Source: Salinibacterium sp. (GTDB taxonomy: Bacteria; Actinomycetota; Actinomycetes; Actinomycetales; Microbacteriaceae). From it: a stretch of DNA of 64,000 nt. Within the stretch, counting starts at the first letter, position 1. Every line of letters starts with the position of its first letter. Below, in pieces: positions 1-64,000 of this stretch. Below the pieces are notes generated by a model that did not search any database, had not been told where the DNA came from, and saw only the letters and a program-made list of their open reading frames with translations. A program made the translations under genes and the position numbers. The stretch covers positions 1 to 64,000 of the forward strand of contig JANXVG010000037.1 in assembly GCA_025351795.1 (NCBI GenBank), in the 5' to 3' direction.

Positions 1-351
1 ACCCCAGTCGTAGAGCTGAGCCAGGTTTAGGTGGTTGCGGCGGAAGTTGCGCGTGACCGCTGCCACGTTCACGTCGTCGGTAAGACGCACGACGAAGCCG
101 TACCGCGGCCGCTCGAACGGCGAGCCGAGAACATCGAAAGCGGACGCCGCATGCCCGAGCCGCACCCCATAGCCACCAGGCTCGCGCATTCCGAGCCGCA
201 CCTCCTTTGCCCCGGGCGACACGCTCACGGTGTGAACAACGGCCTGCAGTCGAAACACCGTCAGGTCGGCTGCCGCCGAAAGCGGGCTCGAGAGCTCAAT
301 GACAATCTCATCGCCCGGCGCGTAGGTCGCCCGGTCGGGGATCAGCTCCAT
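1..351 (-). CDS. GH66 family glucanase (dextranase or cycloisomaltooligosaccharide glucanotransferase type), 3' end cut by window
   Basis: Only the N-terminal 117 codons are present; the gene runs off the left edge. The translation opens MELIPDRATYAPGDEIVIEL, a beta-sandwich-like segment, then reaches PRYGFVV and RRNHLNLAQLYDWG, which resembles the GH66 signature in which the chain enters its barrel (HxNxxQxYDW). GH66 enzymes cleave alpha-1,6-glucan (dextran) or cyclise it. The ATG at 351 overlaps the end of the GH15-like gene by 10 nt, so the two are translationally coupled at the end of an ABC sugar-uptake operon. No signal peptide is visible, so an intracellular role on imported oligosaccharide is inferred. 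Catalytic residues lie outside the window, so the exact activity is unknown. Confidence 0.7.
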   Translation of the reverse strand, partial: MELIPDRATYAPGDEIVIELSSPLSAAADLTVFRLQAVVHTVSVSPGAKEVRLGMREPGGYGVRLGHAASAFDVLGSPFERPRYGFVVRLTDDVNVAAVTRNFRRNHLNLAQLYDWG

Positions 352-1442
352 GCCACGTCTGCCGTGCCGCACTCCATGAGTATGAACTTCGCGTGCGACC
401 AGAGCAGCGGGCTCGCGACGGGGCCCCAGCGGTCCAGCCACGGCTGCACGAACGCGGCATCCTGTGGCTCGTCAAGGAGTTGCTCGGGCAGGTCACCGGT
501 AGCGGCGGAGTGCTCAAGCACCCACGAGCGCGCCCGCCGGTAGCCGTCGTCGTCACCGTGAAGCCGGTCGTGCCAGCCGAGCCACGCGGTGAGCAGCAGC
601 CACGGGTTGCCGCCGTAGTAGGTGTCGCCCAGGTAGCGCCGAATACCACCGGTCGAGGTTGAGAGCTCGGCGCGCACTCGGGCCACCGTCGCGACCATCA
701 CCGGATGCCGGGCATCGAGCAGCCGGAACGGCGTCGCAATCGACACCAGACTCGCATCCACCCGGGGGTCGGCGGGCCCCTTGGTGAAGCTGCCGTCTGC
801 GACGCAGTTATCGAGCATGAACTGCACGATAGTCCTCGCGGTGGTCTCGAACGAGGGATCGCCCAGCAGTCGACTGGCCGACCGCAGCCCCGCGGCGATC
901 GCGGCGATCGTGGAAGTGTGCTGCCGGTCGCCCGATTCCTCCCAGTAGTCGAAGCATGGAAGCTGCCAGCAGGCGTCGATGTACCTCGCGGCGAGAGCGA
1001 CGCTCGCCGCGAAGGCGGGGCTGAGCTCGCCGTTCAGGTGGGAGTCGACCGCGAACAACCAGGTGCCGTAGCCGTCGAGCTGGAAGTTCGGCCATGCCTC
1101 CCCTTCGATCACCTCCGGCTCGCCGGTCAGGGTGTAGCGGGCGGGAAGCATCTCGAGGCGCTCCGGCAGCCGCCCATCGGCGAGTTGCCCGGTGATCGCC
1201 GCGATCCGTGCCTGTTGGGACTCGATCACGCGCGATGCCCAGGCGTAAAACTCCGCAGCCGACTCGCGCTCGCCCGCGGCATCCATCGCGAGTGCACAAT
1301 AGGCACCGTCACGCAGCCAGCCGTAGGCGTACTCCGCGAAGTTTGGGCTCGCGACATAGGCTCCGGATGCGGCCTGGCCGTCCGCGATAACGCGGACTCC
1401 CTGCACGACGGCGTTGCGTGCTGTAGTTGTGGTTGTGCTCAT
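342..1442 (-). CDS. GH15-like glucoamylase/glucodextranase catalytic domain
   Basis: 366 residues. The motif WLRDGAYCALAM near the N terminus, a FDYWEE segment (general-acid position of GH15) and late blocks YYGGNPWLLLTAWLGWH, GDLPEQL and PLLWSHAKFILM are typical of bacterial GH15 (alpha/alpha)6 barrels that release glucose from the non-reducing ends of alpha-glucans. The N-terminal beta-sandwich of full-length bacterial glucoamylases is missing and there is no signal peptide, so it is probably cytosolic. The ATG at 1442 shares one base with the TAA of the upstream permease (TAATG), which decides this start over the longer open frame. The pairing with GH66 suggests breakdown of imported isomalto-oligosaccharides or dextran fragments; this substrate is inferred. 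Confidence 0.8.
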   Translation of the reverse strand: MSTTTTTARNAVVQGVRVIADGQAASGAYVASPNFAEYAYGWLRDGAYCALAMDAAGERESAAEFYAWASRVIESQQARIAAITGQLADGRLPERLEMLPARYTLTGEPEVIEGEAWPNFQLDGYGTWLFAVDSHLNGELSPAFAASVALAARYIDACWQLPCFDYWEESGDRQHTSTIAAIAAGLRSASRLLGDPSFETTARTIVQFMLDNCVADGSFTKGPADPRVDASLVSIATPFRLLDARHPVMVATVARVRAELSTSTGGIRRYLGDTYYGGNPWLLLTAWLGWHDRLHGDDDGYRRARSWVLEHSAATGDLPEQLLDEPQDAAFVQPWLDRWGPVASPLLWSHAKFILMECGTADVAWS

Positions 1443-2284
1443 TAGCTCTTGATTGCTCCGGAAGTCAGGCCAGCGACGAAGAAGCGCTGAAACACGATGT
1501 ACACGATGAGGACGGGGATGATCGCGAGCAGTGACGCCGCAAAGACCAGGCCCCAGCTGGTGCTGTGCTGCCCCTGGAACAAGGCGATGGCGATCGGCAG
1601 GGTGCGCACATCGGTGTCGTTCAGCACGGTCAGCGCCCAAGCGAACTCGTCCCACGTGCCCAAAAAGGCGAAGATGACGCAGGTCGCGAGGGCCGGCTTC
1701 GACAGCGGGATGGCCAGGTTCCAGTAGCGGCGCCATGGACCTGCGCCGTCGATGAGCATCGCCTCATCGAGCTCTCGCGGTATCGACTCAAAAAACCCGG
1801 AAAGCAGGAAGGTGTTGAACCCGAGTGCTGTGCCCACGTAGAACGGCACAAGCCCCTGCAGCGAGTTCAGCAAATGCAGGTCTCTCGCGAGCAGAAACTG
1901 GGGGATGATCAGCATCATCGTCGGGATGGTTAGTCCGACGACGATCGCCGTGAACAGTATCCGCTTGCCGGGAAACTGCAGCCGACTGAACGCGTAAGCC
2001 ATCATCGACGCGAGCGCGACGATGAGCACGGTGCTGACGATTGCGACGGCGGCAGAGTTGATGAAGTAGCGCAGGAAGCTGTGCAACCCCAGCACCTCCG
2101 CGTAGTTCTCGAGGGTCGGATCCGACGGCATGACCTGCAACGGGTCGCTGAGCACGATGGAGCGTGGCTTGAACGAAGTGGAGAGCATGTAGATGAACGG
2201 ATAGACGAGCAGTACGGCCGTGACGCCGAGTAGCGCGTAGCGGATCGCGTAGCCGAGCCTTCGCTTGAGTGGGGATGTGACCAC
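1442..2284 (-). CDS. CUT1 ABC transporter permease, MalG/AraQ type
   Basis: 280 residues with six predicted membrane segments, beginning with LLGVTAVLLVYPFIYMLSTSF. The cytoplasmic EAA loop that docks the ATPase is visible as ELDEAMLIDGAGPWRRYW followed by NLAIPLSKPAL. This is the second inner-membrane subunit of a carbohydrate importer. It starts with GTG at 2284, four bases after the stop of the other permease gene, and is coupled downstream to the GH15-like gene. No ATP-binding subunit is present in the locus, as is common for CUT1 systems in Actinobacteria that share one MsiK-type ATPase. Confidence 0.93.
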   Translation of the reverse strand: MVTSPLKRRLGYAIRYALLGVTAVLLVYPFIYMLSTSFKPRSIVLSDPLQVMPSDPTLENYAEVLGLHSFLRYFINSAAVAIVSTVLIVALASMMAYAFSRLQFPGKRILFTAIVVGLTIPTMMLIIPQFLLARDLHLLNSLQGLVPFYVGTALGFNTFLLSGFFESIPRELDEAMLIDGAGPWRRYWNLAIPLSKPALATCVIFAFLGTWDEFAWALTVLNDTDVRTLPIAIALFQGQHSTSWGLVFAASLLAIIPVLIVYIVFQRFFVAGLTSGAIKS

Positions 2285-2288
2285 GGTG

Positions 2289-3251
2289 TTAGCTCCTCAT
2301 CGTTCTTCTGGTCCACCAGTACTGGATCGCAGCGACCACCAGCACGAGGGCGGTGAGTGAGAAGGAGATGGCGCTGCCGTAGCCGAAGTTCAAGAACTTG
2401 AATGCCTGGTCGTACATATACGTAAGCGGCACTTGGGTCTGGTTGCCCGGTCCGCCGCCGCTCATGAGCAGCACCGAGATGAAAACGTTGAAGCCGCCGA
2501 TCACCAACAGGATGGCGACGACAGACAGTGCTGCTCGGATCGCGGGCAGCGAAACATAGCGGAACCGTGCCAGAGTGCCAGCGCCGTCGATCGCGGCCGC
2601 CTCGTGGAGCTCTCGCGGTACCGCGGTAAGGGCAGCCAGGAAAATGATCATCGACCAGCCGATGCCCTTCCATACGCCGAGGGCGCAGATCGCGAGCATG
2701 CCCGTCCACCTGCCCTGGAACCAGTTGATGTTTGCGTCAGCCAGGTGCAGGGTGTCTACGGCGATGAAGTTGGCGAGCCCGTCGTTCGACGAGAAGATGT
2801 ACTGGAAGAGCAGAGACACCACGACCCAGCTGGTGACCACCGGCAGATAGAACAGCACTCGGAACGCAACTCGACCCGGAAGCTTTCCGTCGAGCAGTGC
2901 CGCGAGAAAGAGCCCGATCACAATCTGGAGCGGCACGGTGACGATCGTGTACACGACCGCGTTAACCAGAGAATTGAGAAACACGGGGTCCGCGAAAGCC
3001 CTGATGTAGTTGTCTAACCCGACCCACGGGCTGTCAGCGCCAGGTGTGATCTTCCAGTCGCGCAGGCTCAGGAGCAGGGTCTGCACCGCCGGATAGAGCA
3101 TGACGAGTGCGTAGAGCGCGAAGCCAGGGACGACGAAGACGTAGGCGGCAAGGATCTCCCGCCGGCCAGTCCCGGCGGCGACGAATCGCGGCCGCCGGGA
3201 CGTTGCCGACCGTCGAGCTCCGGTAAGGGGCGCTGCAGTCGGAGTTGTCAT
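2289..3251 (-). CDS. CUT1 ABC transporter permease, MalF/UgpA type
   Basis: 320 residues. After a basic cytosolic N terminus there are six membrane segments, the first YVFVVPGFALYALVMLYPA. The EAA loop reads ELHEAAAIDGAGTLARFR. It would pair with the MalG-type permease encoded 4 bp downstream to form the membrane channel of a sugar importer. It lies 6 bp downstream of the solute-binding protein gene, in the standard order binding protein, MalF-like, MalG-like. Substrate cannot be read from the sequence; the neighbouring GH66 and GH15 genes suggest alpha-1,6-linked gluco-oligosaccharides. Confidence 0.93.
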   Translation of the reverse strand: MTTPTAAPLTGARRSATSRRPRFVAAGTGRREILAAYVFVVPGFALYALVMLYPAVQTLLLSLRDWKITPGADSPWVGLDNYIRAFADPVFLNSLVNAVVYTIVTVPLQIVIGLFLAALLDGKLPGRVAFRVLFYLPVVTSWVVVSLLFQYIFSSNDGLANFIAVDTLHLADANINWFQGRWTGMLAICALGVWKGIGWSMIIFLAALTAVPRELHEAAAIDGAGTLARFRYVSLPAIRAALSVVAILLVIGGFNVFISVLLMSGGGPGNQTQVPLTYMYDQAFKFLNFGYGSAISFSLTALVLVVAAIQYWWTRRTMRS

Positions 3252-3257
3252 ACTGAA

Positions 3258-4547
3258 CTACTTGTACTGAGCGAGCAGCGCGTCGGCCTGGGTGGCTGCG
3301 TCGTTGAGCGCTTGCTTGACTGTCTTGTCGCGGGTGATCGCGGCACGAATTTCGGTCTGCAGGATGGTGTCGATCTGGCTCCACGCCGGGGTCACCGGGC
3401 GGGGCTTCGCCGTCTTGAGCTGCTCCGAGAACGGCGCAAAGTACGCGTTGATCTGCGTCAGGCTGCTGCCAACGTCTTTCAACACCGGCATCTGCCCGAC
3501 TTTCGCCATCGCCAGCTGCGACTCCTTGGAGAGTAGGTAGCGCATGAACTCTGCGGCTGCTGCCTTGTTGGTCGACGACGTGGTGAGCACGACATCCTCT
3601 CCACCGACAACCGAGATGCTGCCGCCGGGGCCGGACGGCACTGGCGCCGCCGTGAGCGTGAACGCGGGGTACTGGCTCGCGAAGATCGGGTACATCCACG
3701 GCCCGTCGAGGATCGTCGCGTACTTTCCGCTCGCGAGGCCATCGCTCGTAGCGAGTCCGCCAGATCCGCCGAGAATGATGTCGGGGAGATAGCCCGACTG
3801 CTCGAGAGTGACCAGGTTTTGCACGCCAGCGATCGAGGCATCACTGTTAAGGAAGCCGCTCGCTTTAGTCACTTCCGGGTTGGTGATGTCACCGCCGGCA
3901 CTCCAGATCCACGGCAACATGTTCCAGCCACCCGCACCGTTGTCGGCGAAAGCGAACGCGCCAGCAGCCTTGAGCGCCGGTGCAGCCTTGATCAACTCGT
4001 TGACGGTCGCGGGAACGGCCACACCGGCCTTGGTCAGCACGTCTTGGTTGTACAGCAGCACTCGAGTGTTGGTGTCCAGTGGAAGGCCGTAGTACTTGTC
4101 CTTCCACTTATTGGTAGCGAGGCTCCCATCGTAGGTGGTGGCGGCGAGCGCCTTGAAGTCTGACATGTCGTCGCTCAACGGAACCAGAACACCGAGATTT
4201 GCGAGCTCAGGCACCCAGCCGATGTCGGCGCGAACGAGGTCGGGCAACTGATCGCCGGCAACCGCCGTGACAAGCTTCTGGTGGAGGTTGTCATAGGGCA
4301 CGGCTACGTCTTTGATGGTGACCTTCGGGTATTTCTTCTCGAAGCCGGGGATGATGACCTCCTCGAGCGTCTTTACCTCAGGGGAGTCCGCACTGTAGGC
4401 GTGCCAGAAGGTGACGGTCCCAGAGATATCGGTCGCGCTAGGTTCGCCGATACCACCAGTGGACTTGGCGACCCCCGCAGCGCAGCCGAAGAGGGTGAGG
4501 GTCGCGACCGCGGCTGCTGCGGTGATGACGTATTTCAATGACTTCAC
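3258..4547 (-). CDS. Extracellular sugar-binding lipoprotein of the CUT1 importer
   Basis: 429 residues. A short signal peptide ends in the lipobox LTLFGCAAG, so the mature protein would be anchored by the lipidated Cys22. The rest looks like a family 1 solute-binding protein: VTFWHAYSADSPEVKTLEEV near the start, DGPWMYPIFASQYP and KAAAAEFMRYLLSKE later. The start is set at the GTG at 4547, with an AAAGG ribosome site just upstream; the open frame continues to 4610, but the extra residues are not signal-peptide-like. It is the first gene of the uptake operon and has a clear promoter at 4617-4645. Bound sugar unknown, probably an alpha-gluco-oligosaccharide. Confidence 0.93.
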   Translation of the reverse strand: MKSLKYVITAAAAVATLTLFGCAAGVAKSTGGIGEPSATDISGTVTFWHAYSADSPEVKTLEEVIIPGFEKKYPKVTIKDVAVPYDNLHQKLVTAVAGDQLPDLVRADIGWVPELANLGVLVPLSDDMSDFKALAATTYDGSLATNKWKDKYYGLPLDTNTRVLLYNQDVLTKAGVAVPATVNELIKAAPALKAAGAFAFADNGAGGWNMLPWIWSAGGDITNPEVTKASGFLNSDASIAGVQNLVTLEQSGYLPDIILGGSGGLATSDGLASGKYATILDGPWMYPIFASQYPAFTLTAAPVPSGPGGSISVVGGEDVVLTTSSTNKAAAAEFMRYLLSKESQLAMAKVGQMPVLKDVGSSLTQINAYFAPFSEQLKTAKPRPVTPAWSQIDTILQTEIRAAITRDKTVKQALNDAATQADALLAQYK

Positions 4548-4579
4548 GTTGTTGCCTTTCACTCGAACTGCATTGTTCG

Positions 4580-4609
4580 GCACGCGTGACTGCGTGCACT
4601 TGAGGTGCA
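4580..4609. repeat. Two inverted repeats in the 5' leader of the sugar-uptake operon
   Basis: GCACGC (4580-4585) and GCGTGC (4592-4597) are separated by 6 bp. Overlapping them, TGCAC (4595-4599) and GTGCA (4605-4609) are separated by 5 bp. Both lie between the predicted transcription start and the binding-protein GTG. They could be an operator for the divergent ROK regulator or an RNA hairpin in the leader; nothing in the sequence chooses between these. Confidence 0.35.
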
Positions 4610-4616
4610 TGAGTTA

Positions 4617-4645
4617 TTTTTACTGCAAAACTAATTACCTGTCAA
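4617..4645 (-). promoter_or_regulatory. Predicted promoter of the sugar-uptake operon
   Basis: On the minus strand a consensus -35 TTGACA (4645-4640) is followed after 17 bp by TAAAAA (4622-4617). The element sits in the AT-rich gap between the binding-protein gene and the divergent ROK regulator, about 70 bp upstream of the GTG. It is one of very few consensus -35 hexamers in the window. Confidence 0.65.
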
Positions 4646-4741
4646 TGTAGAAGATTTGATGCCCCCATATGCACAATTGTTTCTTCCACGGAATAAACTG
4701 GGGTCCACTACGCTCGATCTAGCCGATGAGGGAGGAAACCG

Positions 4742-5905
4742 ATGCGCATCACCACGGCACCCTGGACTCCCGGTTCCGGCCCGTCCAGGGCGGTGGCGCT
4801 CGAAGTGCTCATCAACGGGCCGATCTCACGCAGCGACATCGCCAGGCGCCTCGACCTCAGCGCGGGATCGCTCACCCGACTCAGCACTCCGCTCATCGAG
4901 TCCGGGCTACTCGTCGAGGTCGGCGAGCGTGTCGACGGCCGCGCCGGCCGCCCCTCCGTACTGCTCGACATCGTGTCGGAGTCCCGCCATTTCATCGGGA
5001 TGAAGCTCACCGGCGACGAGGTGCTCGGGGTCGCAACCGACCTCAGGGCCAACGTGCTCGCCTCGGCTTCGGCACCGTTGTCGTCACGGGATCCCGATGC
5101 CGTAGTCGGTTCGATCGCGCAGGTCGCCGTCGAACTCTGCGGCAAGGTCAGTTCGGTGACGGCACTCGGGGTCGGAATCGGCGGTCTCGTCGCCAACCAC
5201 GGCGTCGTACGCAGTGCGCCGTTTCTCGCCTGGACCGACGTGCAACTCGGCGCGATGCTCGAAGCGAAGATCGGCCTGCCCACCGTCATCGAGAATGACC
5301 TCACGGCATTCACCGAATACGAGCACTGGTTCGGGGCAGGGCGGGGCGCCGACCGCTTCGCCGTGATCACGCTCGGCGCTGGCATCGGTTACGGGCTCGT
5401 GGTGGGAGGCAACGTGGTCGTGAACGACGACTCGGGGATCGGGCTCGTTGGGCACTGGCCGCTTGATCCGTTTGGACCGGTGTGCGCATCCGGTCACCGC
5501 GGATGCGCACAGAGCGTGCTCACGCAGTCCGCGATCATGCATGGCGTCTCTACCGCCATCGGCCGGGACGTCGACTACGACGAGGCCCTCGACCTCGCCG
5601 TCGCGGGGGAGCCGGCCGCACGTCGGGTCGCCGATGACGCGGGCCGAGGTCTCGGCAAACTCATCGCCGCGGTCGGAAACCTCACGGTGCCCGAGCTCGT
5701 CATCATTGGCGGGGAGGGAGTGCGGCTGGTTCAGGTAGCCGAGTCAGCTGTGCGCGACGGGCTCGCCGCAGACCGCGATCCCCGGGCGGGCGAGATCGTG
5801 CTAGTCACCACGAGCGGCGACAACACCGAGTGGTGCCGCGGGGCCGCCGTGATCGCCATCCAGGCTTATGTGCTCGGGGCCCACCCGGGGGATCGCAGAA
5901 GCTAG
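4742..5905 (+). CDS. ROK family transcriptional regulator (NagC/XylR type)
   Basis: 387 residues. An N-terminal winged helix-turn-helix (about residues 20-65, with GPISRSDIARRLDLSAGSLT) precedes a ROK sugar-kinase-like domain with GIGIGGLV, ENDLTAFTEYEHWFGAGRG and GIGYGLVVGG. The ROK zinc motif is partly eroded: CASGHRGCAQ keeps the first and last Cys but has Ser and Gln where CxCGxxGCxE proteins have Cys and Glu. The ATG at 4742 follows a GGAGG ribosome site. It is divergent from the sugar-uptake operon and most likely represses it until a sugar binds. The stop shares the tetranucleotide CTAG with the stop of the facing thioesterase gene. Confidence 0.9.
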   Translation: MRITTAPWTPGSGPSRAVALEVLINGPISRSDIARRLDLSAGSLTRLSTPLIESGLLVEVGERVDGRAGRPSVLLDIVSESRHFIGMKLTGDEVLGVATDLRANVLASASAPLSSRDPDAVVGSIAQVAVELCGKVSSVTALGVGIGGLVANHGVVRSAPFLAWTDVQLGAMLEAKIGLPTVIENDLTAFTEYEHWFGAGRGADRFAVITLGAGIGYGLVVGGNVVVNDDSGIGLVGHWPLDPFGPVCASGHRGCAQSVLTQSAIMHGVSTAIGRDVDYDEALDLAVAGEPAARRVADDAGRGLGKLIAAVGNLTVPELVIIGGEGVRLVQVAESAVRDGLAADRDPRAGEIVLVTTSGDNTEWCRGAAVIAIQAYVLGAHPGDRRS

Positions 5906-6450
5906 CTCCAGATGTTGGGTGCGGGTGACTGCGTATTCGGCAGCGCCACGTCAGCGCTCCAGTCGGCAACCCACGCCGGTGGCGCGAATGTCGCGACGTC
6001 CACTCCCACCACCTCAGACAGCTCAGCAATGCTGACAACGCCGCCGCGCTTTTGGAGGAAACGAGCGCGCGTCATTGCACTCGCAAAAATCTCGTCATCG
6101 ACCACAAAACGCTGCTCCACGTAAACGGCCTTCGCGTCGTATCCGGCGATGCGCGACTCAACGTTGAACCGCTGCCACGGCTGCAATGATTTACGAAAAG
6201 TGATGGTCTCACTTGCCATCACCGGGTAAAAACCGCGCGCGCGCATCTTCTTCCAGGCACCGGAACGGATGAGCAAGTCCATGCGGGCGAGATCCATGAT
6301 TGAGAAGTAGATCCCGTTATTCATGTGCCCCAGAATGTCGAGATCGGTCGGGACTACCCGAAATCGAACGGTACCCACGTCATGAGCGTGCAGGGGCGGT
6401 CGGAGCCTGCTGCGCAGCATGTGCAGGAGGGTGCGAAAGATCATGTTCAC
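5902..6450 (-). CDS. Thioesterase-superfamily (hotdog, 4HBT-like) protein
   Basis: 182 residues. The pattern VRFRVVPTDLDILGHMNNGIYF followed by SETITFRKSLQPWQRF and YVEQRFVVDDEIFASAMTRARF is that of single-hotdog acyl-CoA thioesterase-like proteins (THEM6/YbgC-like), where the Asp and the HMNN turn line the active site. Substrate unknown. The GTG at 6450 is favoured over the ATG at 6444 because a TAGTCT -10 element ends 6 nt upstream, as expected for a leaderless message. It is monocistronic and converges on the ROK gene. Confidence 0.8.
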   Translation of the reverse strand: MNMIFRTLLHMLRSRLRPPLHAHDVGTVRFRVVPTDLDILGHMNNGIYFSIMDLARMDLLIRSGAWKKMRARGFYPVMASETITFRKSLQPWQRFNVESRIAGYDAKAVYVEQRFVVDDEIFASAMTRARFLQKRGGVVSIAELSEVVGVDVATFAPPAWVADWSADVALPNTQSPAPNIWS

Positions 6451-6456
6451 CCGGTT

Positions 6457-6462
6457 AGACTA
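6457..6462 (-). promoter_or_regulatory. -10 element of a leaderless promoter for the thioesterase gene
   Basis: TAGTCT on the minus strand, 6 nt before the GTG at 6450; it fits the TAnnnT form recurring before many starts in this window. No -35 hexamer is evident. Confidence 0.5.
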
Positions 6463-6637
6463 CACACCCGCACTCGGCACACCGCTGGCTCTGACTGTGA
6501 GCACAAACTCGGCTACACGCGAGCTGTGCAGGTGAGAGAAACCCTCTACATCTCGGCGACCTCGGGCGCGGTGCCGGCCGGCCGCGGCGAACAGACGGCC
6601 TTCATGCCGCAGCAGCCGGTCGCGCGCGACACGGCGG

Positions 6638-7573
6638 CTAGTGCCCCCGGTGATCCTGCACGGATGCGCGTGGCCCGAACCGAGGCTTCGCGAAGCCGCT
6701 CGCCTCAATGAGCCGCATGACGCGCTGGCGGTGACCGGCCCACGGTGCCAGCAGTTCGAGCATGCCGTCGTCGTCCACCGGTTTGCCGATGAGGGCCCAG
6801 CCGACGAGCGCAGGAAGGTGATAGTCACCGACGCTCGGTGAGTCCGGGTCGCCGTGTGCGCGCTGAGTGGTCTCGGCGGCCGTCCAGGCACCGACGCCGA
6901 GAATTGACTGCAACTTCGTCGCCACCGCGGTGCCGCTCCTGCCATGCTCGAGAGTGCGCTCGAGCGACGGAGCAACGGAGGCCGCACGCATGACGGTTTC
7001 TGACCGCTGTGGGCCGACGCCCGCCCGGTGCCACTCCCACGACGGCACCCGCCGCCACACCTCGACCGACGGAAACACCCTCATGCCCGCCGGTGCCGGC
7101 CCCGGCGGCACGTCACCGTACTTCTGCAACAAGTAGCGCCACGCGCGATGCGCCTCCTTACCCGTTACCTTCTGCTCAAGCACTGCCACGAGCAACATCT
7201 CGAACACTTGGCGTGTTCGCAGCAGTCGCAGCCCCACATTTCGCCGCCGTGATTCGGCCAGAAACGCGTTACCCGAGACATCGAGCTCACTCCAGTCGTC
7301 ACCTGCACCGAGCAGTTCGGGCACGCCCGCGATCGCCCACTCCGCCCCCGCGCCCCACGCCGAAGCCTCAACCTCAGAGCCGCGAGCCGACAGATGCACA
7401 GTCGCGGGGCCATCGGGCGTGCGCAATGTTCGCCAGATTGCACTCGACGTCACCATCATCGTCGGGTCGTGGGTGCCGCGCAGCAGAGGGCGCAGGATGA
7501 GCGCGACGTTGAGCGGATGCCTCGGTGCGTACCGTGTACGCACCGGCGTCTCGGCGACCGGTACCGCATCCAT
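6638..7573 (-). CDS. DNA-3-methyladenine glycosylase II-like (HhH-GPD) base-excision enzyme
   Basis: 311 residues. The C-terminal half carries a helix-hairpin-helix core, LQSILGVGAWTAAE, followed by SVGDYHLP, where Asp250 matches the catalytic aspartate of AlkA-type glycosylases. FEMLLVAVLEQKVTGKEAHRAW matches the helix preceding the hairpin. No iron-sulfur cysteine cluster is visible, so MutY/Nth types are unlikely. It would excise alkylated bases from DNA. The N-terminal ~110 residues resemble the AlkA N domain only loosely. Divergent from trhO with 42 bp between start codons. About 190 bp downstream (6451-6637) hold no supported gene. Confidence 0.85.
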   Translation of the reverse strand: MDAVPVAETPVRTRYAPRHPLNVALILRPLLRGTHDPTMMVTSSAIWRTLRTPDGPATVHLSARGSEVEASAWGAGAEWAIAGVPELLGAGDDWSELDVSGNAFLAESRRRNVGLRLLRTRQVFEMLLVAVLEQKVTGKEAHRAWRYLLQKYGDVPPGPAPAGMRVFPSVEVWRRVPSWEWHRAGVGPQRSETVMRAASVAPSLERTLEHGRSGTAVATKLQSILGVGAWTAAETTQRAHGDPDSPSVGDYHLPALVGWALIGKPVDDDGMLELLAPWAGHRQRVMRLIEASGFAKPRFGPRASVQDHRGH

Positions 7574-7581
7574 TGCTCCAC

Positions 7582-7609
7582 AGGATACGTCGAAGCGCCG
7601 ACCTAGACT
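7582..7609. promoter_or_regulatory. Divergent leaderless -10 elements for the glycosylase and trhO
   Basis: Minus strand: TATCCT (7587-7582), 8 nt from the glycosylase ATG. Plus strand: TAGACT (7604-7609), 6 nt from the trhO GTG. With only 42 bp between the starts, the two promoters must be back to back. No good -35 element was found for either. Confidence 0.45.
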
Positions 7610-7615
7610 CGTCAG

Positions 7616-8512
7616 GTGGCCATTCCGAAAATTCTACTGTTTTACATTTTCACGCCACTCGTCGACCCGGAGTCGATCCGGCTCTGGCAGCGCGACCTCT
7701 GCGAAGGGCTGGGGCTCGGCGGCCGCATCATCATCTCGAAAGACGGGATCAACGGCACCGTCGGTGGCGACATTCGTGCCGTCAAGAAATATGCGAAGAA
7801 GACCCGCCAGTACGCGCCATTCGCGGCCATCGAGTTCACCTGGAGCGACGGCGGTCGGCCGACTGACGGTGACGCGGAGTACCGCGACTTTCCCCGTCTG
7901 AGCGTTCGCGTGCGCGACGAAATCGTCAGTTTCGGGGCCCCCGGCGAGCTGCGCGTTGACGAGAACGGCGTGATCGGTGGCGGAACTAAGCTGCAACCCG
8001 CCGACCTGCACGCTCTCATTGCCGAGAAACCCGTCACGTTCTTTGACGGGCGAAACGCTTTCGAGGCTGAGATCGGACGGTTTGCGGATGCGGTGGTGCC
8101 CTCGGTCAGCCACACCCGTGACTTCGTGGCCGAGCTCGACAGCGGCAAGTACGACCACCTTAAGGACCAGCCGGTGGTCACCTACTGCACCGGTGGGATC
8201 CGCTGCGAAGTACTCTCCAGCTTGATGATCAACCGAGGATTCCGCGAGGTGTACCAACTCGACGGTGGCATCGCGAAATACGGCGAAACATTTCGCGACG
8301 GCGGCCTGTGGAAGGGCTCACTCTACGTATTTGACAACCGGATGGCCGTGCAATTCAGTGACCGAGCTGAAGTGATCGGGCGCTGCTTCCGATGTGCGCA
8401 ACTAACGAGCAGAATGCAGAACTGCGATGATCTCGCCTGTCGCGAGCAACTCGTTGTCTGTGCGGCGTGCGCGTCGGTAGCCGCACATTGTCGTCAACAC
8501 CCGACCGGTTAA
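7616..8512 (+). CDS. trhO: tRNA uridine-34 hydroxylase (rhodanese-type)
   Basis: 298 residues, the usual length for the YceA/TrhO family. An N-terminal acylphosphatase-like fold ([12 protein letters not shown]) precedes a rhodanese domain whose active site is YCTGGIRCE, with Cys191 as catalytic thiol. The C terminus has a Cys-rich tail ([21 protein letters not shown]), a possible zinc site found in many homologues. TrhO makes 5-hydroxyuridine at the wobble base of tRNAs. The GTG at 7616 is chosen because of the TAGACT element 6 nt upstream, predicting a leaderless message. A strong hairpin follows the stop. Confidence 0.92.
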
Positions 8513-8515
8513 CGA

Positions 8516-8546
8516 CGTGACGCCCCGAATCTCCCGGGGCGTCACG
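8516..8546. terminator. Bidirectional hairpin between trhO and the DUF4190 gene
   Basis: A perfect 12-bp stem (8516-8527 with 8535-8546, core GTGACGCCCCG) and a 7-nt loop sit between convergent stops at 8512 and 8566. There is no clear T-run on either side, so termination may be weak or Rho-assisted. Confidence 0.7.
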
Positions 8547-8565
8547 CGGTGTGTTGTGCTGCGAA

Positions 8566-8898
8566 TTAGCCGCAGGTTACGGTGACGCCGTTCACGTCGT
8601 GCGCGCCCGCGCCGAGGGTGGCACACTGGGAGACCAGGGCACCAGCACCAGCGACCGACACGGCGATGATGATGATCGAAATCACCAGGAAGATGATGCC
8701 GAGCACGATCGCGACGGTGGCCGGGGTGTTCTTGACGCCGGCCTTCTTCGACTGCGACTTCGCGACAATTCCGAGGATGAGCCCGAGGAGCGAGAAGAAG
8801 AAAGCGACGATGAGGGCGACGATACCGAGCGTCTTGCCGGGAACCGGCACGGCGACGGCGGAAGGCGCTGGGGTGGTTGCTGGGGTGGGGTCAGTCAT
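8566..8898 (-). CDS. DUF4190-type small membrane protein
   Basis: 110 residues. A Pro/Thr/Ala-rich N terminus of about 20 residues precedes two membrane segments (TLGIVALIVAFFFSLLGLI and TVAIVLGIIFLVISIIIIAV) separated by a basic loop AKSQSKKAG, the layout of DUF4190 proteins. The C-terminal tail has two cysteines that could pair outside the membrane. The ATG at 8898 follows a GGAG ribosome site at normal spacing, so the longer open frame to 8985 is not used. Function unknown. It converges with trhO and diverges from the phosphofructokinase gene. Confidence 0.8.
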   Translation of the reverse strand: MTDPTPATTPAPSAVAVPVPGKTLGIVALIVAFFFSLLGLILGIVAKSQSKKAGVKNTPATVAIVLGIIFLVISIIIIAVSVAGAGALVSQCATLGAGAHDVNGVTVTCG

Positions 8899-9007
8899 GG
8901 GTTCTCCTGTCAAGCGGCTGCCCACATGGTGCGGGATCGACCTGACTCTATCGGTTACTGCGGGCTGGCAGCAAAGGTAGGCCACCCCACTCCGGGGGAG
9001 TCGCTAC

Positions 9008-10051
9008 ATGCACCACAATGGAGTCATGAGCATCGGCATCCTCACGAGCGGTGGCGACTGCCCCGGACTCAATGCAGTTATCCGCGGCGTCGTGCTCAAG
9101 GGCATCCAGATCTACAACAAAAAGTTCGTTGGGTTCAAGGACGGCTGGCGCGGCGTCATCGACGGCGACATCATTCCCCTTGAGCGCAAAGACATTCAGG
9201 GCATCGCCAAGCAGGGCGGTACGATTCTGGGCACCAGTCGCACCAACCCGTTTGAGGGCAATGGCGGCGCAGACCGCGTGCGTGAGAATATGCACAAGCT
9301 CGGCATCGACTCGCTCATCGCGATCGGCGGCGAAGGTACGCTCGCTGCGGCAAAGCGACTAACGGATGCTGGCATAAAGATCGTCGGTGTGCCGAAGACA
9401 GTAGACAACGACCTTTCGGCCACCGACTATACGTTCGGCTTCGACACCGCCGTGCAGATCGCCACCGAGGCGATGGATCGACTTCGCACGACGGGCGATT
9501 CCCATGGGCGCTGCATGGTCGCCGAGGTGATGGGCCGCCACGTCGGCTGGATCGCACTGCACTCCGGAATGGCCGCCGGTGCACACGCGATACTCATCCC
9601 CGAGCAGAAGACCAGTATCGAACAGCTCTGCGCCTGGGTGCGGTCAGCGAAAGATCGCGGGCGTGCGCCGCTCATCGTCGTGGCCGAAGGATTCAAGCTC
9701 GACTCGATGGACGACGCGCACTCCGAGCGTGGCCTCGACGCCTTCGGTCGACCGCGACTCGGCGGTATCGGCGACCTCCTCGCCCCGGAGATCGAAGCCC
9801 GCACCGGAGTCGAGACGCGCGCGACCACGCTCGGTCACATCCAGCGCGGCGGGACGCCGACCGCATACGACCGTGTACTCGCGACGCGCTACGGCATGGC
9901 GGCCGTCGACTCGGTGATCCACGCTCGCTGGGGCCGCATGGTGTCGCTCAGCGGCACATCCATCACCCATGTTGCGTTCGAGGATGCCCTCGGCAAGCTC
10001 AACACGGTACCCCAGTCCCGCTACGATGAGGCCGCTATCCTCTTCGGCTGA
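9008..10051 (+). CDS. pfkA: 6-phosphofructokinase
   Basis: 347 residues. It phosphorylates fructose 6-phosphate at C1 in glycolysis. Family signatures are ILTSGGDCPGLNAVIRG, IGGEGTL and VGVPKTVDNDL. The residue pair used to predict the phosphoryl donor is mixed: Gly in GGEGT is ATP-type, while Lys in PKTVDND is shared with PPi-type enzymes. This Gly/Lys combination is known from actinobacterial ATP-dependent enzymes, so ATP is the likelier donor. Two starts are possible: the ATG at 9008 has a strong GGGGGAG ribosome site 7 nt upstream, while the ATG at 9026 gives the more usual MSIGILTSGG start but has GGAG only 2 nt away. The first is taken. Confidence 0.93.
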   Translation: MHHNGVMSIGILTSGGDCPGLNAVIRGVVLKGIQIYNKKFVGFKDGWRGVIDGDIIPLERKDIQGIAKQGGTILGTSRTNPFEGNGGADRVRENMHKLGIDSLIAIGGEGTLAAAKRLTDAGIKIVGVPKTVDNDLSATDYTFGFDTAVQIATEAMDRLRTTGDSHGRCMVAEVMGRHVGWIALHSGMAAGAHAILIPEQKTSIEQLCAWVRSAKDRGRAPLIVVAEGFKLDSMDDAHSERGLDAFGRPRLGGIGDLLAPEIEARTGVETRATTLGHIQRGGTPTAYDRVLATRYGMAAVDSVIHARWGRMVSLSGTSITHVAFEDALGKLNTVPQSRYDEAAILFG

Positions 10052-10108
10052 CTCCGCTGGTCGGCACCGTCGGCTGGGTCCGCGCGGTTCCGTGGGACAC
10101 TGTCGCAC

Positions 10109-10516
10109 ATGAACACCACTTTCCTGGCCATCGCATCGGTGTTGATATTCACCGCCGCGGCAATCCACGTCCTGATCTTCTTCTTAGAAAGTGTGCTGTG
10201 GAGCAAACCGGAGACGTGGAAGCGCTTTGGCGTAGCAAGCCAGGCTGAGGCAGAAGTCATTCGACCGATGGCCTACAATCAAGGCTTCTACAACCTCTTC
10301 CTCGCGATGGGCGCCGGCGTCGGTCTGGTACTGATCGGCACAAGAACCTTTTTGGAGGCGGGTGTAGGAATCGCTTCCTTTGCCATCCTGAGTATGCTCC
10401 TCGCCGCGGTGGTGCTCATCACCTCAAGCCCGAAGCTCGCCCGCGCTGCGGCGCTCCAGGGGATGGCTCCGCTGCTTGGCGTGATATTTCTCGTTCTCGC
10501 CCTCGCGGTACCATAA
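10109..10516 (+). CDS. DUF1304 membrane protein
   Basis: 135 residues with four predicted membrane segments. The block ESVLWSKPETWKRFG and the motif YNQGFYNLFLAMGA identify DUF1304, a family of small integral membrane proteins of unknown function. It stands alone between pfkA and the secreted GH5 gene, with no operon partner. Confidence 0.85.
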   Translation: MNTTFLAIASVLIFTAAAIHVLIFFLESVLWSKPETWKRFGVASQAEAEVIRPMAYNQGFYNLFLAMGAGVGLVLIGTRTFLEAGVGIASFAILSMLLAAVVLITSSPKLARAAALQGMAPLLGVIFLVLALAVP

Positions 10517-10624
10517 ACGATTTCACTGAGCCATTTCATCGGGCGCTAGGCTCTGTGGCACAGGATAGTGAGCCCTCCACGAGCGCTTTGCCCGAGCAGC
10601 GCGTGACCGCGAAGGCACGACATT

Positions 10625-12667
10625 ATGGGGAAACGACGCTGGCGAGCGATCGCAACGACCGCCGTGGTGAGTGCGCTGATTGCCTCGAGCGTGGCGTTTG
10701 CGCCGGTCGCTGGTGCGGCATCCGCTGCGCCGACGCCTGTCGTGCAGGGGAACCACCTGGTAGATTCCCGTACAAACTCCGTGTTTGTTCCGCACGGAGT
10801 CAACTGGCCGAGCTTTGAGTATGCCTGCTGGCAGGGGTGGGGCTATTCCTCGAACACCTCAATGGCCGAGGCCGAGGCCATAGCATCGTGGAAAGTCACC
10901 GCGGTGCGAATTCCCCTCAACCAGGACTGCTGGCTGGGGCTTGCGGGTTCCCCGACTTCGGGAACGAAACAGGGATACCGCGCTGCGCTGCGCTCCTGGG
11001 TCGATACGCTCAACGCCGCTGGCCTCGTCGTGATCCTCGACCTGCATTCAACAGCCCCCGCCGGGTACCCGGCGCACGGCCAGCGGGCGATGGCGGATTC
11101 CCAGTCGGTGGCCTTCTGGCAGTCGGTGGCCGCCGCGTACTCAACATCGCCATCCGTGATGTTCGACGTGTTCAATGAGCCCTACTCGCGCTGGAACTCG
11201 ACGACGAACGCCTGGACGTTCCACCTCACCTGGGATTGTTGGAAGAATGGCGGATGTCAGGCCCCCGTCGAAGACGACTACACCGCGTCACTCAGCGGGT
11301 CGACCTTCACGGTCGCCGGAATGTCTCAACTAGTGGCAGCTGTGCGCGGGGCGGGTGCCGCCCAGCCGATCATGCTCGGCGGACTCGACTACAGCAACGA
11401 CCTCACCGGTTGGCTAGCGAATCGGCCGGCCGACGCCCAACTCGTGGCATCGTGGCACAACTACCCTGGGCAACGCTGTGACAGCGTGACCTGCTGGAAC
11501 GCCGAGGTCGCACCAGTCGCCGCGATTGTTCCCGTGGTGACCGGCGAATTCGGCGAAACAGACGGAGGCAACTCGTACCTCACCAACTTCATGGCATGGG
11601 CAGACGGCCTGGGCATCGGCTATGCGCCGTGGGCGTGGTGGCGGGTCTCCTCGACCGAGTCGCTCGACAACAGTCGCTACGCGTTGATCGGTGACACCGG
11701 GTTCGCGCCGAAAGCCCCCGCGGGAACCGCGTACTACAGCCACTTGGCGGGGTTACCAACGACATCAGTGATTCAGGTGAGCAGGATCTCGGGTGATGAA
11801 CGCTATGCGACCGCGGTCGCGATCTCCCACGCGTGGGTGCACGGCGCTGAGGTTGTGTATCTTGCGACCGGTGCCAACTACCCGGATGCTCTCAGCGCGG
11901 CACCAGCCGCAGCGGTTGCCGGTGGCCCCCTGTTGCTCACTCCGCCGGACTCGCTGCCGACGATCGTGCGCGACGAAATCGTCAGGCTCGCGCCCACCAC
12001 GATCGTCGTGGTGGGCGGTGAACAATCCATTTCGGCTGCGGTGGTAGCCGAACTCAGCGGGCTCGCGACGTCCGTACGCCGAGATGCCGGCATCGATCGA
12101 TACGAGACTTCGCGTGAGATCAACGCGCACGCGTTCACAACACCAGTCGCTGCGGCATTCGTCGCGACCGGCGCCACGTTTCCAGATGCGCTGAGCGCAT
12201 CCGCGGCGGCGGGTGCGCATAGCCAGCCCGTGGTTCTCGTAAACGGCGCGCTCACGGCCGTCGATGCTCCGACCGCCATTCTTCTCAAGGCGCTAGACCC
12301 GAGTGCCCTGACCCTGGCCGGTGGCCCGGCATCCATCTCCTTGGGCATGGAGGATGCTTTGCGCGCGACGATAGCGGCGGTGCAGCGCTTGGGCGGGACT
12401 GACCGATACGCCACATCGGGTGCCATCAATCGCGGTTTGTTCACGACCGCGCCCATTGTCTACCTCGCCACGGGCAGCGGCTTCGCGGACGCTCTGGCTG
12501 GGGCGGCACTCGCCGGTCGCGACCACGCTCCGCTCTACGTCGTACCGAGCACCTGCGTGCCGGGGTACGTGCTCGAGGACCTTGTGCAACGTGGCACTAA
12601 ACAGGTCGTGCTGCTCGGGGGCGATGGCGTGCTCGGCGCTGCGGTAGAGAGCCTGACCTCCTGCTAG
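10625..12667 (+). CDS. Secreted GH5 glycoside hydrolase with three cell wall-binding repeats (CWB2)
   Basis: 680 residues. A signal peptide (about residues 1-34, ending VAGAASA) leads to a GH5 barrel: [17 protein letters not shown] at the start, acid/base Glu185 in DVFNEPYS and nucleophile Glu308 in VTGEFGET. The barrel ends near residue 380. Three CWB2 repeats of about 95 residues follow, each starting with an R(I/D/L)xGxxRYxT pattern ([32 protein letters not shown]). CWB2 domains attach proteins non-covalently to cell-wall polymers, so this is a cellulase/endoglucanase-like enzyme held on the cell surface. Substrate not determinable. Its stop shares CTAG with the convergent hemL stop. Confidence 0.88.
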
Positions 12668-13956
12668 GACACAGCCGCGGCAGCCCTCGCAGCGGCGGGG
12701 AGCGCGTCGAGAACACGGTTCACCGCCGCGTCGTCGTGCGCCGCCGAGACAAACCACGCCTCGAAGACCGAGGGTGGCAGCGAGACGCCCGCATTGAGCA
12801 TCGCGTGGAAGAACGGCGGGTAGCGGAACGCATCCTGCGCCCTGACGTCAGCGTAGTTACGAGGCGAACCCTCACGGAAGGCGAAGGAGAACAGGTTTCC
12901 TGCGCGCTGCACAGAGTGCGCCACGCCTTCGGCAGCGAGCGCCTTGGAGGTCTCTGCCGAGATCGTGGCGGCGACCGCATCGAGCGTGGCATAGACGGCC
13001 TCATCGGCAAGCTTCAGGGTGGCGATACCGGCCGCGACGGCAACCGGGTTTCCGCTGAGGGTGCCAGCTTGGTACACCGCTCCGAGCGGAGCGAGGTGGT
13101 TCATGATCTCTGCACGCGCCCCCAGCGCGGCGAGCGGCATCCCGCCTCCGACCACCTTGCCGAACGTAACGATATCGGGCGTCCACTCGGTCGACTCGAA
13201 CCCCCACCAGCCGCTCGCGCCAACCCGGAAGCCGGTGAGCACCTCATCGAGTATTACGAGCGCGCCAGCCTCGTGAGCGATTGCGGCGAGCGCCGCATTG
13301 AATCCCGCATCCGGTGCGACGACGCCCATGTTAGCCGCAGCGGCCTCGACAATAATTGCGGCGATTCGGGATCCGTGTTCGGCGAATGCCGCGCGCACGA
13401 CCTCGAGGTCGTTGTACGGCAACACCAGGGTGAGCGCCGCGACGGCTGATGGAACACCGGCCGAACCGGGCAGCGACAGCGTGGCAACGCCCGATCCGGC
13501 TTCGGCAAGCAGTGCGTCGGAGTGACCGTGGTAGTGACCGGCGAACTTCACCAGCAGGTCGCGACCGGTGAAACCGCGCGCGAGCCGGATGGCCGTCATG
13601 GTCGCCTCGGTGCCGGTCGAGACGAGGCGCACTTTGTCGATCGCTGAAACACGGCCGAGAATTGCCTCGGCCAGAATCGTCTCGCTGGGAGTAGATGCCC
13701 CAAACGAGAGTCCGTTCGCCGCGGCGGACTGCACCGCGTCGATGACCGCCGGATGCGCGTGCCCGAGAATCGCCGGACCCCACGAACACACAAGGTCGAC
13801 GTACTCGCGCCCCTCAACATCCGTAATATATGGTCCGCGCGCAGAAACGAATGCGCGTGGAGTGCCGCCAACCGCACCGAAGGCGCGCACCGGCGAGTTC
13901 ACGCCACCCGGTATCGAACGTTTCGCGCGAGCAAAAGCCTCGCCGTTCGATATCAC
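12664..13956 (-). CDS. hemL: Glutamate-1-semialdehyde 2,1-aminomutase
   Basis: 430 residues. A PLP enzyme that makes 5-aminolevulinate in the C5 pathway. [18 protein letters not shown] at the start is diagnostic, and the cofactor lysine is Lys267 in [12 protein letters not shown]. It is the last gene of the haem operon; its GTG overlaps the hemB stop by 4 nt (GTGA). It ends facing the GH5 gene. Confidence 0.96.
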
Positions 13957-14936
13957 GTCAACAACCCAGCGAGTTCGAGCGCGAAATAGCTGAGCACGGC
14001 ATCGGCTCCCGCCCGTCGGATACTCGTCATCGCTTCCAGAATTGCCCGCTCGCGATCAATCCACCCGTTTGCCGCGGCCGCCTCGATCATCGCGTACTCA
14101 CCCGACACCTGGTAAGCCCACACCGGCACTGTGCTCACCGCAGCCGCATCGGCCAGCACATCGAGGTAGCTCATCGCGGGCTTGACCATCACTACGTCTG
14201 CGCCTTCCTCGATGTCAAGCAGCATCTCGCGTAGACCCGCTCGTCGGTTCGCGGGGTCAAGTTGATAGGTACGCCGGTCACCCTCTAGCGACGACTGCAC
14301 CGCTTCCCTAAACGGACCGTAAAAGGCAGATGCATACTTCGCTGAGTAGGCGAGGATAGCGGTGTCGGCGCGGCCAGCCCCATCAAGAGCGTCGCGCACC
14401 GCGGCGACCTGGCCGTCCATCATGCCGCTGAGGCCGAGCAGTTCTGAGCCAGCATCCGCCTGGGCGAGCGCCATGTCGCGGTAGCGCAGCAACGAGGCGT
14501 CGTTATCGACCCGACCAGCGGCGTCGAGTACTCCGCAATGCCCATGATCGGTGAACTCATCGAGGCACAGGTCGGTCTGCACCACGATGGCATCACCCGC
14601 CTCTGAGACGGCGACACGAGTGGCGACATTAAGAATGCCGTTCGGATCGGTCGCACCCGATCCGATCGCATCTTTCCTCTCGGGTACCCCGAACAACATC
14701 ACCCCACCGATGCCGAGCGACGCGGCCTCAGCCACCACGCGACGCAACGAATCGAGCGAGTGTTGCATGACGCCGGGCATCGACGATATGGCAATCGGCT
14801 CGATGATCGCCTCGCGCACGAACAGCGGCAGGATCAGCTCGGCCGGCGAGACGCGCGTCTCGGTGACCAACCTGCGCATGGCTGGAGTAGCGCGCAGACG
14901 CCGCGGACGAATTCGCGGATGCACCGCATCGGTCAT
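13953..14936 (-). CDS. hemB: Porphobilinogen synthase (delta-aminolevulinate dehydratase)
   Basis: 327 residues. It condenses two 5-aminolevulinate molecules to porphobilinogen. Both active-site lysine regions are present: [17 protein letters not shown] and [12 protein letters not shown], with Lys252 the likely Schiff-base residue. The metal-site segment reads [19 protein letters not shown] and has only two cysteines, consistent with a magnesium-type rather than three-Cys zinc-type enzyme. Overlaps both hemD and hemL by 4 nt. Confidence 0.96.
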
Positions 14937-15709
14937 CGGGATTCCTGCCGCGCCGAGTGACCAGCGTGCTCAACCAGCGCTGCCACGAGCGACTCCGCAG
15001 AGCGAAGCTCGGCAATCACATCCACGCGCAGACCGGCCGCGCGGGCGTCGAACGCGGTGCGGGGACCAATACAGGCCACCAGGGTCGCTTGCGGCAGGGG
15101 TGCCAGTTGCGCGGCCACCTGACGCGCGACACTGCCCGAGGTCACGAGCACCGCCCCGATGCGACCGGATGCGACATCCGCTCGTACCGGATCCGCGACA
15201 GGAACGCCCACGGTGCGATACGCGGAGATGAACTGCACCTCAAGCCCGAGCCCGGCGAGCCCGGATACCAGAATGGGCTCCGCGATATCGGACTGGGGAA
15301 TGAGAACACGGCCGTGAATTTCGGCCCGCGGCCACTCTTTCACGAGCCCACGCGCGCTGTTGTCGCTCACCGGAACGAAGTCGACTTTGTGACCGGCGAG
15401 GGCGAGAGCGGCTCCTGTCGTCTCTCCAACCGCGGCGATCTTGGTCTTTTTCGGGATGTTGATGCCTTGGCTCACGAGCACATCCACCGTCGTCGCGCTC
15501 GTAATGACGATCCAGTCGAACTGACCGTCCTGCAACTCGTAGAGCGCGTTGGCGAGCCCCTGCGCGTCGTCTGTGCTCGCGAAATTGATGAGCGGTGCGA
15601 TCACCGGAATGGCACCGTGCACACGCAACTGCGCCGCCACCCCGTCCCCCCACTTGCCCCCTCGTGGTACGAGCACGCGCCAGCCGGCCAGCGGTTTCGA
15701 CGGGGTCAT
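14933..15709 (-). CDS. hemD: Uroporphyrinogen-III synthase
   Basis: 258 residues. It cyclises hydroxymethylbilane with inversion of ring D. HemD is poorly conserved, but [29 protein letters not shown] and [15 protein letters not shown] fit the two-domain Rossmann-like fold, and the position between hemC and hemB supports the call. It is a stand-alone gene, not the hemD-cobA fusion found in some bacteria. Confidence 0.9.
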
Positions 15710-16626
15710 CTGGTCGCCCCGAGCGGTGCGAGGTCGGCAGCGCCCGCGTCAAGCAACTCGGTCGCCACTCGCTGCGCGACATCGAGCGCCGGGAACTTTG
15801 AGTCGGAAATGTAGAGGGCGTGCGAAGCGGTGATCCGCTGACTTCCGTCGAGGCTGTAGATGCGCGCGGAGAGGAAGATCAGGCCATCATCCATAAAAGC
15901 GTTCGCCGCGACCGGCGCAGCGCACCCAGCCTCAAGCAATGCGAGCAGCGTGCGCTCAGCTTCGACGATCATGCGTGTGTGTGTGTGGTCGAGCTTCTTG
16001 ACGAGTCTTTCGTCACCCGTGCGCACTTCGATCGCGAGGGCACCCTGGCCCGGTGCGGTCGGCCAGCCATCGATGCCGAGAAGCTCGGTCGCCGCATCGA
16101 GTCGGCCGAGACGATCGAGGCCAGCAGCGGCAAGAACCACGGCGTCAAGGGCGCCGCTCGTGACCATGCCAAGACGAGTGTCGACATTGCCGCGGATGTC
16201 GACCACCTCGAGATCGGGTCGGCGAGCCCGCAATTGGGCGGTGCGACGCGGGGACCCGGTACCGACTCTGGCCGCCTCCGGAAGCGAGTAGAGCGTGAGA
16301 CCGTCACGCGCGCAGAGTGCGTCACGCGCATCCGCGCGCTGGGGAATCGCCGCGATGACCAGACCGGGGTGCGGTGCGGTCGGTAAGTCTTTGAGCGAGT
16401 GCACGATGAGGTCACATCCGCCGTTGAGCAGGGCGTCGCGCAAGGCAGTCGCGAAGACGCCGGTGCCGCCGATCTCAGAGAGCGACCCGGGTGACACGTC
16501 GCCCGTGGTGGTCACCGTCACGATCTCGACGGTGGTTCCGCCGTCGCCAGACAGCTTCGCCGCTATGGTCGCCGTTTGGGCGAGGGCGAGGGCGCTTCCT
16601 CGCGTGCCGATCCGGATACTCGTCAT
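15706..16626 (-). CDS. hemC: Hydroxymethylbilane synthase (porphobilinogen deaminase)
   Basis: 306 residues. It polymerises four porphobilinogens on a dipyrromethane cofactor attached to Cys235 in LEAGCAAPVAA. The N terminus IRIGTRGSALALAQT and VHSLKDLPTAPHPGL are family signatures. A (GT)6 run at 15975-15986 encodes part of DHTHTRM, a possible slippage site. Overlaps hemD by 4 nt and lies 7 bp after hemH. Confidence 0.96.
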   Translation of the reverse strand: MTSIRIGTRGSALALAQTATIAAKLSGDGGTTVEIVTVTTTGDVSPGSLSEIGGTGVFATALRDALLNGGCDLIVHSLKDLPTAPHPGLVIAAIPQRADARDALCARDGLTLYSLPEAARVGTGSPRRTAQLRARRPDLEVVDIRGNVDTRLGMVTSGALDAVVLAAAGLDRLGRLDAATELLGIDGWPTAPGQGALAIEVRTGDERLVKKLDHTHTRMIVEAERTLLALLEAGCAAPVAANAFMDDGLIFLSARIYSLDGSQRITASHALYISDSKFPALDVAQRVATELLDAGAADLAPLGATR

Positions 16627-16633
16627 GTATTAC

Positions 16634-17782
16634 CTAGGGTGCCAGACCCGCGAGCGCAGGCTTGAATCCCAACCTCACGTTTTCACAACAACCCGGCCGA
16701 CAGACGTCGTACCACGGCCCGAGATCGGTGAGTGCGGGGCGCTTGCTGGTGGCCACGCCGTCTCGCCGCTCAAGCACGAGATCCACGAGTCCCGCGACAA
16801 AAGCGGGGTGGATGCCTGGAGTCGGCACGCGCGCGGCGAAGACCCCATTCTCGTGCGCGGTCTGCATCGCTTCGGTGTCAAGATCCCATTTAACTTCCAT
16901 GTGGTCGCTGATGAAACCCAACGGAACAATGACCACCGCTGTGACGCCGTCGGCGGCCAGTCGGCGAATCGAATCGTTGATGTCGGGCTCGAGCCACGGC
17001 TGCGCCGGTGGGCCAGAGCGCGATTGGTACACGAGCTCCCACTCGATGTCTGGATGCTCGCGCATCACGACGGCAGCAACAGCTCTATGTTGCGCCGCAT
17101 ATGCCCCCTCCGGTCCGAATCCCCGCTCACCTGGTCCGCTTTTCGCAGCATCAGCGGATGGGATGGAATGGGTGGAGAAAAGCACGCGCGTGTTCGCGGG
17201 TGTCGCGCCGCGAGCCGCGCAATCTTCCAGCCCCTGACGCACGCCGTCAATGAAAGGCTGCACAAATCCCGGATGGTCAAAAAATTGGCGCACCTTGTCA
17301 ATCTGGATGACACCGCCCAATCCGGTCTCCTCAAGTGCGATCGCGTAATCCTCACGATACTGGCGACAACTCGAGTACGAACTGTACGCGCTCGTGCCGA
17401 TCGCGAGCAGCTTCGTGAAGCCTCGCTCGTTGGCCTCGACTAGTGCTTCACGCAGGTACGGATCCCAGTTGCGGTTGCCCCAGAGCACTGGCAGTTCGAT
17501 GCCGCGGCTCGCTAGCTCGGCCTCGAGCGCAGCCTTAAGCGCACGGTTCTGGTCATTGATCGGGCTGATGCCCCCGAAGGCCCGGTAGTGGTGGGCAACC
17601 TCTTCGAGCCGATCTTCCGGAATTCCGCGCCCCCGCGTGACGTTACGCAAAAACGGGATGACGTCATCCTGCCCTTCTGGCCCGCCAAAGCTCGCTAATA
17701 AGATCGCATCGTATGCGACGGGCGTCTCCACGTGTTCTGCCCCGGAAGCCGCGGCAGAGGTTGCGCCCAGAACAGTGCTCAC
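16634..17782 (-). CDS. hemH: Coproporphyrin III ferrochelatase
   Basis: 382 residues. It inserts ferrous iron into the porphyrin. Key blocks are LLASFGGPEGQDDVIPFLRNVTRG, LLAIGTSAYSSYSSCRQYRED and VLFSTHSIP, the last carrying the catalytic His. The adjoining hemQ shows that the substrate should be coproporphyrin III rather than protoporphyrin IX (cpfC in newer naming). Near the C terminus DVCRPGCCENV is a cysteine cluster; with the earlier Cys of SCRQY it could bind the [2Fe-2S] cluster reported for actinobacterial ferrochelatases. GTG start overlapping the hemQ stop by 4 nt. Confidence 0.94.
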   Translation of the reverse strand: MSTVLGATSAAASGAEHVETPVAYDAILLASFGGPEGQDDVIPFLRNVTRGRGIPEDRLEEVAHHYRAFGGISPINDQNRALKAALEAELASRGIELPVLWGNRNWDPYLREALVEANERGFTKLLAIGTSAYSSYSSCRQYREDYAIALEETGLGGVIQIDKVRQFFDHPGFVQPFIDGVRQGLEDCAARGATPANTRVLFSTHSIPSADAAKSGPGERGFGPEGAYAAQHRAVAAVVMREHPDIEWELVYQSRSGPPAQPWLEPDINDSIRRLAADGVTAVVIVPLGFISDHMEVKWDLDTEAMQTAHENGVFAARVPTPGIHPAFVAGLVDLVLERRDGVATSKRPALTDLGPWYDVCRPGCCENVRLGFKPALAGLAP

Positions 17783-18447
17783 GCAATTACCTCGGCGATC
17801 TCCTCGAGAGAAATCCGACGGCCGGTGAAGAACGGAACTTCTTCGCGCACGTGGCGGCGGGCCTCCGTCTGGCGCAGCTGGCGCATCAGATCGACGAGCT
17901 CAACGAGCTCAGCGGCCTCGAGAGCCAGTATCCACTCATAGTCGCCGAGAGCAAAGCTCGCGACCGTGTTGGCGAGCACTTTCGGATGCTCGGAGCCCTT
18001 ACGCCCATGCTCGCCGAGCATAGCTTTGCGTTCGTCGTCTGGCAGCAAGTACCAGTCGTAGCTGCGCACGAACGGATATACGGTCACCCACGCTTCAGGC
18101 GCGAGCCCCTTCATGAATGACGGCAGATGGCTGCTCGTGAACTCAGCGTCGCGGTGTACGCCCATCGCGTTCCACGTCGGCAGCAAGCTCGACAAGAGTT
18201 CGGTGCGACGCAATTCACGCAAGGCCCACTGAAGCGACTGCGGGTCAGAGCCGTACAGCCAGATCATGAGATCGGCATCCGCTCGGAGCCCGGAAACGTC
18301 GTAGAACCCGCGCACGGTGACACCGGCGGCTTCGACGGCCTGCACGGCTGGCAGCAGGTCGCTGCGGATGGCCGCACGGGAAGGGTCGCGGCGCAGCACG
18401 GCCCAGAGGGTGTAGCCGAGTTCAACGGGCAGGGTGTTCGTACTCAT
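17779..18447 (-). CDS. hemQ: Coproheme decarboxylase (HemQ, chlorite dismutase-like)
   Basis: 222 residues. It converts coprohaem to haem b by decarboxylating two propionates in a peroxide-dependent reaction. The family core is seen in DADLMIWLYGSDPQSLQWALRELRRT, AWVTVYPFVRSYDWYLLP (with the Tyr thought to act catalytically in actinobacterial HemQ) and HGRKGSEHPKVLANTVASFALGDYEWILALEA. It lacks the chlorite dismutase active-site pattern expected of true chlorite-degrading enzymes. First gene of the second half of the haem cluster, with an AGAGG ribosome site. Confidence 0.93.
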   Translation of the reverse strand: MSTNTLPVELGYTLWAVLRRDPSRAAIRSDLLPAVQAVEAAGVTVRGFYDVSGLRADADLMIWLYGSDPQSLQWALRELRRTELLSSLLPTWNAMGVHRDAEFTSSHLPSFMKGLAPEAWVTVYPFVRSYDWYLLPDDERKAMLGEHGRKGSEHPKVLANTVASFALGDYEWILALEAAELVELVDLMRQLRQTEARRHVREEVPFFTGRRISLEEIAEVIA

Positions 18448-18489
18448 GGTTCTATCCTCTCCCGGCTGAGAGGGCGGAGCGAATCGGGC

Positions 18490-18723
18490 CTAGTCGTCGT
18501 CGCTCAGAAATGCCCAAGCCACGAGACCCGCGACGGCGACGGCGAGTGTCGTGGCCGCAACAATCCATGGCACCGGGTTGGCCTGGTACGAGGTTTTTGC
18601 ACGCGTCATGAGCTCACCAAACCGCTTCGGCACGTTGAGTTTGTCTTCAATCGCGTCGAGGGTGCTCTCGAGTTCGGCGCGCGTCGCGGCGATCCGGCTT
18701 TCGATGGAACTTGGGTCGGTCAT
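18490..18723 (-). CDS. DUF3618 small membrane protein
   Basis: 77 residues. IESRIAATRAELESTLDAIEDKLNVPKRF is the DUF3618 pattern: a short amphipathic or coiled-coil helix followed by one C-terminal membrane segment (PWIVAATTLAVAVAGLVAWAF). Function unknown. It overlaps the holin-X-like gene by 4 nt and belongs to a trio of envelope proteins that sits inside the haem cluster. Confidence 0.85.
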   Translation of the reverse strand: MTDPSSIESRIAATRAELESTLDAIEDKLNVPKRFGELMTRAKTSYQANPVPWIVAATTLAVAVAGLVAWAFLSDDD

Positions 18724-19133
18724 CTCTCGTCCTTCTTTCCGACGCCTCTGACGGTGTCGACGTCTTTACGCACACTGGAGATTGTTTGAGTAGGTGCAGG
18801 CACACCGCTCTTGAGGTGGGCCATCCCGACGACCACGAGTACGGCGGTGACGATCAGCAGCACGCCACCGACAATTAGTGCGGCGGCCCACGGTGGGAGC
18901 ACGGTGGCAAGCCCGAGAACGGCGGCGGCAATGAACACTCCGAGCGCGAAGAACAACACCGTCGCAGCGCCAGCAAGCAGCCCGACGCCTATTCCTGCGT
19001 GCTTGAGCTTGGCCGTGATCTCCTGCTTGAGAAGCTCGAGTTCATTTTTGACCTGATCAATAAGCAGAGTCGGCAGGTTCGCGATGAGTGAGAACAGAGA
19101 CCTCTTCGGCGCAGCTACTTGAGACACCGGCAT
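18720..19133 (-). CDS. Putative actinobacterial Holin-X / phage-holin-superfamily protein
   Basis: 137 residues. An amphipathic region (LPTLLIDQVKNELELLKQEITAKLKH) is followed by two membrane segments (LAGAATVLFFALGVFIAAAVL and WAAALIVGGVLLIVTAVLVVV). This is the layout of the Holin-X/DUF1469 group, membrane proteins common on actinobacterial chromosomes and not linked to phage here. Co-encoded with the YtxH-like and DUF3618 proteins with no intergenic space. Confidence 0.82.
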   Translation of the reverse strand: MPVSQVAAPKRSLFSLIANLPTLLIDQVKNELELLKQEITAKLKHAGIGVGLLAGAATVLFFALGVFIAAAVLGLATVLPPWAAALIVGGVLLIVTAVLVVVGMAHLKSGVPAPTQTISSVRKDVDTVRGVGKKDER

Positions 19134-19445
19134 CTACTTAGCGGTAGGTGTTTTCGAAGTATTCGCTGCGGGCTTGCGTGCCGCGGGCTTCGTAGCGGTC
19201 GCCCGCCCGGCGCTTCCCGAGACTTGGGCAACGACCTTTTTGGCGCCGTCCGAGATGAACTCAACGACATCCGGTGCTTTGTCTTTCACGAATGCCTCGG
19301 CGTGATCAACCTGCCTTTGCAGGCGCGGGTCATTCCACAGGGCGCTGGCAGCTTTCTTGATTTCCTCGTAGCGCTCGCGCCCCGCGCGAGTTCCAAGTAC
19401 GTAGCCGATGCCTAGACCGACCACCAAAAGGATCTTGCCTTTCAT
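19134..19445 (-). CDS. YtxH-like small membrane-anchored protein
   Basis: 103 residues. An N-terminal membrane segment (ILLVVGLGIGYVLGT) precedes RAGRERYEEIKKAASALW, the pattern of YtxH-type proteins, then a helical region and an Ala/Lys/Pro-rich tail. The ATG at 19445 is used because the preceding open frame is hydrophilic and atypical. It is the first gene of the envelope trio, about 50 bp downstream of hemG. Confidence 0.8.
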   Translation of the reverse strand: MKGKILLVVGLGIGYVLGTRAGRERYEEIKKAASALWNDPRLQRQVDHAEAFVKDKAPDVVEFISDGAKKVVAQVSGSAGRATATKPAARKPAANTSKTPTAK

Positions 19446-19494
19446 GGTGTTCTCCGTTTCGTTCTGGGTGCGTTCTTTTCCAGCGTAGACCCGG

Positions 19495-20751
19495 TCACGG
19501 TGCAAGTTCTTTGAGCAAACTCCCAGCCTGCGCCCTCGCTTGGGCGACCACTGCGGCCAGCCCCGTGCCCGCGGCGGCCTCGCCTACGACGACCGGGCCG
19601 CCCGCGGCACGAATCCCGATCTGGCGACGATCCCAGTCGACCCGTGCAACGTCGACGACGCTCGCCGGGTCGAGTTCGATCCCAAGCAGCTGGCTGGCGT
19701 CGGTAAGCGCGACAGTAGCCACATTCCCCTCAACAGCGGTGTACGAAAGTCGCAGCACGTGTCTGCCGACCGCACGCTCGGCAAGCCACTCCCACTTGGC
19801 CGTGGCATGAGTAAGTGCCCGCGCGCGGATGCCTGCTACCCCATCCGCGACGAGCACCCCGGTGCCCCGCGGTGCCGCATCCAGTCGAGGTTCACCGACT
19901 ACGAGAGTGACCAGCACCACACGTTGCGTAGGTGGTTCCGAGTCGAACAGAGCGGACGTCGCCACGACAACCCGTCCCTTCACTGCGGCTCGGCCCACGC
20001 GCGCGGAGTCTTCCCGAACCGAAGTCACTCTCGTATTGAGCTGAACATCCACGGCAAACCGCTCGAGGTCTGCCGTCAGCTCATCGACGAGGCGCATGAC
20101 GCCGCCACGGATGCCCGCGACGTTCGAGCCCGCCCGGTCGCTGGGAGCCAGGTCGAGTACCGCTCGTGCGAGGGAGCCCGTGCGGCGCAGTGCGCTGCGC
20201 AATTCTGGAGCCGCGCGATCCAGATCAAGATCATCGGCGTTTACCGAGTACACGCCGCGCGTGATCGGCGCGACAAGCCTGTCGACGACGGCCGACCCCA
20301 TGCGCTTGCGCACGAGTTCGCCGATCGTGTGCGAGTTTGCTCCGTAGGCACCGGGAAAGGCAATCTCGAGGAAGGCGCGGAACGCTGCGCGGCCGCCGAC
20401 AACATCCACAACATCACGAGCGAGAGGAGAACCCGGGATTCCCAGCAGCGTGTGCTTCGGGATCGGTACGGTCGCGCGGTCTGCTTCATAGAGCCACGCG
20501 CCTGACGGGTTAGGACGCACGATCTGGTCACCGAGCCCGATGTCAGCAGCGAGTTTCTCGACGTGTCCACCGCGCGTGGCGAAGCTCTCGGCCCCGGCGT
20601 CGAGGACGATGCCACCCACCGTGTGACGCGCCAGCGAGCCACCGAGGCGATTGGAGGACTCGAGAAGCATGACCGAAAGGCCCCCTTCGGCAAGATCGCG
20701 CGCGGCGACGAGTCCAGCTATGCCGCCGCCAACAACGACGACGTCAGGCAT
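19495..20751 (-). CDS. hemG: Coproporphyrinogen III oxidase / protoporphyrinogen oxidase-like (HemY/CgoX)
   Basis: 418 residues. An FAD amine-oxidase fold with the dinucleotide motif VVVVGGGIAGLVAARDLAEGG at the N terminus and a C-terminal FAD-contact region around GTGLAAVVAQA. In the coproporphyrin pathway it oxidises coproporphyrinogen III to coproporphyrin III (CgoX; hemY in older naming). The ATG at 20751 overlaps the hemE stop by 8 nt, so the two are coupled. FVxRRMG-like porphyrin-pocket residues (LVRKRMGSAVVDRLVAPITRGVYS) are as in the family. Confidence 0.92.
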   Translation of the reverse strand: MPDVVVVGGGIAGLVAARDLAEGGLSVMLLESSNRLGGSLARHTVGGIVLDAGAESFATRGGHVEKLAADIGLGDQIVRPNPSGAWLYEADRATVPIPKHTLLGIPGSPLARDVVDVVGGRAAFRAFLEIAFPGAYGANSHTIGELVRKRMGSAVVDRLVAPITRGVYSVNADDLDLDRAAPELRSALRRTGSLARAVLDLAPSDRAGSNVAGIRGGVMRLVDELTADLERFAVDVQLNTRVTSVREDSARVGRAAVKGRVVVATSALFDSEPPTQRVVLVTLVVGEPRLDAAPRGTGVLVADGVAGIRARALTHATAKWEWLAERAVGRHVLRLSYTAVEGNVATVALTDASQLLGIELDPASVVDVARVDWDRRQIGIRAAGGPVVVGEAAAGTGLAAVVAQARAQAGSLLKELAP

Positions 20752-21802
20752 GTTCGTGCACGAGCTCAACAATTCTCGTGAGTACGTCTGGGTCGGTGTC
20801 TGGCGGCACGCCGTGCCCGAGGTTTACGACGTGCGAGGGCGCGGCACGCCCGCGATCGATCACATCGCGCACGTGTGACTCGACTATCTTCCACGGGGCC
20901 GCGAGCAGCGCAGGGTCGAGATTGCCCTGCAGGGGAACCGCCCCGCCGAGTCGTCGGTTTGCCTCGTCGAGAGGGATGCGCCAATCGACTCCCATCACAT
21001 CAGCGCCGACGTCGTGCATGGCCCGAAGCAATTCGCCCGAGCCGACCCCGAAATGAACCTTGGGCACGTCGAGGCCGCGCAGTGCAGACAGCGCGCGCTT
21101 CGAATGTGGCGCGACCCGTCGTACATAGTTGGCTTCGCTGAGCGAACCCACCCATGAGTCGAACAGCTGTGCGGCGCTCGCGCCCGCCATCACTTGTGCA
21201 CGCAAGAATTCACCCGTCACGTCTGCACACCAATTGAGCAGCGCAGCCCAGGCGTGCGGGTCGGAGAACATCATCGTGCGCGCGCGCAATTGATCTTTCG
21301 AAGGCCCCCCCTCCACCAAGTAAGACGCAAGCGTAAACGGGGCACCCGCGAAACCGATGAGCGGAATCGACCCGAGTTGCGCCACCGCGCGCTGCACCGC
21401 CTCGGTGATGGGGGCCAAAGCTTCCGGATCGAGGGGCCGGAGAGCGGCGACATCCGCGGCCGTGCGAATCGGGTTCGCGATCACCGGGCCCGTGCCCTGC
21501 ACTATCTGCACGTCGACGCCCGCGAGCTTCACCGGAATCACGATGTCACTGAAGAAAATCGCGGCGTCCACGCCGTGTCGACGTACCGGCTGCAGGGTGA
21601 TCTCGCTCGCGAGTTCGGGGGTCAGACATGCGTCGAGCATCTGGTTGCCGACTCGCAACTCACGGTATTCGGGCAGCGACCGGCCGGCCTGGCGCATGAA
21701 CCATACCGGTGGCGTGTCTCCTCGTTCACCTCGGTACGCGCGCACGAGTGGGGATGACGCCGTACGGCCGTCAACGAGGGGATGGTTAATTGGCAGGCTC
21801 AC
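20744..21802 (-). CDS. hemE: Uroporphyrinogen decarboxylase
   Basis: 352 residues from the GTG at 21802. It removes four carboxyl groups from uroporphyrinogen III to give coproporphyrinogen III. PPVWFMRQAGRSLPEYRELR and GFAGAPFTLASYLVEGG are the two family signatures, and NLGHGVPPDTDPDVL closes the protein. The open frame continues upstream to 22243, but that stretch is antisense to hemA and unrelated to HemE. The GTG is preceded at 7 nt by a TAACCT -10 element, so the transcript should be leaderless. First gene of the haem operon on this strand. Confidence 0.95.
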   Translation of the reverse strand: MSLPINHPLVDGRTASSPLVRAYRGERGDTPPVWFMRQAGRSLPEYRELRVGNQMLDACLTPELASEITLQPVRRHGVDAAIFFSDIVIPVKLAGVDVQIVQGTGPVIANPIRTAADVAALRPLDPEALAPITEAVQRAVAQLGSIPLIGFAGAPFTLASYLVEGGPSKDQLRARTMMFSDPHAWAALLNWCADVTGEFLRAQVMAGASAAQLFDSWVGSLSEANYVRRVAPHSKRALSALRGLDVPKVHFGVGSGELLRAMHDVGADVMGVDWRIPLDEANRRLGGAVPLQGNLDPALLAAPWKIVESHVRDVIDRGRAAPSHVVNLGHGVPPDTDPDVLTRIVELVHEHA

Positions 21803-21807
21803 GACGT

Positions 21808-21815
21808 TAAGGTTA
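21808..21815. promoter_or_regulatory. Interlocked divergent -10 elements of hemE and hemA
   Basis: Between the two GTG starts (21802 minus, 21821 plus) is the 10-bp palindrome AGGTTAACCT (21810-21819). The plus strand reads TAAGGT (21808-21813), 7 nt before the hemA GTG. The minus strand reads TAACCT (21815-21810), 7 nt before the hemE GTG. The two elements share four base pairs, so polymerase probably cannot initiate both at once. Only 18 bp separate the start codons, leaving no room for leaders or ribosome sites. Confidence 0.6.
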
Positions 21816-21820
21816 ACCTC

Positions 21821-23044
21821 GTGCTGCTGTGCTTGACTGCCAACCATCAGAATGCGAGCTTCGAGATTCTCGAGAAGCTCTCCTTCGGTGCGCAGGATGC
21901 CGCCCGGGTGCTCGTGGCGGCGAACGACTCGGTATGCGGTGCCGTTGTACTCGCTACCTGCAATCGCTTCGAGGCCTACCTTGAGCTCAGCGGCGAAGCG
22001 GATGCCGGCGTCGACTCCACCATCCAGGCCATGTCTGCAGCGAGCGGCATTGATCCTCGCGCTCTCCGTGCGACCGTGACCGTGATGTCCGGCGAGGATG
22101 TAGCCCGCCATCTCTTCGCCGTCTCCAGCGGACTCGAATCCGTGGTCGTGGGCGAGGAAGAGATTTCTGGGCAAGTGCAGCGCTCTCTCGAGCGCGCGCG
22201 CGCGGACCATACGGTGTCGCGTGAACTCGAGCGTCTCTTCCAAGGGGCTGCACGAACGAGTCGGGGGGTGAAGACCCAGACCTCGATCATCGGTTCCGGG
22301 CGATCGCTCGTGCGGCTCGCGCTCGAACTGGTCGCGAGTCGGGTCACCGACTGGGCGAGCACATCGGTGCTCGTGATTGGTACTGGCACGTACGCGCGCA
22401 CAACCGTCTCGGCCCTGAAGGATCGCGGTGCCCGCGACATTGCGGTGTACTCATCCATCGGCAGAGCACCAGCTTTCGCGGCTCGCAATGGCGTGCGAGA
22501 CGCACCAGGTCTGATCGCAGGAATTGCAGCAGCCGGGCTCGTCTTTGCGTGCACGACGCGCCTCGCTGTTACATCCCGAGAAATTACGGACACCCGACGC
22601 CGACTGGTCGTCGACCTCGGGCTGCCGCGCAACGTCGACCCTGCGATCGCACACCTTCCCGGTATCGAACTGCTTGATCTCGAAACAATCCGATTGCACG
22701 CGCCCATGGAAGAACTGAGCGTAGCCAATGACGCTCGTGCAATGGTGGGAGACGCCGTCTCGCGTTTTGTGGCCGATCAGGCGATCGCGCCATCCGTTGT
22801 CGCTCTCCGGGAGCACGTCGACGCGCTTCTCGAGGCCGAGATCGCGCGCGCTGCGCGCAGGGGAGATGACGGGGCAACCGAGGCCGCGCTGCGCCACTTC
22901 GCTGGAGTGCTGTTACACATTCCGTCGTCGCGGGCGCGAGACCTTTCGCGGAACGGGCATGGCGCCGACGTCGTCACTGCACTCGATTCGCTGTTCGGTA
23001 TCCGAACAACGCTGGCGGTCGAAGCCAACGAAAATACGGCGTAG
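21821..23044 (+). CDS. hemA: Glutamyl-tRNA reductase
   Basis: 407 residues. It reduces glutamyl-tRNA to glutamate-1-semialdehyde, the committed step of the C5 haem pathway. LLCLTANHQNASFEILEKLS at the N terminus, the catalytic Cys47 in VLATCNRFEAYLE and the GEEEISGQVQRSL segment are diagnostic; VLVIGTGTYARTTVSAL is the NADPH site. The GTG at 21821 matches the usual N terminus, whereas the open frame to 21782 would cross the hemE start. Divergent from the rest of the haem cluster. Confidence 0.95.
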   Translation: MLLCLTANHQNASFEILEKLSFGAQDAARVLVAANDSVCGAVVLATCNRFEAYLELSGEADAGVDSTIQAMSAASGIDPRALRATVTVMSGEDVARHLFAVSSGLESVVVGEEEISGQVQRSLERARADHTVSRELERLFQGAARTSRGVKTQTSIIGSGRSLVRLALELVASRVTDWASTSVLVIGTGTYARTTVSALKDRGARDIAVYSSIGRAPAFAARNGVRDAPGLIAGIAAAGLVFACTTRLAVTSREITDTRRRLVVDLGLPRNVDPAIAHLPGIELLDLETIRLHAPMEELSVANDARAMVGDAVSRFVADQAIAPSVVALREHVDALLEAEIARAARRGDDGATEAALRHFAGVLLHIPSSRARDLSRNGHGADVVTALDSLFGIRTTLAVEANENTA

Positions 23045-23315
23045 GGCCGCGCCGCTCGAGCGCGGTTTCCACCACCAGTTCGTCCGATAGTCGTTTGCAC
23101 ACGTTGTGAACGAGTGAGCTCGCCGATTTCGGGGTGCGTTCTGTGGCGACGGCGACCCAGCACGGGCATGGGTGGCGGCAGCATGCATCCGGGCGTCGTC
23201 GACCGCAGAATTCGAGTGCCGATCACTGGCCCGATGTGCGTAACTCATGCTGAAGTGTGCCGCGCAACGCAACTTGCCTGATTTTGCTCGGGCGTCGGGC
23301 GCAGCCCGCGACAGG
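23045..23315. other. Non-coding stretch downstream of hemA
   Basis: No convincing gene. Several open frames cross it but none has a ribosome site or recognisable protein. Repeats begin at 23316 and the hairpin of the surface-protein gene at 23502. Confidence 0.5.
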
Positions 23316-23387
23316 TGGCATGAGTTATGAACACAACCAGCGACACCACACAGCTGGCATGAGTTGTGAACAGAACGAGCGACACCA
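23316..23387. repeat. Two-copy 39-bp-period tandem repeat
   Basis: Copies at 23316-23348 and 23355-23387 share the pattern TGGCATGAGTTRTGAACA followed by SAACSAGCGACACCA, with three mismatches over 33 bp and a 6-bp spacer. It lies in non-coding DNA between hemA and the surface-protein terminator. Only two units, so not a CRISPR array. Confidence 0.6.
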
Positions 23388-23428
23388 GGCTGGTGGCACC
23401 AGGCTGGTGGCACCGGGTGCCTGGCACC
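23388..23428. repeat. Short direct repeats of GGCTGGTGGCACC type
   Basis: GGCTGGTGGCACCA (23388-23401) is followed at once by GGCTGGTGGCACC (23402-23414) and a diverged third unit, GGGTGCCTGGCACC (23415-23428). They directly follow the 39-bp repeats. Confidence 0.55.
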
Positions 23429-23501
23429 GAGCTGCCGAAACGCGCGGTTCGGCGCCGTCATCGTGTTACCGAGAGTGGGGACCAGTCGCCTCGAGCACAC
23501 A

Positions 23502-23544
23502 ACATAGCCCCGGCGTTCCGAGGGTTGGAACACCGGGGCTATGT
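23502..23544. terminator. Strong hairpin after the surface-protein gene
   Basis: An 18-bp stem with one mismatch (23502-23519 with 23527-23544; outer arm ACATAGCCCCGG) and a 7-nt loop, 17 bp past the stop of the large surface-protein gene. No T-run follows on the minus strand. Confidence 0.7.
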
Positions 23545-23560
23545 GCTGTGTGCAGGTGTT

Positions 23561-26500
23561 CTATTTCTCCGTGTTGTAGCGACGACGCACGACGATACCG
23601 GCGACGCCGAGCATCACGAAACCGAGCGCGAGGCCAAGGCCAAGCGTGCCGGTCACGCCCGTGAAGGCCAAGGTAGCAAGGCAGTCGGTCGGTGCAGCGA
23701 GGAAGATCAGCGGCCACGATGTTTGTGCGCCTTCCTCGAGTCCGTAGTTCGGTGCGATCGCTGCAGCAGTGACGGTCACCGACTTCACGCCCGTCACCGG
23801 GTAGGTGCCTGCTGAAACGACTCGCCCGCCAATCGAATACTCAACGCCCGTGGTTGTTGGGATCGTGTACGAGCCGTCGACCGCGCAGGTCGGCTGCTTT
23901 GCCGTGACCGCCGCCGGCGTTACGAGGGGGTGAGTCTGAAGGTTACAGGCTGGGTCGTTAGCCGACGGGGGTGCGGCTATCACCACATTCCACGACGTTG
24001 TGACGCCCGTGTCGAAGCCGTAGGCCGGTGCGTCTGGCTTAGCCGTGATTGTGCGGGTGGTTGCGGCCGTCACGACGTACTTACCTGGGTTCACTGGGGT
24101 AGCACCGATAAACCACAGCACGCCCGTGGTCGCAGGGATCGTGTACGACCCGTCTGTCGAACAAGTGGGGTTCACCCAGGTGACGTTTGCTGGTGTTACG
24201 AGAGGATGCGTTGTCAGTTCACAGCCGGTCGGCGCTACGAACTGGTGATCCCACGATGTTGTTGCGCCATCTGGGAATCCGTAGGTGTCGGCGGCAACCG
24301 CTTCGAAGTGCACGGTCGTGGCTGTCGCAACTGGGTGCGTGCCGGGCGCGGTCAGCGCTCCATTGACGAGCCAACTGACACCGGTCACTGTTGGAAGAGT
24401 GTACGAACCGTCAGCCTTGCAGGTGATCGCCGCCGTAGGAACCACCGGAACCGAAAGCTTTTCACAGTGTGCGGGTGCGGCGACGGTGACCTTCTGTGGC
24501 CACGAAGCTAGCCCAGCGACAACAAACCCCGGAGCGGCCACGACCTTTACCGTGTAGTCGCCAGCTGGCACGCTGGCGAATCCATTCGCATCTGGTACGA
24601 ACACCTTCGAATCAGAATCGCGCGTGATGGTGTACACCAGACCGGGCTGAAAATCTACCCAGATCGACCCATTGGTCACCACACCTGAGACGCACTGCTC
24701 GGGCGTGAGCTTCGGGTCGCCCGGCGTTCCGCCGGTGAAACAGTTGGCAAACGGCTCGATTACCGTATGGATCGGGTTGGCCGTGTCGCCGTTGATGATG
24801 ACGTCATAGCTTCCCCCCGCGTTAACCATCGGGGTCGTCCCGACCTTCACTTTTTCGCCCGGCTGAACAACTTGGGTGATGGCCGGGTTTGCGCTCGGAA
24901 CGGTGAAGGTAACCGGCACGGTCGAGCCGGTGTTATCGAACCAGAAGTACACGTTCTTCGAGGAGAATGTGCCTTCCGGATGCGCCTCACTGAATCCACT
25001 CGGGTAGCAGGCGCCAAGCTCGATAGTCACGTGAGGATCAACGACCTGCTTGTTGAACACGTAGTTTGAGCATCCCACGGTCAGCCTGGTGATGGTTCCA
25101 TCACCTTTCGCACCTGCACCGAGTGAGAATCCCACGGCCTGCACGGTGAGCTTGTCTGACGTCACGCCATTCTGGGCGTACGCGAACAGGATCTCGTTGA
25201 TCGTGCCATAGGCGAGCTGATAGCTCGGGTTCGGGCCAGCCGGAAGACCAGCAATCGACTTATTGATCCACCACTTATCGAACAGGGGTTCTTTAACCAG
25301 GTTGCCCTTCCAGACGCCACCGACGTAGAGCGTCATCTGGATTCCGGGAGCGGCCTGCTGCGGAGTGTTGGTGTCGACGTAGGTGAGGCTAGGGTTACCA
25401 GCATCTGCGAGCAGGAAGTTGGTCGGGTAGTACCCGGCCGATTTGTCGACGGATGTGCTGTTGTCGGTCCAGATGTGCAGCCCGCCGGTGACGTACTCGC
25501 GGTGACCACCCGAACGAGACTCGGTTGCAAAGTCCCACAGACTCTGGTCAAGATTCGTTGAGGTAACGGTGGGCGTCGTCGCCGGACATTGCGTCTGGCA
25601 TGCTGCGTAGTTACCTAATTCAAACGTCCAGCCACCGGCCGGGTACCCGGTGAGCACGTTCGAGCCCTTAGCGACTGCTGTAACGACATTGTGGCCAGTC
25701 TTACCATCACCGGTGAGGGTGTAGTCGATGGCGTCGGTGTCGGCTGGCACAACGATCGAGCCGTATGCACCACACTCGGAGCTGACCTTGGCCGTCGGCG
25801 TCACGACAGGGACCTCGTTGCAGCCCGGGGTGTCGTTGGTCCAGGTATGGCCAGGGGTCGAGGTCTGGAATCCCATGTTGTGCAGGAATGTTTCGGTGAA
25901 GGTCTCACCCGGGCCGGGCTGGTTCGGGCCGACAAGGTGCAGACTCGGATCTGGCTGGTAGCCGAAGTTGGCGTAGATGTCACCCTGACCACAGCTCACC
26001 GCCGCCGCGTACGGGTAGGTACCGGGAACGACGATCTTGTCGCGCTTGTCGACGACATCGCGGATCTGTGGCCACATCTGGTTAGTGGTGTACTTCCAGC
26101 TCGTCGCGGTTACCCAGAAACCCTGACAAAGAGCGTGGGAAGAACCGCCAACGTCGGTGACGGTGATGACGCCGCTATTGCTGTTCGGGATGTAGGTGTA
26201 GCTGACATTCGCCTTCGTGATACACGGGGGCGCGCAACTGCCCGTCGATGGCAGGATGCCGCCGAGCGTTCCGTGGAACACCTGCGTCGTGCCTCCGCCG
26301 GAGAAAGCGTGCTTGAGTGCTGCCGTCGCCGTGACCGAGTAGTCGCCCGGTCCGGTCGAGATGGTGGGCGCACCCCAGGTCGCGTTGGTCGGGGTATTAA
26401 GCACGAGCGTTTCTGCTGAGACGCAGGATGCTGGGGTAATCGTGACGGACGCCGACGCATCCTGAACCACAGGGTCAGTACCGCAGGTCAGTTCACCAGT

Positions 26501-27196
26501 GAAATGTTCATTGTGTCCGTCGTACTGAACCCAATCCACCGTCCACTGGCCGGACAGGTATGTGGAGTAGTGGTAGGAGAAAACGCCCGAGTCTCGTTCG
26601 AGGACTGTTAGCGGGTACTTGAGGTCTCCTCCCGGCGCGTGGATCAACACGTAGAGGTGAGTGGGACCATCGACGGCGGCATCTTGTGCCTGCACCGGGT
26701 TGATCTCAGCGTTCATCTGGAAGGTCGTACCACCCTGAATGAGCGTCATGTTGATGTAGTTGCTGCCGTTGAGCGCCGAACCGATGTTCACAATGGCGGC
26801 GGAGCAGTCAACTGAGTCTGCTACGGGTGTCGGAATGGTACAGAGAATGACGTGGCTAATGCTGTCTTTGTTGGGGAAGGAGAATCCCGCTCCCACAGTC
26901 AGCCCCGTCGTGTAGACAGCGTTCGGGTCACCCACGCTCTCGACAGAGCCCGTCTTGACGACGACCTTCGAATACGTTCGGCCGGTCGGGGGCGCAGCGA
27001 GAATGTAAGGAACCGTGTTGACCGGCTCGATCTTCGTGCACGTCTCACCCGAAAGCAGCTGCCAATTCTGCTCCTGGTTGGCCGACGATCCGGTCGGATA
27101 TCCGTTCGTTGCCGTTGCGGGGAGCACAACAGCTGTGATCGCGAGTCCCGCGGCGAGGAGGAGGGTCGTGGCGAGGGCAACAATCTTTTTGAACAC
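23561..27196 (-). CDS. Large repeat-containing surface protein with LAFTG sortase signal
   Basis: 1211 residues. A signal peptide (FKKIVALATTLLLAAGLAI, cleavage near ATATNG) starts the protein and a sorting signal ends it: LAFTG at residues 1176-1180, a membrane segment (GLGLALGFVMLGVAGIVV) and the tail RRRYNTEK. LAxTG is the motif preferred by class E sortases of high-GC Gram-positives; one is encoded at 49691-50488. From about residue 920 three repeats of 80-90 residues occur, each with CxxDGSYT(L/I)PxxTGV and a later TSW, plus a more diverged unit before them. The middle region is rich in Thr, Gly and Cys pairs. The GTG at 27196 has an AGGAG site 7 nt upstream, ruling out the longer frame to 27442. 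Adhesin or wall protein is an inference; no enzymatic motif was found. Confidence 0.85.
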   Translation of the reverse strand: MFKKIVALATTLLLAAGLAITAVVLPATATNGYPTGSSANQEQNWQLLSGETCTKIEPVNTVPYILAAPPTGRTYSKVVVKTGSVESVGDPNAVYTTGLTVGAGFSFPNKDSISHVILCTIPTPVADSVDCSAAIVNIGSALNGSNYINMTLIQGGTTFQMNAEINPVQAQDAAVDGPTHLYVLIHAPGGDLKYPLTVLERDSGVFSYHYSTYLSGQWTVDWVQYDGHNEHFTGELTCGTDPVVQDASASVTITPASCVSAETLVLNTPTNATWGAPTISTGPGDYSVTATAALKHAFSGGGTTQVFHGTLGGILPSTGSCAPPCITKANVSYTYIPNSNSGVITVTDVGGSSHALCQGFWVTATSWKYTTNQMWPQIRDVVDKRDKIVVPGTYPYAAAVSCGQGDIYANFGYQPDPSLHLVGPNQPGPGETFTETFLHNMGFQTSTPGHTWTNDTPGCNEVPVVTPTAKVSSECGAYGSIVVPADTDAIDYTLTGDGKTGHNVVTAVAKGSNVLTGYPAGGWTFELGNYAACQTQCPATTPTVTSTNLDQSLWDFATESRSGGHREYVTGGLHIWTDNSTSVDKSAGYYPTNFLLADAGNPSLTYVDTNTPQQAAPGIQMTLYVGGVWKGNLVKEPLFDKWWINKSIAGLPAGPNPSYQLAYGTINEILFAYAQNGVTSDKLTVQAVGFSLGAGAKGDGTITRLTVGCSNYVFNKQVVDPHVTIELGACYPSGFSEAHPEGTFSSKNVYFWFDNTGSTVPVTFTVPSANPAITQVVQPGEKVKVGTTPMVNAGGSYDVIINGDTANPIHTVIEPFANCFTGGTPGDPKLTPEQCVSGVVTNGSIWVDFQPGLVYTITRDSDSKVFVPDANGFASVPAGDYTVKVVAAPGFVVAGLASWPQKVTVAAPAHCEKLSVPVVPTAAITCKADGSYTLPTVTGVSWLVNGALTAPGTHPVATATTVHFEAVAADTYGFPDGATTSWDHQFVAPTGCELTTHPLVTPANVTWVNPTCSTDGSYTIPATTGVLWFIGATPVNPGKYVVTAATTRTITAKPDAPAYGFDTGVTTSWNVVIAAPPSANDPACNLQTHPLVTPAAVTAKQPTCAVDGSYTIPTTTGVEYSIGGRVVSAGTYPVTGVKSVTVTAAAIAPNYGLEEGAQTSWPLIFLAAPTDCLATLAFTGVTGTLGLGLALGFVMLGVAGIVVRRRYNTEK
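23690..24440 (-). repeat. DNA encoding tandem 80-90-residue repeats of the surface protein
   Basis: Three consecutive units share the core DGSYTxPxxTGV, then GxYPV or GxxPV, YGxxxGxxTSW, and end near CxLxTHPLVTP. Boundaries are approximate, from the protein pattern. Confidence 0.65.
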
Positions 27197-27355
27197 GGTA
27201 CAGCTCCTGGGTAAGGGGAGTTCGGACTCACCCACGAGCACACGCGCGAGTCGGGGATCGCGTTTCGAGTGGGTAAGCCTGAATACACTGGATTCGGGAG
27301 TGCCGGCCGAATTTTCGGGATTCAGACCAACGCAGTGCGATAGACAACATAGCAC

Positions 27356-27396
27356 GTCCTCCGAAAGGAGGACATACCCCCCAATCTGGGGGTGTA
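27356..27396. terminator. Two adjacent hairpins between the beta-lactamase-like and surface-protein genes
   Basis: The first is GTCCTCC-GAAA-GGAGGAC, a perfect 7-bp stem with a GAAA tetraloop (27356-27373). The second pairs TACCCCCC with GGGGGTGTA (27375-27396, one mismatch). Both lie about 80-115 bp past the stop at 27473 and 160-200 bp upstream of the surface-protein GTG. Terminator of the upstream gene is the simplest reading; a leader structure for the surface protein is possible. Confidence 0.5.
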
Positions 27397-27472
27397 CACG
27401 GCGGCTCGAGCACCGATATACGGGTTGCGCAGCGGATTGCATACCCCGCGCGAAGCACTAGCCCGGAATGCG

Positions 27473-28381
27473 TCAGTGCACGTACTCGAGCAGGTCAAGG
27501 CCCACGGTGCGCATCGCCTCAAGCACGCGCAACCGCGCTCGCAATCCGTCATCGTTGAAGTGCACGGACACCGCGTAGGAGACGGCGCGAGTGGTTCCGC
27601 GCAACGCGCCGGCCTCGGCCCTGACGCCCGCATCCGTTCCCGTCTTGTTGACAAGCAGCGTGTTGTGGTCAGTGCCTCGGTGCGAGAGCGGATCAAGCCC
27701 AAAAGCACTCGCGACCATGGATAGGTCACTGTTGAGCGAGAGCCAACCCATGACCCGTTGGCTCGTGAGCGGGTCGACGATTTCGTCGCGCGCGAGCGCA
27801 CCGAACAGCCAACTCAACTCGGCTGTCGACCCGACGGATAACTGGGGTGCATCGTCTGGACCCCGACTGTCGCGCACGAGGTCGAGCAGCGCCGTGCGCA
27901 TCAGGCCGAGCGACTCGGTGCGAGATCGTACTGCAGACAGCCCGACCTGACGCAAGAGCACGTTCGTCGCCAGGTTGTCACTCGATGCGGCAACGAGCGT
28001 CGCGAGGTCGGCGACCGGAAGAGAGGGTGCCTGAAGGTGCTGCCAGAGTCCCGAGTCGCCGACGTAGTCGCGCGGTGTCTTGTCGAGGATTCCAAATCCC
28101 GAGAAGTCGCGGCTGGTCAGTCGCGCAGATACCTCGATCAGCAACAAGATCTTGCCGATGCTCGCCGTGGGCAGAACGATACGATCGTCGATCGCCATGA
28201 GCACTCTGCCCGAATTAAGGTCGATCACGTTCGCCGACACTTGGGCGCCCTCATATGCGAGCTTTCCAAGCGCTGTAAAGGAACTCGAGAAGGTTTCCGC
28301 CTCTCCAGTTGCTGAGTGCCGTGCCAATCGGGGGCTCCGGACGCGGTCCCAGCGCTCGCGGGTTCTCGCTGTTTCTACCAA
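27473..28381 (-). CDS. Beta-lactamase-fold serine hydrolase (class A-like), no signal peptide
   Basis: 302 residues. The three catalytic motifs of penicillin-recognising serine hydrolases are present in order: SxxK (Ser74-Ile-Gly-Lys77 in PTASIGKILLLIEV), SDN (in AASSDNLATNVLL) and KTG (in NKTGTDAG). The Glu-containing omega loop typical of hydrolytic class A beta-lactamases is not recognisable (QLSVGSTAELSWLF occupies the region). No export signal is evident, which is unusual. The TTG at 28381 overlaps the end of the M13 peptidase gene; the true start could be further in. A peptidase, esterase or D-aminoacyl hydrolase role is possible; resistance should not be assumed. Confidence 0.75.
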   Translation of the reverse strand: MVETARTRERWDRVRSPRLARHSATGEAETFSSSFTALGKLAYEGAQVSANVIDLNSGRVLMAIDDRIVLPTASIGKILLLIEVSARLTSRDFSGFGILDKTPRDYVGDSGLWQHLQAPSLPVADLATLVAASSDNLATNVLLRQVGLSAVRSRTESLGLMRTALLDLVRDSRGPDDAPQLSVGSTAELSWLFGALARDEIVDPLTSQRVMGWLSLNSDLSMVASAFGLDPLSHRGTDHNTLLVNKTGTDAGVRAEAGALRGTTRAVSYAVSVHFNDDGLRARLRVLEAMRTVGLDLLEYVH

Positions 28382-30342
28382 ATAGTGACGCGGTCTTTCG
28401 GGTCAAGCCACAGGTCATCGATGTCGGTGACCCCAAATGTCTCATAGAACTCATCGATATTGCGAACGATCTGGTTGCATCGAAACTCGTTCGGCGAGTG
28501 CGGGTCGATCGAGATCAGGCGGATGACCTCCTCGTCGCGGCCCTTTTGCTGCCACGCCTGCGCCCACGACAGAAAGAATCGCTCGGCACCCGACATGCCG
28601 TCGATCACCGGTGGCTCGTGGCCGCCCAGCGAGATTAGGTAGGCCTTCCACGCGATAGAGAGTCCGCCGAGATCACCGATGTTCTCGCCGATCGTCAGCG
28701 CTCCATTGACCCGATGGTCGGGCACCTGCCGCGGCGCGAGGGCGTCGTACTGGGCGATGAGCGACTTGGTGCGCTGTTCGAACGCCGCCCGGTCATCCGC
28801 TGTCCACCAGTCGGTGAGCCTGCCATCGCCGTCGTACTTCGAGCCCTGGTCATCGAAGCCGTGACCAATCTCGTGACCAATCACCGCGCCGATCGCGCCG
28901 TAGTTGGCCGCGGCATCCCGGCTCTCGTCAAAGAACGGAAACTGCAGGATTGCGGCCGGGAAAACAATCTCATTGAAGCCAGGGTTGTAATACGCGTTGA
29001 TGGTCTGCGGCGTCATGAACCACTCGTCGCGGTCGAGTGGCATGCCGATCTTGCCGAGTTCTCGGTGAAACTCGAATTCGTTGGTAGCGCGCACGTTGCC
29101 GATCAGGTCATCGACCGCGACGTCGAGCGCGGTGTAATCCCGCCACTTCACGGGGAAGCCGATCTTGGGGGTGAATTTGTCGAGCTTCTCGAGTGCGCGC
29201 GCACGCGTCGGTTCGGTCATCCATCCAAGGCTCGTGATGCTCTGCCGGTATGCCTCGACGAGGTGCGCGACAAGTTGGTCCATCGCAACCTTCGCTTCGG
29301 GCTTGAAGTGCCGCTCCACATAGATCTTGCCGATCGCTTCGCCAAGCGCTCCCTCGACCAGCGAGACCGCACGCTTCCAGCGAGCGCGCAGCTCGGGGGT
29401 GCCCGTGAGGGTCTTGCCATAGAAGTCGAAATTGGCGTCAACGAAGTCGTGAGACAGGTAGGCGGCGTTCGAGCGGATGACCTGCCACGCCAGCCAATCC
29501 CGCCAGGCATCGAGGTTGCCGGCCCGCAATACCGACTCGAGCCCGGTCAGGAAACTGGGCTGGCGCACGACGACCTCGTCAAACGATTTGTCGGGAACCG
29601 CGAGGGCGTTCAGCCAGACGTTGAGATCGACATCGCCGACGAGGGCATTAGCCGCGTTCCACAGCATCGGATTGTAGGTCGCCTCGCTGTCGCGCGACTT
29701 CACGTTGTCCCAGTGGTGGGTGGCGAGCTCGGCCTCGAGATCGAAGACGCGCTTCGCTCGCGCGGTGGGGTCATCAAGACCGGCGAGCCCCAGCATCCGC
29801 TCTAGAAAGATCTGGTACTTCTCTCGGAGTTCCGCGAACTTGTCTTCGCGATAGTAGGACTCGTCGGGAAGGCCGAGGCCACCCTGCTCGATGAAGACGA
29901 GGTAGCGCTCGGGATCACCGGGGTCGTTGTCGACGAACAGTTGGAAGAACCCGCTGGAGCCACCGCGCTCGAGACGCGCGAGGGTCTCTAGCAGTGACGA
30001 AATAGAGTCTACCTTCGCAGCTTCGGTGAGAAATTCGGTGATGGGCCCCGCACCAAGAGCCTCGGCGCGCGCTTCGTCGAGGAAGCTCGCGTACAGATCG
30101 CCGACCTTTCGTGCCTCAGTGCCGGATGCCGCAGCCTGCGACTCGACGATGATCTCTCGAACAGCTTTTTCGGCCTCTTCGGCGAGCACGAGAAAGGATC
30201 CGTAACGCGCCTTATCGCTCGGAATCTCGGTGCGCTCGATCCACTTTCCATTGACATGGCGGTAGAGGTCGTCTTGGGGACGGATAGTCGCATCGAGGTC
30301 TTCGACGTCGATTCCGGAGGTGAGTGGATTTTCTGGGCGCAT
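28375..30342 (-). CDS. pepO: M13 family zinc metalloendopeptidase (PepO/neprilysin-like)
   Basis: 655 residues. It carries the zinc site His490-Glu-Ile-Gly-His494 in VIGHEIGHGFDDQG, the upstream NAYYNPGFNEIVFPAAILQFPFF block and the third-ligand helix GENIGDLGGLSIAWKAY, all M13 hallmarks. The N terminus (DDLYRHVNGKWIERTEIP) is the normal start of the mature peptidase fold and no signal peptide is visible, so it is probably cytosolic and acts on oligopeptides. The ATG at 30342 gives the conserved start; the frame to 30396 adds only basic residues. Coupled to the downstream serine hydrolase by overlapping codons. Confidence 0.92.
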   Translation of the reverse strand: MRPENPLTSGIDVEDLDATIRPQDDLYRHVNGKWIERTEIPSDKARYGSFLVLAEEAEKAVREIIVESQAAASGTEARKVGDLYASFLDEARAEALGAGPITEFLTEAAKVDSISSLLETLARLERGGSSGFFQLFVDNDPGDPERYLVFIEQGGLGLPDESYYREDKFAELREKYQIFLERMLGLAGLDDPTARAKRVFDLEAELATHHWDNVKSRDSEATYNPMLWNAANALVGDVDLNVWLNALAVPDKSFDEVVVRQPSFLTGLESVLRAGNLDAWRDWLAWQVIRSNAAYLSHDFVDANFDFYGKTLTGTPELRARWKRAVSLVEGALGEAIGKIYVERHFKPEAKVAMDQLVAHLVEAYRQSITSLGWMTEPTRARALEKLDKFTPKIGFPVKWRDYTALDVAVDDLIGNVRATNEFEFHRELGKIGMPLDRDEWFMTPQTINAYYNPGFNEIVFPAAILQFPFFDESRDAAANYGAIGAVIGHEIGHGFDDQGSKYDGDGRLTDWWTADDRAAFEQRTKSLIAQYDALAPRQVPDHRVNGALTIGENIGDLGGLSIAWKAYLISLGGHEPPVIDGMSGAERFFLSWAQAWQQKGRDEEVIRLISIDPHSPNEFRCNQIVRNIDEFYETFGVTDIDDLWLDPKDRVTIW

Positions 30343-30423
30343 GCAGATAAGCCTAGGCTTCCGTGCACGCCCGCAGGCTGGCCGCTCTGAGTGCACCGAA
30401 CGCGCTGTTCGTTCGCGGCAACG

Positions 30424-31506
30424 TCAGTTCGCGCGCGTCGACGCTGCCATCGGGGGTGCGGTCGTGTTGCCGGCATGGAACTCACTCGTGAATGCCACCG
30501 CCTGCGGTGTGCCTCCCGCGAGAAACTCGAGAATTGCGCGCCCCGCAGCGCGTCCCTTCTCGACAGCCGGTTGAACGAGCGTGGTTAGGTCGTATGGGGC
30601 GACCCCATCGATGCGTGCGCCGTCGAAGCCAATGACACTCAGGTCGTGCGGAATGCGAAGCCCCAACTGCTCTGCCGCCCGGATGACGCCCACAGCCAGC
30701 AGATCGCTTTGGGCGATGATGGCTGTCGGTCGATTCTCGTGATCGAGAAGCTCAATCCCCGCGGCCACCCCCTCCTCGATGCTGCTGCCGTTAGACACCC
30801 AACCGCCGATTGCGGGAAACACATCGCGCGCTCCGCGCAGCCGTTCGAGGGCGGTGAACCCGGTTCCTGCCGTCGCAGGCTCGGCTCGAAGCGGCCGACT
30901 GCGCCGGCTGTCGTCGATAGGCAGGGAGACGATCGCAACGTGTGTGTGGCCAAGATCACGTAGATGCTGCGCCGCGACCCGCGACCCCGCGCGATTGTCG
31001 AGATCGATCGCAAGCACGCCGGCCCGGTGTTCTGCCTCGATGGCGACCATCGGGATTGCGCGACGCCGCAGGATAGCGACCGACTCGTCGAGGCGACGGC
31101 TGCACCCCACGAGTACGACCGCATCCAGGGGAGCAACAGCAATGCCGGAGTCTCCTGCCCCATTGTCGGTGAGCAACAGCAAGCCAACGCCGCCCCCACC
31201 GGCCTCGTCGGCGATGCCATCAAGCAGTGCGATATTCATCGGGTCGCGAAACGCATCACGCAACCGGTCTTCCATAACGACGCCAATGATGCCCGACCGC
31301 CCCCGTCGCAATGATCGGGCGCGTGGGTCGGGCCCGTCGTAGTCGAGCGTGGCGGCGGCCGCGAGAACTTTGGCGCGGGTAGCCGCCGACACCGGACCGG
31401 CGCCGCTAAAAGCGAGAGATGCCGTCGACACAGACACTCCGGCGAGTGCCGCAACGGCCGCAAGGTTCGGCCGCGTCGGGCGCGCGTCACTTGCCAGCTT
31501 CTCCAT
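30424..31506 (-). CDS. LacI family transcriptional regulator
   Basis: 360 residues. The helix-turn-helix and hinge (NLAAVAALAGVSVSTASLAFSG, then GPVSAATRAKVLAAAATLDY) precede a periplasmic-binding-protein-like effector domain (GIIGVVMEDRL, VVLVGCSRRLDESV, LSVIGFDGARID). Effector unknown, probably a sugar or nucleoside. It diverges from an MFS transporter, and a perfect LacI-type palindrome lies between them, suggesting control of both genes. A TAAACT -10 element 8 nt before the ATG suggests a leaderless message. Confidence 0.92.
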   Translation of the reverse strand: MEKLASDARPTRPNLAAVAALAGVSVSTASLAFSGAGPVSAATRAKVLAAAATLDYDGPDPRARSLRRGRSGIIGVVMEDRLRDAFRDPMNIALLDGIADEAGGGGVGLLLLTDNGAGDSGIAVAPLDAVVLVGCSRRLDESVAILRRRAIPMVAIEAEHRAGVLAIDLDNRAGSRVAAQHLRDLGHTHVAIVSLPIDDSRRSRPLRAEPATAGTGFTALERLRGARDVFPAIGGWVSNGSSIEEGVAAGIELLDHENRPTAIIAQSDLLAVGVIRAAEQLGLRIPHDLSVIGFDGARIDGVAPYDLTTLVQPAVEKGRAAGRAILEFLAGGTPQAVAFTSEFHAGNTTAPPMAASTRAN

Positions 31507-31514
31507 GGACTGTT

Positions 31515-31520
31515 AGTTTA
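31515..31520 (-). promoter_or_regulatory. -10 element of the lacI-type gene
   Basis: TAAACT on the minus strand, 8 nt from the ATG at 31506. The operator palindrome begins about 15 bp upstream, so a bound repressor would cover the -35 region. Confidence 0.4.
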
Positions 31521-31534
31521 GGCGAATAGACGTG

Positions 31535-31550
31535 GTCGAATCGATTCGAC
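31535..31550. promoter_or_regulatory. LacI-family operator
   Basis: GTCGAATCGATTCGAC is a perfect 16-bp palindrome. Its centre AATCGATT matches the AAnCGnTT core bound by LacI-family proteins with a central CpG step. It lies in the 76-bp gap between the lacI-type gene and the MFS start. If the MFS gene started at the GTG at 31532, the site would be inside coding sequence; this favours the later ATG. Confidence 0.7.
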
Positions 31551-31582
31551 TCTTGCTGATCCACAACCCGCCAGGATGCCCG

Positions 31583-32815
31583 ATGTCACCTAAGACCACG
31601 TCGCCCGGCGCTCTCACTACAAGCCAGACCCTCGCTTGGCGTAACGCCGTGTTCGCTATCTTCGCCCTGCCCGGAATTGCGATGGCCAGTTGGGCCTCGC
31701 GATTGCCCACCATCAAGGAGTCGCTCGGCATCGACCTCGGCCAAGCCGGCATCCTGATCTTTGCGATTGCCGTTGGATCGATCGTTGGCCTCGTCGCATC
31801 CAGTCACATAATTGCCCGCTACGGTGTGCGCGCGACAATTTTCGCAGGCTTGATCGTCATGGCCGCGACTATCATGACTGTCGGCCTCGGAGTGACGTTC
31901 GGGCCGAGCTTTGCGATCGTGTTTGCCGGGCTCGTATTCTTCGGGGCAGCGATGGGCATGACAGATGTCGCGATGAATGTTTCGGGAGCCGCGAACGAGC
32001 GCGCCTTCGGCCGCAACATCATGCCGATCTTTCATGCCTTTTTTAGCGGTGGCACGATGCTCGGCGCTGCCCTGGGGGCACTCGCGGAGGTCGCTCACGT
32101 TCCTCTCGCGATGCACGTCTTCGCGATCGCCGTGCTGATTGTCGTGGGGGCGATTGTCGCCACACGATTCCTGAAATCCGAGCACGTCATCGATGACAGC
32201 GGCGAGACACTCGCAGCGAGTGACCACTCACGGTCGTGGCGAGGCCGCCTTCGCATCTGGCGCGATCCGCGAGTTCTGCTCATCGGAATTGTCGCTCTGG
32301 CCGCGGCGTTCGCCGAAGGGTCGGCCAACGATTGGCTCACGATCGCGATGGTCGACGGTCATGGTGTGACAAAGGCAACCGGCGCGCTCGTGTTTGGAAT
32401 CTTCGTCACAGCCATGACGGCCGGGCGGCTCGGCGGTGTCTTCCTCCTTGATAAATTCGGGCGCGTGAGGGTGTTGCGTGGGTCGTTCCTGCTCGCAGCT
32501 GCAGGCTTGCTGCTTGTTATCTTCGTACCGAATCCGGTCGTCGCGGCGGCCGGAGTGGTGTTCTGGGGGCTGGGCTCTGCGCTCGGATTTCCGGTGGGGA
32601 TGTCTGCGGCCGCCGATGATCCCAAGACGGCCGCCGCCCGAGTGAGCGCTGTCGCCACCATCGGCTACTTCGCATTCCTGGTGGGGCCGCCAGTGATCGG
32701 CTTCCTCGGGCAGCGCGTCGGCATCCTCCACGCGTTGCTCGTCGTTCTCGTGCTTGCCGCACTCGGCGCGATCGTGGCCGGCGCCGCTCGGGAGCCCCAG
32801 CTGCGACCGGCTTAG
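31583..32815 (+). CDS. MFS transporter (FucP/YbjJ-like)
   Basis: 410 residues with about 12 predicted membrane helices. [26 protein letters not shown] and [39 protein letters not shown] are typical of the YbjJ/fucose-permease-like branch, in which GMxDVAMN and FHAxFSxG are conserved. Substrate unknown. The ATG at 31583 has AGGA 7 nt upstream and leaves the operator outside the gene; a GTG at 31532 is the alternative. Paired with a LacI regulator, so sugar transport is a reasonable guess. Confidence 0.85.
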
Positions 32816-32825
32816 ACTCAATTCC

Positions 32826-32987
32826 GTGCGTCGTGTGAGTGCGAAGTGCTCCGTCGCCTGTACCAGGCGACTCAACGCGCACCTGCCACGTGCGACGCGA
32901 CTGTTGCTGCTCAAAGCAGACGGCAGCGTGCTCGTGCATTCCGACTTCCTGAGCTACAAGCCGCTCAACTGGATGAGCCGCGCGTAG
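32826..32987 (+). pseudogene. Truncated 5' copy of nucS
   Basis: From the GTG at 32826 the 53 codons align end to end with the first 53 residues of the intact NucS at 34617; 38 of 53 residues are identical, including [11 protein letters not shown] and [10 protein letters not shown]. It then stops (SRA-stop). Most matching codons differ synonymously, so this is not a fresh duplication. The conserved VDYxGRL segment of NucS is degenerate here (VACTRRL), consistent with relaxed selection. Like the intact gene it has a TAnnnT box (TAGACT, 32813-32818) 7 nt before its start, overlapping the MFS stop. No NucS body follows; the nuclease domain is absent. Confidence 0.8.
32967..32979 (+). repeat. 13-bp direct repeat, left copy (nucS junction block)
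   Basis: AACTGGATGAGCC ends the similarity between the truncated and the intact nucS copies; the identical block recurs at 34758-34770. The sequences diverge immediately after it. Candidate recombination or attachment junction. Confidence 0.5.
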
Positions 32988-33071
32988 GTGTGTGTCAAAC
33001 CGGTCCTGAGAGTGAGCACACCTTGGCCTCGGGGTCTCTTTGTCGAGTGGGCTGCGCCGCAGGCTTGACTC

Positions 33072-33509
33072 GTGCCGCGCATCCTCATCACCGGCATGTC
33101 CGGTGCCGGAAAGTCCTCGCTCCTCGCGGAGCTCGGTCGGCGCGGCTACCTTGCAGTCGATACCGATTACGACGGCTGGACGCGACCCGACGGCCTCTGG
33201 GACGAGCGGAGGATGACTGAGTTGCTGAGCTTCCGCATCGACGTGGTCGTGTCAGGAACGGTCGAGAACCAGGTCGATTTCTACGACCGCTTCGAGCATG
33301 TGGTCCTTCTGAGCGCTCCCGTCGAGGTGTTGGTCGAGCGCGTTGCGACCAGAACGAACAACCGCTACGGCGGCTCACCCGAGCAACAGGACGAGATTCG
33401 CCGTTACGTCGCGGAGGTCGAGCCGTTGCTGAGGTCGGGAGCAACGGCGGAACTCGACGGTCGCCGTCCCGTGGCCGAACTGGCTGATGCGATCAACGCC
33501 CTCGTGTAG
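33072..33509 (+). CDS. Small P-loop kinase-like ATPase
   Basis: 145 residues. Walker A is GMSGAGKSS at residues 7-15, followed by LAVDTDYDGW and a shikimate/adenylate-kinase-like layout (VVVSGTVENQVDF, then VLLSAPVEVLVERVATRTNNRYG, with a lid-type arginine pair). It resembles AAA- or shikimate-kinase-fold nucleotide kinases of unknown substrate. The GTG at 33072 gives a normal start directly before the P-loop strand. It opens the accessory segment between the nucS fragment and intact nucS. Confidence 0.75.
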   Translation: MPRILITGMSGAGKSSLLAELGRRGYLAVDTDYDGWTRPDGLWDERRMTELLSFRIDVVVSGTVENQVDFYDRFEHVVLLSAPVEVLVERVATRTNNRYGGSPEQQDEIRRYVAEVEPLLRSGATAELDGRRPVAELADAINALV

Positions 33510-33563
33510 GGACAACCTCTGGTTCCGCTCGACGCGCAGCGCATTTCGTATGACGATGAATTC

Positions 33564-33938
33564 GTGAAGCGCATCATCCAAGGCCACGAAGTCGATGAGT
33601 CGCGGGTCGATGAGTGGGCGGTAGAAGCCGGATACGACATCGACCAGCTCCGCGCCCGCTGGGGTCGCGCCCCGCGTGGAGCCACGGCCGCGCAGGTCAT
33701 TCCCGTCCGCTTGACACCTGACGAGCTCGCCGCGGTCATGGCGCGCGCCGAGCGGGAGGGACTGAATCGCTCCGAGGCGATCCGAGCCGCGCTCGACGCC
33801 TGGCGCACGTCGCGCGAGACACCATGGCATTCCCTGAACTCTCGCCTCCACGCGCCAGCCGACCCTGAGGTCACGCTCTTCCAGGAGCCGGAAACCCTCA
33901 ACCGACGTCGCGCCCGGCCCGGTTTCAAGAAACCTTGA
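33564..33938 (+). CDS. Ribbon-helix-helix (CopG-type) DNA-binding protein, antitoxin-like
   Basis: 124 residues. The central segment VIPVRLTPDELAAVMARAEREGLNRSEAIRAALDAW (about residues 45-80) is a ribbon-helix-helix domain. The N-terminal 40 residues resemble those seen in some CopG-type antitoxins, and the C terminus is basic. The GTG at 33564 is the only in-frame start after the stop at 33507; it could extend upstream from a rarer start codon. It follows the P-loop kinase by 54 bp. No toxin is adjacent on the same strand, so its partner is unclear. Confidence 0.7.
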   Translation: MKRIIQGHEVDESRVDEWAVEAGYDIDQLRARWGRAPRGATAAQVIPVRLTPDELAAVMARAEREGLNRSEAIRAALDAWRTSRETPWHSLNSRLHAPADPEVTLFQEPETLNRRRARPGFKKP

Positions 33939-34003
33939 ACGGCATGGCGTGGGGCTCGTGAGGCACTGTTTCCCAGCTCAGCCCTGCGATGGCCGACCCG
34001 AGA

Positions 34004-34309
34004 CTACACCAACCGATCGGCGAACCGCTGACGATCCTGGGCATCGCCGACGACGGCGATTATCCGCACAACGCGCGTCTGCTGGTTTACGCGGTACCAA
34101 AGTTGGCAGGGGAATACGCCGAGCTGCCAGCGTCGCACGTCAGCGCTGATGACGCCACCAATCTCAATGTGGTCGACCAATAGACGGGCTGCCGTAAAGA
34201 CCTCTGCCACGAAACGGCCGGTCTGATGCGGCGCGACTTCGTCGTAATAGGTCTGTTCCCGAAGAAAGTCGCGTTCGGCGTTTGAACTGACCCGAGCGCT
34301 GAACGTCAC
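34004..34309 (-). CDS. RelE/ParE-superfamily toxin
   Basis: 101 residues. FSARVSSNAERDFLREQTYYDEVAPHQTGRF, then LGVFPCQLWYRVNQQTRVVRIIAVVGDAQD, follow the ParE/RelE layout (two helices, then a sheet with xYRV and VxxxH/D-like ends). The expected effect is gyrase poisoning (ParE) or ribosome-dependent mRNA cleavage (RelE); sequence alone does not decide. The start overlaps the stop of the antitoxin gene by 4 nt. Confidence 0.8.
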   Translation of the reverse strand: MTFSARVSSNAERDFLREQTYYDEVAPHQTGRFVAEVFTAARLLVDHIEIGGVISADVRRWQLGVFPCQLWYRVNQQTRVVRIIAVVGDAQDRQRFADRLV

Positions 34310-34536
34310 GCAGTGCGCTTTGCCCGACGGGCCAGCGTCTTTCGCTCAAGTTCTTCGAGCGAGATGTAATCATCGTGGTTCGCCGCATCGTCCTCGGCAA
34401 ACCGTTCGGTTAGGAGCGAGGAAAGTTCCGGCGTGAGGTACTCGCTGACGACGGACGCCTCGATCGCGTCGCGGAGTTCAAGGCGTGAGCCCGCATCGAG
34501 CTTCATTACCTGCTCCAGCAGCGCACTATCGACCAT
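34306..34536 (-). CDS. Antitoxin of the RelE/ParE-type pair
   Basis: 76 residues. LLEQVMKLDAGSRLELRDAIEASV is the N-terminal pattern of the small addiction-module antitoxins usually paired with ParE-like toxins; the C-terminal half is acidic then basic (DDAANHDDYISLEELERKTLARRAKR), as expected for a toxin-wrapping tail. It precedes the toxin gene with a 4-nt overlap, the standard order. Confidence 0.78.
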   Translation of the reverse strand: MVDSALLEQVMKLDAGSRLELRDAIEASVVSEYLTPELSSLLTERFAEDDAANHDDYISLEELERKTLARRAKRTA

Positions 34537-34604
34537 GTTGCAATGGTATGCGCGACCACATACCAGAGAAGGCTCCGCGCCACATCGTAGAGAACGCGAC
34601 CCGG

Positions 34605-34610
34605 TAGCGT
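34605..34610 (+). promoter_or_regulatory. -10 element of nucS
   Basis: TAGCGT ends 6 nt before the nucS ATG, compatible with a leaderless transcript. A GGAG lies between it and the ATG, but too close to act as a good ribosome site. Confidence 0.4.
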
Positions 34611-34616
34611 GGAGTA

Positions 34617-35312
34617 ATGCGTCTCGTCATCGCCCGCTGCTCGGTGGACTACGCCGGACGGCTAAGCGCCCACTTGCCTTTAGCCACAAGGCTTTTGGTA
34701 GTAAAAGCAGACGGCTCGGTGCTCGTCCATAGCGATTCACTCAGCTATAAACCTTTGAACTGGATGAGCCCGCCCTGCAGTCTCGCAATCATCGAGCCCG
34801 ATTCTGATCAACGGGATGCTGGCGTCACCGAGATCTGGAAGGTCGCGCAGGCGAAGACGGCCGACCTGCTGGTGATCTCGATTCATCAGGTGCTGCACGA
34901 CTCGAGGCATGAGCTCGGCGTGGACCCCGGCCTGCGCAAGGACGGCGTTGAGGCGCACCTGCAGAAACTGCTCGCCGACAACATCGATCTGCTCGGCGAA
35001 GGTTACCGGCTGGTTCGGCGCGAGTACATGACGGCGATCGGCCCCGTCGATATTCTGGCGACGGATGCTGGCGGCGGCTCGGTTGCGATCGAGATCAAGC
35101 GGCGGGGGGACATCGATGGCCTCGAGCAACTCACTCGGTATCTAGAGCTCATGAACCGGGATCCGCGGCTCGCGCCCGTTGCTGGAATATTCGCGGCACA
35201 AGAGATCAAGCCTCAAGCCCGGATGCTCGCCCGCGATCGCGGCATTCGCTGCCTGCTGCTCGACTACGACGCGATGCGCGGCCTCGATGACTCGCATTCG
35301 CGACTGTTCTAG
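34617..35312 (+). CDS. nucS: Mismatch-specific endonuclease NucS
   Basis: 231 residues, full length. NucS cleaves both strands at mismatches and is the non-canonical mismatch repair enzyme of Actinobacteria that lack MutS/MutL. The N-terminal DNA-binding domain ([21 protein letters not shown]) and the C-terminal RecB-like nuclease core ([38 protein letters not shown]) are complete, with Asp and the ExK motif in place. Codons at about 34665-34760 are AT-richer (TTA, GTA, TAT, AAA, CTT) than those of the rest of the gene and of the truncated copy at 32826, suggesting a different origin for the first 50 codons. Confidence 0.95.
34758..34770 (+). repeat. 13-bp direct repeat, right copy (inside nucS)
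   Basis: AACTGGATGAGCC at codons 48-52 of intact nucS, identical to 32967-32979. Beyond it base composition returns to that of the surrounding genome. Confidence 0.5.
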
Positions 35313-35337
35313 CCAAGCAAGTTAGGGTTTCTTATAC

Positions 35338-35994
35338 ATGAAACAGCCGTTCTCCGCCATCCTGTTCGACCTCGACGGAACGATCGTCGACTCGGCGCCC
35401 GGCATCACCGCAACGCTCGCGCATACCTTCGAGCGACTCGGGCTCGCGATTCCCACGCCAGCCGAACTAGTTGCGTACGTTGGGCCGCCAATTCTCGATT
35501 CGTTCCGCGATCTGGCTGGGTTCTCGTTCGACGAGTCGGAGCGCGCACTCGGGATCTACCGCGCCGAGTACCTCTCGACCGGGGTATTCAATGCGACCGT
35601 GTACCCGGGAGTGGAGAATGTGTTGCGGGCGATCCACGAGAGTGACGTGGCGCTGTCGCTTGCGACCTCCAAACCCGAGCAGCCGGCGAAACTCATCCTC
35701 GACCGGCTAGGCCTTCTACCCTACTTCGACGTGATCACGGGGGCGTCTGATGACGAGGTGCGCAGCGCGAAGAAGGACGTCGTCGAGGAGGCTCTCGAAC
35801 GGCTGCGCGCGTTAGGTGCCGAGCTCAACAACCCGGTCATGGTCGGCGACCGCGAGCACGACGTCGCGGGCGCCGCACACCACGGCATTCCGACGATTTT
35901 CGTCAAGTGGGGCTATGGTTCGCCGGCGGAAGAGGTCGGCACGATCGCGGTAGCGAAGACCGCACCCGAACTGCAACGACTACTGCTCGGCTAA
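35338..35994 (+). CDS. HAD family hydrolase, phosphoglycolate phosphatase-like
   Basis: 218 residues. HAD motifs I to IV are visible: FDLDGTIVDS (nucleophile Asp), SLATSKPE, the Lys of SAKKDVVEEAL, and MVGDREHDVAGA. The cap after motif I is of the alpha-helical Gph type. Likely a small-molecule phosphatase (phosphoglycolate or similar); the exact substrate cannot be read. It converges with the polyketide operon. Confidence 0.88.
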   Translation: MKQPFSAILFDLDGTIVDSAPGITATLAHTFERLGLAIPTPAELVAYVGPPILDSFRDLAGFSFDESERALGIYRAEYLSTGVFNATVYPGVENVLRAIHESDVALSLATSKPEQPAKLILDRLGLLPYFDVITGASDDEVRSAKKDVVEEALERLRALGAELNNPVMVGDREHDVAGAAHHGIPTIFVKWGYGSPAEEVGTIAVAKTAPELQRLLLG

Positions 35995-36015
35995 GTTGCC
36001 CGGCCCGAGCGGGCG

Positions 36016-37044
36016 TTAGCGGGCGAGGCGTTCCACGATCGAACCGTACAGCACGGGAAACGCCCGTGCGGCGGGCACGATGCCCGCGCGCAGCGGACCA
36101 GTCGCCACCCCGACCAAGGCTGTCGTGAGCAGTCGAAAGTCGCGAGTTGCACGGTTCCACGCTTGCGCATAGTCCTGCGGACGACCCGCGACCACGCACT
36201 CGACGGCGGCGCGCGCCTGCTCGAACCCCACCCGCAGCCCTTCACCGGTGATCGCATCGATGTAGCCGGAGGCGTCCCCGACGAGAAGAACCCGACCAAT
36301 CACCGCACTCGCCGCTCGCTGTCGGAACGGCCCGGCGCCACGCAGGGTGCTGGCAACCGCCACACCGCAGAGGCGTCCGGCCAGTTCGGGGATGGCGGCG
36401 AGCGCGGCCTCGAAGTTCAGTTGCCGGGTACCGAGCATCGCAATACCGACGAGATTCTCGCTCACCGGAGTTACGTAGGCCTCGACGCGGTCGCTCCAAT
36501 ACACCTCGATGAGGTCACTCCACGGTTCAACGGTAAAGTGCTGCCGCAGACCGAATCGACGACCCCCGCGTGCTACCTCCCGGTCAAGCCCGACGTTCCT
36601 GCGCACCGCCGAGTGCAGACCATCGCATCCGAATGCATAGCGTGCACGGATGCCGCTCACGGTCACACCACCCGCGTCGTGCACCAGCGTGTCAACCCGA
36701 TCGTCGATTCTGCGCACGCCGAGTTGCGCTGCCCGGGTGGCTAGCGCGTCGTGCAAGGTCGTTCTCCGAACGCCGCGACCCTCGCCAACGCGAAAGCGGT
36801 GGTCGGCGTGCCGAGATCCGCTGCGGTAGCTCACTCCACGCAATGGCATTCCCTCCGGATCGACACCCAAGCGGGCCAGTTGTGCGAGCGCGCCAGGCAT
36901 GAGCCCCTCCCCACACGCCTTATCGATGGCGTCATGCCGCGGTTCGATGACGGCAACAGTGAGGCCGGCCAGTCGTGCCTCGATGCTCGCGGCAAGGCCA
37001 ACCGGGCCCGCGCCGATGATGACGAGATCGACATCCGCTGTCAT
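36016..37044 (-). CDS. FAD-dependent monooxygenase/geranylgeranyl reductase-family protein (SrsC-like)
   Basis: 342 residues. N-terminal Rossmann motif IIGAGPVGLAASIEARLAGLTVAVIEP, an EGLMPGALAQL segment and the second FAD motif GRVLLVGDASGYIDAITGEGLRVGFEQA, as in class A flavin hydroxylases and geranylgeranyl reductase-like enzymes. It is the third gene behind a type III polyketide synthase and an isoprenylcysteine-methyltransferase-like gene. In Streptomyces griseus srsABC the equivalent protein hydroxylates an alkylresorcinol methyl ether to an alkylquinone, and that role is inferred here. Confidence 0.82.
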   Translation of the reverse strand: MTADVDLVIIGAGPVGLAASIEARLAGLTVAVIEPRHDAIDKACGEGLMPGALAQLARLGVDPEGMPLRGVSYRSGSRHADHRFRVGEGRGVRRTTLHDALATRAAQLGVRRIDDRVDTLVHDAGGVTVSGIRARYAFGCDGLHSAVRRNVGLDREVARGGRRFGLRQHFTVEPWSDLIEVYWSDRVEAYVTPVSENLVGIAMLGTRQLNFEAALAAIPELAGRLCGVAVASTLRGAGPFRQRAASAVIGRVLLVGDASGYIDAITGEGLRVGFEQARAAVECVVAGRPQDYAQAWNRATRDFRLLTTALVGVATGPLRAGIVPAARAFPVLYGSIVERLAR

Positions 37045-37057
37045 GGCAGTGTCACTT

Positions 37058-37588
37058 TCATGAGCGCAACGATCCCAGTGCCCGGTTCTCGGTCGGAATG
37101 CGAAACCGCAGAATCAGAATGGCATTGAGCACCGTGAAGACCACAGCGGTAACCCACGCGGTGTGCACGAGTGGCAACGCAATGCCCTCCGCGGCGACCA
37201 CGACATAATTCGGATGCGGCAGCCAACTCCACCGATACGGTCCGCGGCGCACAACGCGTGCCGCACCTGGCACCACGATCACGCGCGTGTTCCACTGGTC
37301 ACCGAGGGCCCAGATGATCCAATATCGACTCGCTTGGCAGAGCAGCGCGATAACGAGCATCGGCCAGCCGAGCGCGGGGATGAACGGACGCCCCAGAATT
37401 ACCACTTCCGCGATGCACGCAACCAGAAATCCGGTGTGCAGAGTGACCATCCAGGGAAAGTGCCGCCGACCGTATTCGATGCCCCCCTGCGCGACGGCAA
37501 TTGCGGCGTGACGGCGAGAAATGACGAGCTCGAAGATGCGCTCACCTCCCGTGATGAGTATGAGCACGACGTAGAGCGCGACGCTCAT
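37058..37588 (-). CDS. Isoprenylcysteine carboxyl methyltransferase-family membrane protein (SrsB-like)
   Basis: 176 residues with four to five membrane segments. The C-terminal region GAARVVRRGPYRWSWLPHPNYVVVAAEG matches the ICMT/phospholipid methyltransferase signature (RxGPYxxxRHPNY-like) that binds S-adenosylmethionine. Beside a type III polyketide synthase, such proteins O-methylate the resorcinol ring (SrsB). The ATG at 37588 overlaps the synthase stop by 4 nt (ATGA), which favours it over the GTG three codons upstream. Confidence 0.85.
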   Translation of the reverse strand: MSVALYVVLILITGGERIFELVISRRHAAIAVAQGGIEYGRRHFPWMVTLHTGFLVACIAEVVILGRPFIPALGWPMLVIALLCQASRYWIIWALGDQWNTRVIVVPGAARVVRRGPYRWSWLPHPNYVVVAAEGIALPLVHTAWVTAVVFTVLNAILILRFRIPTENRALGSLRS

Positions 37589-38640
37589 AGTGCCCACTTC
37601 AACAAAACAAACTCCGCACTCACTCCGGGACCGAGCGCGAATAGCAGTCCGTTCGAGCCAGGGTCAACGCCGACCGCCATCGTGTCGGCGAGCACATGCA
37701 GAACCGCGGCCGACGAGAGATTGCCTACCCGGCCGAGCGAATCCCAGCTGCGCTCGAAGCGCTCGCGCGATAAGCCCACGGCATCGGCAAATGCCTCCAG
37801 CACGCGCGGGCCGCCCGGATGCGCAACCCACTCATTGATGTCAGCAATCGTCAGACCGTTGTCGCCGAGGAAGCCCGCGATATTTGCCGGGAAGTGCTCG
37901 GCAATCACGTCGGCAACTCCCGGCGTGAGCACGATCTCAAAACCCGTGCCGCCAATGTTCCACCCAATCACGCCCTCGGTCAGCGGGTACAGCGCGCTTC
38001 GCGTGTCGACAATGCTCGGCCCTGCCTGTGCCCGATCGTCGCCGACGAGTATGACGGCCGCTGCGCCATCCCCGAACAAGCCTGTCGCCACGAAGTTGGC
38101 CATCGTCTCGTCGTTGCGCTGTAGCGTGAGCGAGCACAACTCAACGCTGATGACTACGGCAACACCTGTGGGATGCCCAACCAGGTAGTCGTGTGCCCGG
38201 GCGAGTCCCGCGGCACCCCCGACACAGCCGAGGCCAAACGACGGCAATCGTTTGACGTCGGCTCGCAATTCGAGGCGAGCCACGAGCAATGCGTCAACCG
38301 ACGGTGCCGCAATGCCGGTCACCGAGGTGAAGATGATGAAATCGATATCGCGGGGAGTGAGTCCGGCCTCGTCCAACGCTCGACGCAGAGAACGCTCGGC
38401 AAGGTCCGTCGCAACCTCAATGAAGATGTCGTTCGACTCACGGAACGTGCCAAGATCGCGATACCGCTCAAGCGGGAGCGCCGTGTGCCGCGTTCCGATG
38501 CCACTCGCCGCGTGCATCCGCTCGAGCACGGAACGCCGTGCCGGCCCCGAGGAAATGAGCGGCGCCAACTCGCTGGTTATCTCCGCTTGCGTATACGCAA
38601 AAGCGGGGAGTTCCGGTGCAACCGCCGCAATTCGGCTCAT
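37585..38640 (-). CDS. Type III polyketide synthase (alkylresorcinol/alkylpyrone type, SrsA-like)
   Basis: 351 residues. Chalcone-synthase fold with catalytic triad Cys139 (FGLGCVGGAAG), His274 (WVAHPGGPRVLE) and Asn307 (GNLSSAAVLHVL). It extends an acyl-CoA with malonyl-CoA units and cyclises the chain. First gene of a three-gene operon with a methyltransferase and a flavin hydroxylase, the arrangement of srsABC, which makes alkylresorcinols and alkylquinones (phenolic lipids). The open frame to 38715 adds non-homologous residues; the ATG at 38640 has TACTTT 6 nt upstream, so a leaderless start is likely. Confidence 0.9.
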   Translation of the reverse strand: MSRIAAVAPELPAFAYTQAEITSELAPLISSGPARRSVLERMHAASGIGTRHTALPLERYRDLGTFRESNDIFIEVATDLAERSLRRALDEAGLTPRDIDFIIFTSVTGIAAPSVDALLVARLELRADVKRLPSFGLGCVGGAAGLARAHDYLVGHPTGVAVVISVELCSLTLQRNDETMANFVATGLFGDGAAAVILVGDDRAQAGPSIVDTRSALYPLTEGVIGWNIGGTGFEIVLTPGVADVIAEHFPANIAGFLGDNGLTIADINEWVAHPGGPRVLEAFADAVGLSRERFERSWDSLGRVGNLSSAAVLHVLADTMAVGVDPGSNGLLFALGPGVSAEFVLLKWAL

Positions 38641-38646
38641 GAGCCG

Positions 38647-38652
38647 AAAGTA
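38647..38652 (-). promoter_or_regulatory. -10 element of the type III polyketide operon
   Basis: TACTTT on the minus strand, 6 nt before the synthase ATG. No convincing -35 hexamer. The stretch 38653-38929 holds no other supported element; a 73-codon minus-strand frame in it has no ribosome site or family match. Confidence 0.4.
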
Positions 38653-38929
38653 GCACGAGGTGCCGAAGTCACCGGGTGGTTGCGTTCCCAGACAATCGCG
38701 ACTAGTGGGTGGCATCGACCGTACCCACGACGACGTAGCTGCAGCGGTGCTCCGATCTCATAGCCGGTGGCAGGTCCAGCACTCGGTGGCGTTCTCGGCC
38801 AAGAATTACACGGTCACAACCGCTCGCCGCAACAGACCGATTCACTGAATACCGCTCTATCTCGATGTGGCTCAACCAGCGCTTGACTAGGCTCAAAGCG
38901 GTGGTGCCGCGGTCGTCGCCCACGTTCTT

Positions 38930-39225
38930 ATGGCCGTGGGGATGTGGTCGTTGCTGACGAAGGTAGGCAAAGCCGACTGGGCGGTTTCATCCCCATTTAC
39001 AACGTCTACCTACAAATCAGACTTGCGGATGGGTCAGGCATGCCCCTGATGCTCTACTTGATCCTGATCGTCAACATTGTTGTAGCGATCGTTGTGGCAG
39101 GTGGCGTGGCACGTGCCATCGGTAAAGACGGCATCTACGGATTCTTCCTACTGTTCCTCCTTCAACCGATCGGCTGCCTCATCCTCGGATTCGGGAGCGC
39201 ACAGTACACAGCAATACGGCGGTAG
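38930..39225 (+). pseudogene. Frameshifted DUF5684-type membrane protein gene
   Basis: From the ATG at 38930 one frame reads AVGMWSLLTKVGKADWAV, then becomes nonsense after 38986. The next frame continues the expected protein: FIPIYNVYLQIRLADGSG, two membrane segments (LMLYLILIVNIVVAIVVAGGV, YGFFLLFLLQPIGCLILGFGS) and the end at 39225. Joined, KADWAV-FIPIYN matches DUF5684-type proteins (KAGxxxWAxxIPIYN). One T is missing in the T-run at 38985-38987. Either a sequencing error or a recently inactivated gene. The second-frame piece alone (GTG at 38944) would lack the conserved N terminus. Confidence 0.7.
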
Positions 39226-39526
39226 CACTTTCGCGGTGACGGGCGGCATCGCGCGCAACCGCACCGCACGCGATACGTAGTCGTCGTGCTCACCTGCCGC
39301 CAGACATCCCCGTCATGGCACACGATCGATCAGCTCGACTCCACCGTGGTGAACCGCCCACCGCGAAAGTCGGACGCGCGCCTGCGCGTTAACGACCGCA
39401 ACAGCGACTGGCTGTCAGCACAGCTAGACCCCGTCCACGCATGAAAAAAGGGCCGAACAACCAATAAACGATTGCCACGACCCATTTTTCGAACCACGCC
39501 CGACCAATCGGCCGAACCATTCCCGG
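39226..39526. other. Intergenic stretch downstream of tRNA-Leu, no gene
   Basis: No supported coding sequence. On the minus strand a run of six T (39449-39444) follows GGTTGTTCGGCCC about 70 bp past the tRNA-Leu 3' end and may end its transcription, but no compact stem was found. Confidence 0.4.
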
Positions 39527-39610
39527 TGCGCGAGGGGGGACTTGAACCCCCATGCCCTTACGGGCACACGGACCTGAACCGTGCGCGTCTGCCAATTTCG
39601 CCACTCGCGC
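39527..39610 (-). tRNA. tRNA-Leu (anticodon CAG)
   Basis: 84 nt. Acceptor arms GCGCGAG (39610-39604) and CTCGCGC (39534-39528) pair perfectly, with discriminator A at 39527. The anticodon stem CACGG/CCGTG encloses TTCAGGT, giving CAG. A long variable arm (TGCCCGTAAGGGCA) confirms a class II tRNA, and GGTTCAAGTCC is the T loop. The 3' CCA is not encoded (genomic CCG). A tRNA-Leu upstream of fhaA is also known in mycobacteria. Confidence 0.95.
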
Positions 39611-39921
39611 CCACCGCCAGCGACGAGTCGCCGACTGAGTGAGATTATCACAGGGCGCTACGGTTGGAACTCATGAGTGTCACACCAATGATCATCCGCG
39701 GGTGCCAATCACGAGCACAGCCGGTACCCCTTCGCCCCGGCCCGGATGCTCACGGTCGTCGCCACCCGGCCGTCCGCACTCATACCGGTTCCATCCGGCA
39801 TCTGCACCGCCGGTGTCGCCTGCCGCGTCATCCGCTCACCGCCTTTATCGCGGCGCCCAGCCTGCTACGGGAGGCACCGGCTAACATCGTGGTACTGGAT
39901 CGGGCATGAACAGGGAGCGTC
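39611..39921. other. Upstream region of fhaA, no gene supported
   Basis: An 81-codon frame (39664-39909) crosses it but gives an Arg/His/Pro-rich product without ribosome site or family resemblance. It presumably contains the promoters of tRNA-Leu (minus) and of the fhaA operon (plus), but no clear -35/-10 pair was found. Confidence 0.4.
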
Positions 39922-40713
39922 TTGGGTCTTCTGGACAACTTCGAGAGAGGTCTTGAGCGGGCAGTCAACGGTGCCTTCGCCAAGACCTTTAAGAGCGGTC
40001 TGCAACCCATTGAGATTACGAGCGCGCTGCGACGCGAATTAGACACCACAGCTGCTGTCGTGGCTCGGGATCGAATCCTGGTTCCGAATAGCTTCACGGT
40101 GCGTCTGAGCCACGGCGACTACGAGCGTATGGCGGCGCTGGGGCCGACCCTTATCGACGAATTCACTCAGCTCGTGCAACGTCACGCTGCGGTGCAGCAC
40201 TATTCGTTCGCTGGCGGCATTTCGATCACGCTCGCAGATGATCCTCTGATCCGCCAGGGCATGATCGAAATCAGCTCCGTGAACGTGAAGGGTGCGGTCT
40301 CGTGGAACCCCGTGCTCGACATCGCTGGTAAGCGGTATCCCCTCACCAAGTCACGCACGATCATTGGGCGCGGCAGCGAAGCGGACATCACGGTGGCTGA
40401 CACCGGCACCTCTCGTAAACACGTCGAAATCCTCTGGGACGGCCAGCGTGCTCAGGTGAAAGACTTGGGGTCCACCAACGGCTCACTGCTCAACGGTGCG
40501 CCCGTGAGCACGGCCCCGCTCGCACCAGACTCGGTAATCGATATCGGCCGCACGCGCATCGTGTTCCGCGTGCTGGCCCAGTCAGCCGACATTGATCAGT
40601 TCTCTGATCTGCGCAACGCCTCTCTGCGCAGTTCAGACGTACACAGTTCAGACTCCCGCAGTTCAGAACCGCACTCTGCTGAGACGCGCGCGCGCGACCG
40701 AGGCGATTTCTAG
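39922..40713 (+). CDS. fhaA: FHA domain protein FhaA (DUF3662-FHA)
   Basis: 263 residues. The N-terminal DUF3662 domain (MGLLDNFERGLERAVNGAFAK, residues 1-115) is joined by a linker to a forkhead-associated phosphothreonine-binding domain (RTIIGRGSEADITVADTGTSRKHVEI, KDLGSTNGSLLNG, residues about 150-225). In mycobacteria FhaA is a PknB substrate and partner that acts in cell-wall synthesis. The TTG at 39922 is used because GGGAG lies 5 nt upstream; the nearby ATG at 39906 is in another frame. A Ser-rich tail with repeated SSDSRSSEP-like units ends the protein. Confidence 0.93.
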   Translation: MGLLDNFERGLERAVNGAFAKTFKSGLQPIEITSALRRELDTTAAVVARDRILVPNSFTVRLSHGDYERMAALGPTLIDEFTQLVQRHAAVQHYSFAGGISITLADDPLIRQGMIEISSVNVKGAVSWNPVLDIAGKRYPLTKSRTIIGRGSEADITVADTGTSRKHVEILWDGQRAQVKDLGSTNGSLLNGAPVSTAPLAPDSVIDIGRTRIVFRVLAQSADIDQFSDLRNASLRSSDVHSSDSRSSEPHSAETRARDRGDF

Positions 40714-41213
40714 TGGGCGGCCTCACGCTCCTGATTCTGCGCCTCGCGTTCCTCGCGGTGCTGTGGGCGTTTGTGTTTGCGATCGTGTACACACTGCGGT
40801 CCGACCTGTTCGGTCACCGGGTGCGCAGGATGCCAACGGTCGCGGCCAGCGCCGCAGCACCTGTCGCGCAACCGGTTCTGGGCGCGCGAACCGCTGTGCC
40901 AACCTCCGCGCAAAGCTCGACGGCCGCGCGTCGACTTGTCATCACCGGCGGAGCAAAAGAGGGACTCGAAATCGACCTGCCCGCCGAGCAGTTGACCATC
41001 GGACGTTCGAGCGAATCGGGTCTCGTCATCCGGGATGACTACACATCAACGCACCACGCCCGGCTACTGAACTGGAACGATGGCTGGGTAATCCAAGACC
41101 TAGACTCGACTAACGGTACGTACCTCGACGGTGTTCGAATCATCGTTCCGACCCAGGTTCCCCTGAATACACCGGTCAAGATCGGCACGACCAGCTTCGA
41201 ACTCAGGCGGTAG
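40713..41213 (+). CDS. fhaB: FHA domain protein FhaB/FipA
   Basis: 166 residues. An N-terminal membrane segment (LTLLILRLAFLAVLWAFVFAIVYTL), a linker and a C-terminal FHA domain (LTIGRSSESGLVIRDDYTSTHHARL, IQDLDSTNGTYLDG). In mycobacteria this protein (FipA) is phosphorylated by PknA and acts with FtsZ/FtsQ at division. The GTG at 40713 uses the last base of the fhaA stop, so the genes are coupled. Confidence 0.93.
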   Translation: MGGLTLLILRLAFLAVLWAFVFAIVYTLRSDLFGHRVRRMPTVAASAAAPVAQPVLGARTAVPTSAQSSTAARRLVITGGAKEGLEIDLPAEQLTIGRSSESGLVIRDDYTSTHHARLLNWNDGWVIQDLDSTNGTYLDGVRIIVPTQVPLNTPVKIGTTSFELRR

Positions 41214-41217
41214 GTGA

Positions 41218-42462
41218 ATGGTCACGACGATGAAGAGTGCCGCCGTGTCACACGTCGGAAAGATTCGCGCGAACAATCAAGACAGTGGATACGCCGGCAC
41301 ACACTTGTTCGTCGTAGCCGACGGCATGGGCGGTCACGCGGGTGGCGACGTCGCATCGGCCATCACCGTCACGCGCATGATCGAGGTCGACCGGCAGTAC
41401 ACCTCGCCGAACGACGCCGAATTCGCGCTCAAAGCCGCCCTCATCGCCGCGAATGTGATTCTCGCAGAAACGGTATTCGAGCACTCGGAACTTACCGGCA
41501 TGGGCACTACGGTGAGCAGCATCCTGCGAGTCGGTGGCCACGTCGCGATCGCGCACATTGGTGACTCGCGAATTTACCTCTTTCGCGATGGCGTTCTCGA
41601 ACAGATTTCGAATGACCACACTTTCGTACAACGCCTCGTCGACAGCGGTCGCATCACCATTGAAGAGGCGGCTGTACACCCGCGGCGCTCTGTGCTGATG
41701 CGTGTGCTCGGTGACGTCGACGCGTCCCCTGAGATCGACACGGCCACAATCGAAACCCGGCCAGGTGACCGCTGGATGATCTGCTCTGACGGGCTCAGCA
41801 GCTATGTTTCCGACGAGAAGATCCAAGCGGTTCTCACGACGGTTCCGGTCGCAGCGGATGCCGCAGATCGCCTGATAAAAGAGAGCCTCGATCAGGGCGC
41901 GCCCGATAACGTGACCGTCGTGCTCATGGACGTGGACGATACCGCCGACTCCGCACATGTGCCGCCGGTGATCGTGGGATCCGCGTCGGAGCCGCTGCAG
42001 TTCGCATCTGACAGCGTTCGGCGCTCACTACGCCTGCCCACGCTATTGTTGCATCCACTCAAAGCGATCCAACCCGACCCGAGCCACTTCGAACCCGAGT
42101 CGGAGGACTACCTCGACGAGATGATTCTCGAAGACACCCGGCGAGAACGTCGGCGTCGACGCACCCTTCTGGTTGTACTCGGCGCTGTGATCGTTTTAGT
42201 GGCAGCAGCAATCGTGTTCGGCTACCAATGGACGCAGTCGCACTACTTCGTCGGTGAGAGCAACGGTAACGTCGCCATCTACCAGGGCGTGCAACAGAAC
42301 GTCGGGCCACTCGTGCTCTCAAGCGTGTTTCAGACGACAACGATCCGCATGAGCTCGTTGCCCGCATACAGTCAACAGCGCATCGAAGCGACCATAAACG
42401 CGAACGACCTTGTCGATGCGCAGCGAATAGTAAGCCAATTGTCGAATGACAGCCAGCGTTAG
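41218..42462 (+). CDS. pstP: PP2C-type Ser/Thr protein phosphatase PstP
   Basis: 414 residues. It dephosphorylates the Ser/Thr kinases encoded downstream and their substrates. Metal-binding motifs VADGMGGHAGGDVAS, HIGDSRIYLFRDG, CSDGLSSYV and GAPDNVTVVLMDV are in order, followed by a membrane segment (TLLVVLGAVIVLVAAAIVFGYQW) near residue 320 and an external C-terminal tail, the PstP layout. It overlaps the rodA start by 17 nt. Confidence 0.95.
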   Translation: MVTTMKSAAVSHVGKIRANNQDSGYAGTHLFVVADGMGGHAGGDVASAITVTRMIEVDRQYTSPNDAEFALKAALIAANVILAETVFEHSELTGMGTTVSSILRVGGHVAIAHIGDSRIYLFRDGVLEQISNDHTFVQRLVDSGRITIEEAAVHPRRSVLMRVLGDVDASPEIDTATIETRPGDRWMICSDGLSSYVSDEKIQAVLTTVPVAADAADRLIKESLDQGAPDNVTVVLMDVDDTADSAHVPPVIVGSASEPLQFASDSVRRSLRLPTLLLHPLKAIQPDPSHFEPESEDYLDEMILEDTRRERRRRRTLLVVLGAVIVLVAAAIVFGYQWTQSHYFVGESNGNVAIYQGVQQNVGPLVLSSVFQTTTIRMSSLPAYSQQRIEATINANDLVDAQRIVSQLSNDSQR

Positions 42463-43906
42463 CTCCCGGATCGCTCCGAGCGCGGGGCCACCGATCGACG
42501 CCGGCGCGCGCGCCACATTCACGAGGTCAATCCGCCTAAAACTGCGCGTTCCCGCACGGCTTCGCAACATCGAACTGGGCCTGTTGCTTCTGGCTTGTGG
42601 GATTAATGTCGCCGCACTTGCCCTCGTGCAGCTCGGAGCGCTCGGTGCCGTTCACGCCGGAATTCAGGTGATTGCAGCGGGCATGACGATGCTCGTGCTC
42701 GCCATGCATGTGACCTTGCGCATTGTCGCGCCGGATGCCGACCCGTTCATCCTGCCGATCGTCACGGTATTGAACGGAATCGGCGTTGCCATGATCTACC
42801 GCCTCGATCTCGCAGACAAGAGTGCCGGGTGGACTAGCGGGGGAATACGGCAAATCGTCTGGACCTGCGTGGCTATCGCGATCACGATCGGCGTTCTTCT
42901 GCTGATTCGCAATCACCGCGTTCTTCAGCGCTACCGCTATATATCGATGATCAGCGGCATTGCACTGCTGCTTTTGCCGATCCTGCCGATCATTGGATCC
43001 GCGAAGAACGGTGCCAGGCTGTGGGTTGAAATTGGCCCATTCTCGTTCCAACCAGGCGAGCTGGGCAAGGTCGCTCTGGCGATTTTCTTCGCAGGGTACC
43101 TTGTGAGCGCGCGCGATTCACTCTCTATGGTCGGCCGCAAAGTGCTAGGGATGACATTCCCGCGCGCCCGCGATCTCGGACCGATCCTCGTGGTATTTGC
43201 CGCATCCATGGCAGTGCTGGTATTCCAGCGAGACCTCGGAACGGCGCTCCTCTACTTCGGGCTCTTCCTCGTGATGATCTATGTGGCCACCGGTCGGTCG
43301 GGTTGGATTGTGCTGGGCCTCGGCATGTTCTTGGTCGGCGCCTTCATCGCTAGCCAAGCGCTCACCTACGTGGGCGGGCGCGTGCACGCGTGGCTCGACG
43401 CCTTCAATCCCGCGATCTACGACGCTAACGGCGGCAGCTACCAGCTCGTTCAGGGCCTGTTTGGCTTTGCCAACGGCGGGCTCATCGGCACGGGGCTTGG
43501 GCTCGGTCGACCAGACATCACACCGCTGGCCGCAAGCGACTACATCGTGTCTGCGCTCGGCGAAGAACTCGGGCTCGGCGGGCTGTTCGCGATTCTGGCG
43601 CTCTACCTACTTTTCGTGTCGCGCGGGTTCCGCATCGCATTCGCTGGCCAAGACGACTTCGGTCGGCTGCTAGCCGTCGGGCTCTCGTTTGTCATCGCGC
43701 TACAGGTGTTCATCGTGATCGGTGGAGTTACGCGCATCATCCCCCTCACCGGGCTGACCACTCCGTTCCTCGCTGCCGGCGGATCGTCGCTGGTGGCCAA
43801 CTGGATCATCGCGGCCCTGCTCCTTCGCCTCTCCGATTCGGTGCGCAACCAACCGAGACTCGTTGTCGAGACCGAGCCGCGCGACCAGTTGGTGGTGGGC
43901 CAGTGA
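42446..43906 (+). CDS. rodA: SEDS peptidoglycan polymerase, FtsW/RodA family
   Basis: 486 residues with about ten membrane segments. It polymerises lipid II into glycan strands for elongation. SEDS-family signatures include GARLWVEIGPFSFQPGELGKVALAIFFAGYL, FQRDLGTALLYFG and GLTTPFLAAGGSSLVANW. Position between pstP and pbpA is as in other Actinobacteria. The ATG at 42446 lies inside the pstP end. Confidence 0.94.
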   Translation: MTASVSSRIAPSAGPPIDAGARATFTRSIRLKLRVPARLRNIELGLLLLACGINVAALALVQLGALGAVHAGIQVIAAGMTMLVLAMHVTLRIVAPDADPFILPIVTVLNGIGVAMIYRLDLADKSAGWTSGGIRQIVWTCVAIAITIGVLLLIRNHRVLQRYRYISMISGIALLLLPILPIIGSAKNGARLWVEIGPFSFQPGELGKVALAIFFAGYLVSARDSLSMVGRKVLGMTFPRARDLGPILVVFAASMAVLVFQRDLGTALLYFGLFLVMIYVATGRSGWIVLGLGMFLVGAFIASQALTYVGGRVHAWLDAFNPAIYDANGGSYQLVQGLFGFANGGLIGTGLGLGRPDITPLAASDYIVSALGEELGLGGLFAILALYLLFVSRGFRIAFAGQDDFGRLLAVGLSFVIALQVFIVIGGVTRIIPLTGLTTPFLAAGGSSLVANWIIAALLLRLSDSVRNQPRLVVETEPRDQLVVGQ

Positions 43907-45357
43907 ACAAGGAGCTCAAGCGCGTGAGCATCGTGGTGCTGCTCATGTTTGTCGCACTCTTTGCCTCGGGCACGGTGATTCAAGTGTTCGCGGCTGATTC
44001 GCTTCGTGCAGATGGCCACAACGTGCGCACCCTGTACGCGAGCTACTCAGCTGAGCGTGGGCCCATCCTGGTTGCTGGCCAGCAAATTGCGCAGTCGATT
44101 GCCGTGGCAGACAAGTACAAATTTCAGCGCACCTACTCGAATGGTCCGCTCTACGCGCCGGTGACCGGCTATTTCACCCTCGACCAAGGCAACACCGGAA
44201 TCGAAGGTGCTCTCAATGACTACCTGAGCGGAACTTCCAGTCAGCAATTTCTTGATCAACTCAACGCCGTCATCACCGGTCAGAACCCCAAGGGTGCAGC
44301 TGTCGAGCTCACGATTGACCCGGTCGTGCAGCAAGCCGCCTTCGACGCGCTCGGAGCGAACAGCGGCGCCGTTATCGCGATCAATCCGAAGACCGGTGCC
44401 ATTCTCGCGATGGTCTCTAAATCTACGTTCGACCCCAACGTACTTGCCGTGCACGATACGGATGCCGTGATCAGCACCTACAAGTCGCTCATGTCAGATA
44501 CGGCCAACCCCCTCATCAATCGCACGATGAGCGGTGACCTCAACCCGCCTGGCTCGGTGTTCAAGCTTGTGGTCACCGCTGCTGCGCTCGACAGTGGCCA
44601 ATTCACGCCGGACAGCGAATTTCCCAATCCACCCCAGTTGCCCCTGGCCCAAAGTGACTCATTCATCCGAAACTCGGAAGGGGGAAATTGTGGCGGCGGA
44701 GCGACCGCGTCCATCGCAACAGGGCTGAGACTCTCCTGCAATATCACTTTCGCGCAGGTGGGCCCAGCTGTCGGGGAACGCACTATTGCCGAATACGCGG
44801 AACGCTTCGGATTCAACAAGAGTGTGAACGTGCCGATGGCGTCCACCGCCAGCGTGTACCCGCGGGGCATGACAGCGCCCGAACTTATGCTCTCGTCGTT
44901 TGGGCAGGCGAGCGTGCGTGCCTCCCCCCTTCAGATGGCGATGGTGGCGATGGGCATCGCCAACGGCGGCACGGTGATGAACCCGACGCTGGTCAACAGC
45001 ATCATCGCCCCGGATCTCACGGTGCGACAGGCATTTCAGTCGAGCGTTTTCAGCCAGGCAATCAGTAAGCAGACCGCCTTGACCCTGACTCAAATGATGA
45101 TCAACGGGGTCGCCAACGGTGCAGCCAGTAATGCCAGAATAGACGGAGTCGATGTGGCGGGTAAGACCGGGACAGCAGAGAACGGCCAAAGTGAACCATA
45201 CTCACTCTGGTTTACCGGATTTGCACCAGCACACGACCCACAGGTTGCCGTGGCGGTAGTGGTTGAAAATGGTGGGGGCTTTGGCCAATCCGCTTTTGGA
45301 AACCAAGTTGCCGCGCCAATTGCGAAAAAAGTACTAGAGGCGGTGCTATTCAGATGA
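43903..45357 (+). CDS. pbpA: Penicillin-binding protein PbpA (class B transpeptidase)
   Basis: 484 residues. An N-terminal signal anchor (VSIVVLLMFVALFASGTVIQVFAA) and a transpeptidase domain with SxxK in NPPGSVFKLVVTAAAL, SxN in LSCNITFAQVG and KTG in VAGKTGTAEN. The N-terminal dimerisation region is short, as in PbpA. It crosslinks the strands made by the SEDS partner encoded directly upstream (4-nt GTGA overlap) and overlaps the pknA start by 4 nt. Confidence 0.95.
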   Translation: MNKELKRVSIVVLLMFVALFASGTVIQVFAADSLRADGHNVRTLYASYSAERGPILVAGQQIAQSIAVADKYKFQRTYSNGPLYAPVTGYFTLDQGNTGIEGALNDYLSGTSSQQFLDQLNAVITGQNPKGAAVELTIDPVVQQAAFDALGANSGAVIAINPKTGAILAMVSKSTFDPNVLAVHDTDAVISTYKSLMSDTANPLINRTMSGDLNPPGSVFKLVVTAAALDSGQFTPDSEFPNPPQLPLAQSDSFIRNSEGGNCGGGATASIATGLRLSCNITFAQVGPAVGERTIAEYAERFGFNKSVNVPMASTASVYPRGMTAPELMLSSFGQASVRASPLQMAMVAMGIANGGTVMNPTLVNSIIAPDLTVRQAFQSSVFSQAISKQTALTLTQMMINGVANGAASNARIDGVDVAGKTGTAENGQSEPYSLWFTGFAPAHDPQVAVAVVVENGGGFGQSAFGNQVAAPIAKKVLEAVLFR

Positions 45358-47015
45358 GACCGACAAGCGGGCTCACCTTCGGCGGCAGATACCAGTTATC
45401 GAGCCGCGTGGCCATCGGCGGCATGGGCGAGGTGTGGCAGGCCACCGATCTTGTCATCGGCCGCACCGTTGCAATCAAGATTCTTAAAGACGAGTACCTC
45501 GGCGATCCCGGCTTTCTCGAGCGATTCCGCGCCGAGGCACGCCATGCAGCGCTCGTTAACCATGAGGGCATCGCGAACGTATTCGACTACGGCGAGGAAG
45601 ATGGCTCTGCCTATCTGGTGATGGAACTCGTGCCGGGCGAAGCGCTCAGCGCGATCCTCGAACGCGAGCGGGTGCTTTCTACCGACCGAGTGCTCGACAT
45701 TGTCGCGCAGACGGCATCCGCACTGCAGGCGGCGCACGCCGCCGGTCTCGTGCACCGCGACATCAAGCCAGGTAACCTGCTGATCACGCCAGACGGCCGA
45801 GTCAAAATCACTGACTTCGGCATCGCGCGTATTGCCGACCAGGTTCCCCTTACCGCAACGGGCCAGGTGATGGGCACCGTGCAGTACCTCTCGCCCGAGC
45901 AGGCCAGCGGAAAGCCTGCTTCCCCATCGACCGATATCTATTCGCTCGGAGTAGTCGCATACGAGGCCCTTGCCGGTCGCCGCCCATTCACGGGCGAGTC
46001 GCAAGTGGCAATCGCTATGGCACAGATCAACGAAAAACCCCCCGAGCTACCCGTTACGGTCTCCGAACCGGTACGCAATCTGGTGTACTCATGCCTCGCC
46101 AAGAACCCTATGGAACGGCCTGCATCCGCCGCACACCTCGCGCGCGCTGCACAGTCGCTCCGTAGGGGGGATGTCGCAGCAGCAGCAGCAGCAGTGCCCG
46201 GCATTCTCGGCCATGGGTCTCTCGCCGCAACGGCCGGGCCCAACTACGGACAGGCCGAGCCCACCCTTCTTCTTCCGACAAATGGACCGGTCAGCACTAG
46301 GGCGCTGCCGATTGAATCAAAGAAGCGCAACCCGTGGACATGGCCGCTCGTCGCCCTCATCTCGGTTCTTGCCGTCGTGCTCATCGCCACGCTCATTCTT
46401 CTTCTAGCAAATCCGGATCGCGGCGGTTCAACGTCAACCGGATCCGCACCGACCACGCCACCGCCCGCTTCGTTGACGCCGACGCCCGTGCCCACGTCGA
46501 CCATGGTCGCGGTGGTCGAAGCCGATTACCTCACCCTAACCAAGGATCAGGTGAGAGATAAGCTCACTGTTCTTGGTCTGCGTCTCGACGCTCGCGACGG
46601 AATCGTCGCAACCAATGCAGACGCAGCCGGTACCGCCTACCGCGTCAACCCGACGGGCAACGTTCAGAAGGGTGCGCTCATTGCGGTCAGCTTCTACACG
46701 CCTAAGCCGGTGACTCCAGTTCCGCCAAAACCCGCAGCCGTCACGTACCCACCTGGGCCCTATCTCGCCGGCGCCACCGTGCCGGTGAGTTGGAACACGT
46801 ACACCGGGTGCCCGGCCGACCACGCGTTCAGCGGTTACAGCTTTGCCGTCACCAATGGCACGATCGCGGGCGGAAGCCCTTCGGTCGGACCAACGGTGAC
46901 GACCGTGAACATCAAGCTTGCGACGACGCCAAATGACAATGTCGTCACCTACACCGCAATATGCACTGACATCGAATCCATCGTTTCCGATGGAACCAAC
47001 ATCCACGGAAACTGA
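45354..47015 (+). CDS. pknA: Ser/Thr protein kinase PknA-like with PASTA-like external region
   Basis: 553 residues. Kinase domain at about residues 10-275: glycine-rich loop VAIGGMGEVWQA, VAIKIL lysine, HRDIKPGNLL and DFGIAR. A juxtamembrane linker contains six Ala encoded by (GCA)6 at 46176-46193, a slippage-prone run. A membrane segment (WPLVALISVLAVVLIATLILLLA, near residue 335) leads to a Pro/Thr linker, one PASTA-like unit (VRDKLTVLGLRLDARDGIV) and a C-terminal ~95-residue region of unknown fold ending in GNIHGN-like residues. Known PknA proteins usually have shorter external parts. It phosphorylates division and wall proteins. Confidence 0.92.
   Translation: MRPTSGLTFGGRYQLSSRVAIGGMGEVWQATDLVIGRTVAIKILKDEYLGDPGFLERFRAEARHAALVNHEGIANVFDYGEEDGSAYLVMELVPGEALSAILERERVLSTDRVLDIVAQTASALQAAHAAGLVHRDIKPGNLLITPDGRVKITDFGIARIADQVPLTATGQVMGTVQYLSPEQASGKPASPSTDIYSLGVVAYEALAGRRPFTGESQVAIAMAQINEKPPELPVTVSEPVRNLVYSCLAKNPMERPASAAHLARAAQSLRRGDVAAAAAAVPGILGHGSLAATAGPNYGQAEPTLLLPTNGPVSTRALPIESKKRNPWTWPLVALISVLAVVLIATLILLLANPDRGGSTSTGSAPTTPPPASLTPTPVPTSTMVAVVEADYLTLTKDQVRDKLTVLGLRLDARDGIVATNADAAGTAYRVNPTGNVQKGALIAVSFYTPKPVTPVPPKPAAVTYPPGPYLAGATVPVSWNTYTGCPADHAFSGYSFAVTNGTIAGGSPSVGPTVTTVNIKLATTPNDNVVTYTAICTDIESIVSDGTNIHGN
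46176..46193 (+). repeat. (GCA)6 microsatellite in pknA
   Basis: Six tandem GCA codons encode an Ala run in the linker between kinase domain and membrane segment. Copy changes would keep the frame. Confidence 0.8.
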
Positions 47016-47120
47016 TCAGAACTGGCTCGATTCGTGCCCAGACGCGCGTGACAGGCTCCGCGCAGGCGCCACCAGATACACTTGCAAAGCAATTGTCGGG
47101 TTCCAACCGGGAGAACTTTC

Positions 47121-48848
47121 GTGACTGAAGGCGTGGCTCGAGGCGTACGCCTACTGGCGGGCAGGTACCAGGTCGGTGACCTCATCGGTCGAGGCGGCAT
47201 GGCGGATGTTCACGTAGGCACTGACTTGCGCCTGGGGCGTCAGGTAGCGATCAAGCTCCTCAAGTCCTCCCTCGCGAGCGATCCCGCCTTTCGCACCCGC
47301 TTCCGCCGCGAGGCGCAGGATGCGGCCAAGATGGCCCATCCCACGATCGTGCGCATTTTCGACGCTGGTGAAGAGACAGTTCGCGAGCCAGGCGGCGGCG
47401 AAATGCAGGTGCCGTTCATCATCATGGAGTACGTCGATGGTCGTCTTCTCAAAGACATCATCAACGAGGGCGCCCTCGCGCCATCTGAGGCCGCACGCAT
47501 CATCGAACAAGTCCTGACCGCCCTCGAGTATTCGCACCGGGCTGGCGTCGTGCATCGCGACATTAAGCCGGGCAACATCATGATCACGCCCAACGGGCAA
47601 GTAAAGGTCATGGACTTCGGCATTGCGCGCGCGATCTCGGACTCTTCCGCAACGATCGCAGAGACCAGCGCGATTGTCGGCACTGCGCAGTACTTCTCAC
47701 CGGAGCAGGCTCGTGGTGAAACCGTCGATGCGCGCACTGACCTATATTCCACCGGCATCGTGCTCTTCGAACTCCTGACCGGCCGCGCCCCGTTTACTGG
47801 TGATAATCCGGTCGCGGTGGCCTACCAGCACGTCAATGCCGAAGCCGTTCCACCCAGCTCGATCAACCCCAGGGTGTCACCCGCGATGGATGCGGTAACC
47901 CTGCGCGCGCTGTCAAAGGACCGCTTTGAGCGGTACCAGAGCGCGATCGAGTTCCGTCAGAATGTCGAAGCCGCGGCCGCGGGAAATATCCCCACTGCGC
48001 GGATGCCCGCCGCAAACGACTTCAATGCAACACTCTTCGGCGTGAATCCGACGGCCACGGCCGGATCGGAGGCGGCGCTTCGCCAGCTCACCGTTGACGA
48101 CGACCGTGCGGTACGTACGCAGAACCGCCCGCCCGTCGCGTGGATCTGGGCTGGCATCGCAAGCATGGTTGTCATCATCGCGGCCGTCGTGTTTTGGACC
48201 CTCAACCTCACCCCTCAGAACATCGGTGCCGCTCTCTCCGTGGACGTTCCGAATCTCAGCGGACAGACCTACGACAACGGCGCCGCTCTGCTGACGACTA
48301 AGAAGCTTGTGCCCCAAAAGTTCACTGAGCCGAACGCGGCGGTTGCCGAGGGAATCATCCTTCGCACCGATCCGCCGGCCGGCACAACCGTGGCTCCCGG
48401 GCAGGCGATCAAGGTCTATGTGTCCCTGGGTAAGAACCCGGTGAAGGTACCAGACGTATCCAACATGCTCGAAGCAGATGCGAAAGCTGCGCTCGTGGCT
48501 AACAAGCTTGTGTACGGTCAGACCACGACGACATATTCGCCATCGATCACCGCTGGCGTGGTGGTTTCCTCTGACCCGCAGGGCGGGGCGACCACAACAA
48601 CCGCCGGAGTGACCGTACGCGAGGGCGATACGGTCAATCTTGTCGTCTCGAATGGTCTCGTGAACGTTCCTGATGTGACCGGTCAGGCCATCACCGATGC
48701 GAGTTCAAAATTGAGTGGGGAACTTCAGTTGAACGTCAAAGTCGTTGCAGACAAGGGCTGTTCAGGCGCGAAAGTCAGCAAGCAGTCCGTGATCGGCGAC
48801 ACCCCCCAGAAGTCCAACATCACCATCTACTACTGCGCAGGCAGCTAG
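47121..48848 (+). CDS. pknB: Ser/Thr protein kinase PknB with three PASTA domains
   Basis: 575 residues from the GTG at 47121, which has GGGAG 7-8 nt upstream; the frame to 47082 is not used. Kinase domain: IGRGGMADVHVG, VAIKLLKSSLA, HRDIKPGNIM, DFGIARA. After a membrane segment (WIWAGIASMVVIIAAVVFWTL, near residue 350) come three PASTA units (VDVPNLSGQTYDNGAALL, VKVPDVSNMLEADAKAAL, VNVPDVTGQAITDASSKL), which bind muropeptides or lipid II, and a C-terminal Cys pair. Mycobacterial PknB has four PASTA units. It regulates wall synthesis and division; convergent with trpG. Confidence 0.95.
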   Translation: MTEGVARGVRLLAGRYQVGDLIGRGGMADVHVGTDLRLGRQVAIKLLKSSLASDPAFRTRFRREAQDAAKMAHPTIVRIFDAGEETVREPGGGEMQVPFIIMEYVDGRLLKDIINEGALAPSEAARIIEQVLTALEYSHRAGVVHRDIKPGNIMITPNGQVKVMDFGIARAISDSSATIAETSAIVGTAQYFSPEQARGETVDARTDLYSTGIVLFELLTGRAPFTGDNPVAVAYQHVNAEAVPPSSINPRVSPAMDAVTLRALSKDRFERYQSAIEFRQNVEAAAAGNIPTARMPAANDFNATLFGVNPTATAGSEAALRQLTVDDDRAVRTQNRPPVAWIWAGIASMVVIIAAVVFWTLNLTPQNIGAALSVDVPNLSGQTYDNGAALLTTKKLVPQKFTEPNAAVAEGIILRTDPPAGTTVAPGQAIKVYVSLGKNPVKVPDVSNMLEADAKAALVANKLVYGQTTTTYSPSITAGVVVSSDPQGGATTTTAGVTVREGDTVNLVVSNGLVNVPDVTGQAITDASSKLSGELQLNVKVVADKGCSGAKVSKQSVIGDTPQKSNITIYYCAGS

Positions 48849-48900
48849 CGCTCACAGTGTGAGATACGCCGGGACACGGGTTCGAGACCGATCGTCCACG

Positions 48901-49536
48901 CTACAACCGAACGAGGGGCGTGAGCCCCTTCGCCGTCTCGGCGGCTTCGGGCAAGCCGGCGACGGCTAGCCAGTTGCCGATCATGCGATAGCCACCCTCG
49001 GTGAGCACAGACTCCGGGTGAAATTGCACCCCGAATATGGGCAGGGATGCATGGCGGATTCCCATGATGACGCCTCCATGCGTGCGTGACGTCACGACGA
49101 GCTCCCCGGGCACCGTCGAGTCGACGACGGCAAGCGAGTGGTAGCGCGTCGCGGAGAACGGTTGGGGCACGCCTTCGTAGAACGAGCTCTCATCGTGCTT
49201 GATCAGGCTGGTCTTACCGTGCATCAACTCATCAGCGTGGGTGACGGTCGCGCCAAGCGCCTCCGCGATCGCCTGGTGCCCGAGGCACACTCCGAGCAAC
49301 GGTTGTCCGCTCGCAAGCGCGGCCACCACAACAGGGATGCTGACCCCGGCTGCTGCGGGCGTTCCCGGGCCAGGGGAGAGCAGAACAGCATCGAAGTCGG
49401 CAATGTAGGCGGCGGCATCCACTGCCGTGAAATCATCGTTGCGCACGACAGTAGTCGTCGCACCGAGCTGCAGGAGGTACCCGTTGAGCGTGTAGACGAA
49501 GCTGTCGTAGTTGTCGATCACGAGAACGTGGGTCAC
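48901..49536 (-). CDS. trpG: Glutamine amidotransferase, anthranilate/aminodeoxychorismate synthase component II
   Basis: 211 residues. A class I glutamine amidotransferase with LSPGPGTP, the catalytic Cys in LLGVCLGHQAIAE and the His-Glu pair in FGVQFHPESVLT. It supplies ammonia to TrpE or PabB; the partner is not in the window, so tryptophan and folate roles cannot be separated. The GTG at 49536 overlaps the stop of the small upstream gene by 4 nt. The same neighbourhood (trpG beside pknB) occurs in mycobacteria. Confidence 0.93.
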   Translation of the reverse strand: MTHVLVIDNYDSFVYTLNGYLLQLGATTTVVRNDDFTAVDAAAYIADFDAVLLSPGPGTPAAAGVSIPVVVAALASGQPLLGVCLGHQAIAEALGATVTHADELMHGKTSLIKHDESSFYEGVPQPFSATRYHSLAVVDSTVPGELVVTSRTHGGVIMGIRHASLPIFGVQFHPESVLTEGGYRMIGNWLAVAGLPEAAETAKGLTPLVRL

Positions 49537-49694
49537 TGAGTCACCGTCGAATCCGTGGGAGCGACGAACTGATCGACAAACGGAAACACCCAGAAGACGC
49601 AGACCGCGAGGATCGCGGCGACCAACGCGAGCAGCATCAGGACTCGCACCCACACCGGTCCGGGAAGCACCTGCCACAGAACCCCGTACATCAT
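49533..49694 (-). CDS. Small membrane protein between the sortase and trpG genes
   Basis: 53 residues from the ATG at 49694, which has GGGAGGA upstream and overlaps the sortase stop by 4 nt. One long hydrophobic segment (VLMLLALVAAILAVCVFWVFPFV) spans the membrane, with a short external tail. Too short for family assignment; tight coupling on both sides supports a real gene. Function unknown. Confidence 0.75.
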   Translation of the reverse strand: MMYGVLWQVLPGPVWVRVLMLLALVAAILAVCVFWVFPFVDQFVAPTDSTVTQ

Positions 49695-50488
49695 TGTCCT
49701 CCCGGCTTGACGAGCGCGGCAATGTCTGTCGGCGCACCACTTGCGCGCGGGTACCACGTGTCGAAAATACCGTACGCGATAATACGTTCAGCGGTGGAGA
49801 AGAACGGGTTACAGCTGGTGAGAGTAATCATTCGGTCGACCGGTGGCACGCCTGAAAGTTGGGGCACCGGAGCGATAACGCCAACGCTCGTCGGCTGCAC
49901 ATATTCGATATCGCGGAAAATGTACTTGTACCAACCGTCTGCAGTCTCGACGAAAATGGGGTCGCCAACCTGCAGTTCGTGGATGTGCTCGAGGTTGCCG
50001 CCATAGGCCTTACGATGAGCCGCAATCGCAAAGTTACCCACCTCGCCCGGCATTTGCGTACCGGGGTAGTGGCCAAGCCCGTATTTGTTGAGCACGTCAG
50101 TCACCCCTATGCCCTCAGCGATCGGGCGCGCGTAGTCGGCGCCGAATCGTGGAACATAGAGAATAGCGAACCGCTCAGCGTTGGCGGGCGCCACGCCCAC
50201 AATGGGCGGGCCGGATTCCACCGGCGCTAGCGTAGGTGCGAACGTCGCTGGTGAAGTTGGCGTTGGCGTTGGCGTTGATATTCCGGTATTCCACTTCTGG
50301 CTTAGGCTGATCGCCTGATCGTGTTGTTCGTGGCCAACGATGATGTCATTGAGCCACAACTGCCAGCCGAGGAAGAGCAGAACGAAAGCTCCAGCGGTGA
50401 TGAGAATCTCGCCGAGCACTCCGACGACATTGAATCGACGTCGCGACTTAGCGAGCTTTCGTGCGGTGCGTCGCGGTACCTCGGTCAT
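49691..50488 (-). CDS. Class E sortase
   Basis: 265 residues. A membrane segment near the N terminus (ILITAGAFVLLFLGWQLW), a Thr/Pro linker, then the sortase barrel with NFAIAAHRKAYGG (catalytic His), MITLTSCNPFFS (catalytic Cys226 in TLTSC) and the downstream Arg in ERIIAYG. Class E enzymes of high-GC Gram-positives prefer LAxTG substrates; the surface protein at 23561-27196 ends in LAFTG. The transcript appears leaderless (TAGAAT 6 nt upstream of the ATG) and divergent from crgA. Confidence 0.9.
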   Translation of the reverse strand: MTEVPRRTARKLAKSRRRFNVVGVLGEILITAGAFVLLFLGWQLWLNDIIVGHEQHDQAISLSQKWNTGISTPTPTPTSPATFAPTLAPVESGPPIVGVAPANAERFAILYVPRFGADYARPIAEGIGVTDVLNKYGLGHYPGTQMPGEVGNFAIAAHRKAYGGNLEHIHELQVGDPIFVETADGWYKYIFRDIEYVQPTSVGVIAPVPQLSGVPPVDRMITLTSCNPFFSTAERIIAYGIFDTWYPRASGAPTDIAALVKPGGQ

Positions 50489-50494
50489 ACCGCG

Positions 50495-50500
50495 ATTCTA
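50495..50500 (-). promoter_or_regulatory. -10 element of the sortase operon
   Basis: TAGAAT on the minus strand, 6 nt before the sortase ATG. Confidence 0.5.
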
Positions 50501-50562
50501 GGCGTAGGCCACTCAGTGATCCTCCGAGAGTGCCGTACACGGTCGTGATCACATGATTCCGC

Positions 50563-50568
50563 TAGAAT
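50563..50568 (+). promoter_or_regulatory. -10 element of crgA
   Basis: TAGAAT on the plus strand, 7 nt before the crgA ATG; same hexamer and near-identical spacing as for the divergent sortase gene. No good -35 hexamer at 16-19 bp. Confidence 0.5.
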
Positions 50569-50575
50569 TTCTGCC

Positions 50576-50821
50576 ATGGCCCGTTCACTAGCACGCAATA
50601 AGTCCGAGCAAACAGTGGAGTCCCGCACGGGTGACCAGGCACCCAACGCCGTCTGGTTCAAACCCGTCATGTTCGGCTTCATGCTGGTCGGGCTCGCGTG
50701 GATCATTGTCTTCTACGTCAGCCAAAACTCATTGCCCATCCAACAACTCGGCACGTGGAATATCTTGATCGGTTTCGGAATCATGTTCATCGGATTCCTG
50801 ATGACCACGCGCTGGCGTTAA
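50576..50821 (+). CDS. crgA: Cell division protein CrgA
   Basis: 81 residues. A basic N terminus and two membrane segments (WFKPVMFGFMLVGLAWIIVFYV and WNILIGFGIMFIGFLMTT) joined by SQNSLPIQQLG, as in CrgA/UPF0233. CrgA recruits septal wall synthases and interacts with FtsZ in Actinobacteria. Position beside the pkn/pbp cluster is conserved. Confidence 0.93.
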   Translation: MARSLARNKSEQTVESRTGDQAPNAVWFKPVMFGFMLVGLAWIIVFYVSQNSLPIQQLGTWNILIGFGIMFIGFLMTTRWR

Positions 50822-50891
50822 GAATCGCCTTGAACTACAGTGATGTAATTCTTATCCCCATTGTGGATACGGCTGTGGATAACGTCTCTCG

Positions 50892-51716
50892 CTAGAAAGC
50901 GAGTACCCTCACCACCGTGATTGCCACGAGGGCAACCGCTATCGCCGCGACCATCAATGCCTGCGCGTTTCTCTGGTTCGCTTGGCGTGTCTCCAGATAG
51001 ACGAAGGCGACTGCTGCCCCGGCAACGAGCCCGCCGATGTGGGCCTGCCACGAGATGCCCGAGATGAAGAAGCCAATCGCGAGGTTGAGCACAATAACGA
51101 TGAGGATCTGCACGTTGTTTCCGCCAAGCCTGCGCTGGATAACGAAGAACGCTCCGAGCAACCCAAAGATCGCGCCTGATGCCCCGAGGACAGCGCCGGT
51201 CGGTGCCAGAAGAAGAACCGCGACTGATCCGCCGAGGGCCGCGATCAAGTAAAGCACCAGGTAGCGAGCTCGCCCCACCAGCCGCTCAATGATCGGCCCA
51301 AAGATAAACAGCGAATACATATTGACGAGGAGGTGGATGATGCCCAAGTGAACGAACGCGGCCGTGAGCATCGTCCAGGGTCTAGCTTCGGTGAGCACTG
51401 GGGCGTAGTACAAGGCCTTGGTGACCGCATCATTGGTAGCCAACTGAAGGATGAAAACGAGCACATTCACCGCAATGAGGGTATACGTTGCGACGGGCTG
51501 GTTGCTCGACGAGCGGAACGCGGTCACGATGCCCGGCGCGCGCTTCGGGGTATTCTGCCTCGCCTCACGCACGCACTCTGGGCAGTGCACCCCCACCGCC
51601 GCCTGAGTTTGGCACTGAGGGCAAACGGTGCGACCACATCGTTGGCACAGCACGAAACTCTGGCGATCCGGGTGCCGATAACAGTAGTTATCCGGGTCGT
51701 GTGGAGCGTCGGTCAC
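50892..51716 (-). CDS. Rhomboid family intramembrane serine protease
   Basis: 274 residues. An N-terminal zinc-binding segment (CYRHPDRQSFVLCQRCGRTVCPQC, then HCPEC) precedes six to seven membrane helices with the catalytic Ser180 in GASGAIFG and His226 in QAHIGGLVAG. It cleaves membrane proteins within the bilayer; substrates unknown. Cytosolic zinc-ribbon N termini are usual for actinobacterial rhomboids near the origin. It follows the cyclophilin gene by 6 bp. Confidence 0.92.
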   Translation of the reverse strand: MTDAPHDPDNYCYRHPDRQSFVLCQRCGRTVCPQCQTQAAVGVHCPECVREARQNTPKRAPGIVTAFRSSSNQPVATYTLIAVNVLVFILQLATNDAVTKALYYAPVLTEARPWTMLTAAFVHLGIIHLLVNMYSLFIFGPIIERLVGRARYLVLYLIAALGGSVAVLLLAPTGAVLGASGAIFGLLGAFFVIQRRLGGNNVQILIVIVLNLAIGFFISGISWQAHIGGLVAGAAVAFVYLETRQANQRNAQALMVAAIAVALVAITVVRVLAF

Positions 51717-51722
51717 GGGTGT

Positions 51723-52256
51723 CTAGATCTCGTCGATCGTGACGCTCTCGATGACGACGTCTGCGAGCGGTTTGTCGTGGGCATCCGTCGGCACTGCCTC
51801 GATCGCGTCGACGACCTTACGAGAGTCTTCATCGGCGACGACACCGAAGATTGTGTGCTTGCCCTGCAGCCACGGAGTGGGAACGGTCGTGATAAAAAAC
51901 TGGGAACCGTTAGTTCCCTTGCCACCGCGGGTTCCCGCATTGGCCATGGCAAAAATATATGGCTCGTTAAAGGTGAGTTCGCCGTGGATCTCATCATCGA
52001 ACTCGAAGCCCGGACCGCCAATACCCTGACCGAGCGGGTCGCCACCCTGCAGCATGAAGTCCTTAATTATGCGGTGGAAGATTACGCCGTCGTACAGGTT
52101 ATCGGTAGAGACCTTGCCGGTGGCGGGGTGAGTCCATTGCTTAGTTCCGGTTGCGAGGCCCGTAAAGTTGGCGACAGTCTTCGGGGCGTGATTGCCGAAA
52201 AGGTTGACCTTGATCGGGCCGAGGGACGTAGCGATGGTGGCGACAGCGGTATGCAT
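51723..52256 (-). CDS. ppiA: Peptidyl-prolyl cis-trans isomerase, cyclophilin type
   Basis: 177 residues from the ATG at 52256. It catalyses proline isomerisation in protein folding. Cyclophilin signatures: HAPKTVANFTGLATG, FHRIIKDFMLQGGDPLGQG (active-site Arg and Phe), FAMANAGTRGGKGTNGSQFFIT and HTIFGVV. No signal peptide, so cytosolic. The longer open frame to 52430 is not supported. Typical position near gyrA and crgA. Confidence 0.94.
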   Translation of the reverse strand: MHTAVATIATSLGPIKVNLFGNHAPKTVANFTGLATGTKQWTHPATGKVSTDNLYDGVIFHRIIKDFMLQGGDPLGQGIGGPGFEFDDEIHGELTFNEPYIFAMANAGTRGGKGTNGSQFFITTVPTPWLQGKHTIFGVVADEDSRKVVDAIEAVPTDAHDKPLADVVIESVTIDEI

Positions 52257-52392
52257 GGTTCCAATTCTTGCATAGGGCATTCGGCAACTGGCCCTCTGGC
52301 GTTCAGGTGGCTCACAGCACAACCCGTTTGTCTCGGAGGAGCAGCGTGGCAGGATTGACTTATTCGCTGCACCTACAGACGGAGGGTTTTCG

Positions 52393-52941
52393 ATGGGACT
52401 ATCACGCAAGCGCCAGCGAGAGTTCGACAAATTGAAGAGTCAGGCTGAAAGCCTGTGGGACGACCAGAGGGATGTGCTTGAACACGCCAACCGCGTTATC
52501 CATAACGCTCGTCGGCAGGCCGCGAACTACGCCCGCGAGGAGTTTTCCCCGCGAGTGAGAGACGTATTCGAAGACCGCGTGCGGCCCGCGGTCTCATCCG
52601 GAATCGCCGGAGCGCGTTCGGCTGCGCACGGTACGCGCGAAAGGCTTGTCGACGACGTGCTCCCCGCGGTGTCATCGGCGCTCAGTTCGGCACTGGCGGC
52701 TCTAGAAGTTGCGAAAAGTCCGCAGGTACGCGAGGCCTTTGCTCGCGTATCCAAAGCGAGCACGACAGCCGGATCGAAGCTCGGCTTGGTCGAGACCAAA
52801 AGATCTACAGGCCTTGGCCGCTACCTTCTCATCGGACTTGGCGTTGTCGCCGCTGCCGCTGTGGCTTACGCGGCGTGGCAGACGCTGCGCGCTGACGACG
52901 ACCTGTGGATCGACGATGAGGCCGAAACCGTCGAAGAATAG
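52393..52941 (+). CDS. Conserved hypothetical membrane-anchored helical protein
   Basis: 182 residues. A highly charged helical N-terminal region (RKRQREFDKLKSQAESLWDDQRDVLEHANRVI) continues as predicted amphipathic helices to about residue 135, then one membrane segment (YLLIGLGVVAAAAVAYAAWQTL) and an acidic tail. The layout resembles apolipoprotein/YtxH-like membrane-associated proteins. No domain is recognised. Its ATG follows GGAGGG. A strong terminator follows, so it is transcribed alone. Confidence 0.75.
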   Translation: MGLSRKRQREFDKLKSQAESLWDDQRDVLEHANRVIHNARRQAANYAREEFSPRVRDVFEDRVRPAVSSGIAGARSAAHGTRERLVDDVLPAVSSALSSALAALEVAKSPQVREAFARVSKASTTAGSKLGLVETKRSTGLGRYLLIGLGVVAAAAVAYAAWQTLRADDDLWIDDEAETVEE

Positions 52942-52952
52942 CCTTCGATTAC

Positions 52953-52987
52953 GCAAGAAGGCCGCCTCAGCGAGGCGGCCTTCTTGC
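52953..52987. terminator. Strong intrinsic terminator after the hypothetical gene
   Basis: A perfect 16-bp stem (52953-52968 with 52972-52987, core AAGAAGGCCGCCTC) closes a 3-nt loop AGC. TTCTT ends the right arm. It also lies downstream of the tRNA-Ala on the minus strand, so may serve both directions. Confidence 0.85.
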
Positions 52988-53006
52988 TGAAATCATGCTA
53001 ATGCTG

Positions 53007-53079
53007 TGGAGCCTAGGAGAATCGAACTCCTGACCTCCTGCTTGCAAAGCAGGCGCTCTACCAATTGAGCTAAGGCCCC
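53007..53079 (-). tRNA. tRNA-Ala (anticodon TGC)
   Basis: 73 nt. Acceptor GGGGCCT pairs with AGGCTCC (one G-T), discriminator A at 53007. The anticodon stem CCTGC/GCAGG encloses TTTGCAA, giving TGC. D arm TAGCTCAATTGGTAGAGC and T loop GTTCGATTC are standard. 3' CCA is not encoded. Confidence 0.97.
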
Positions 53080-53136
53080 GTGCGTACGTCGACGTGCGTG
53101 TGTGTGGAACTAGGGAATCTCTTGTGGATATTCCGG

Positions 53137-53210
53137 TGGGGGTACCAGGACTTGAACCTGGGACCTCTTCGTTATCAGCGAAGCGCTCTAACCGCCTGAG
53201 CTATACCCCC
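53137..53210 (-). tRNA. tRNA-Ile (anticodon GAT)
   Basis: 74 nt. Acceptor GGGGGTA/TACCCCC, discriminator A at 53137. The anticodon stem TTCGC/GCGAA encloses TGATAAC, giving GAT. T loop GTTCAAGTC. It precedes tRNA-Ala on the same strand, the pair often found after gyrA near the origin. Confidence 0.97.
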
Positions 53211-53280
53211 GCAGGGCAGATACGAGAGTATCGCACCCGCTCCATTTCCTGTAATCGGCCGACCTGCCGCGGGCTTCACG

Positions 53281-53688
53281 CTAGTTGTTCGTAAAGCCGA
53301 CCAGCAACCCACCGGTCAGACGCACGCTGAAGTTGTATAGCATGCTCGCGATTGCACCAAGCGCTGTGCCGACGACCACGTTAAGAATCGCGACCACAAG
53401 CGAGAAAAGTGCGACCGTTCCGAGCGAGAAGCTCGTAGAAATGCTGAACTTCTGATCGCCGAGGATATCTTTCAGTGTGCCATCCAGCTTGCCAAAGATT
53501 CCCGTGGTGTTGAGCACAATCCAGACCAGTATCGTCGCAACTACGAGAACGATGCCCAGAGACAACGCCACGAGGAACGACAGCTTGACCGCAGACCAAA
53601 AGTCCACATACACAAGCTTGAGTCGAACCTGCTTGGTTGCTACCGGTCGTTGGGATTTGCGCTGGAGCTTCTCGGCGACACTACTCAT
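53281..53688 (-). CDS. DUF3566 membrane protein downstream of gyrA
   Basis: 135 residues. [40 protein letters not shown] is the DUF3566 pattern, with two membrane segments and GALASML-like residues near the end ([18 protein letters not shown]). DUF3566 genes follow gyrA in most Actinobacteria; function unknown. It overlaps the gyrA stop by 8 nt. Confidence 0.92.
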
Positions 53689-56269
53689 CTACTGACTCGT
53701 CCTTCCCAGTTTCCACCGCGTCGCCCGAATCGGGCAGATCGTCGACTTCCTGACTCTCTAGATTGCGCTCACTGTTCTTAGCGATTGCGATGATCCTGTC
53801 GTCGTCCGCAAACCTGGCGAATACAACACCCATGGTGTCACGACCCTTGGCCGGAACCTCGGCGACAGATGACCGTACCACTTTACCGCTGGCAAGAACC
53901 ACAAGAACCTCGTCTTCATCGCCAACGATGAGCGATCCGGCCAAGTCTCCGCGGGCCTCAGCAAGCTTCGCAACCTTGATGCCGAGCCCGCCTCTATTTT
54001 GAACGCGATACTGGTCGGCCGCAGTGCGCTTCGCATAGCCACCCTCGGTGACGACGAACACGTAGCCCTCATCGGTCACCACACTTGCGTCCAGAAGTTG
54101 ATCATCACCACGGAAGTGCATGCCGATTACACCCGATGTTGACCTGCCCATCGGGCGCAACGCGGCATCCGACGCTGTGAATCGAATTGACATACCCTTA
54201 CGCGAAACCAGAAGTAGGTCTTCGTCTTTGTCAACGAGCATCGCCGACACCAGTTCGTCGCCTTCGCGAAGGTTGATTGCGATGATGCCACCCGTGCGGT
54301 TGGTGTCGTATTCGGTGAGTGCCGTCTTCTTGATTAGACCGTCACGAGTGGCGAGCACGAGGTACTTAGCAGCCGCGTAGTCGCGAATGTCAAGGATCTG
54401 AGCGACTTCCTCGCTTGGCTGCAGCGCGAGAAGGTTCGCGAGATGCTGACCCTTCGCATCGCGACCAGACTCTTGCACTTCGTAGGTCTTCGCACGCAGC
54501 ACCCGTCCTGAGTTCGTGAAGAACAGGAGCCAGTGATGCGTTGTAGTCACGAAGAATTGTTCGACAACGTCGTCCGCGCGCAATTGAGCGCCTTTGACCC
54601 CCTTGCCGCCGCGGTGTTGGCTGCGGTAGTTGTCGCTGCGGGTGCGCTTGATGTAGCCGCCACGGGTGACCGTCAGAACCATTTCTTCTTCCGGGATGAG
54701 GTCCTCGACACTCATGTCACCGTCGAAACCAAACATGATCTCGGTGCGGCGGACGTCGCCAAATCGATCGACGAGCTCGGTGAGTTCATCTCTAACGATC
54801 TGTCGCTGCTCGCCGGGTGTGGCCAGGATCCGTTGATAGCCGGCGATCAACCGCTCGAGTTCGTCGTGCTCATCAATAATCTTCTGGCGCTCGAGCGCAG
54901 CGAGCCGACGCAGCTGCATGTCCAGGATGGCCCTCGCCTGAAGATCATCGATGGAGAGTAGTTCCATGAGACCTTCGCGCGCGTCATCGACAGTCTGTGA
55001 GCGGCGAATCAGGGCAATGACATCGTCGAGCGCATCGAGCGCCTTAAGGTATCCGCGCAGAATGTGTGCCCGCTCCTCGGCCTTGCGCAGCCGGAAGGTC
55101 GTTCGTCGAACGATGACCTCAATCTGGTGATCGATCCAATGGGTGATGAAACCGTCGAGGGGAAGAGTGCGCGGGATGCCGTCAACGATCGCGAGCATGT
55201 TCGCGCCAAAATTATCCTGAAGTGGAGTGTGCTTATAGAGGTTATTGAGCACAACCTTCGCGATCGCGTCTCGTTTGAGTACAACTACCAGACGCTGCCC
55301 GGTGCGCCCCGAAGTCTCATCGCGGATGTCCGCAATGCCTCCGACTTTCCCTTCCTTCACAAGCTCGGCAATCTTCAGCGCGAGGTTGTCCGGATTGACT
55401 TGATACGGGAGCTCCGTGACCACGAGGCAGGTGCGACCCTGCAGCTCTTCCACGGTAACGACGGCGCGCATCGTGATGGAACCGCGCCCGGTGCGGTAGG
55501 CGTCCTGAATTCCCTTGATCCCGAGGATCTGGGCTCCGGTTGGGAAGTCCGGTCCCTTAATGCGCTGGATGAGGGCTTCGAGCAACTCGTCGCGCGGAGC
55601 ATCCGGATTCTCCAGAGCCCACAGCGCACCAGCGGCCACCTCGCGCAGGTTATGTGGCGGTATATTCGTGGCCATGCCCACTGCGATGCCCACGGAACCA
55701 TTGACCAGGAGGTTCGGGAAGCGAGCGGGCAACACGTCTGGTTCCTGTGTTTTGCCATCGTAGTTGTCGCTAAAGTTGACCGTCTCTTCGTCAATGTCGC
55801 GAACCATTTCCATGGCGAGCGGCGCCATCTTGGTCTCGGTATACCGCGGGGCGGCAGCGCCGTCGTTTCCAGCGGAACCAAAGTTTCCCTGACCGAGAGC
55901 GAGCGGATAGCGAAGGCTCCACGGCTGCACGAGTCGTACGAGTGCGTCGTAAATAGACGCATCACCGTGCGGGTGAAATTGACCCATGACTTCGCCGACC
56001 ACGCGAGTGCACTTATTAAAGCCCTTGTCGGGGCGGTACCCGCCGTCGTACATCGCGTAGATCACGCGGCGATGCACGGGCTTGAGCCCGTCGCGTACCT
56101 CGGGAAGGGCCCTACCCACGATTACACTCATGGCGTAGTCGAGGTACGACCGCTGCATTTCGAGTTGCAGATCGACTTGGTCGACCTTATCGTGACGGGT
56201 GTCGATGACGGCCTTCTCGAAAGTCGGCTCGCTGGCGGCCGCGTCGGTTGGTTCTGTTATGTCAGCCAT
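53681..56269 (-). CDS. gyrA: DNA gyrase subunit A
   Basis: 862 residues. The catalytic Tyr is in [12 protein letters not shown]. The breakage-reunion domain opens with [28 protein letters not shown]. The quinolone region reads [14 protein letters not shown], with Ala where E. coli has Ser83, the same as in mycobacteria and usually linked to lower intrinsic quinolone sensitivity. Beta-pinwheel repeats form the C-terminal domain, which includes the GyrA box [12 protein letters not shown], and the protein ends in an acidic tail. Lies 28 bp downstream of gyrB. Confidence 0.97.
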
Positions 56270-56297
56270 GAATTCGTCTCCCTGCGCTTAGCTCGAC

Positions 56298-58310
<2,013 letters not shown>

Positions 58311-58458
58311 CTATGGGTGACACATGCCATTCGGCGGGGAAGTCTCCACGGAGGAGTGGCGCTCGACAGCATAATCATTCTACCAAACGTGATGGGTAGA
58401 CAGGGCAGAAAAAGCGATCTGGGGAGTTTTCTACCTCAGGGTGACCTGATTTGCCTCG

Positions 58459-58953
58459 TCAGCCGTACGTATCGCGTGGGCCACGCCCTGGAATTGATCT
58501 GGCGCCTCTTTTCCAAGAGGGAGCGTTCGGTGCCTGAAAGCGTACCGATTGAATGCCGGCTGCGGGGAACGAACGCGCAATGTGCGTGATGACTTGGCTG
58601 CGCATCAGTCGAAGCTGGGTCGCCCACGCGGTCGAATCGCATTGCACAGTCAATACGCCGTCTTCGATGCCGACCGGAACGGAGTGTTCGGCCGTGTCCG
58701 CACCCACGATCCGCACCCATGAGGCCAACAGTTCAGACCGCGCAAGCGGCGAATTCCAACCCAATTGTGAAGTCAATCCCTCGATGACGTCACTGAGGTC
58801 CAGCGGGTCGCGGTTACTACCAAACGGCACACTTGCCCCGTCGGTCTTCTGAGATCGCTTACGCGCGTCGCTCGAGCGTGCTCCCGGTTCGCCAAATACC
58901 CGCCGAAACCGCAGGTAGACCGAGCGTGCCTCGGAATCTGTCGGGTTAGTCAT
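58459..58953 (-). CDS. DUF721 / DciA-like protein
   Basis: 164 residues. The C-terminal half (LLASWVRIVGADTAEHSVPVGIEDGVLTVQCDSTAWATQLRLM) is the DUF721 KH-like domain. The family includes DciA, which helps load the replicative helicase; mycobacterial DciA lies between recF and gyrB, as here. Overlaps the recF stop by 4 nt. Confidence 0.9.
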   Translation of the reverse strand: MTNPTDSEARSVYLRFRRVFGEPGARSSDARKRSQKTDGASVPFGSNRDPLDLSDVIEGLTSQLGWNSPLARSELLASWVRIVGADTAEHSVPVGIEDGVLTVQCDSTAWATQLRLMRSQVITHIARSFPAAGIQSVRFQAPNAPSWKRGARSIPGRGPRDTYG

Positions 58954-60113
58954 GGGGAATCCACGATTTTCCCGGCACGGATGTGCACGACGTTCATCGA
59001 AAGACGCGCGGGCACGTCGTCGAGCACTGCTGCGGTGATCAGGACCTGCTCAAAACCGTCGACGGCATCAGCCAGACGCGCGCGTCTGGACTCGTCAAGT
59101 TCAGCGAATACGTCATCCAGAATCAGTACCGGGTCGCCAGACTGTGATTCTCTTCTTAAGACCGTAGCCGCCGCGAGTTTCAGGGCGAGCGCGAACGACC
59201 ATGATTCTCCATGACTCGCGTAGCCGCGCGCGGGCAAACCGTTCAGCCCTAGCACGAGATCGTCCCGATGCGGGCCAGCCAGAGTGATTCCGCGATCCAG
59301 TTCGGCGCGGCGAAGCCGCGCGAGTGCGCCACTGAAATCAATCGCAATCTCGGATGCGATGAGCCGCTCTCTGCGAGTAGCCACGGTATCCACGGGCTCA
59401 TCGTCGACACTCGTCGACAAGATGCTGAGGTGACTCACGAGATCCGCAACATGCTCGGCACCTGCGATCGTTGCGTACGCGGATGCAACGTCGGGACTAA
59501 GGTCGGCGATGAGGTTGCTGCGCGCCTCGATAATTTCTGATCCGAAAGCGATCAGCCGCTCATCCCAGATTTCGAGGGTGCCAAGTTGACTTTCGCGCGC
59601 GCCGGATGCCCGGGCCGATTTGAGAAGAGTGTTGCGTTGTCTCAGCACGCGGTCGTAATCGGCCATGACACCACTCATGCGTGGGCTGCGCAAGACCAAA
59701 AGCTCATCGAGGAACCGCCGCCGGCCGGCCGGTTCCCCGCGCACGAGAGCAAGATCTTCTGGAGCAAAGAGGACGCTCGAGAAGTATCGAGGCAAGTCAC
59801 GGGTCTTGATCGCGGAACGGTTTATCTGCGCGCGGTTCGGTGTTGAGCGGTTTATCTGCGCTTCGGCAAGCACCTGGCGATCGCCGACGTCGACGCGGGC
59901 ACGCACGATCGCCGCCTCCTGCCCTTGCCGAATCATCGCGTGGTCGCTCGATGCCCGATGTGAAGCGAGCGTGCTGAGGTAACCGAGCGCTTCTACCAGG
60001 TTGGTTTTGCCTTGACCGTTGCTGCCGATGAAGAGATTCGCGCCAGCGACAAGCGCGACGTCTACGCTTTCGTAGTTACGAAAGTCCATGAGCGACAGGT
60101 GGCTAACAATCAC
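58950..60113 (-). CDS. recF: DNA replication and repair protein RecF
   Basis: 387 residues. ABC-type ATPase: Walker A in GSNGQGKTNLVEALGYLS, the RecF block SVLFAPEDLALVRGEPAGRRRFLDELL, signature region GYASHGESWSFALALKLA and Walker B PVLILDDVFAELD. It loads RecA at gaps. Located 17 bp downstream of gnd. Confidence 0.96.
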   Translation of the reverse strand: MIVSHLSLMDFRNYESVDVALVAGANLFIGSNGQGKTNLVEALGYLSTLASHRASSDHAMIRQGQEAAIVRARVDVGDRQVLAEAQINRSTPNRAQINRSAIKTRDLPRYFSSVLFAPEDLALVRGEPAGRRRFLDELLVLRSPRMSGVMADYDRVLRQRNTLLKSARASGARESQLGTLEIWDERLIAFGSEIIEARSNLIADLSPDVASAYATIAGAEHVADLVSHLSILSTSVDDEPVDTVATRRERLIASEIAIDFSGALARLRRAELDRGITLAGPHRDDLVLGLNGLPARGYASHGESWSFALALKLAAATVLRRESQSGDPVLILDDVFAELDESRRARLADAVDGFEQVLITAAVLDDVPARLSMNVVHIRAGKIVDSP

Positions 60114-60130
60114 AGCTGTTCTCCGCCAGT

Positions 60131-61015
60131 TCAGGCCCTCCGAACGGCGTGACCACCAAACTGGTTGCGTAAGGCTGCTACGGCTTTCATTGACGGCGAG
60201 TCCTTTTGACGGGAAACGAACCGTGCGAAGATCGCGGCACTGATCGTTGGAACAGGAACAGCGTTGTCGAGGGCTTCATGCACCATCCACCGTCCTTCAC
60301 CAGAGTCATCCACATAACCTTCGATTTTTTTAAACTCTGGATCTTCCTCCAGTGCCTTCACGAGAAGCTCAAGTAGCCAGGATCGCACGACTGTTCCACG
60401 CTCCCATGCCCTGAACGTGCCGACCACGTCCTTGATGATGTCTTTGCGCGTGTCAAGCAACTCATAGCCCTCCGCCCAAGCCTGCATAATGGCGTATTCG
60501 ATTCCGTTATGCACCATTTTGGCATAATGACCCGCGCCGACCTCCCCCGCGTGCACGAACCCCTCGGCGCGTGGACCCTCGGGCCGCAGGGCATCAAAAA
60601 TCGGCATAGCGAGTGCAATGAGCTCTGTCTCACCGCCGGCCATCAGGCCGTAACCGTTTTCGCCACCCCAGATACCACCGGAGACGCCGCAGTCGATGAA
60701 GTGAACGCCTTTCTCAGCGAGAAGGGCGGAGTGAGCGAAGTCATCGGTGAAGCGGGAATTACCACCATCGATGACTAGGTCGCCGGGTTCGAGAACGCCA
60801 GCTAGTTGGCGAATGACATCATCGGTAATCTTGCCCGAGGGAACCATGACCCAGACGACCCTGGGTGCGACGAGCGCAGTCGTGAGAGCTGCGAGCGTTG
60901 GAATATCCGTCACATCAGGATTCGGGTCATAGCCAGTCACCTCAACGCCATTTTTGCGCAGCCGGGTACGCATGCTATTTCCCATCTTCCCGAGTCCAAT
61001 CAGGCCGATGTGCAT
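60131..61015 (-). CDS. gnd: 6-phosphogluconate dehydrogenase, decarboxylating (YqeC/GndA short type)
   Basis: 294 residues, the short form. It makes ribulose 5-phosphate in the pentose phosphate pathway. NAD(P) site GLIGLGKMGNSMRTRL, then VIDGGNSRF, DCGVSGGIWGGENGYGLMAGG and KMVHNGIEYAIMQAWAEGYEL. Its place between dnaN and recF is characteristic of Actinobacteria. Confidence 0.95.
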   Translation of the reverse strand: MHIGLIGLGKMGNSMRTRLRKNGVEVTGYDPNPDVTDIPTLAALTTALVAPRVVWVMVPSGKITDDVIRQLAGVLEPGDLVIDGGNSRFTDDFAHSALLAEKGVHFIDCGVSGGIWGGENGYGLMAGGETELIALAMPIFDALRPEGPRAEGFVHAGEVGAGHYAKMVHNGIEYAIMQAWAEGYELLDTRKDIIKDVVGTFRAWERGTVVRSWLLELLVKALEEDPEFKKIEGYVDDSGEGRWMVHEALDNAVPVPTISAAIFARFVSRQKDSPSMKAVAALRNQFGGHAVRRA

Positions 61016-61043
61016 AGATGCTCCATGTTGGGAGGGGTGGCGA

Positions 61044-62192
61044 CTAGCGAAGAAGAAGGTTCGGCTGCAGCAGATACTTGTAGTTATCGGCGCCCGGCTG
61101 GTCTTTCGAGGATTGACTAGTAATCAAGACCGGGCCCGGTTTGTTGGGGTTGTCGGTTTTTGTAAAAGAGATCCTCACAAACTCGGAGTGCACAGCATTG
61201 AGCCCATCGAGGAAGAACGCTGGCTTGAGTGATACAACCGTATCCACGCCCGTAAGGAACGCATCGATGGTCTCCGATGCCTGCGCTTGCTCCGACCCGA
61301 TTGCTTCGAGAGTCAAGCCGTCGATTGAGAAAGTAAACCGTAGAGCGGCCTCACGTTCAAGCACCAAGGAAACTCTTCTTACTGCCTCGATGAGTTCTGC
61401 TGCGTTAACCACCGCATAGTTGTCGACGACGTCAGGAAAAAGCCTTCTAACCGGAGGAAAATTGCCCTTGATCAGAAGGGATGTCACCGTCTTGTGATCA
61501 GCGGTGAATGCGATGAGTTCGCGTTCGTCACTACTGGTTATCGAGACACTCACTGTGCCGCTGTGAGCGAATGTCTTTCCAATTTCCGAAAGTGTTTTCG
61601 CAGGAACCAGTGCCGTGACTATTTCAGGTGATGGCAATGTGCCCGAGTCCCACTCAATTTCTCGTACCGCCACGCGGTATCGGTCGGTTGCAACAAGAGA
61701 GATGCTGTTCTCGGAAACTTCAAGTTGCACGCCGGTAATCACCGGGGTTACATCGTCACGCGACGCTGCTACCGCAACCTGGGCAATGGCGTTTGCAAAT
61801 GCCTCAGCAGACAATGTGCCTGATTGCGCGGAAACTTGAGGAAGTGTTGGATACTCCTCGACGGGCATACTCAAGAGAGTGAAGTTCGCAGAACCGCAGG
61901 AAACCGTGATCCGACCCTCATCGGTCGTAAATGTGACGGGCGCGTTCGGGAGGCGGCTCGCGATATCCGCGAGCAGGCGCCCCGAGACTAATACAGTTCC
62001 AGGTTCGTGGACGTCTGCAGTGATATCAGTCCGCGCGGAAACCTCGTAGTCAAACGACGACAGAGTGAGCCCAGCATCGGTCGCTTCGATCAAGACACCA
62101 CTGAGAATGGGAAGCGTAGTACGTTGCGGCAACAATTTTACTGCGAACGAGACAGCCTCACTGAAGACATCGCGATTGACCTTAAACCTCAT
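61044..62192 (-). CDS. dnaN: DNA polymerase III beta subunit (sliding clamp)
   Basis: 382 residues from the ATG at 62192 (MRFKVNRDVFSEAVSFAVKLLPQRTT). Three clamp domains; FPPVRRLFP and the C-terminal segment YKYLLQPNLLLR (the clamp pocket end) are typical. AAGGGGTG serves as ribosome site. The open frame to 62306 runs into the origin region and is not used. Confidence 0.97.
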   Translation of the reverse strand: MRFKVNRDVFSEAVSFAVKLLPQRTTLPILSGVLIEATDAGLTLSSFDYEVSARTDITADVHEPGTVLVSGRLLADIASRLPNAPVTFTTDEGRITVSCGSANFTLLSMPVEEYPTLPQVSAQSGTLSAEAFANAIAQVAVAASRDDVTPVITGVQLEVSENSISLVATDRYRVAVREIEWDSGTLPSPEIVTALVPAKTLSEIGKTFAHSGTVSVSITSSDERELIAFTADHKTVTSLLIKGNFPPVRRLFPDVVDNYAVVNAAELIEAVRRVSLVLEREAALRFTFSIDGLTLEAIGSEQAQASETIDAFLTGVDTVVSLKPAFFLDGLNAVHSEFVRISFTKTDNPNKPGPVLITSQSSKDQPGADNYKYLLQPNLLLR

Positions 62193-62525
62193 TGAGTCAC
62201 CCCTTACCTTCTCGAACGGTGTGTCGGGGCTTAATACTTGCATAGGCGGCCTGTCCAGCGTCGCAAAGGTTATTTGGCTCACCATTAATTGATTTAGAGA
62301 TAACACTCTTAACCGCTGTGTGAACTGTGAGTAACCCGGCCGCTGCTCCGTTTTCGTGCCGAACTACAGTCGTGGGAGATGTACAGCAGTTGTGCGCTTC
62401 AGTGGACTTGGTTCCCGCTCGCGCAGCTGTGGAGCGAGACATTTCCACAGGATCTCTTCTTTCATCAACAACAAAACCGGCGCGTCACGGCCAGTTATCC
62501 ACAACTTATCCACAGGGTGGAAAAC
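62193..62525. promoter_or_regulatory. oriC: Chromosomal origin region (oriC) between dnaA and dnaN
   Basis: A 333-bp gap without a gene. Two perfect DnaA boxes TTATCCACA lie 11 bp apart at 62495-62503 and 62506-62514, next to the dnaA stop. A degenerate box ATTTCCACA is at 62441-62449. The gap is lower in GC than the genes around it. The dnaA-dnaN interval is where actinobacterial origins are found. Window-only data cannot show the full box array or an unwinding element. Confidence 0.85.
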
Positions 62526-63947
62526 TTAACTCTTGTTGTAGCGCTGATTCTGTTTAATGCGGCTGGTGAGTTCGGTTACCTGGTTGTAGATGGAACGACG
62601 TTCCTTCATCAACTCACTGATTTTCTTGTTCGCGTACATCACCGTCGTGTGATCCCGGTTACCGAACAGTTGTCCGATCTTCGGCAATGACAGATTCGTC
62701 ATCTCGCGGCACAGATACATGGCAATCTGCCGCGCGGTGGCCACTGCTTGGGAACGTGAGGACCCGTAGAGGTCTTCTACCGTCAGTTTGAAGTAGTCTG
62801 CCGTGTGATTAATGATGTCCACGGGAGCAATCACATTGTCGTCGTCGAGAGTGATGAGGTCTTTGAGCACGGTCTGAACCAGTGCTAAATCGACCGGTGT
62901 ACGGTTCAGGCTCGCGAAGGCAGTGACGCGGATAAGCGTCCCCTCGAGTTCACGGATATTCGAGGACACCTTGGTGGCCATGTATTCCAGGATGTCATTG
63001 TCGACTTGTAGTCTCTCGCTTTGCGCTTTCTTACGGAGGATGGCGATACGAGTTTCAAGATCAGGCGCCTGCACGTCGGTGATGAGACCCCATTCGAACC
63101 GCGATCTCATTCGGTCCTCGAAGCCGGTGAGCAGTTTAGGGGGAAGGTCGCTGGTGATTACGACTTGCTTGTTGTGGTCATGCAGGGTGTTGAACGTGTG
63201 AAAGAACGCTTCTTGGGTTTCGACGGCGCGCTGCAAAAACTGGATGTCATCGATCAGGAGGATGTCAATTTCGCGATACCGAGACTGAAATACCGAGGCA
63301 CGGTTGTTTGCGATTGAGTTGATGAAGTCATTCGTGAATTCTTCGGAACTCACATACCGCACACGAATGCCAGGGTAGAGACTTTCTGCATAATGTCCGA
63401 TGGCGTGGAGAAGGTGAGTCTTACCAAGCCCAGACTCTCCGTAGATGAAGAGTGGGTTGTATGCCTTGGCGGGTGCTTCAGCCACAGCAACCGCCGCCGC
63501 GTGTGCAAAGCGGTTCGAACTTCCGATGACGAAGTTGTCAAAACTGTATTTGGGGTTCAATCGCGAGTCACTGCGCCTAGTGCCGCCTGATTTTTCTGGT
63601 GTTGCCACGGCTGCTGTTGGTTCAATGTAGGGCTGGTCAGGAAGATCGCTGGTGTGTTCGAGTGGATCCTGCTGTATTTCTGGATTTACCACAATTGCGA
63701 AGTTCACGACGTCTTGGTCGTCACCGAGTTCACCGATTGCATTGAGTAACGGGATGCGGATCCGCTGTTCAAGCATCCCGCGCGTGAGTTCGTTGGGAAC
63801 CTCAAGATAGATGGTGCCCGTCATAATGCCTTTGGGTTCAACCAGGCTGATGAAACCGTGAAGCTGCGGTGTTATTCGATCATCCGCTGTGAGGCGGTTC
63901 CGGATGGACTGCCAGATCTCCCGTGTTGCGTCCGGTAGGTCTGCCAT
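62526..63947 (-). CDS. dnaA: Chromosomal replication initiator DnaA
   Basis: 473 residues. Domain I (REIWQSIRNRLTADDRITPQLHGF), a linker, AAA+ domain III with Walker A in YGESGLGKTHLLHAIGHY and Walker B in ILLIDDIQFLQ, and domain IV ending in LSLPKIGQLFGNRDHTTVMYA, the helix-turn-helix that binds DnaA boxes. The ATG at 63947 gives the conserved MADLP start; a GTG three codons upstream is possible. Confidence 0.98.
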   Translation of the reverse strand: MADLPDATREIWQSIRNRLTADDRITPQLHGFISLVEPKGIMTGTIYLEVPNELTRGMLEQRIRIPLLNAIGELGDDQDVVNFAIVVNPEIQQDPLEHTSDLPDQPYIEPTAAVATPEKSGGTRRSDSRLNPKYSFDNFVIGSSNRFAHAAAVAVAEAPAKAYNPLFIYGESGLGKTHLLHAIGHYAESLYPGIRVRYVSSEEFTNDFINSIANNRASVFQSRYREIDILLIDDIQFLQRAVETQEAFFHTFNTLHDHNKQVVITSDLPPKLLTGFEDRMRSRFEWGLITDVQAPDLETRIAILRKKAQSERLQVDNDILEYMATKVSSNIRELEGTLIRVTAFASLNRTPVDLALVQTVLKDLITLDDDNVIAPVDIINHTADYFKLTVEDLYGSSRSQAVATARQIAMYLCREMTNLSLPKIGQLFGNRDHTTVMYANKKISELMKERRSIYNQVTELTSRIKQNQRYNKS

Positions 63948-64000
63948 GCGCCCCACATCCTAATTTCCGAATTGTTCACAGATTTTTCCACCACGACGGG
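63948..64000. promoter_or_regulatory. Start of the dnaA upstream region
   Basis: 53 bp at the window edge with TTGTTCACA (63972-63980), a 7/9 match to a DnaA box, and TTTTTCCACC next to it. Possible autoregulatory box; most of the dnaA promoter lies outside the window. Confidence 0.4.

What the first reader, a model, noticed from the sequence alone, without database searches (positions are those of the whole stretch)
32826..34770. A nucS 5' fragment and the intact nucS 5' end bracket a toxin-antitoxin segment: possible insertion that replaced the start of nucS
The first 53 codons of NucS occur twice, 1.8 kb apart, in the same direction. The left copy (32826-32987) is truncated and degenerate in one conserved motif; the right copy is the start of a full nucS. 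Similarity ends at an identical 13-bp block (32967-32979 and 34758-34770). Between them are a P-loop kinase, a ribbon-helix-helix protein and a RelE/ParE-type pair. The 5' part of intact nucS has AT-richer codons than its own body, while the fragment has native-looking codons. This is what an element would leave if it inserted at codon ~51 and carried a new nucS start, as known for islands that enter the 5' end of a gene and restore it. No integrase is present, so it would be a remnant or a non-autonomous unit.
Basis: partly seen in the sequence, partly recalled or inferred. Interest (0 to 1): 0.75.

Follow-up and report, generated by a model that had tools for sequence, protein, structure and literature searches.

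The report
Defence cassettes inserted into nucS start
A small stretch of foreign DNA has inserted near the start of a bacterium's mismatch-repair gene and replaced that start with its own version, and the same spot has been hit again and again in related bacteria, often by DNA carrying anti-phage or toxin-antitoxin genes.

Summary
The left fragment is the host's own old nucS start: it lies in the native place behind the MFS gene and groups with relatives. The start of the intact nucS looks foreign: among 122 sequences its nearest is a nucS fragment of another genus (88% nt, support 100/100), while the nucS body groups with the window's own genus.

It is not isolated. Of 380 Microbacteriaceae genomes with a nucS start, 9 hold extra nucS 5' fragments, upstream of intact nucS on its strand; of 357 genomes of other families, none does. 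Of 11 fragments with the inner end kept, ten alignments end at codons 50-53. Three loci are serial arrays. Cargo includes PD-Lambda-5, type II restriction-modification, PDC-S46, PDC-S06 with SIR2 and Mrr, and an RHH-toxin pair; some is metabolic. Six of 11 junctions resemble one left-end motif, exact in three.

It works like integrative elements of dusA or prfC, but no intact integrase was found at these loci. The RelE/ParE label and the codon argument are weak. New variant of a known kind; interest 0.66.

The parts
31532..32815 (+). MFS transporter: native left flank; the left nucS fragment keeps the native MFS-nucS adjacency
   Evidence: Pfam MFS_1 1.3e-32; MFS match upstream of nucS on the same strand in 65 of 107 loci given, median gap 163 bases counted from the end of the match
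32813..32818 (+). TAGACT, -10-like hexamer of the old (native) nucS start, 7 bases before the GTG
   Evidence: 91 of 107 nucS genes have TANNNT 4-10 bases before the start codon, shuffled rate 2.9%
32826..32987 (+). orphan 5' fragment of the host's own nucS (53 codons, nucS-like to codon 51, and a TAG stop), now decaying: left junction
   Evidence: NucS_N 7.5e-15; against native L053 13 synonymous and 9 nonsynonymous codon differences, native L053 against L011 13 and 0; starred set with Salinibacterium L053 and L045
32967..32979 (+). left copy of the 13-base block (NWMS codons)
32984..32998 (+). left end of the element: GTAGGTGTGTGTCAA, 10 of 15 positions as in TTAGGTGTGTATTTC of G108 elements, at the same place; holds the stop of the orphan
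   Evidence: junction comparison. By itself this match is at chance level: 3 mismatches in the joined pattern, none at 1 mismatch
33072..33509 (+). cargo: P-loop kinase-like protein, 145 aa
   Evidence: Pfam AAA_18 2.2e-10; no relative in the other loci then held
33564..33938 (+). cargo: ribbon-helix-helix protein, antitoxin-like; partner toxin gene missing here
   Evidence: RHH_1 1.3e-6; 81% to the RHH of L044, whose partner hits PHROG 'toxin' 2.4e-8; no partner in the window locus
   Evidence: no family in four libraries
34306..34536 (-). cargo: ORF of 76 aa upstream of it, possible antitoxin; not confirmed
   Evidence: no family in four libraries
34593..34616 (+). promoter-like right end with TAGCGT 6 bases before the ATG
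   Evidence: It matches the G108/G164 right end at 14 of 24 positions, but two native genes (L064, L065) do so equally, so the likeness is no evidence of kinship
34617..34769 (+). foreign replacement of nucS codons 1-51, protein kept, codons changed
   Evidence: 88% nt to fragment L134_f6045, next best 79%; 28 synonymous, 4 nonsynonymous against L053; 100/100
34758..34770 (+). right copy of the 13-base block
34770..35312 (+). native nucS body (codons 52-231) with the C-terminal nuclease domain
   Evidence: NucS_C 3.3e-42; groups with own genus
35338..35994 (+). HAD phosphatase: native right flank
   Evidence: HAD_2 1.3e-28; a HAD match downstream of nucS is frequent in Microbacteriaceae loci

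Best explanation
The 1.6-kb stretch between the two nucS starts is (the remnant of) an integrative element that entered nucS at about codon 51. Its right end carries a leaderless promoter and a foreign, protein-conserving version of nucS codons 1-51, so after insertion the element's promoter and N-terminus serve the native nucS body; the old promoter and start are left behind as a decaying orphan closed by a stop codon. Shown: orphan native, intact start foreign, body native, and the same site hit repeatedly and serially, with varied cargo, in other genera of the family. Inferred: that a site-specific recombinase makes the insertion at codons 50-54 (a large serine recombinase is the only candidate seen); that it acts in trans for the small units; that nucS stays expressed; that changed codons add stability by lowering recombination between the copies.
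For: Chimeric nucS: 5' end nearest to a fragment in genus g83 at 88% nt, next 79%, 100/100, 0.998; body nearest to own genus 79-80%, against 70% to g83, own-genus clades 0.706 and 0.807. Of 112 nucS genes the three whose 5' end departs most from what the body predicts are G334, G239 and the window (-0.207, -0.188, -0.066; sd 0.035), all with left fragments. Orphan: ortholog-level synonymous change plus excess nonsynonymous change; intact start: about twice the synonymous change. 9 of 380 family genomes with a match hold extra 5' matches; in 8 of 8 the fragments lie upstream of intact nucS, same contig and strand. Ten of 11 alignments end at codons 50-53. Exact TTAGGTGTGTATTTC occurs three times in 249 genomes, each at a nucS fragment of G108. 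Two G108 right ends and G164 share CCGACCCCGTACTCTGG before the start. RHH genes of at least 77% identity: 6 of 6 next to and upstream of a nucS start or fragment; none of 24 weaker loci. A truncated serine recombinase (PHROG integrase 9.2e-20) follows the left fragment of G239.
Against: No intact integrase at these loci: in the 9 genomes no serine Recombinase domain lies on a nucS contig, and the nearest tyrosine integrase is 22 kb off (G386). Five of 11 junctions lack the left-end motif; the window and G239 match it at 10 and 11 of 15 only. In G164 and G208 the intact start groups with the left fragment, as after local duplication or gene conversion. Holding the two window starts together is not rejected at 0.05 (AU p 0.052; G239 0.027; G334 0.075). 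With full-length NucS the fragment alignments end anywhere from codon 48 to 79, the long ones running through a stop. No free form was found.
Confidence: 0.8

Rival explanations
1. Insertion with long target duplication: defence or TA genes inserted and the nucS 5' end was copied in the process, so both starts descend from the host's own; they then diverged.
For: In G164 the copies are 99% identical over 153 bases, from the start codon on; in G208 they are sisters, 100/84. The AU test does not reject it for the window (p 0.052) or G334 (0.075). R-M units with long target duplications are described (Nobusato 2000; seen only as a reference entry in PMC3031569).
Against: In the window, G239 and G334 the intact start groups with starts of other genera (0.998 and 0.919-0.98; 100/100 for the window; AU 0.027 for G239). 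The promoter before the G164 intact start is shared with G108 elements, not with its own left copy.
Confidence: 0.1
2. Homologous recombination spread a ready-made nucS array: the insert arrived from another strain or genus through homology, without a site-specific step in this lineage.
For: RHH and intact start are shared with distant genera; the first nine codons of the G208 intact start resemble its second fragment and the rest its first, by eye, pointing to local exchange; no integrase found.
Against: The orphan and the body are native-like, so the exchange would end within codons 51-53 on both sides; different cargo in other genera shares about that end point. It explains spread, not origin.
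Confidence: 0.08
3. The left fragment is an independent small gene (a short NucS-like peptide) and the arrangement is ancestral.
For: It is an open frame of 53 codons with a -10-like hexamer.
Against: Not found in 26 genus relatives and no second match in 371 of 380 family genomes; nine nonsynonymous changes against L053, none between native L053 and L011.
Confidence: 0.01

Closest known systems
dusA-specific integrative elements (e.g. IMEVchUSA3) and SXT in prfC
   Same: Insert in the 5' end of a housekeeping gene, give it a new promoter and a diverged N-terminus and restore the frame (PMC8409611: passages seen; prfC from its discussion).
   Different: Those are mobilizable elements with their own integrase; here units of about 0.7-7.5 kb (start to start) without intact integrase, some in serial arrays, at the mismatch-repair gene nucS of Microbacteriaceae.
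SpyCI islands in mutL of Streptococcus pyogenes
   Same: Island at the 5' end of a mismatch-repair gene, with one case where an island-borne promoter rescues expression (PMC3430984: passages).
   Different: SpyCI are phage-like, excise with growth and switch mutL off; here nucS is refitted with a start. Excision and expression untested.
SCC/ECC cassettes at rlmH
   Same: One conserved gene as site, serine recombinases, variable cargo, remnants (PMC6222049: passages). Tandem SCC and R-M cargo are recalled.
   Different: Site at the 3' end of rlmH, ccr genes in the element; here the 5' end of nucS and no ccr. The G239 recombinase matches CcrB only at 0.0023.
Insertion with long target duplication (R-M units, Nobusato 2000)
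   Same: Defence units flanked by long direct repeats of a host gene's end, no recombinase (recalled).
   Different: Here the restored end looks foreign in three genomes. Of the paper I saw only a reference entry.

Membership tests
5'-end-replacing integrative element (dusA/prfC kind) | Host gene interrupted near its 5' end, orphan native 5' part left on the far side | tested here: met
5'-end-replacing integrative element (dusA/prfC kind) | Element supplies a diverged, in-frame N-terminus | tested here: met
   231-codon open nucS with foreign-looking codons 1-51
5'-end-replacing integrative element (dusA/prfC kind) | Element supplies a working promoter | tested here: inconclusive
   -10-like hexamer in the leaderless position; no expression data
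5'-end-replacing integrative element (dusA/prfC kind) | Element encodes its site-specific integrase | tested here: not met
   none among the insert's ORFs tested; serine and tyrosine domains of the own genome lie on other contigs
5'-end-replacing integrative element (dusA/prfC kind) | Excision and a circular form | not testable with these tools
   no free form in the collections searched, which is no test of excision
SCC-type cassette | ccrA/B serine recombinases in the element | tested here: not met
SCC-type cassette | attB at the 3' end of rlmH | tested here: not met
   site is the 5' end of nucS
Insertion with long target duplication | Both flanking copies derive from the host target | tested here: inconclusive
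   window intact start groups with a g83 fragment, orphan with own relatives, but AU p is 0.052; in G164 and G208 the copies are sisters
Type II toxin-antitoxin (RHH-toxin pair) | Antitoxin gene followed by its toxin gene | tested here: not met
   the window RHH has no partner; pair present in L044, G108, L140 and others

The most novel reading that the evidence does not exclude
nucS of Microbacteriaceae is a cassette landing site: small, often defence-carrying units, each ending in its own leaderless promoter and nucS start, are stacked one by one at about codon 51 by a recombinase acting in trans, so that each newcomer takes over the promoter and first 51 codons of the cell's mismatch-repair gene. 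Mutation rate and defence content would then be linked.
Probability: 0.35. Interest if true: 0.82.

Novelty: new variant of a known kind. Interest (0 to 1): 0.66.

Why it matters
NucS is the mismatch-repair enzyme of Actinobacteria that lack MutS-MutL (abstracts). If elements with defence genes repeatedly take over its promoter and N-terminus, acquisition of phage defence and control of mutation rate may be coupled, a parallel to SpyCI in mutL. It also gives a handle for finding small defence units: look between nucS 5' fragments and intact nucS. Some units there have no assigned defence system (the DUF1643 and HNH units of G108).

Tried and rejected
Chance repeat: rejected. Assembly error: unlikely, since other genomes, some on contigs of 0.2-1.2 Mb, show the same layout. 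Phage or plasmid origin: no nucS start confirmed in viral contigs (a search for close relatives); intact start not in plasmids by blastn; phage-collection hits include three unannotated fecal contigs with full nucS; of one, MT838864, 5.8 of 9.6 kb were read and hold a single nucS, the other two were not opened. Integrase at nucS: homologs of the G239 recombinase at E 1e-15 or better in 11 other genomes of 249 are not beside a nucS start within the loci held; the own-genome serine recombinase on C68 is elsewhere; tyrosine integrases of the 9 genomes are on other contigs or 22 kb and more away. Not every ORF of the nine loci went through a library, and part of the ORF list of L136 was cut. Right-end pattern: no viral hit; left-end 17-mer: one viral hit without nucS, taken as chance. 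Left-end motif with one mismatch: three places in 249 genomes, one at nucS, and four for the reversed control, so only the exact form is telling. The joined pattern contains the nucS end and so favours nucS by design; its hits with 0-1 mismatch are four nucS fragments (G108 three, G239 one), it missed G164, and its 3-mismatch hits are at chance level. nucS remnants inside the window insert: none significant. GC3 as sole evidence: weak. RelE/ParE: not confirmed. In 22 of 65 loci with an upstream MFS match the gap exceeds 300 bases; apart from L044 no left-end motif was found there, so inserts before nucS are not all of this kind. Rows left out: fragments of G386, G166 and G147 are truncated or weak and not among the 11; G147 (47% identity, two stops, E 0.0039) may be chance. 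FastTree left out three duplicate rows; IQ-TREE used 86 of the 122 rows. The outside-family scan used the L046 start as query and may miss decayed fragments in more distant families. Seven of 37 RHH matches were not fetched.
Full report
What is there. The left copy of the NucS start (32826-32987) and the intact nucS (34617-35312) are as described. In the own genome only these two places match NucS. The left fragment begins 10 bases after the stop of an MFS gene. Of 107 loci of nucS given to a script (genus relatives and named genomes, some of them the same genome twice, many with short flanks), 65 have an MFS match upstream on the same strand, median gap 163 bases, 43 with 300 or less. The fragment therefore sits where a native nucS would start.

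Which copy is native. Codons 1-51 of the intact gene are 88% identical in DNA to a nucS fragment in G108 (genus g83) and at most 79% to anything else in the pool; the window fragment is closest to native genes of Salinibacterium (L053, 84%) and of the own genus (L011, 82%). The nucS body is closest to the own genus (79-80%, with an Agromyces at 78%) and 70% identical to the G108 body. Trees agree: FastTree 0.998 and IQ-TREE 100/100 for the intact start with the G108 fragment; the orphan in a starred set with L053 and L045; the body in own-genus clades of 13 and 20 rows, 0.706 and 0.807 (two rows assigned to the genus by equal contig length). Forcing the two window starts together costs 37.9 log units, AU p 0.052, so the formal test is borderline on 153 columns. 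Codon counts over 50 codons separate the histories: native L053 against L011 13 synonymous and 0 nonsynonymous, against L045 12 and 0, L046 against L053 15 and 1; orphan against L053 13 and 9; intact start against L053 28 and 4. The orphan looks like an ordinary ortholog that lost constraint; the intact start like a distant version kept for function.

It recurs. A scan of 398 family genomes with codons 1-53 found a match in 380; nine, the window's included, have more than one (counted by eye). A scan of 396 genomes of the order holds 362 from other families, of which 357 match and none has more than one (counted by eye; another query, and less sensitive to decayed fragments there). In the eight other carriers the extra fragments lie upstream of an intact nucS on the same contig and strand; one further match, in G208, is a second intact nucS on another contig. 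Fragments whose inner end is kept number 11 in six genomes (window 1, G108 4, G164 1, G208 2, G239 2, G334 1); tblastn with the first 53-56 codons ends at codons 50-53 in ten and at 46 in one. Searches with full NucS end at codons 48-79, the long ones running through a stop. G386, G166 and G147 have truncated or weak fragments. No sister genome of these genera has more than one match (for g34, 3 of 3 others). G108, G208 and G239 are serial arrays, as expected if each newcomer enters the current intact nucS.

What they carry. PADLOC: PD-Lambda-5 A and B in G108; a type II methyltransferase with its restriction enzyme, and PDC-S46 (2.2e-255), in G208; PDC-S06 with a SIR2-like protein in G334, there also an Mrr-type nuclease, and in G108 an HNH nuclease and a DUF1643 protein (Pfam). 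G239 carries flavin-dependent oxidoreductases and dehydrogenases, G166 an aldolase and dihydroxyacetone kinase operon; these names are my reading of translations. Defence cargo is frequent, not universal. The RHH gene of the window belongs to a subgroup tied to nucS: of 249 family genomes 35 have a match; the six hits of at least 77% identity, in six genera, lie upstream of a nucS start (in G108 of a nucS fragment in the array) on its strand; of 30 loci fetched, of 37 matches, these six have a nucS start within the locus and the other 24 (47-67%) have none. L140 and L071 add two more. Its partner elsewhere hits a PHROG toxin family and features called toxin underlie several plasmid matches; the window lacks the partner.

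Ends. Directly after the fragment three G108 units read TTAGGTGTGTATTTC and G164 has one base different; G239 unit 1 and the window match at 11 and 10 of 15; five junctions do not show it. As a bare motif the exact form occurs three times in 249 genomes, each time at those G108 fragments; with one mismatch there are three more places, one of them the G164 fragment, against four for the reversed control. The window's own likeness is thus telling only by its place. The motif holds an in-frame stop for the fragment in the window and G108. Before the start codon two G108 units and the G164 intact gene share CCGACCCCGTACTCTGG; the window's right end is no more like it than two native genes are. In 91 of 107 nucS genes TANNNT lies 4-10 bases before the start (2.9% in shuffles), and in Mycobacterium smegmatis the nucS transcript starts at the start codon (PMC12649562, passages). 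A carried start must therefore bring its own promoter; both window copies have such a hexamer. A second type of carried start, with HRD(V/I)Q where others have HSDGGSY, occurs in G239, G334 and G208 (0.98).

Mechanism. The best account is site-specific integration at codons 50-54, the element's right end replacing promoter and codons 1-51. The only recombinase at these loci is a truncated serine recombinase beside the left fragment of G239 (PHROG integrase 9.2e-20). Its homologs in 11 other genomes of 249 are not beside nucS in the loci held, and domain searches for serine and tyrosine recombinases in the nine carriers put none at nucS (nearest 22 kb, G386). Action in trans is inference. In G164 and G208 the intact start is native-like, which suggests gene conversion between the repeats, or copying of the target in those cases. 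That changed codons protect the element from deletion is a hypothesis.

Known precedents. dusA elements and SXT (PMC8409611, passages) work the same way at other genes; SpyCI sits at the 5' end of mutL (PMC3430984, passages); SCC/ECC is a cassette analogue at a 3' end (PMC6222049, passages). Paper searches joining nucS with mobile elements, islands or defence showed no description of this in the rows listed (4 of 4, 5 of 29, 5 of 30); the library lacks most subscription papers.

Noticed in passing
L029 / G017:C2:206877-207567: nucS of one genus relative is split into two overlapping frames (codons 1-121 and 104-231), as by a frameshift or sequencing error: a possible natural mutator.
   Followed up: no
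L120, L121 (G208:C23 and C16): G208 holds two intact, different nucS genes on two contigs, one with the array and one without; the bin may be mixed.
   Followed up: partly
L071, L197, L198, L199: The RHH-toxin pair or its remains sit directly before nucS also where no left fragment (or only a short remnant, L197) is seen, in further genera.
   Followed up: partly
MT838864.1, MT836018.1, MT839036.1: Unannotated 'Bacteriophage sp.' fecal contigs carry a full nucS; probably host chromosome in a virome set.
   Followed up: partly
L134:6021-6602, minus strand: A DUF1643 protein is the only large ORF listed for one nucS unit between other units; a candidate defence gene.
   Followed up: no
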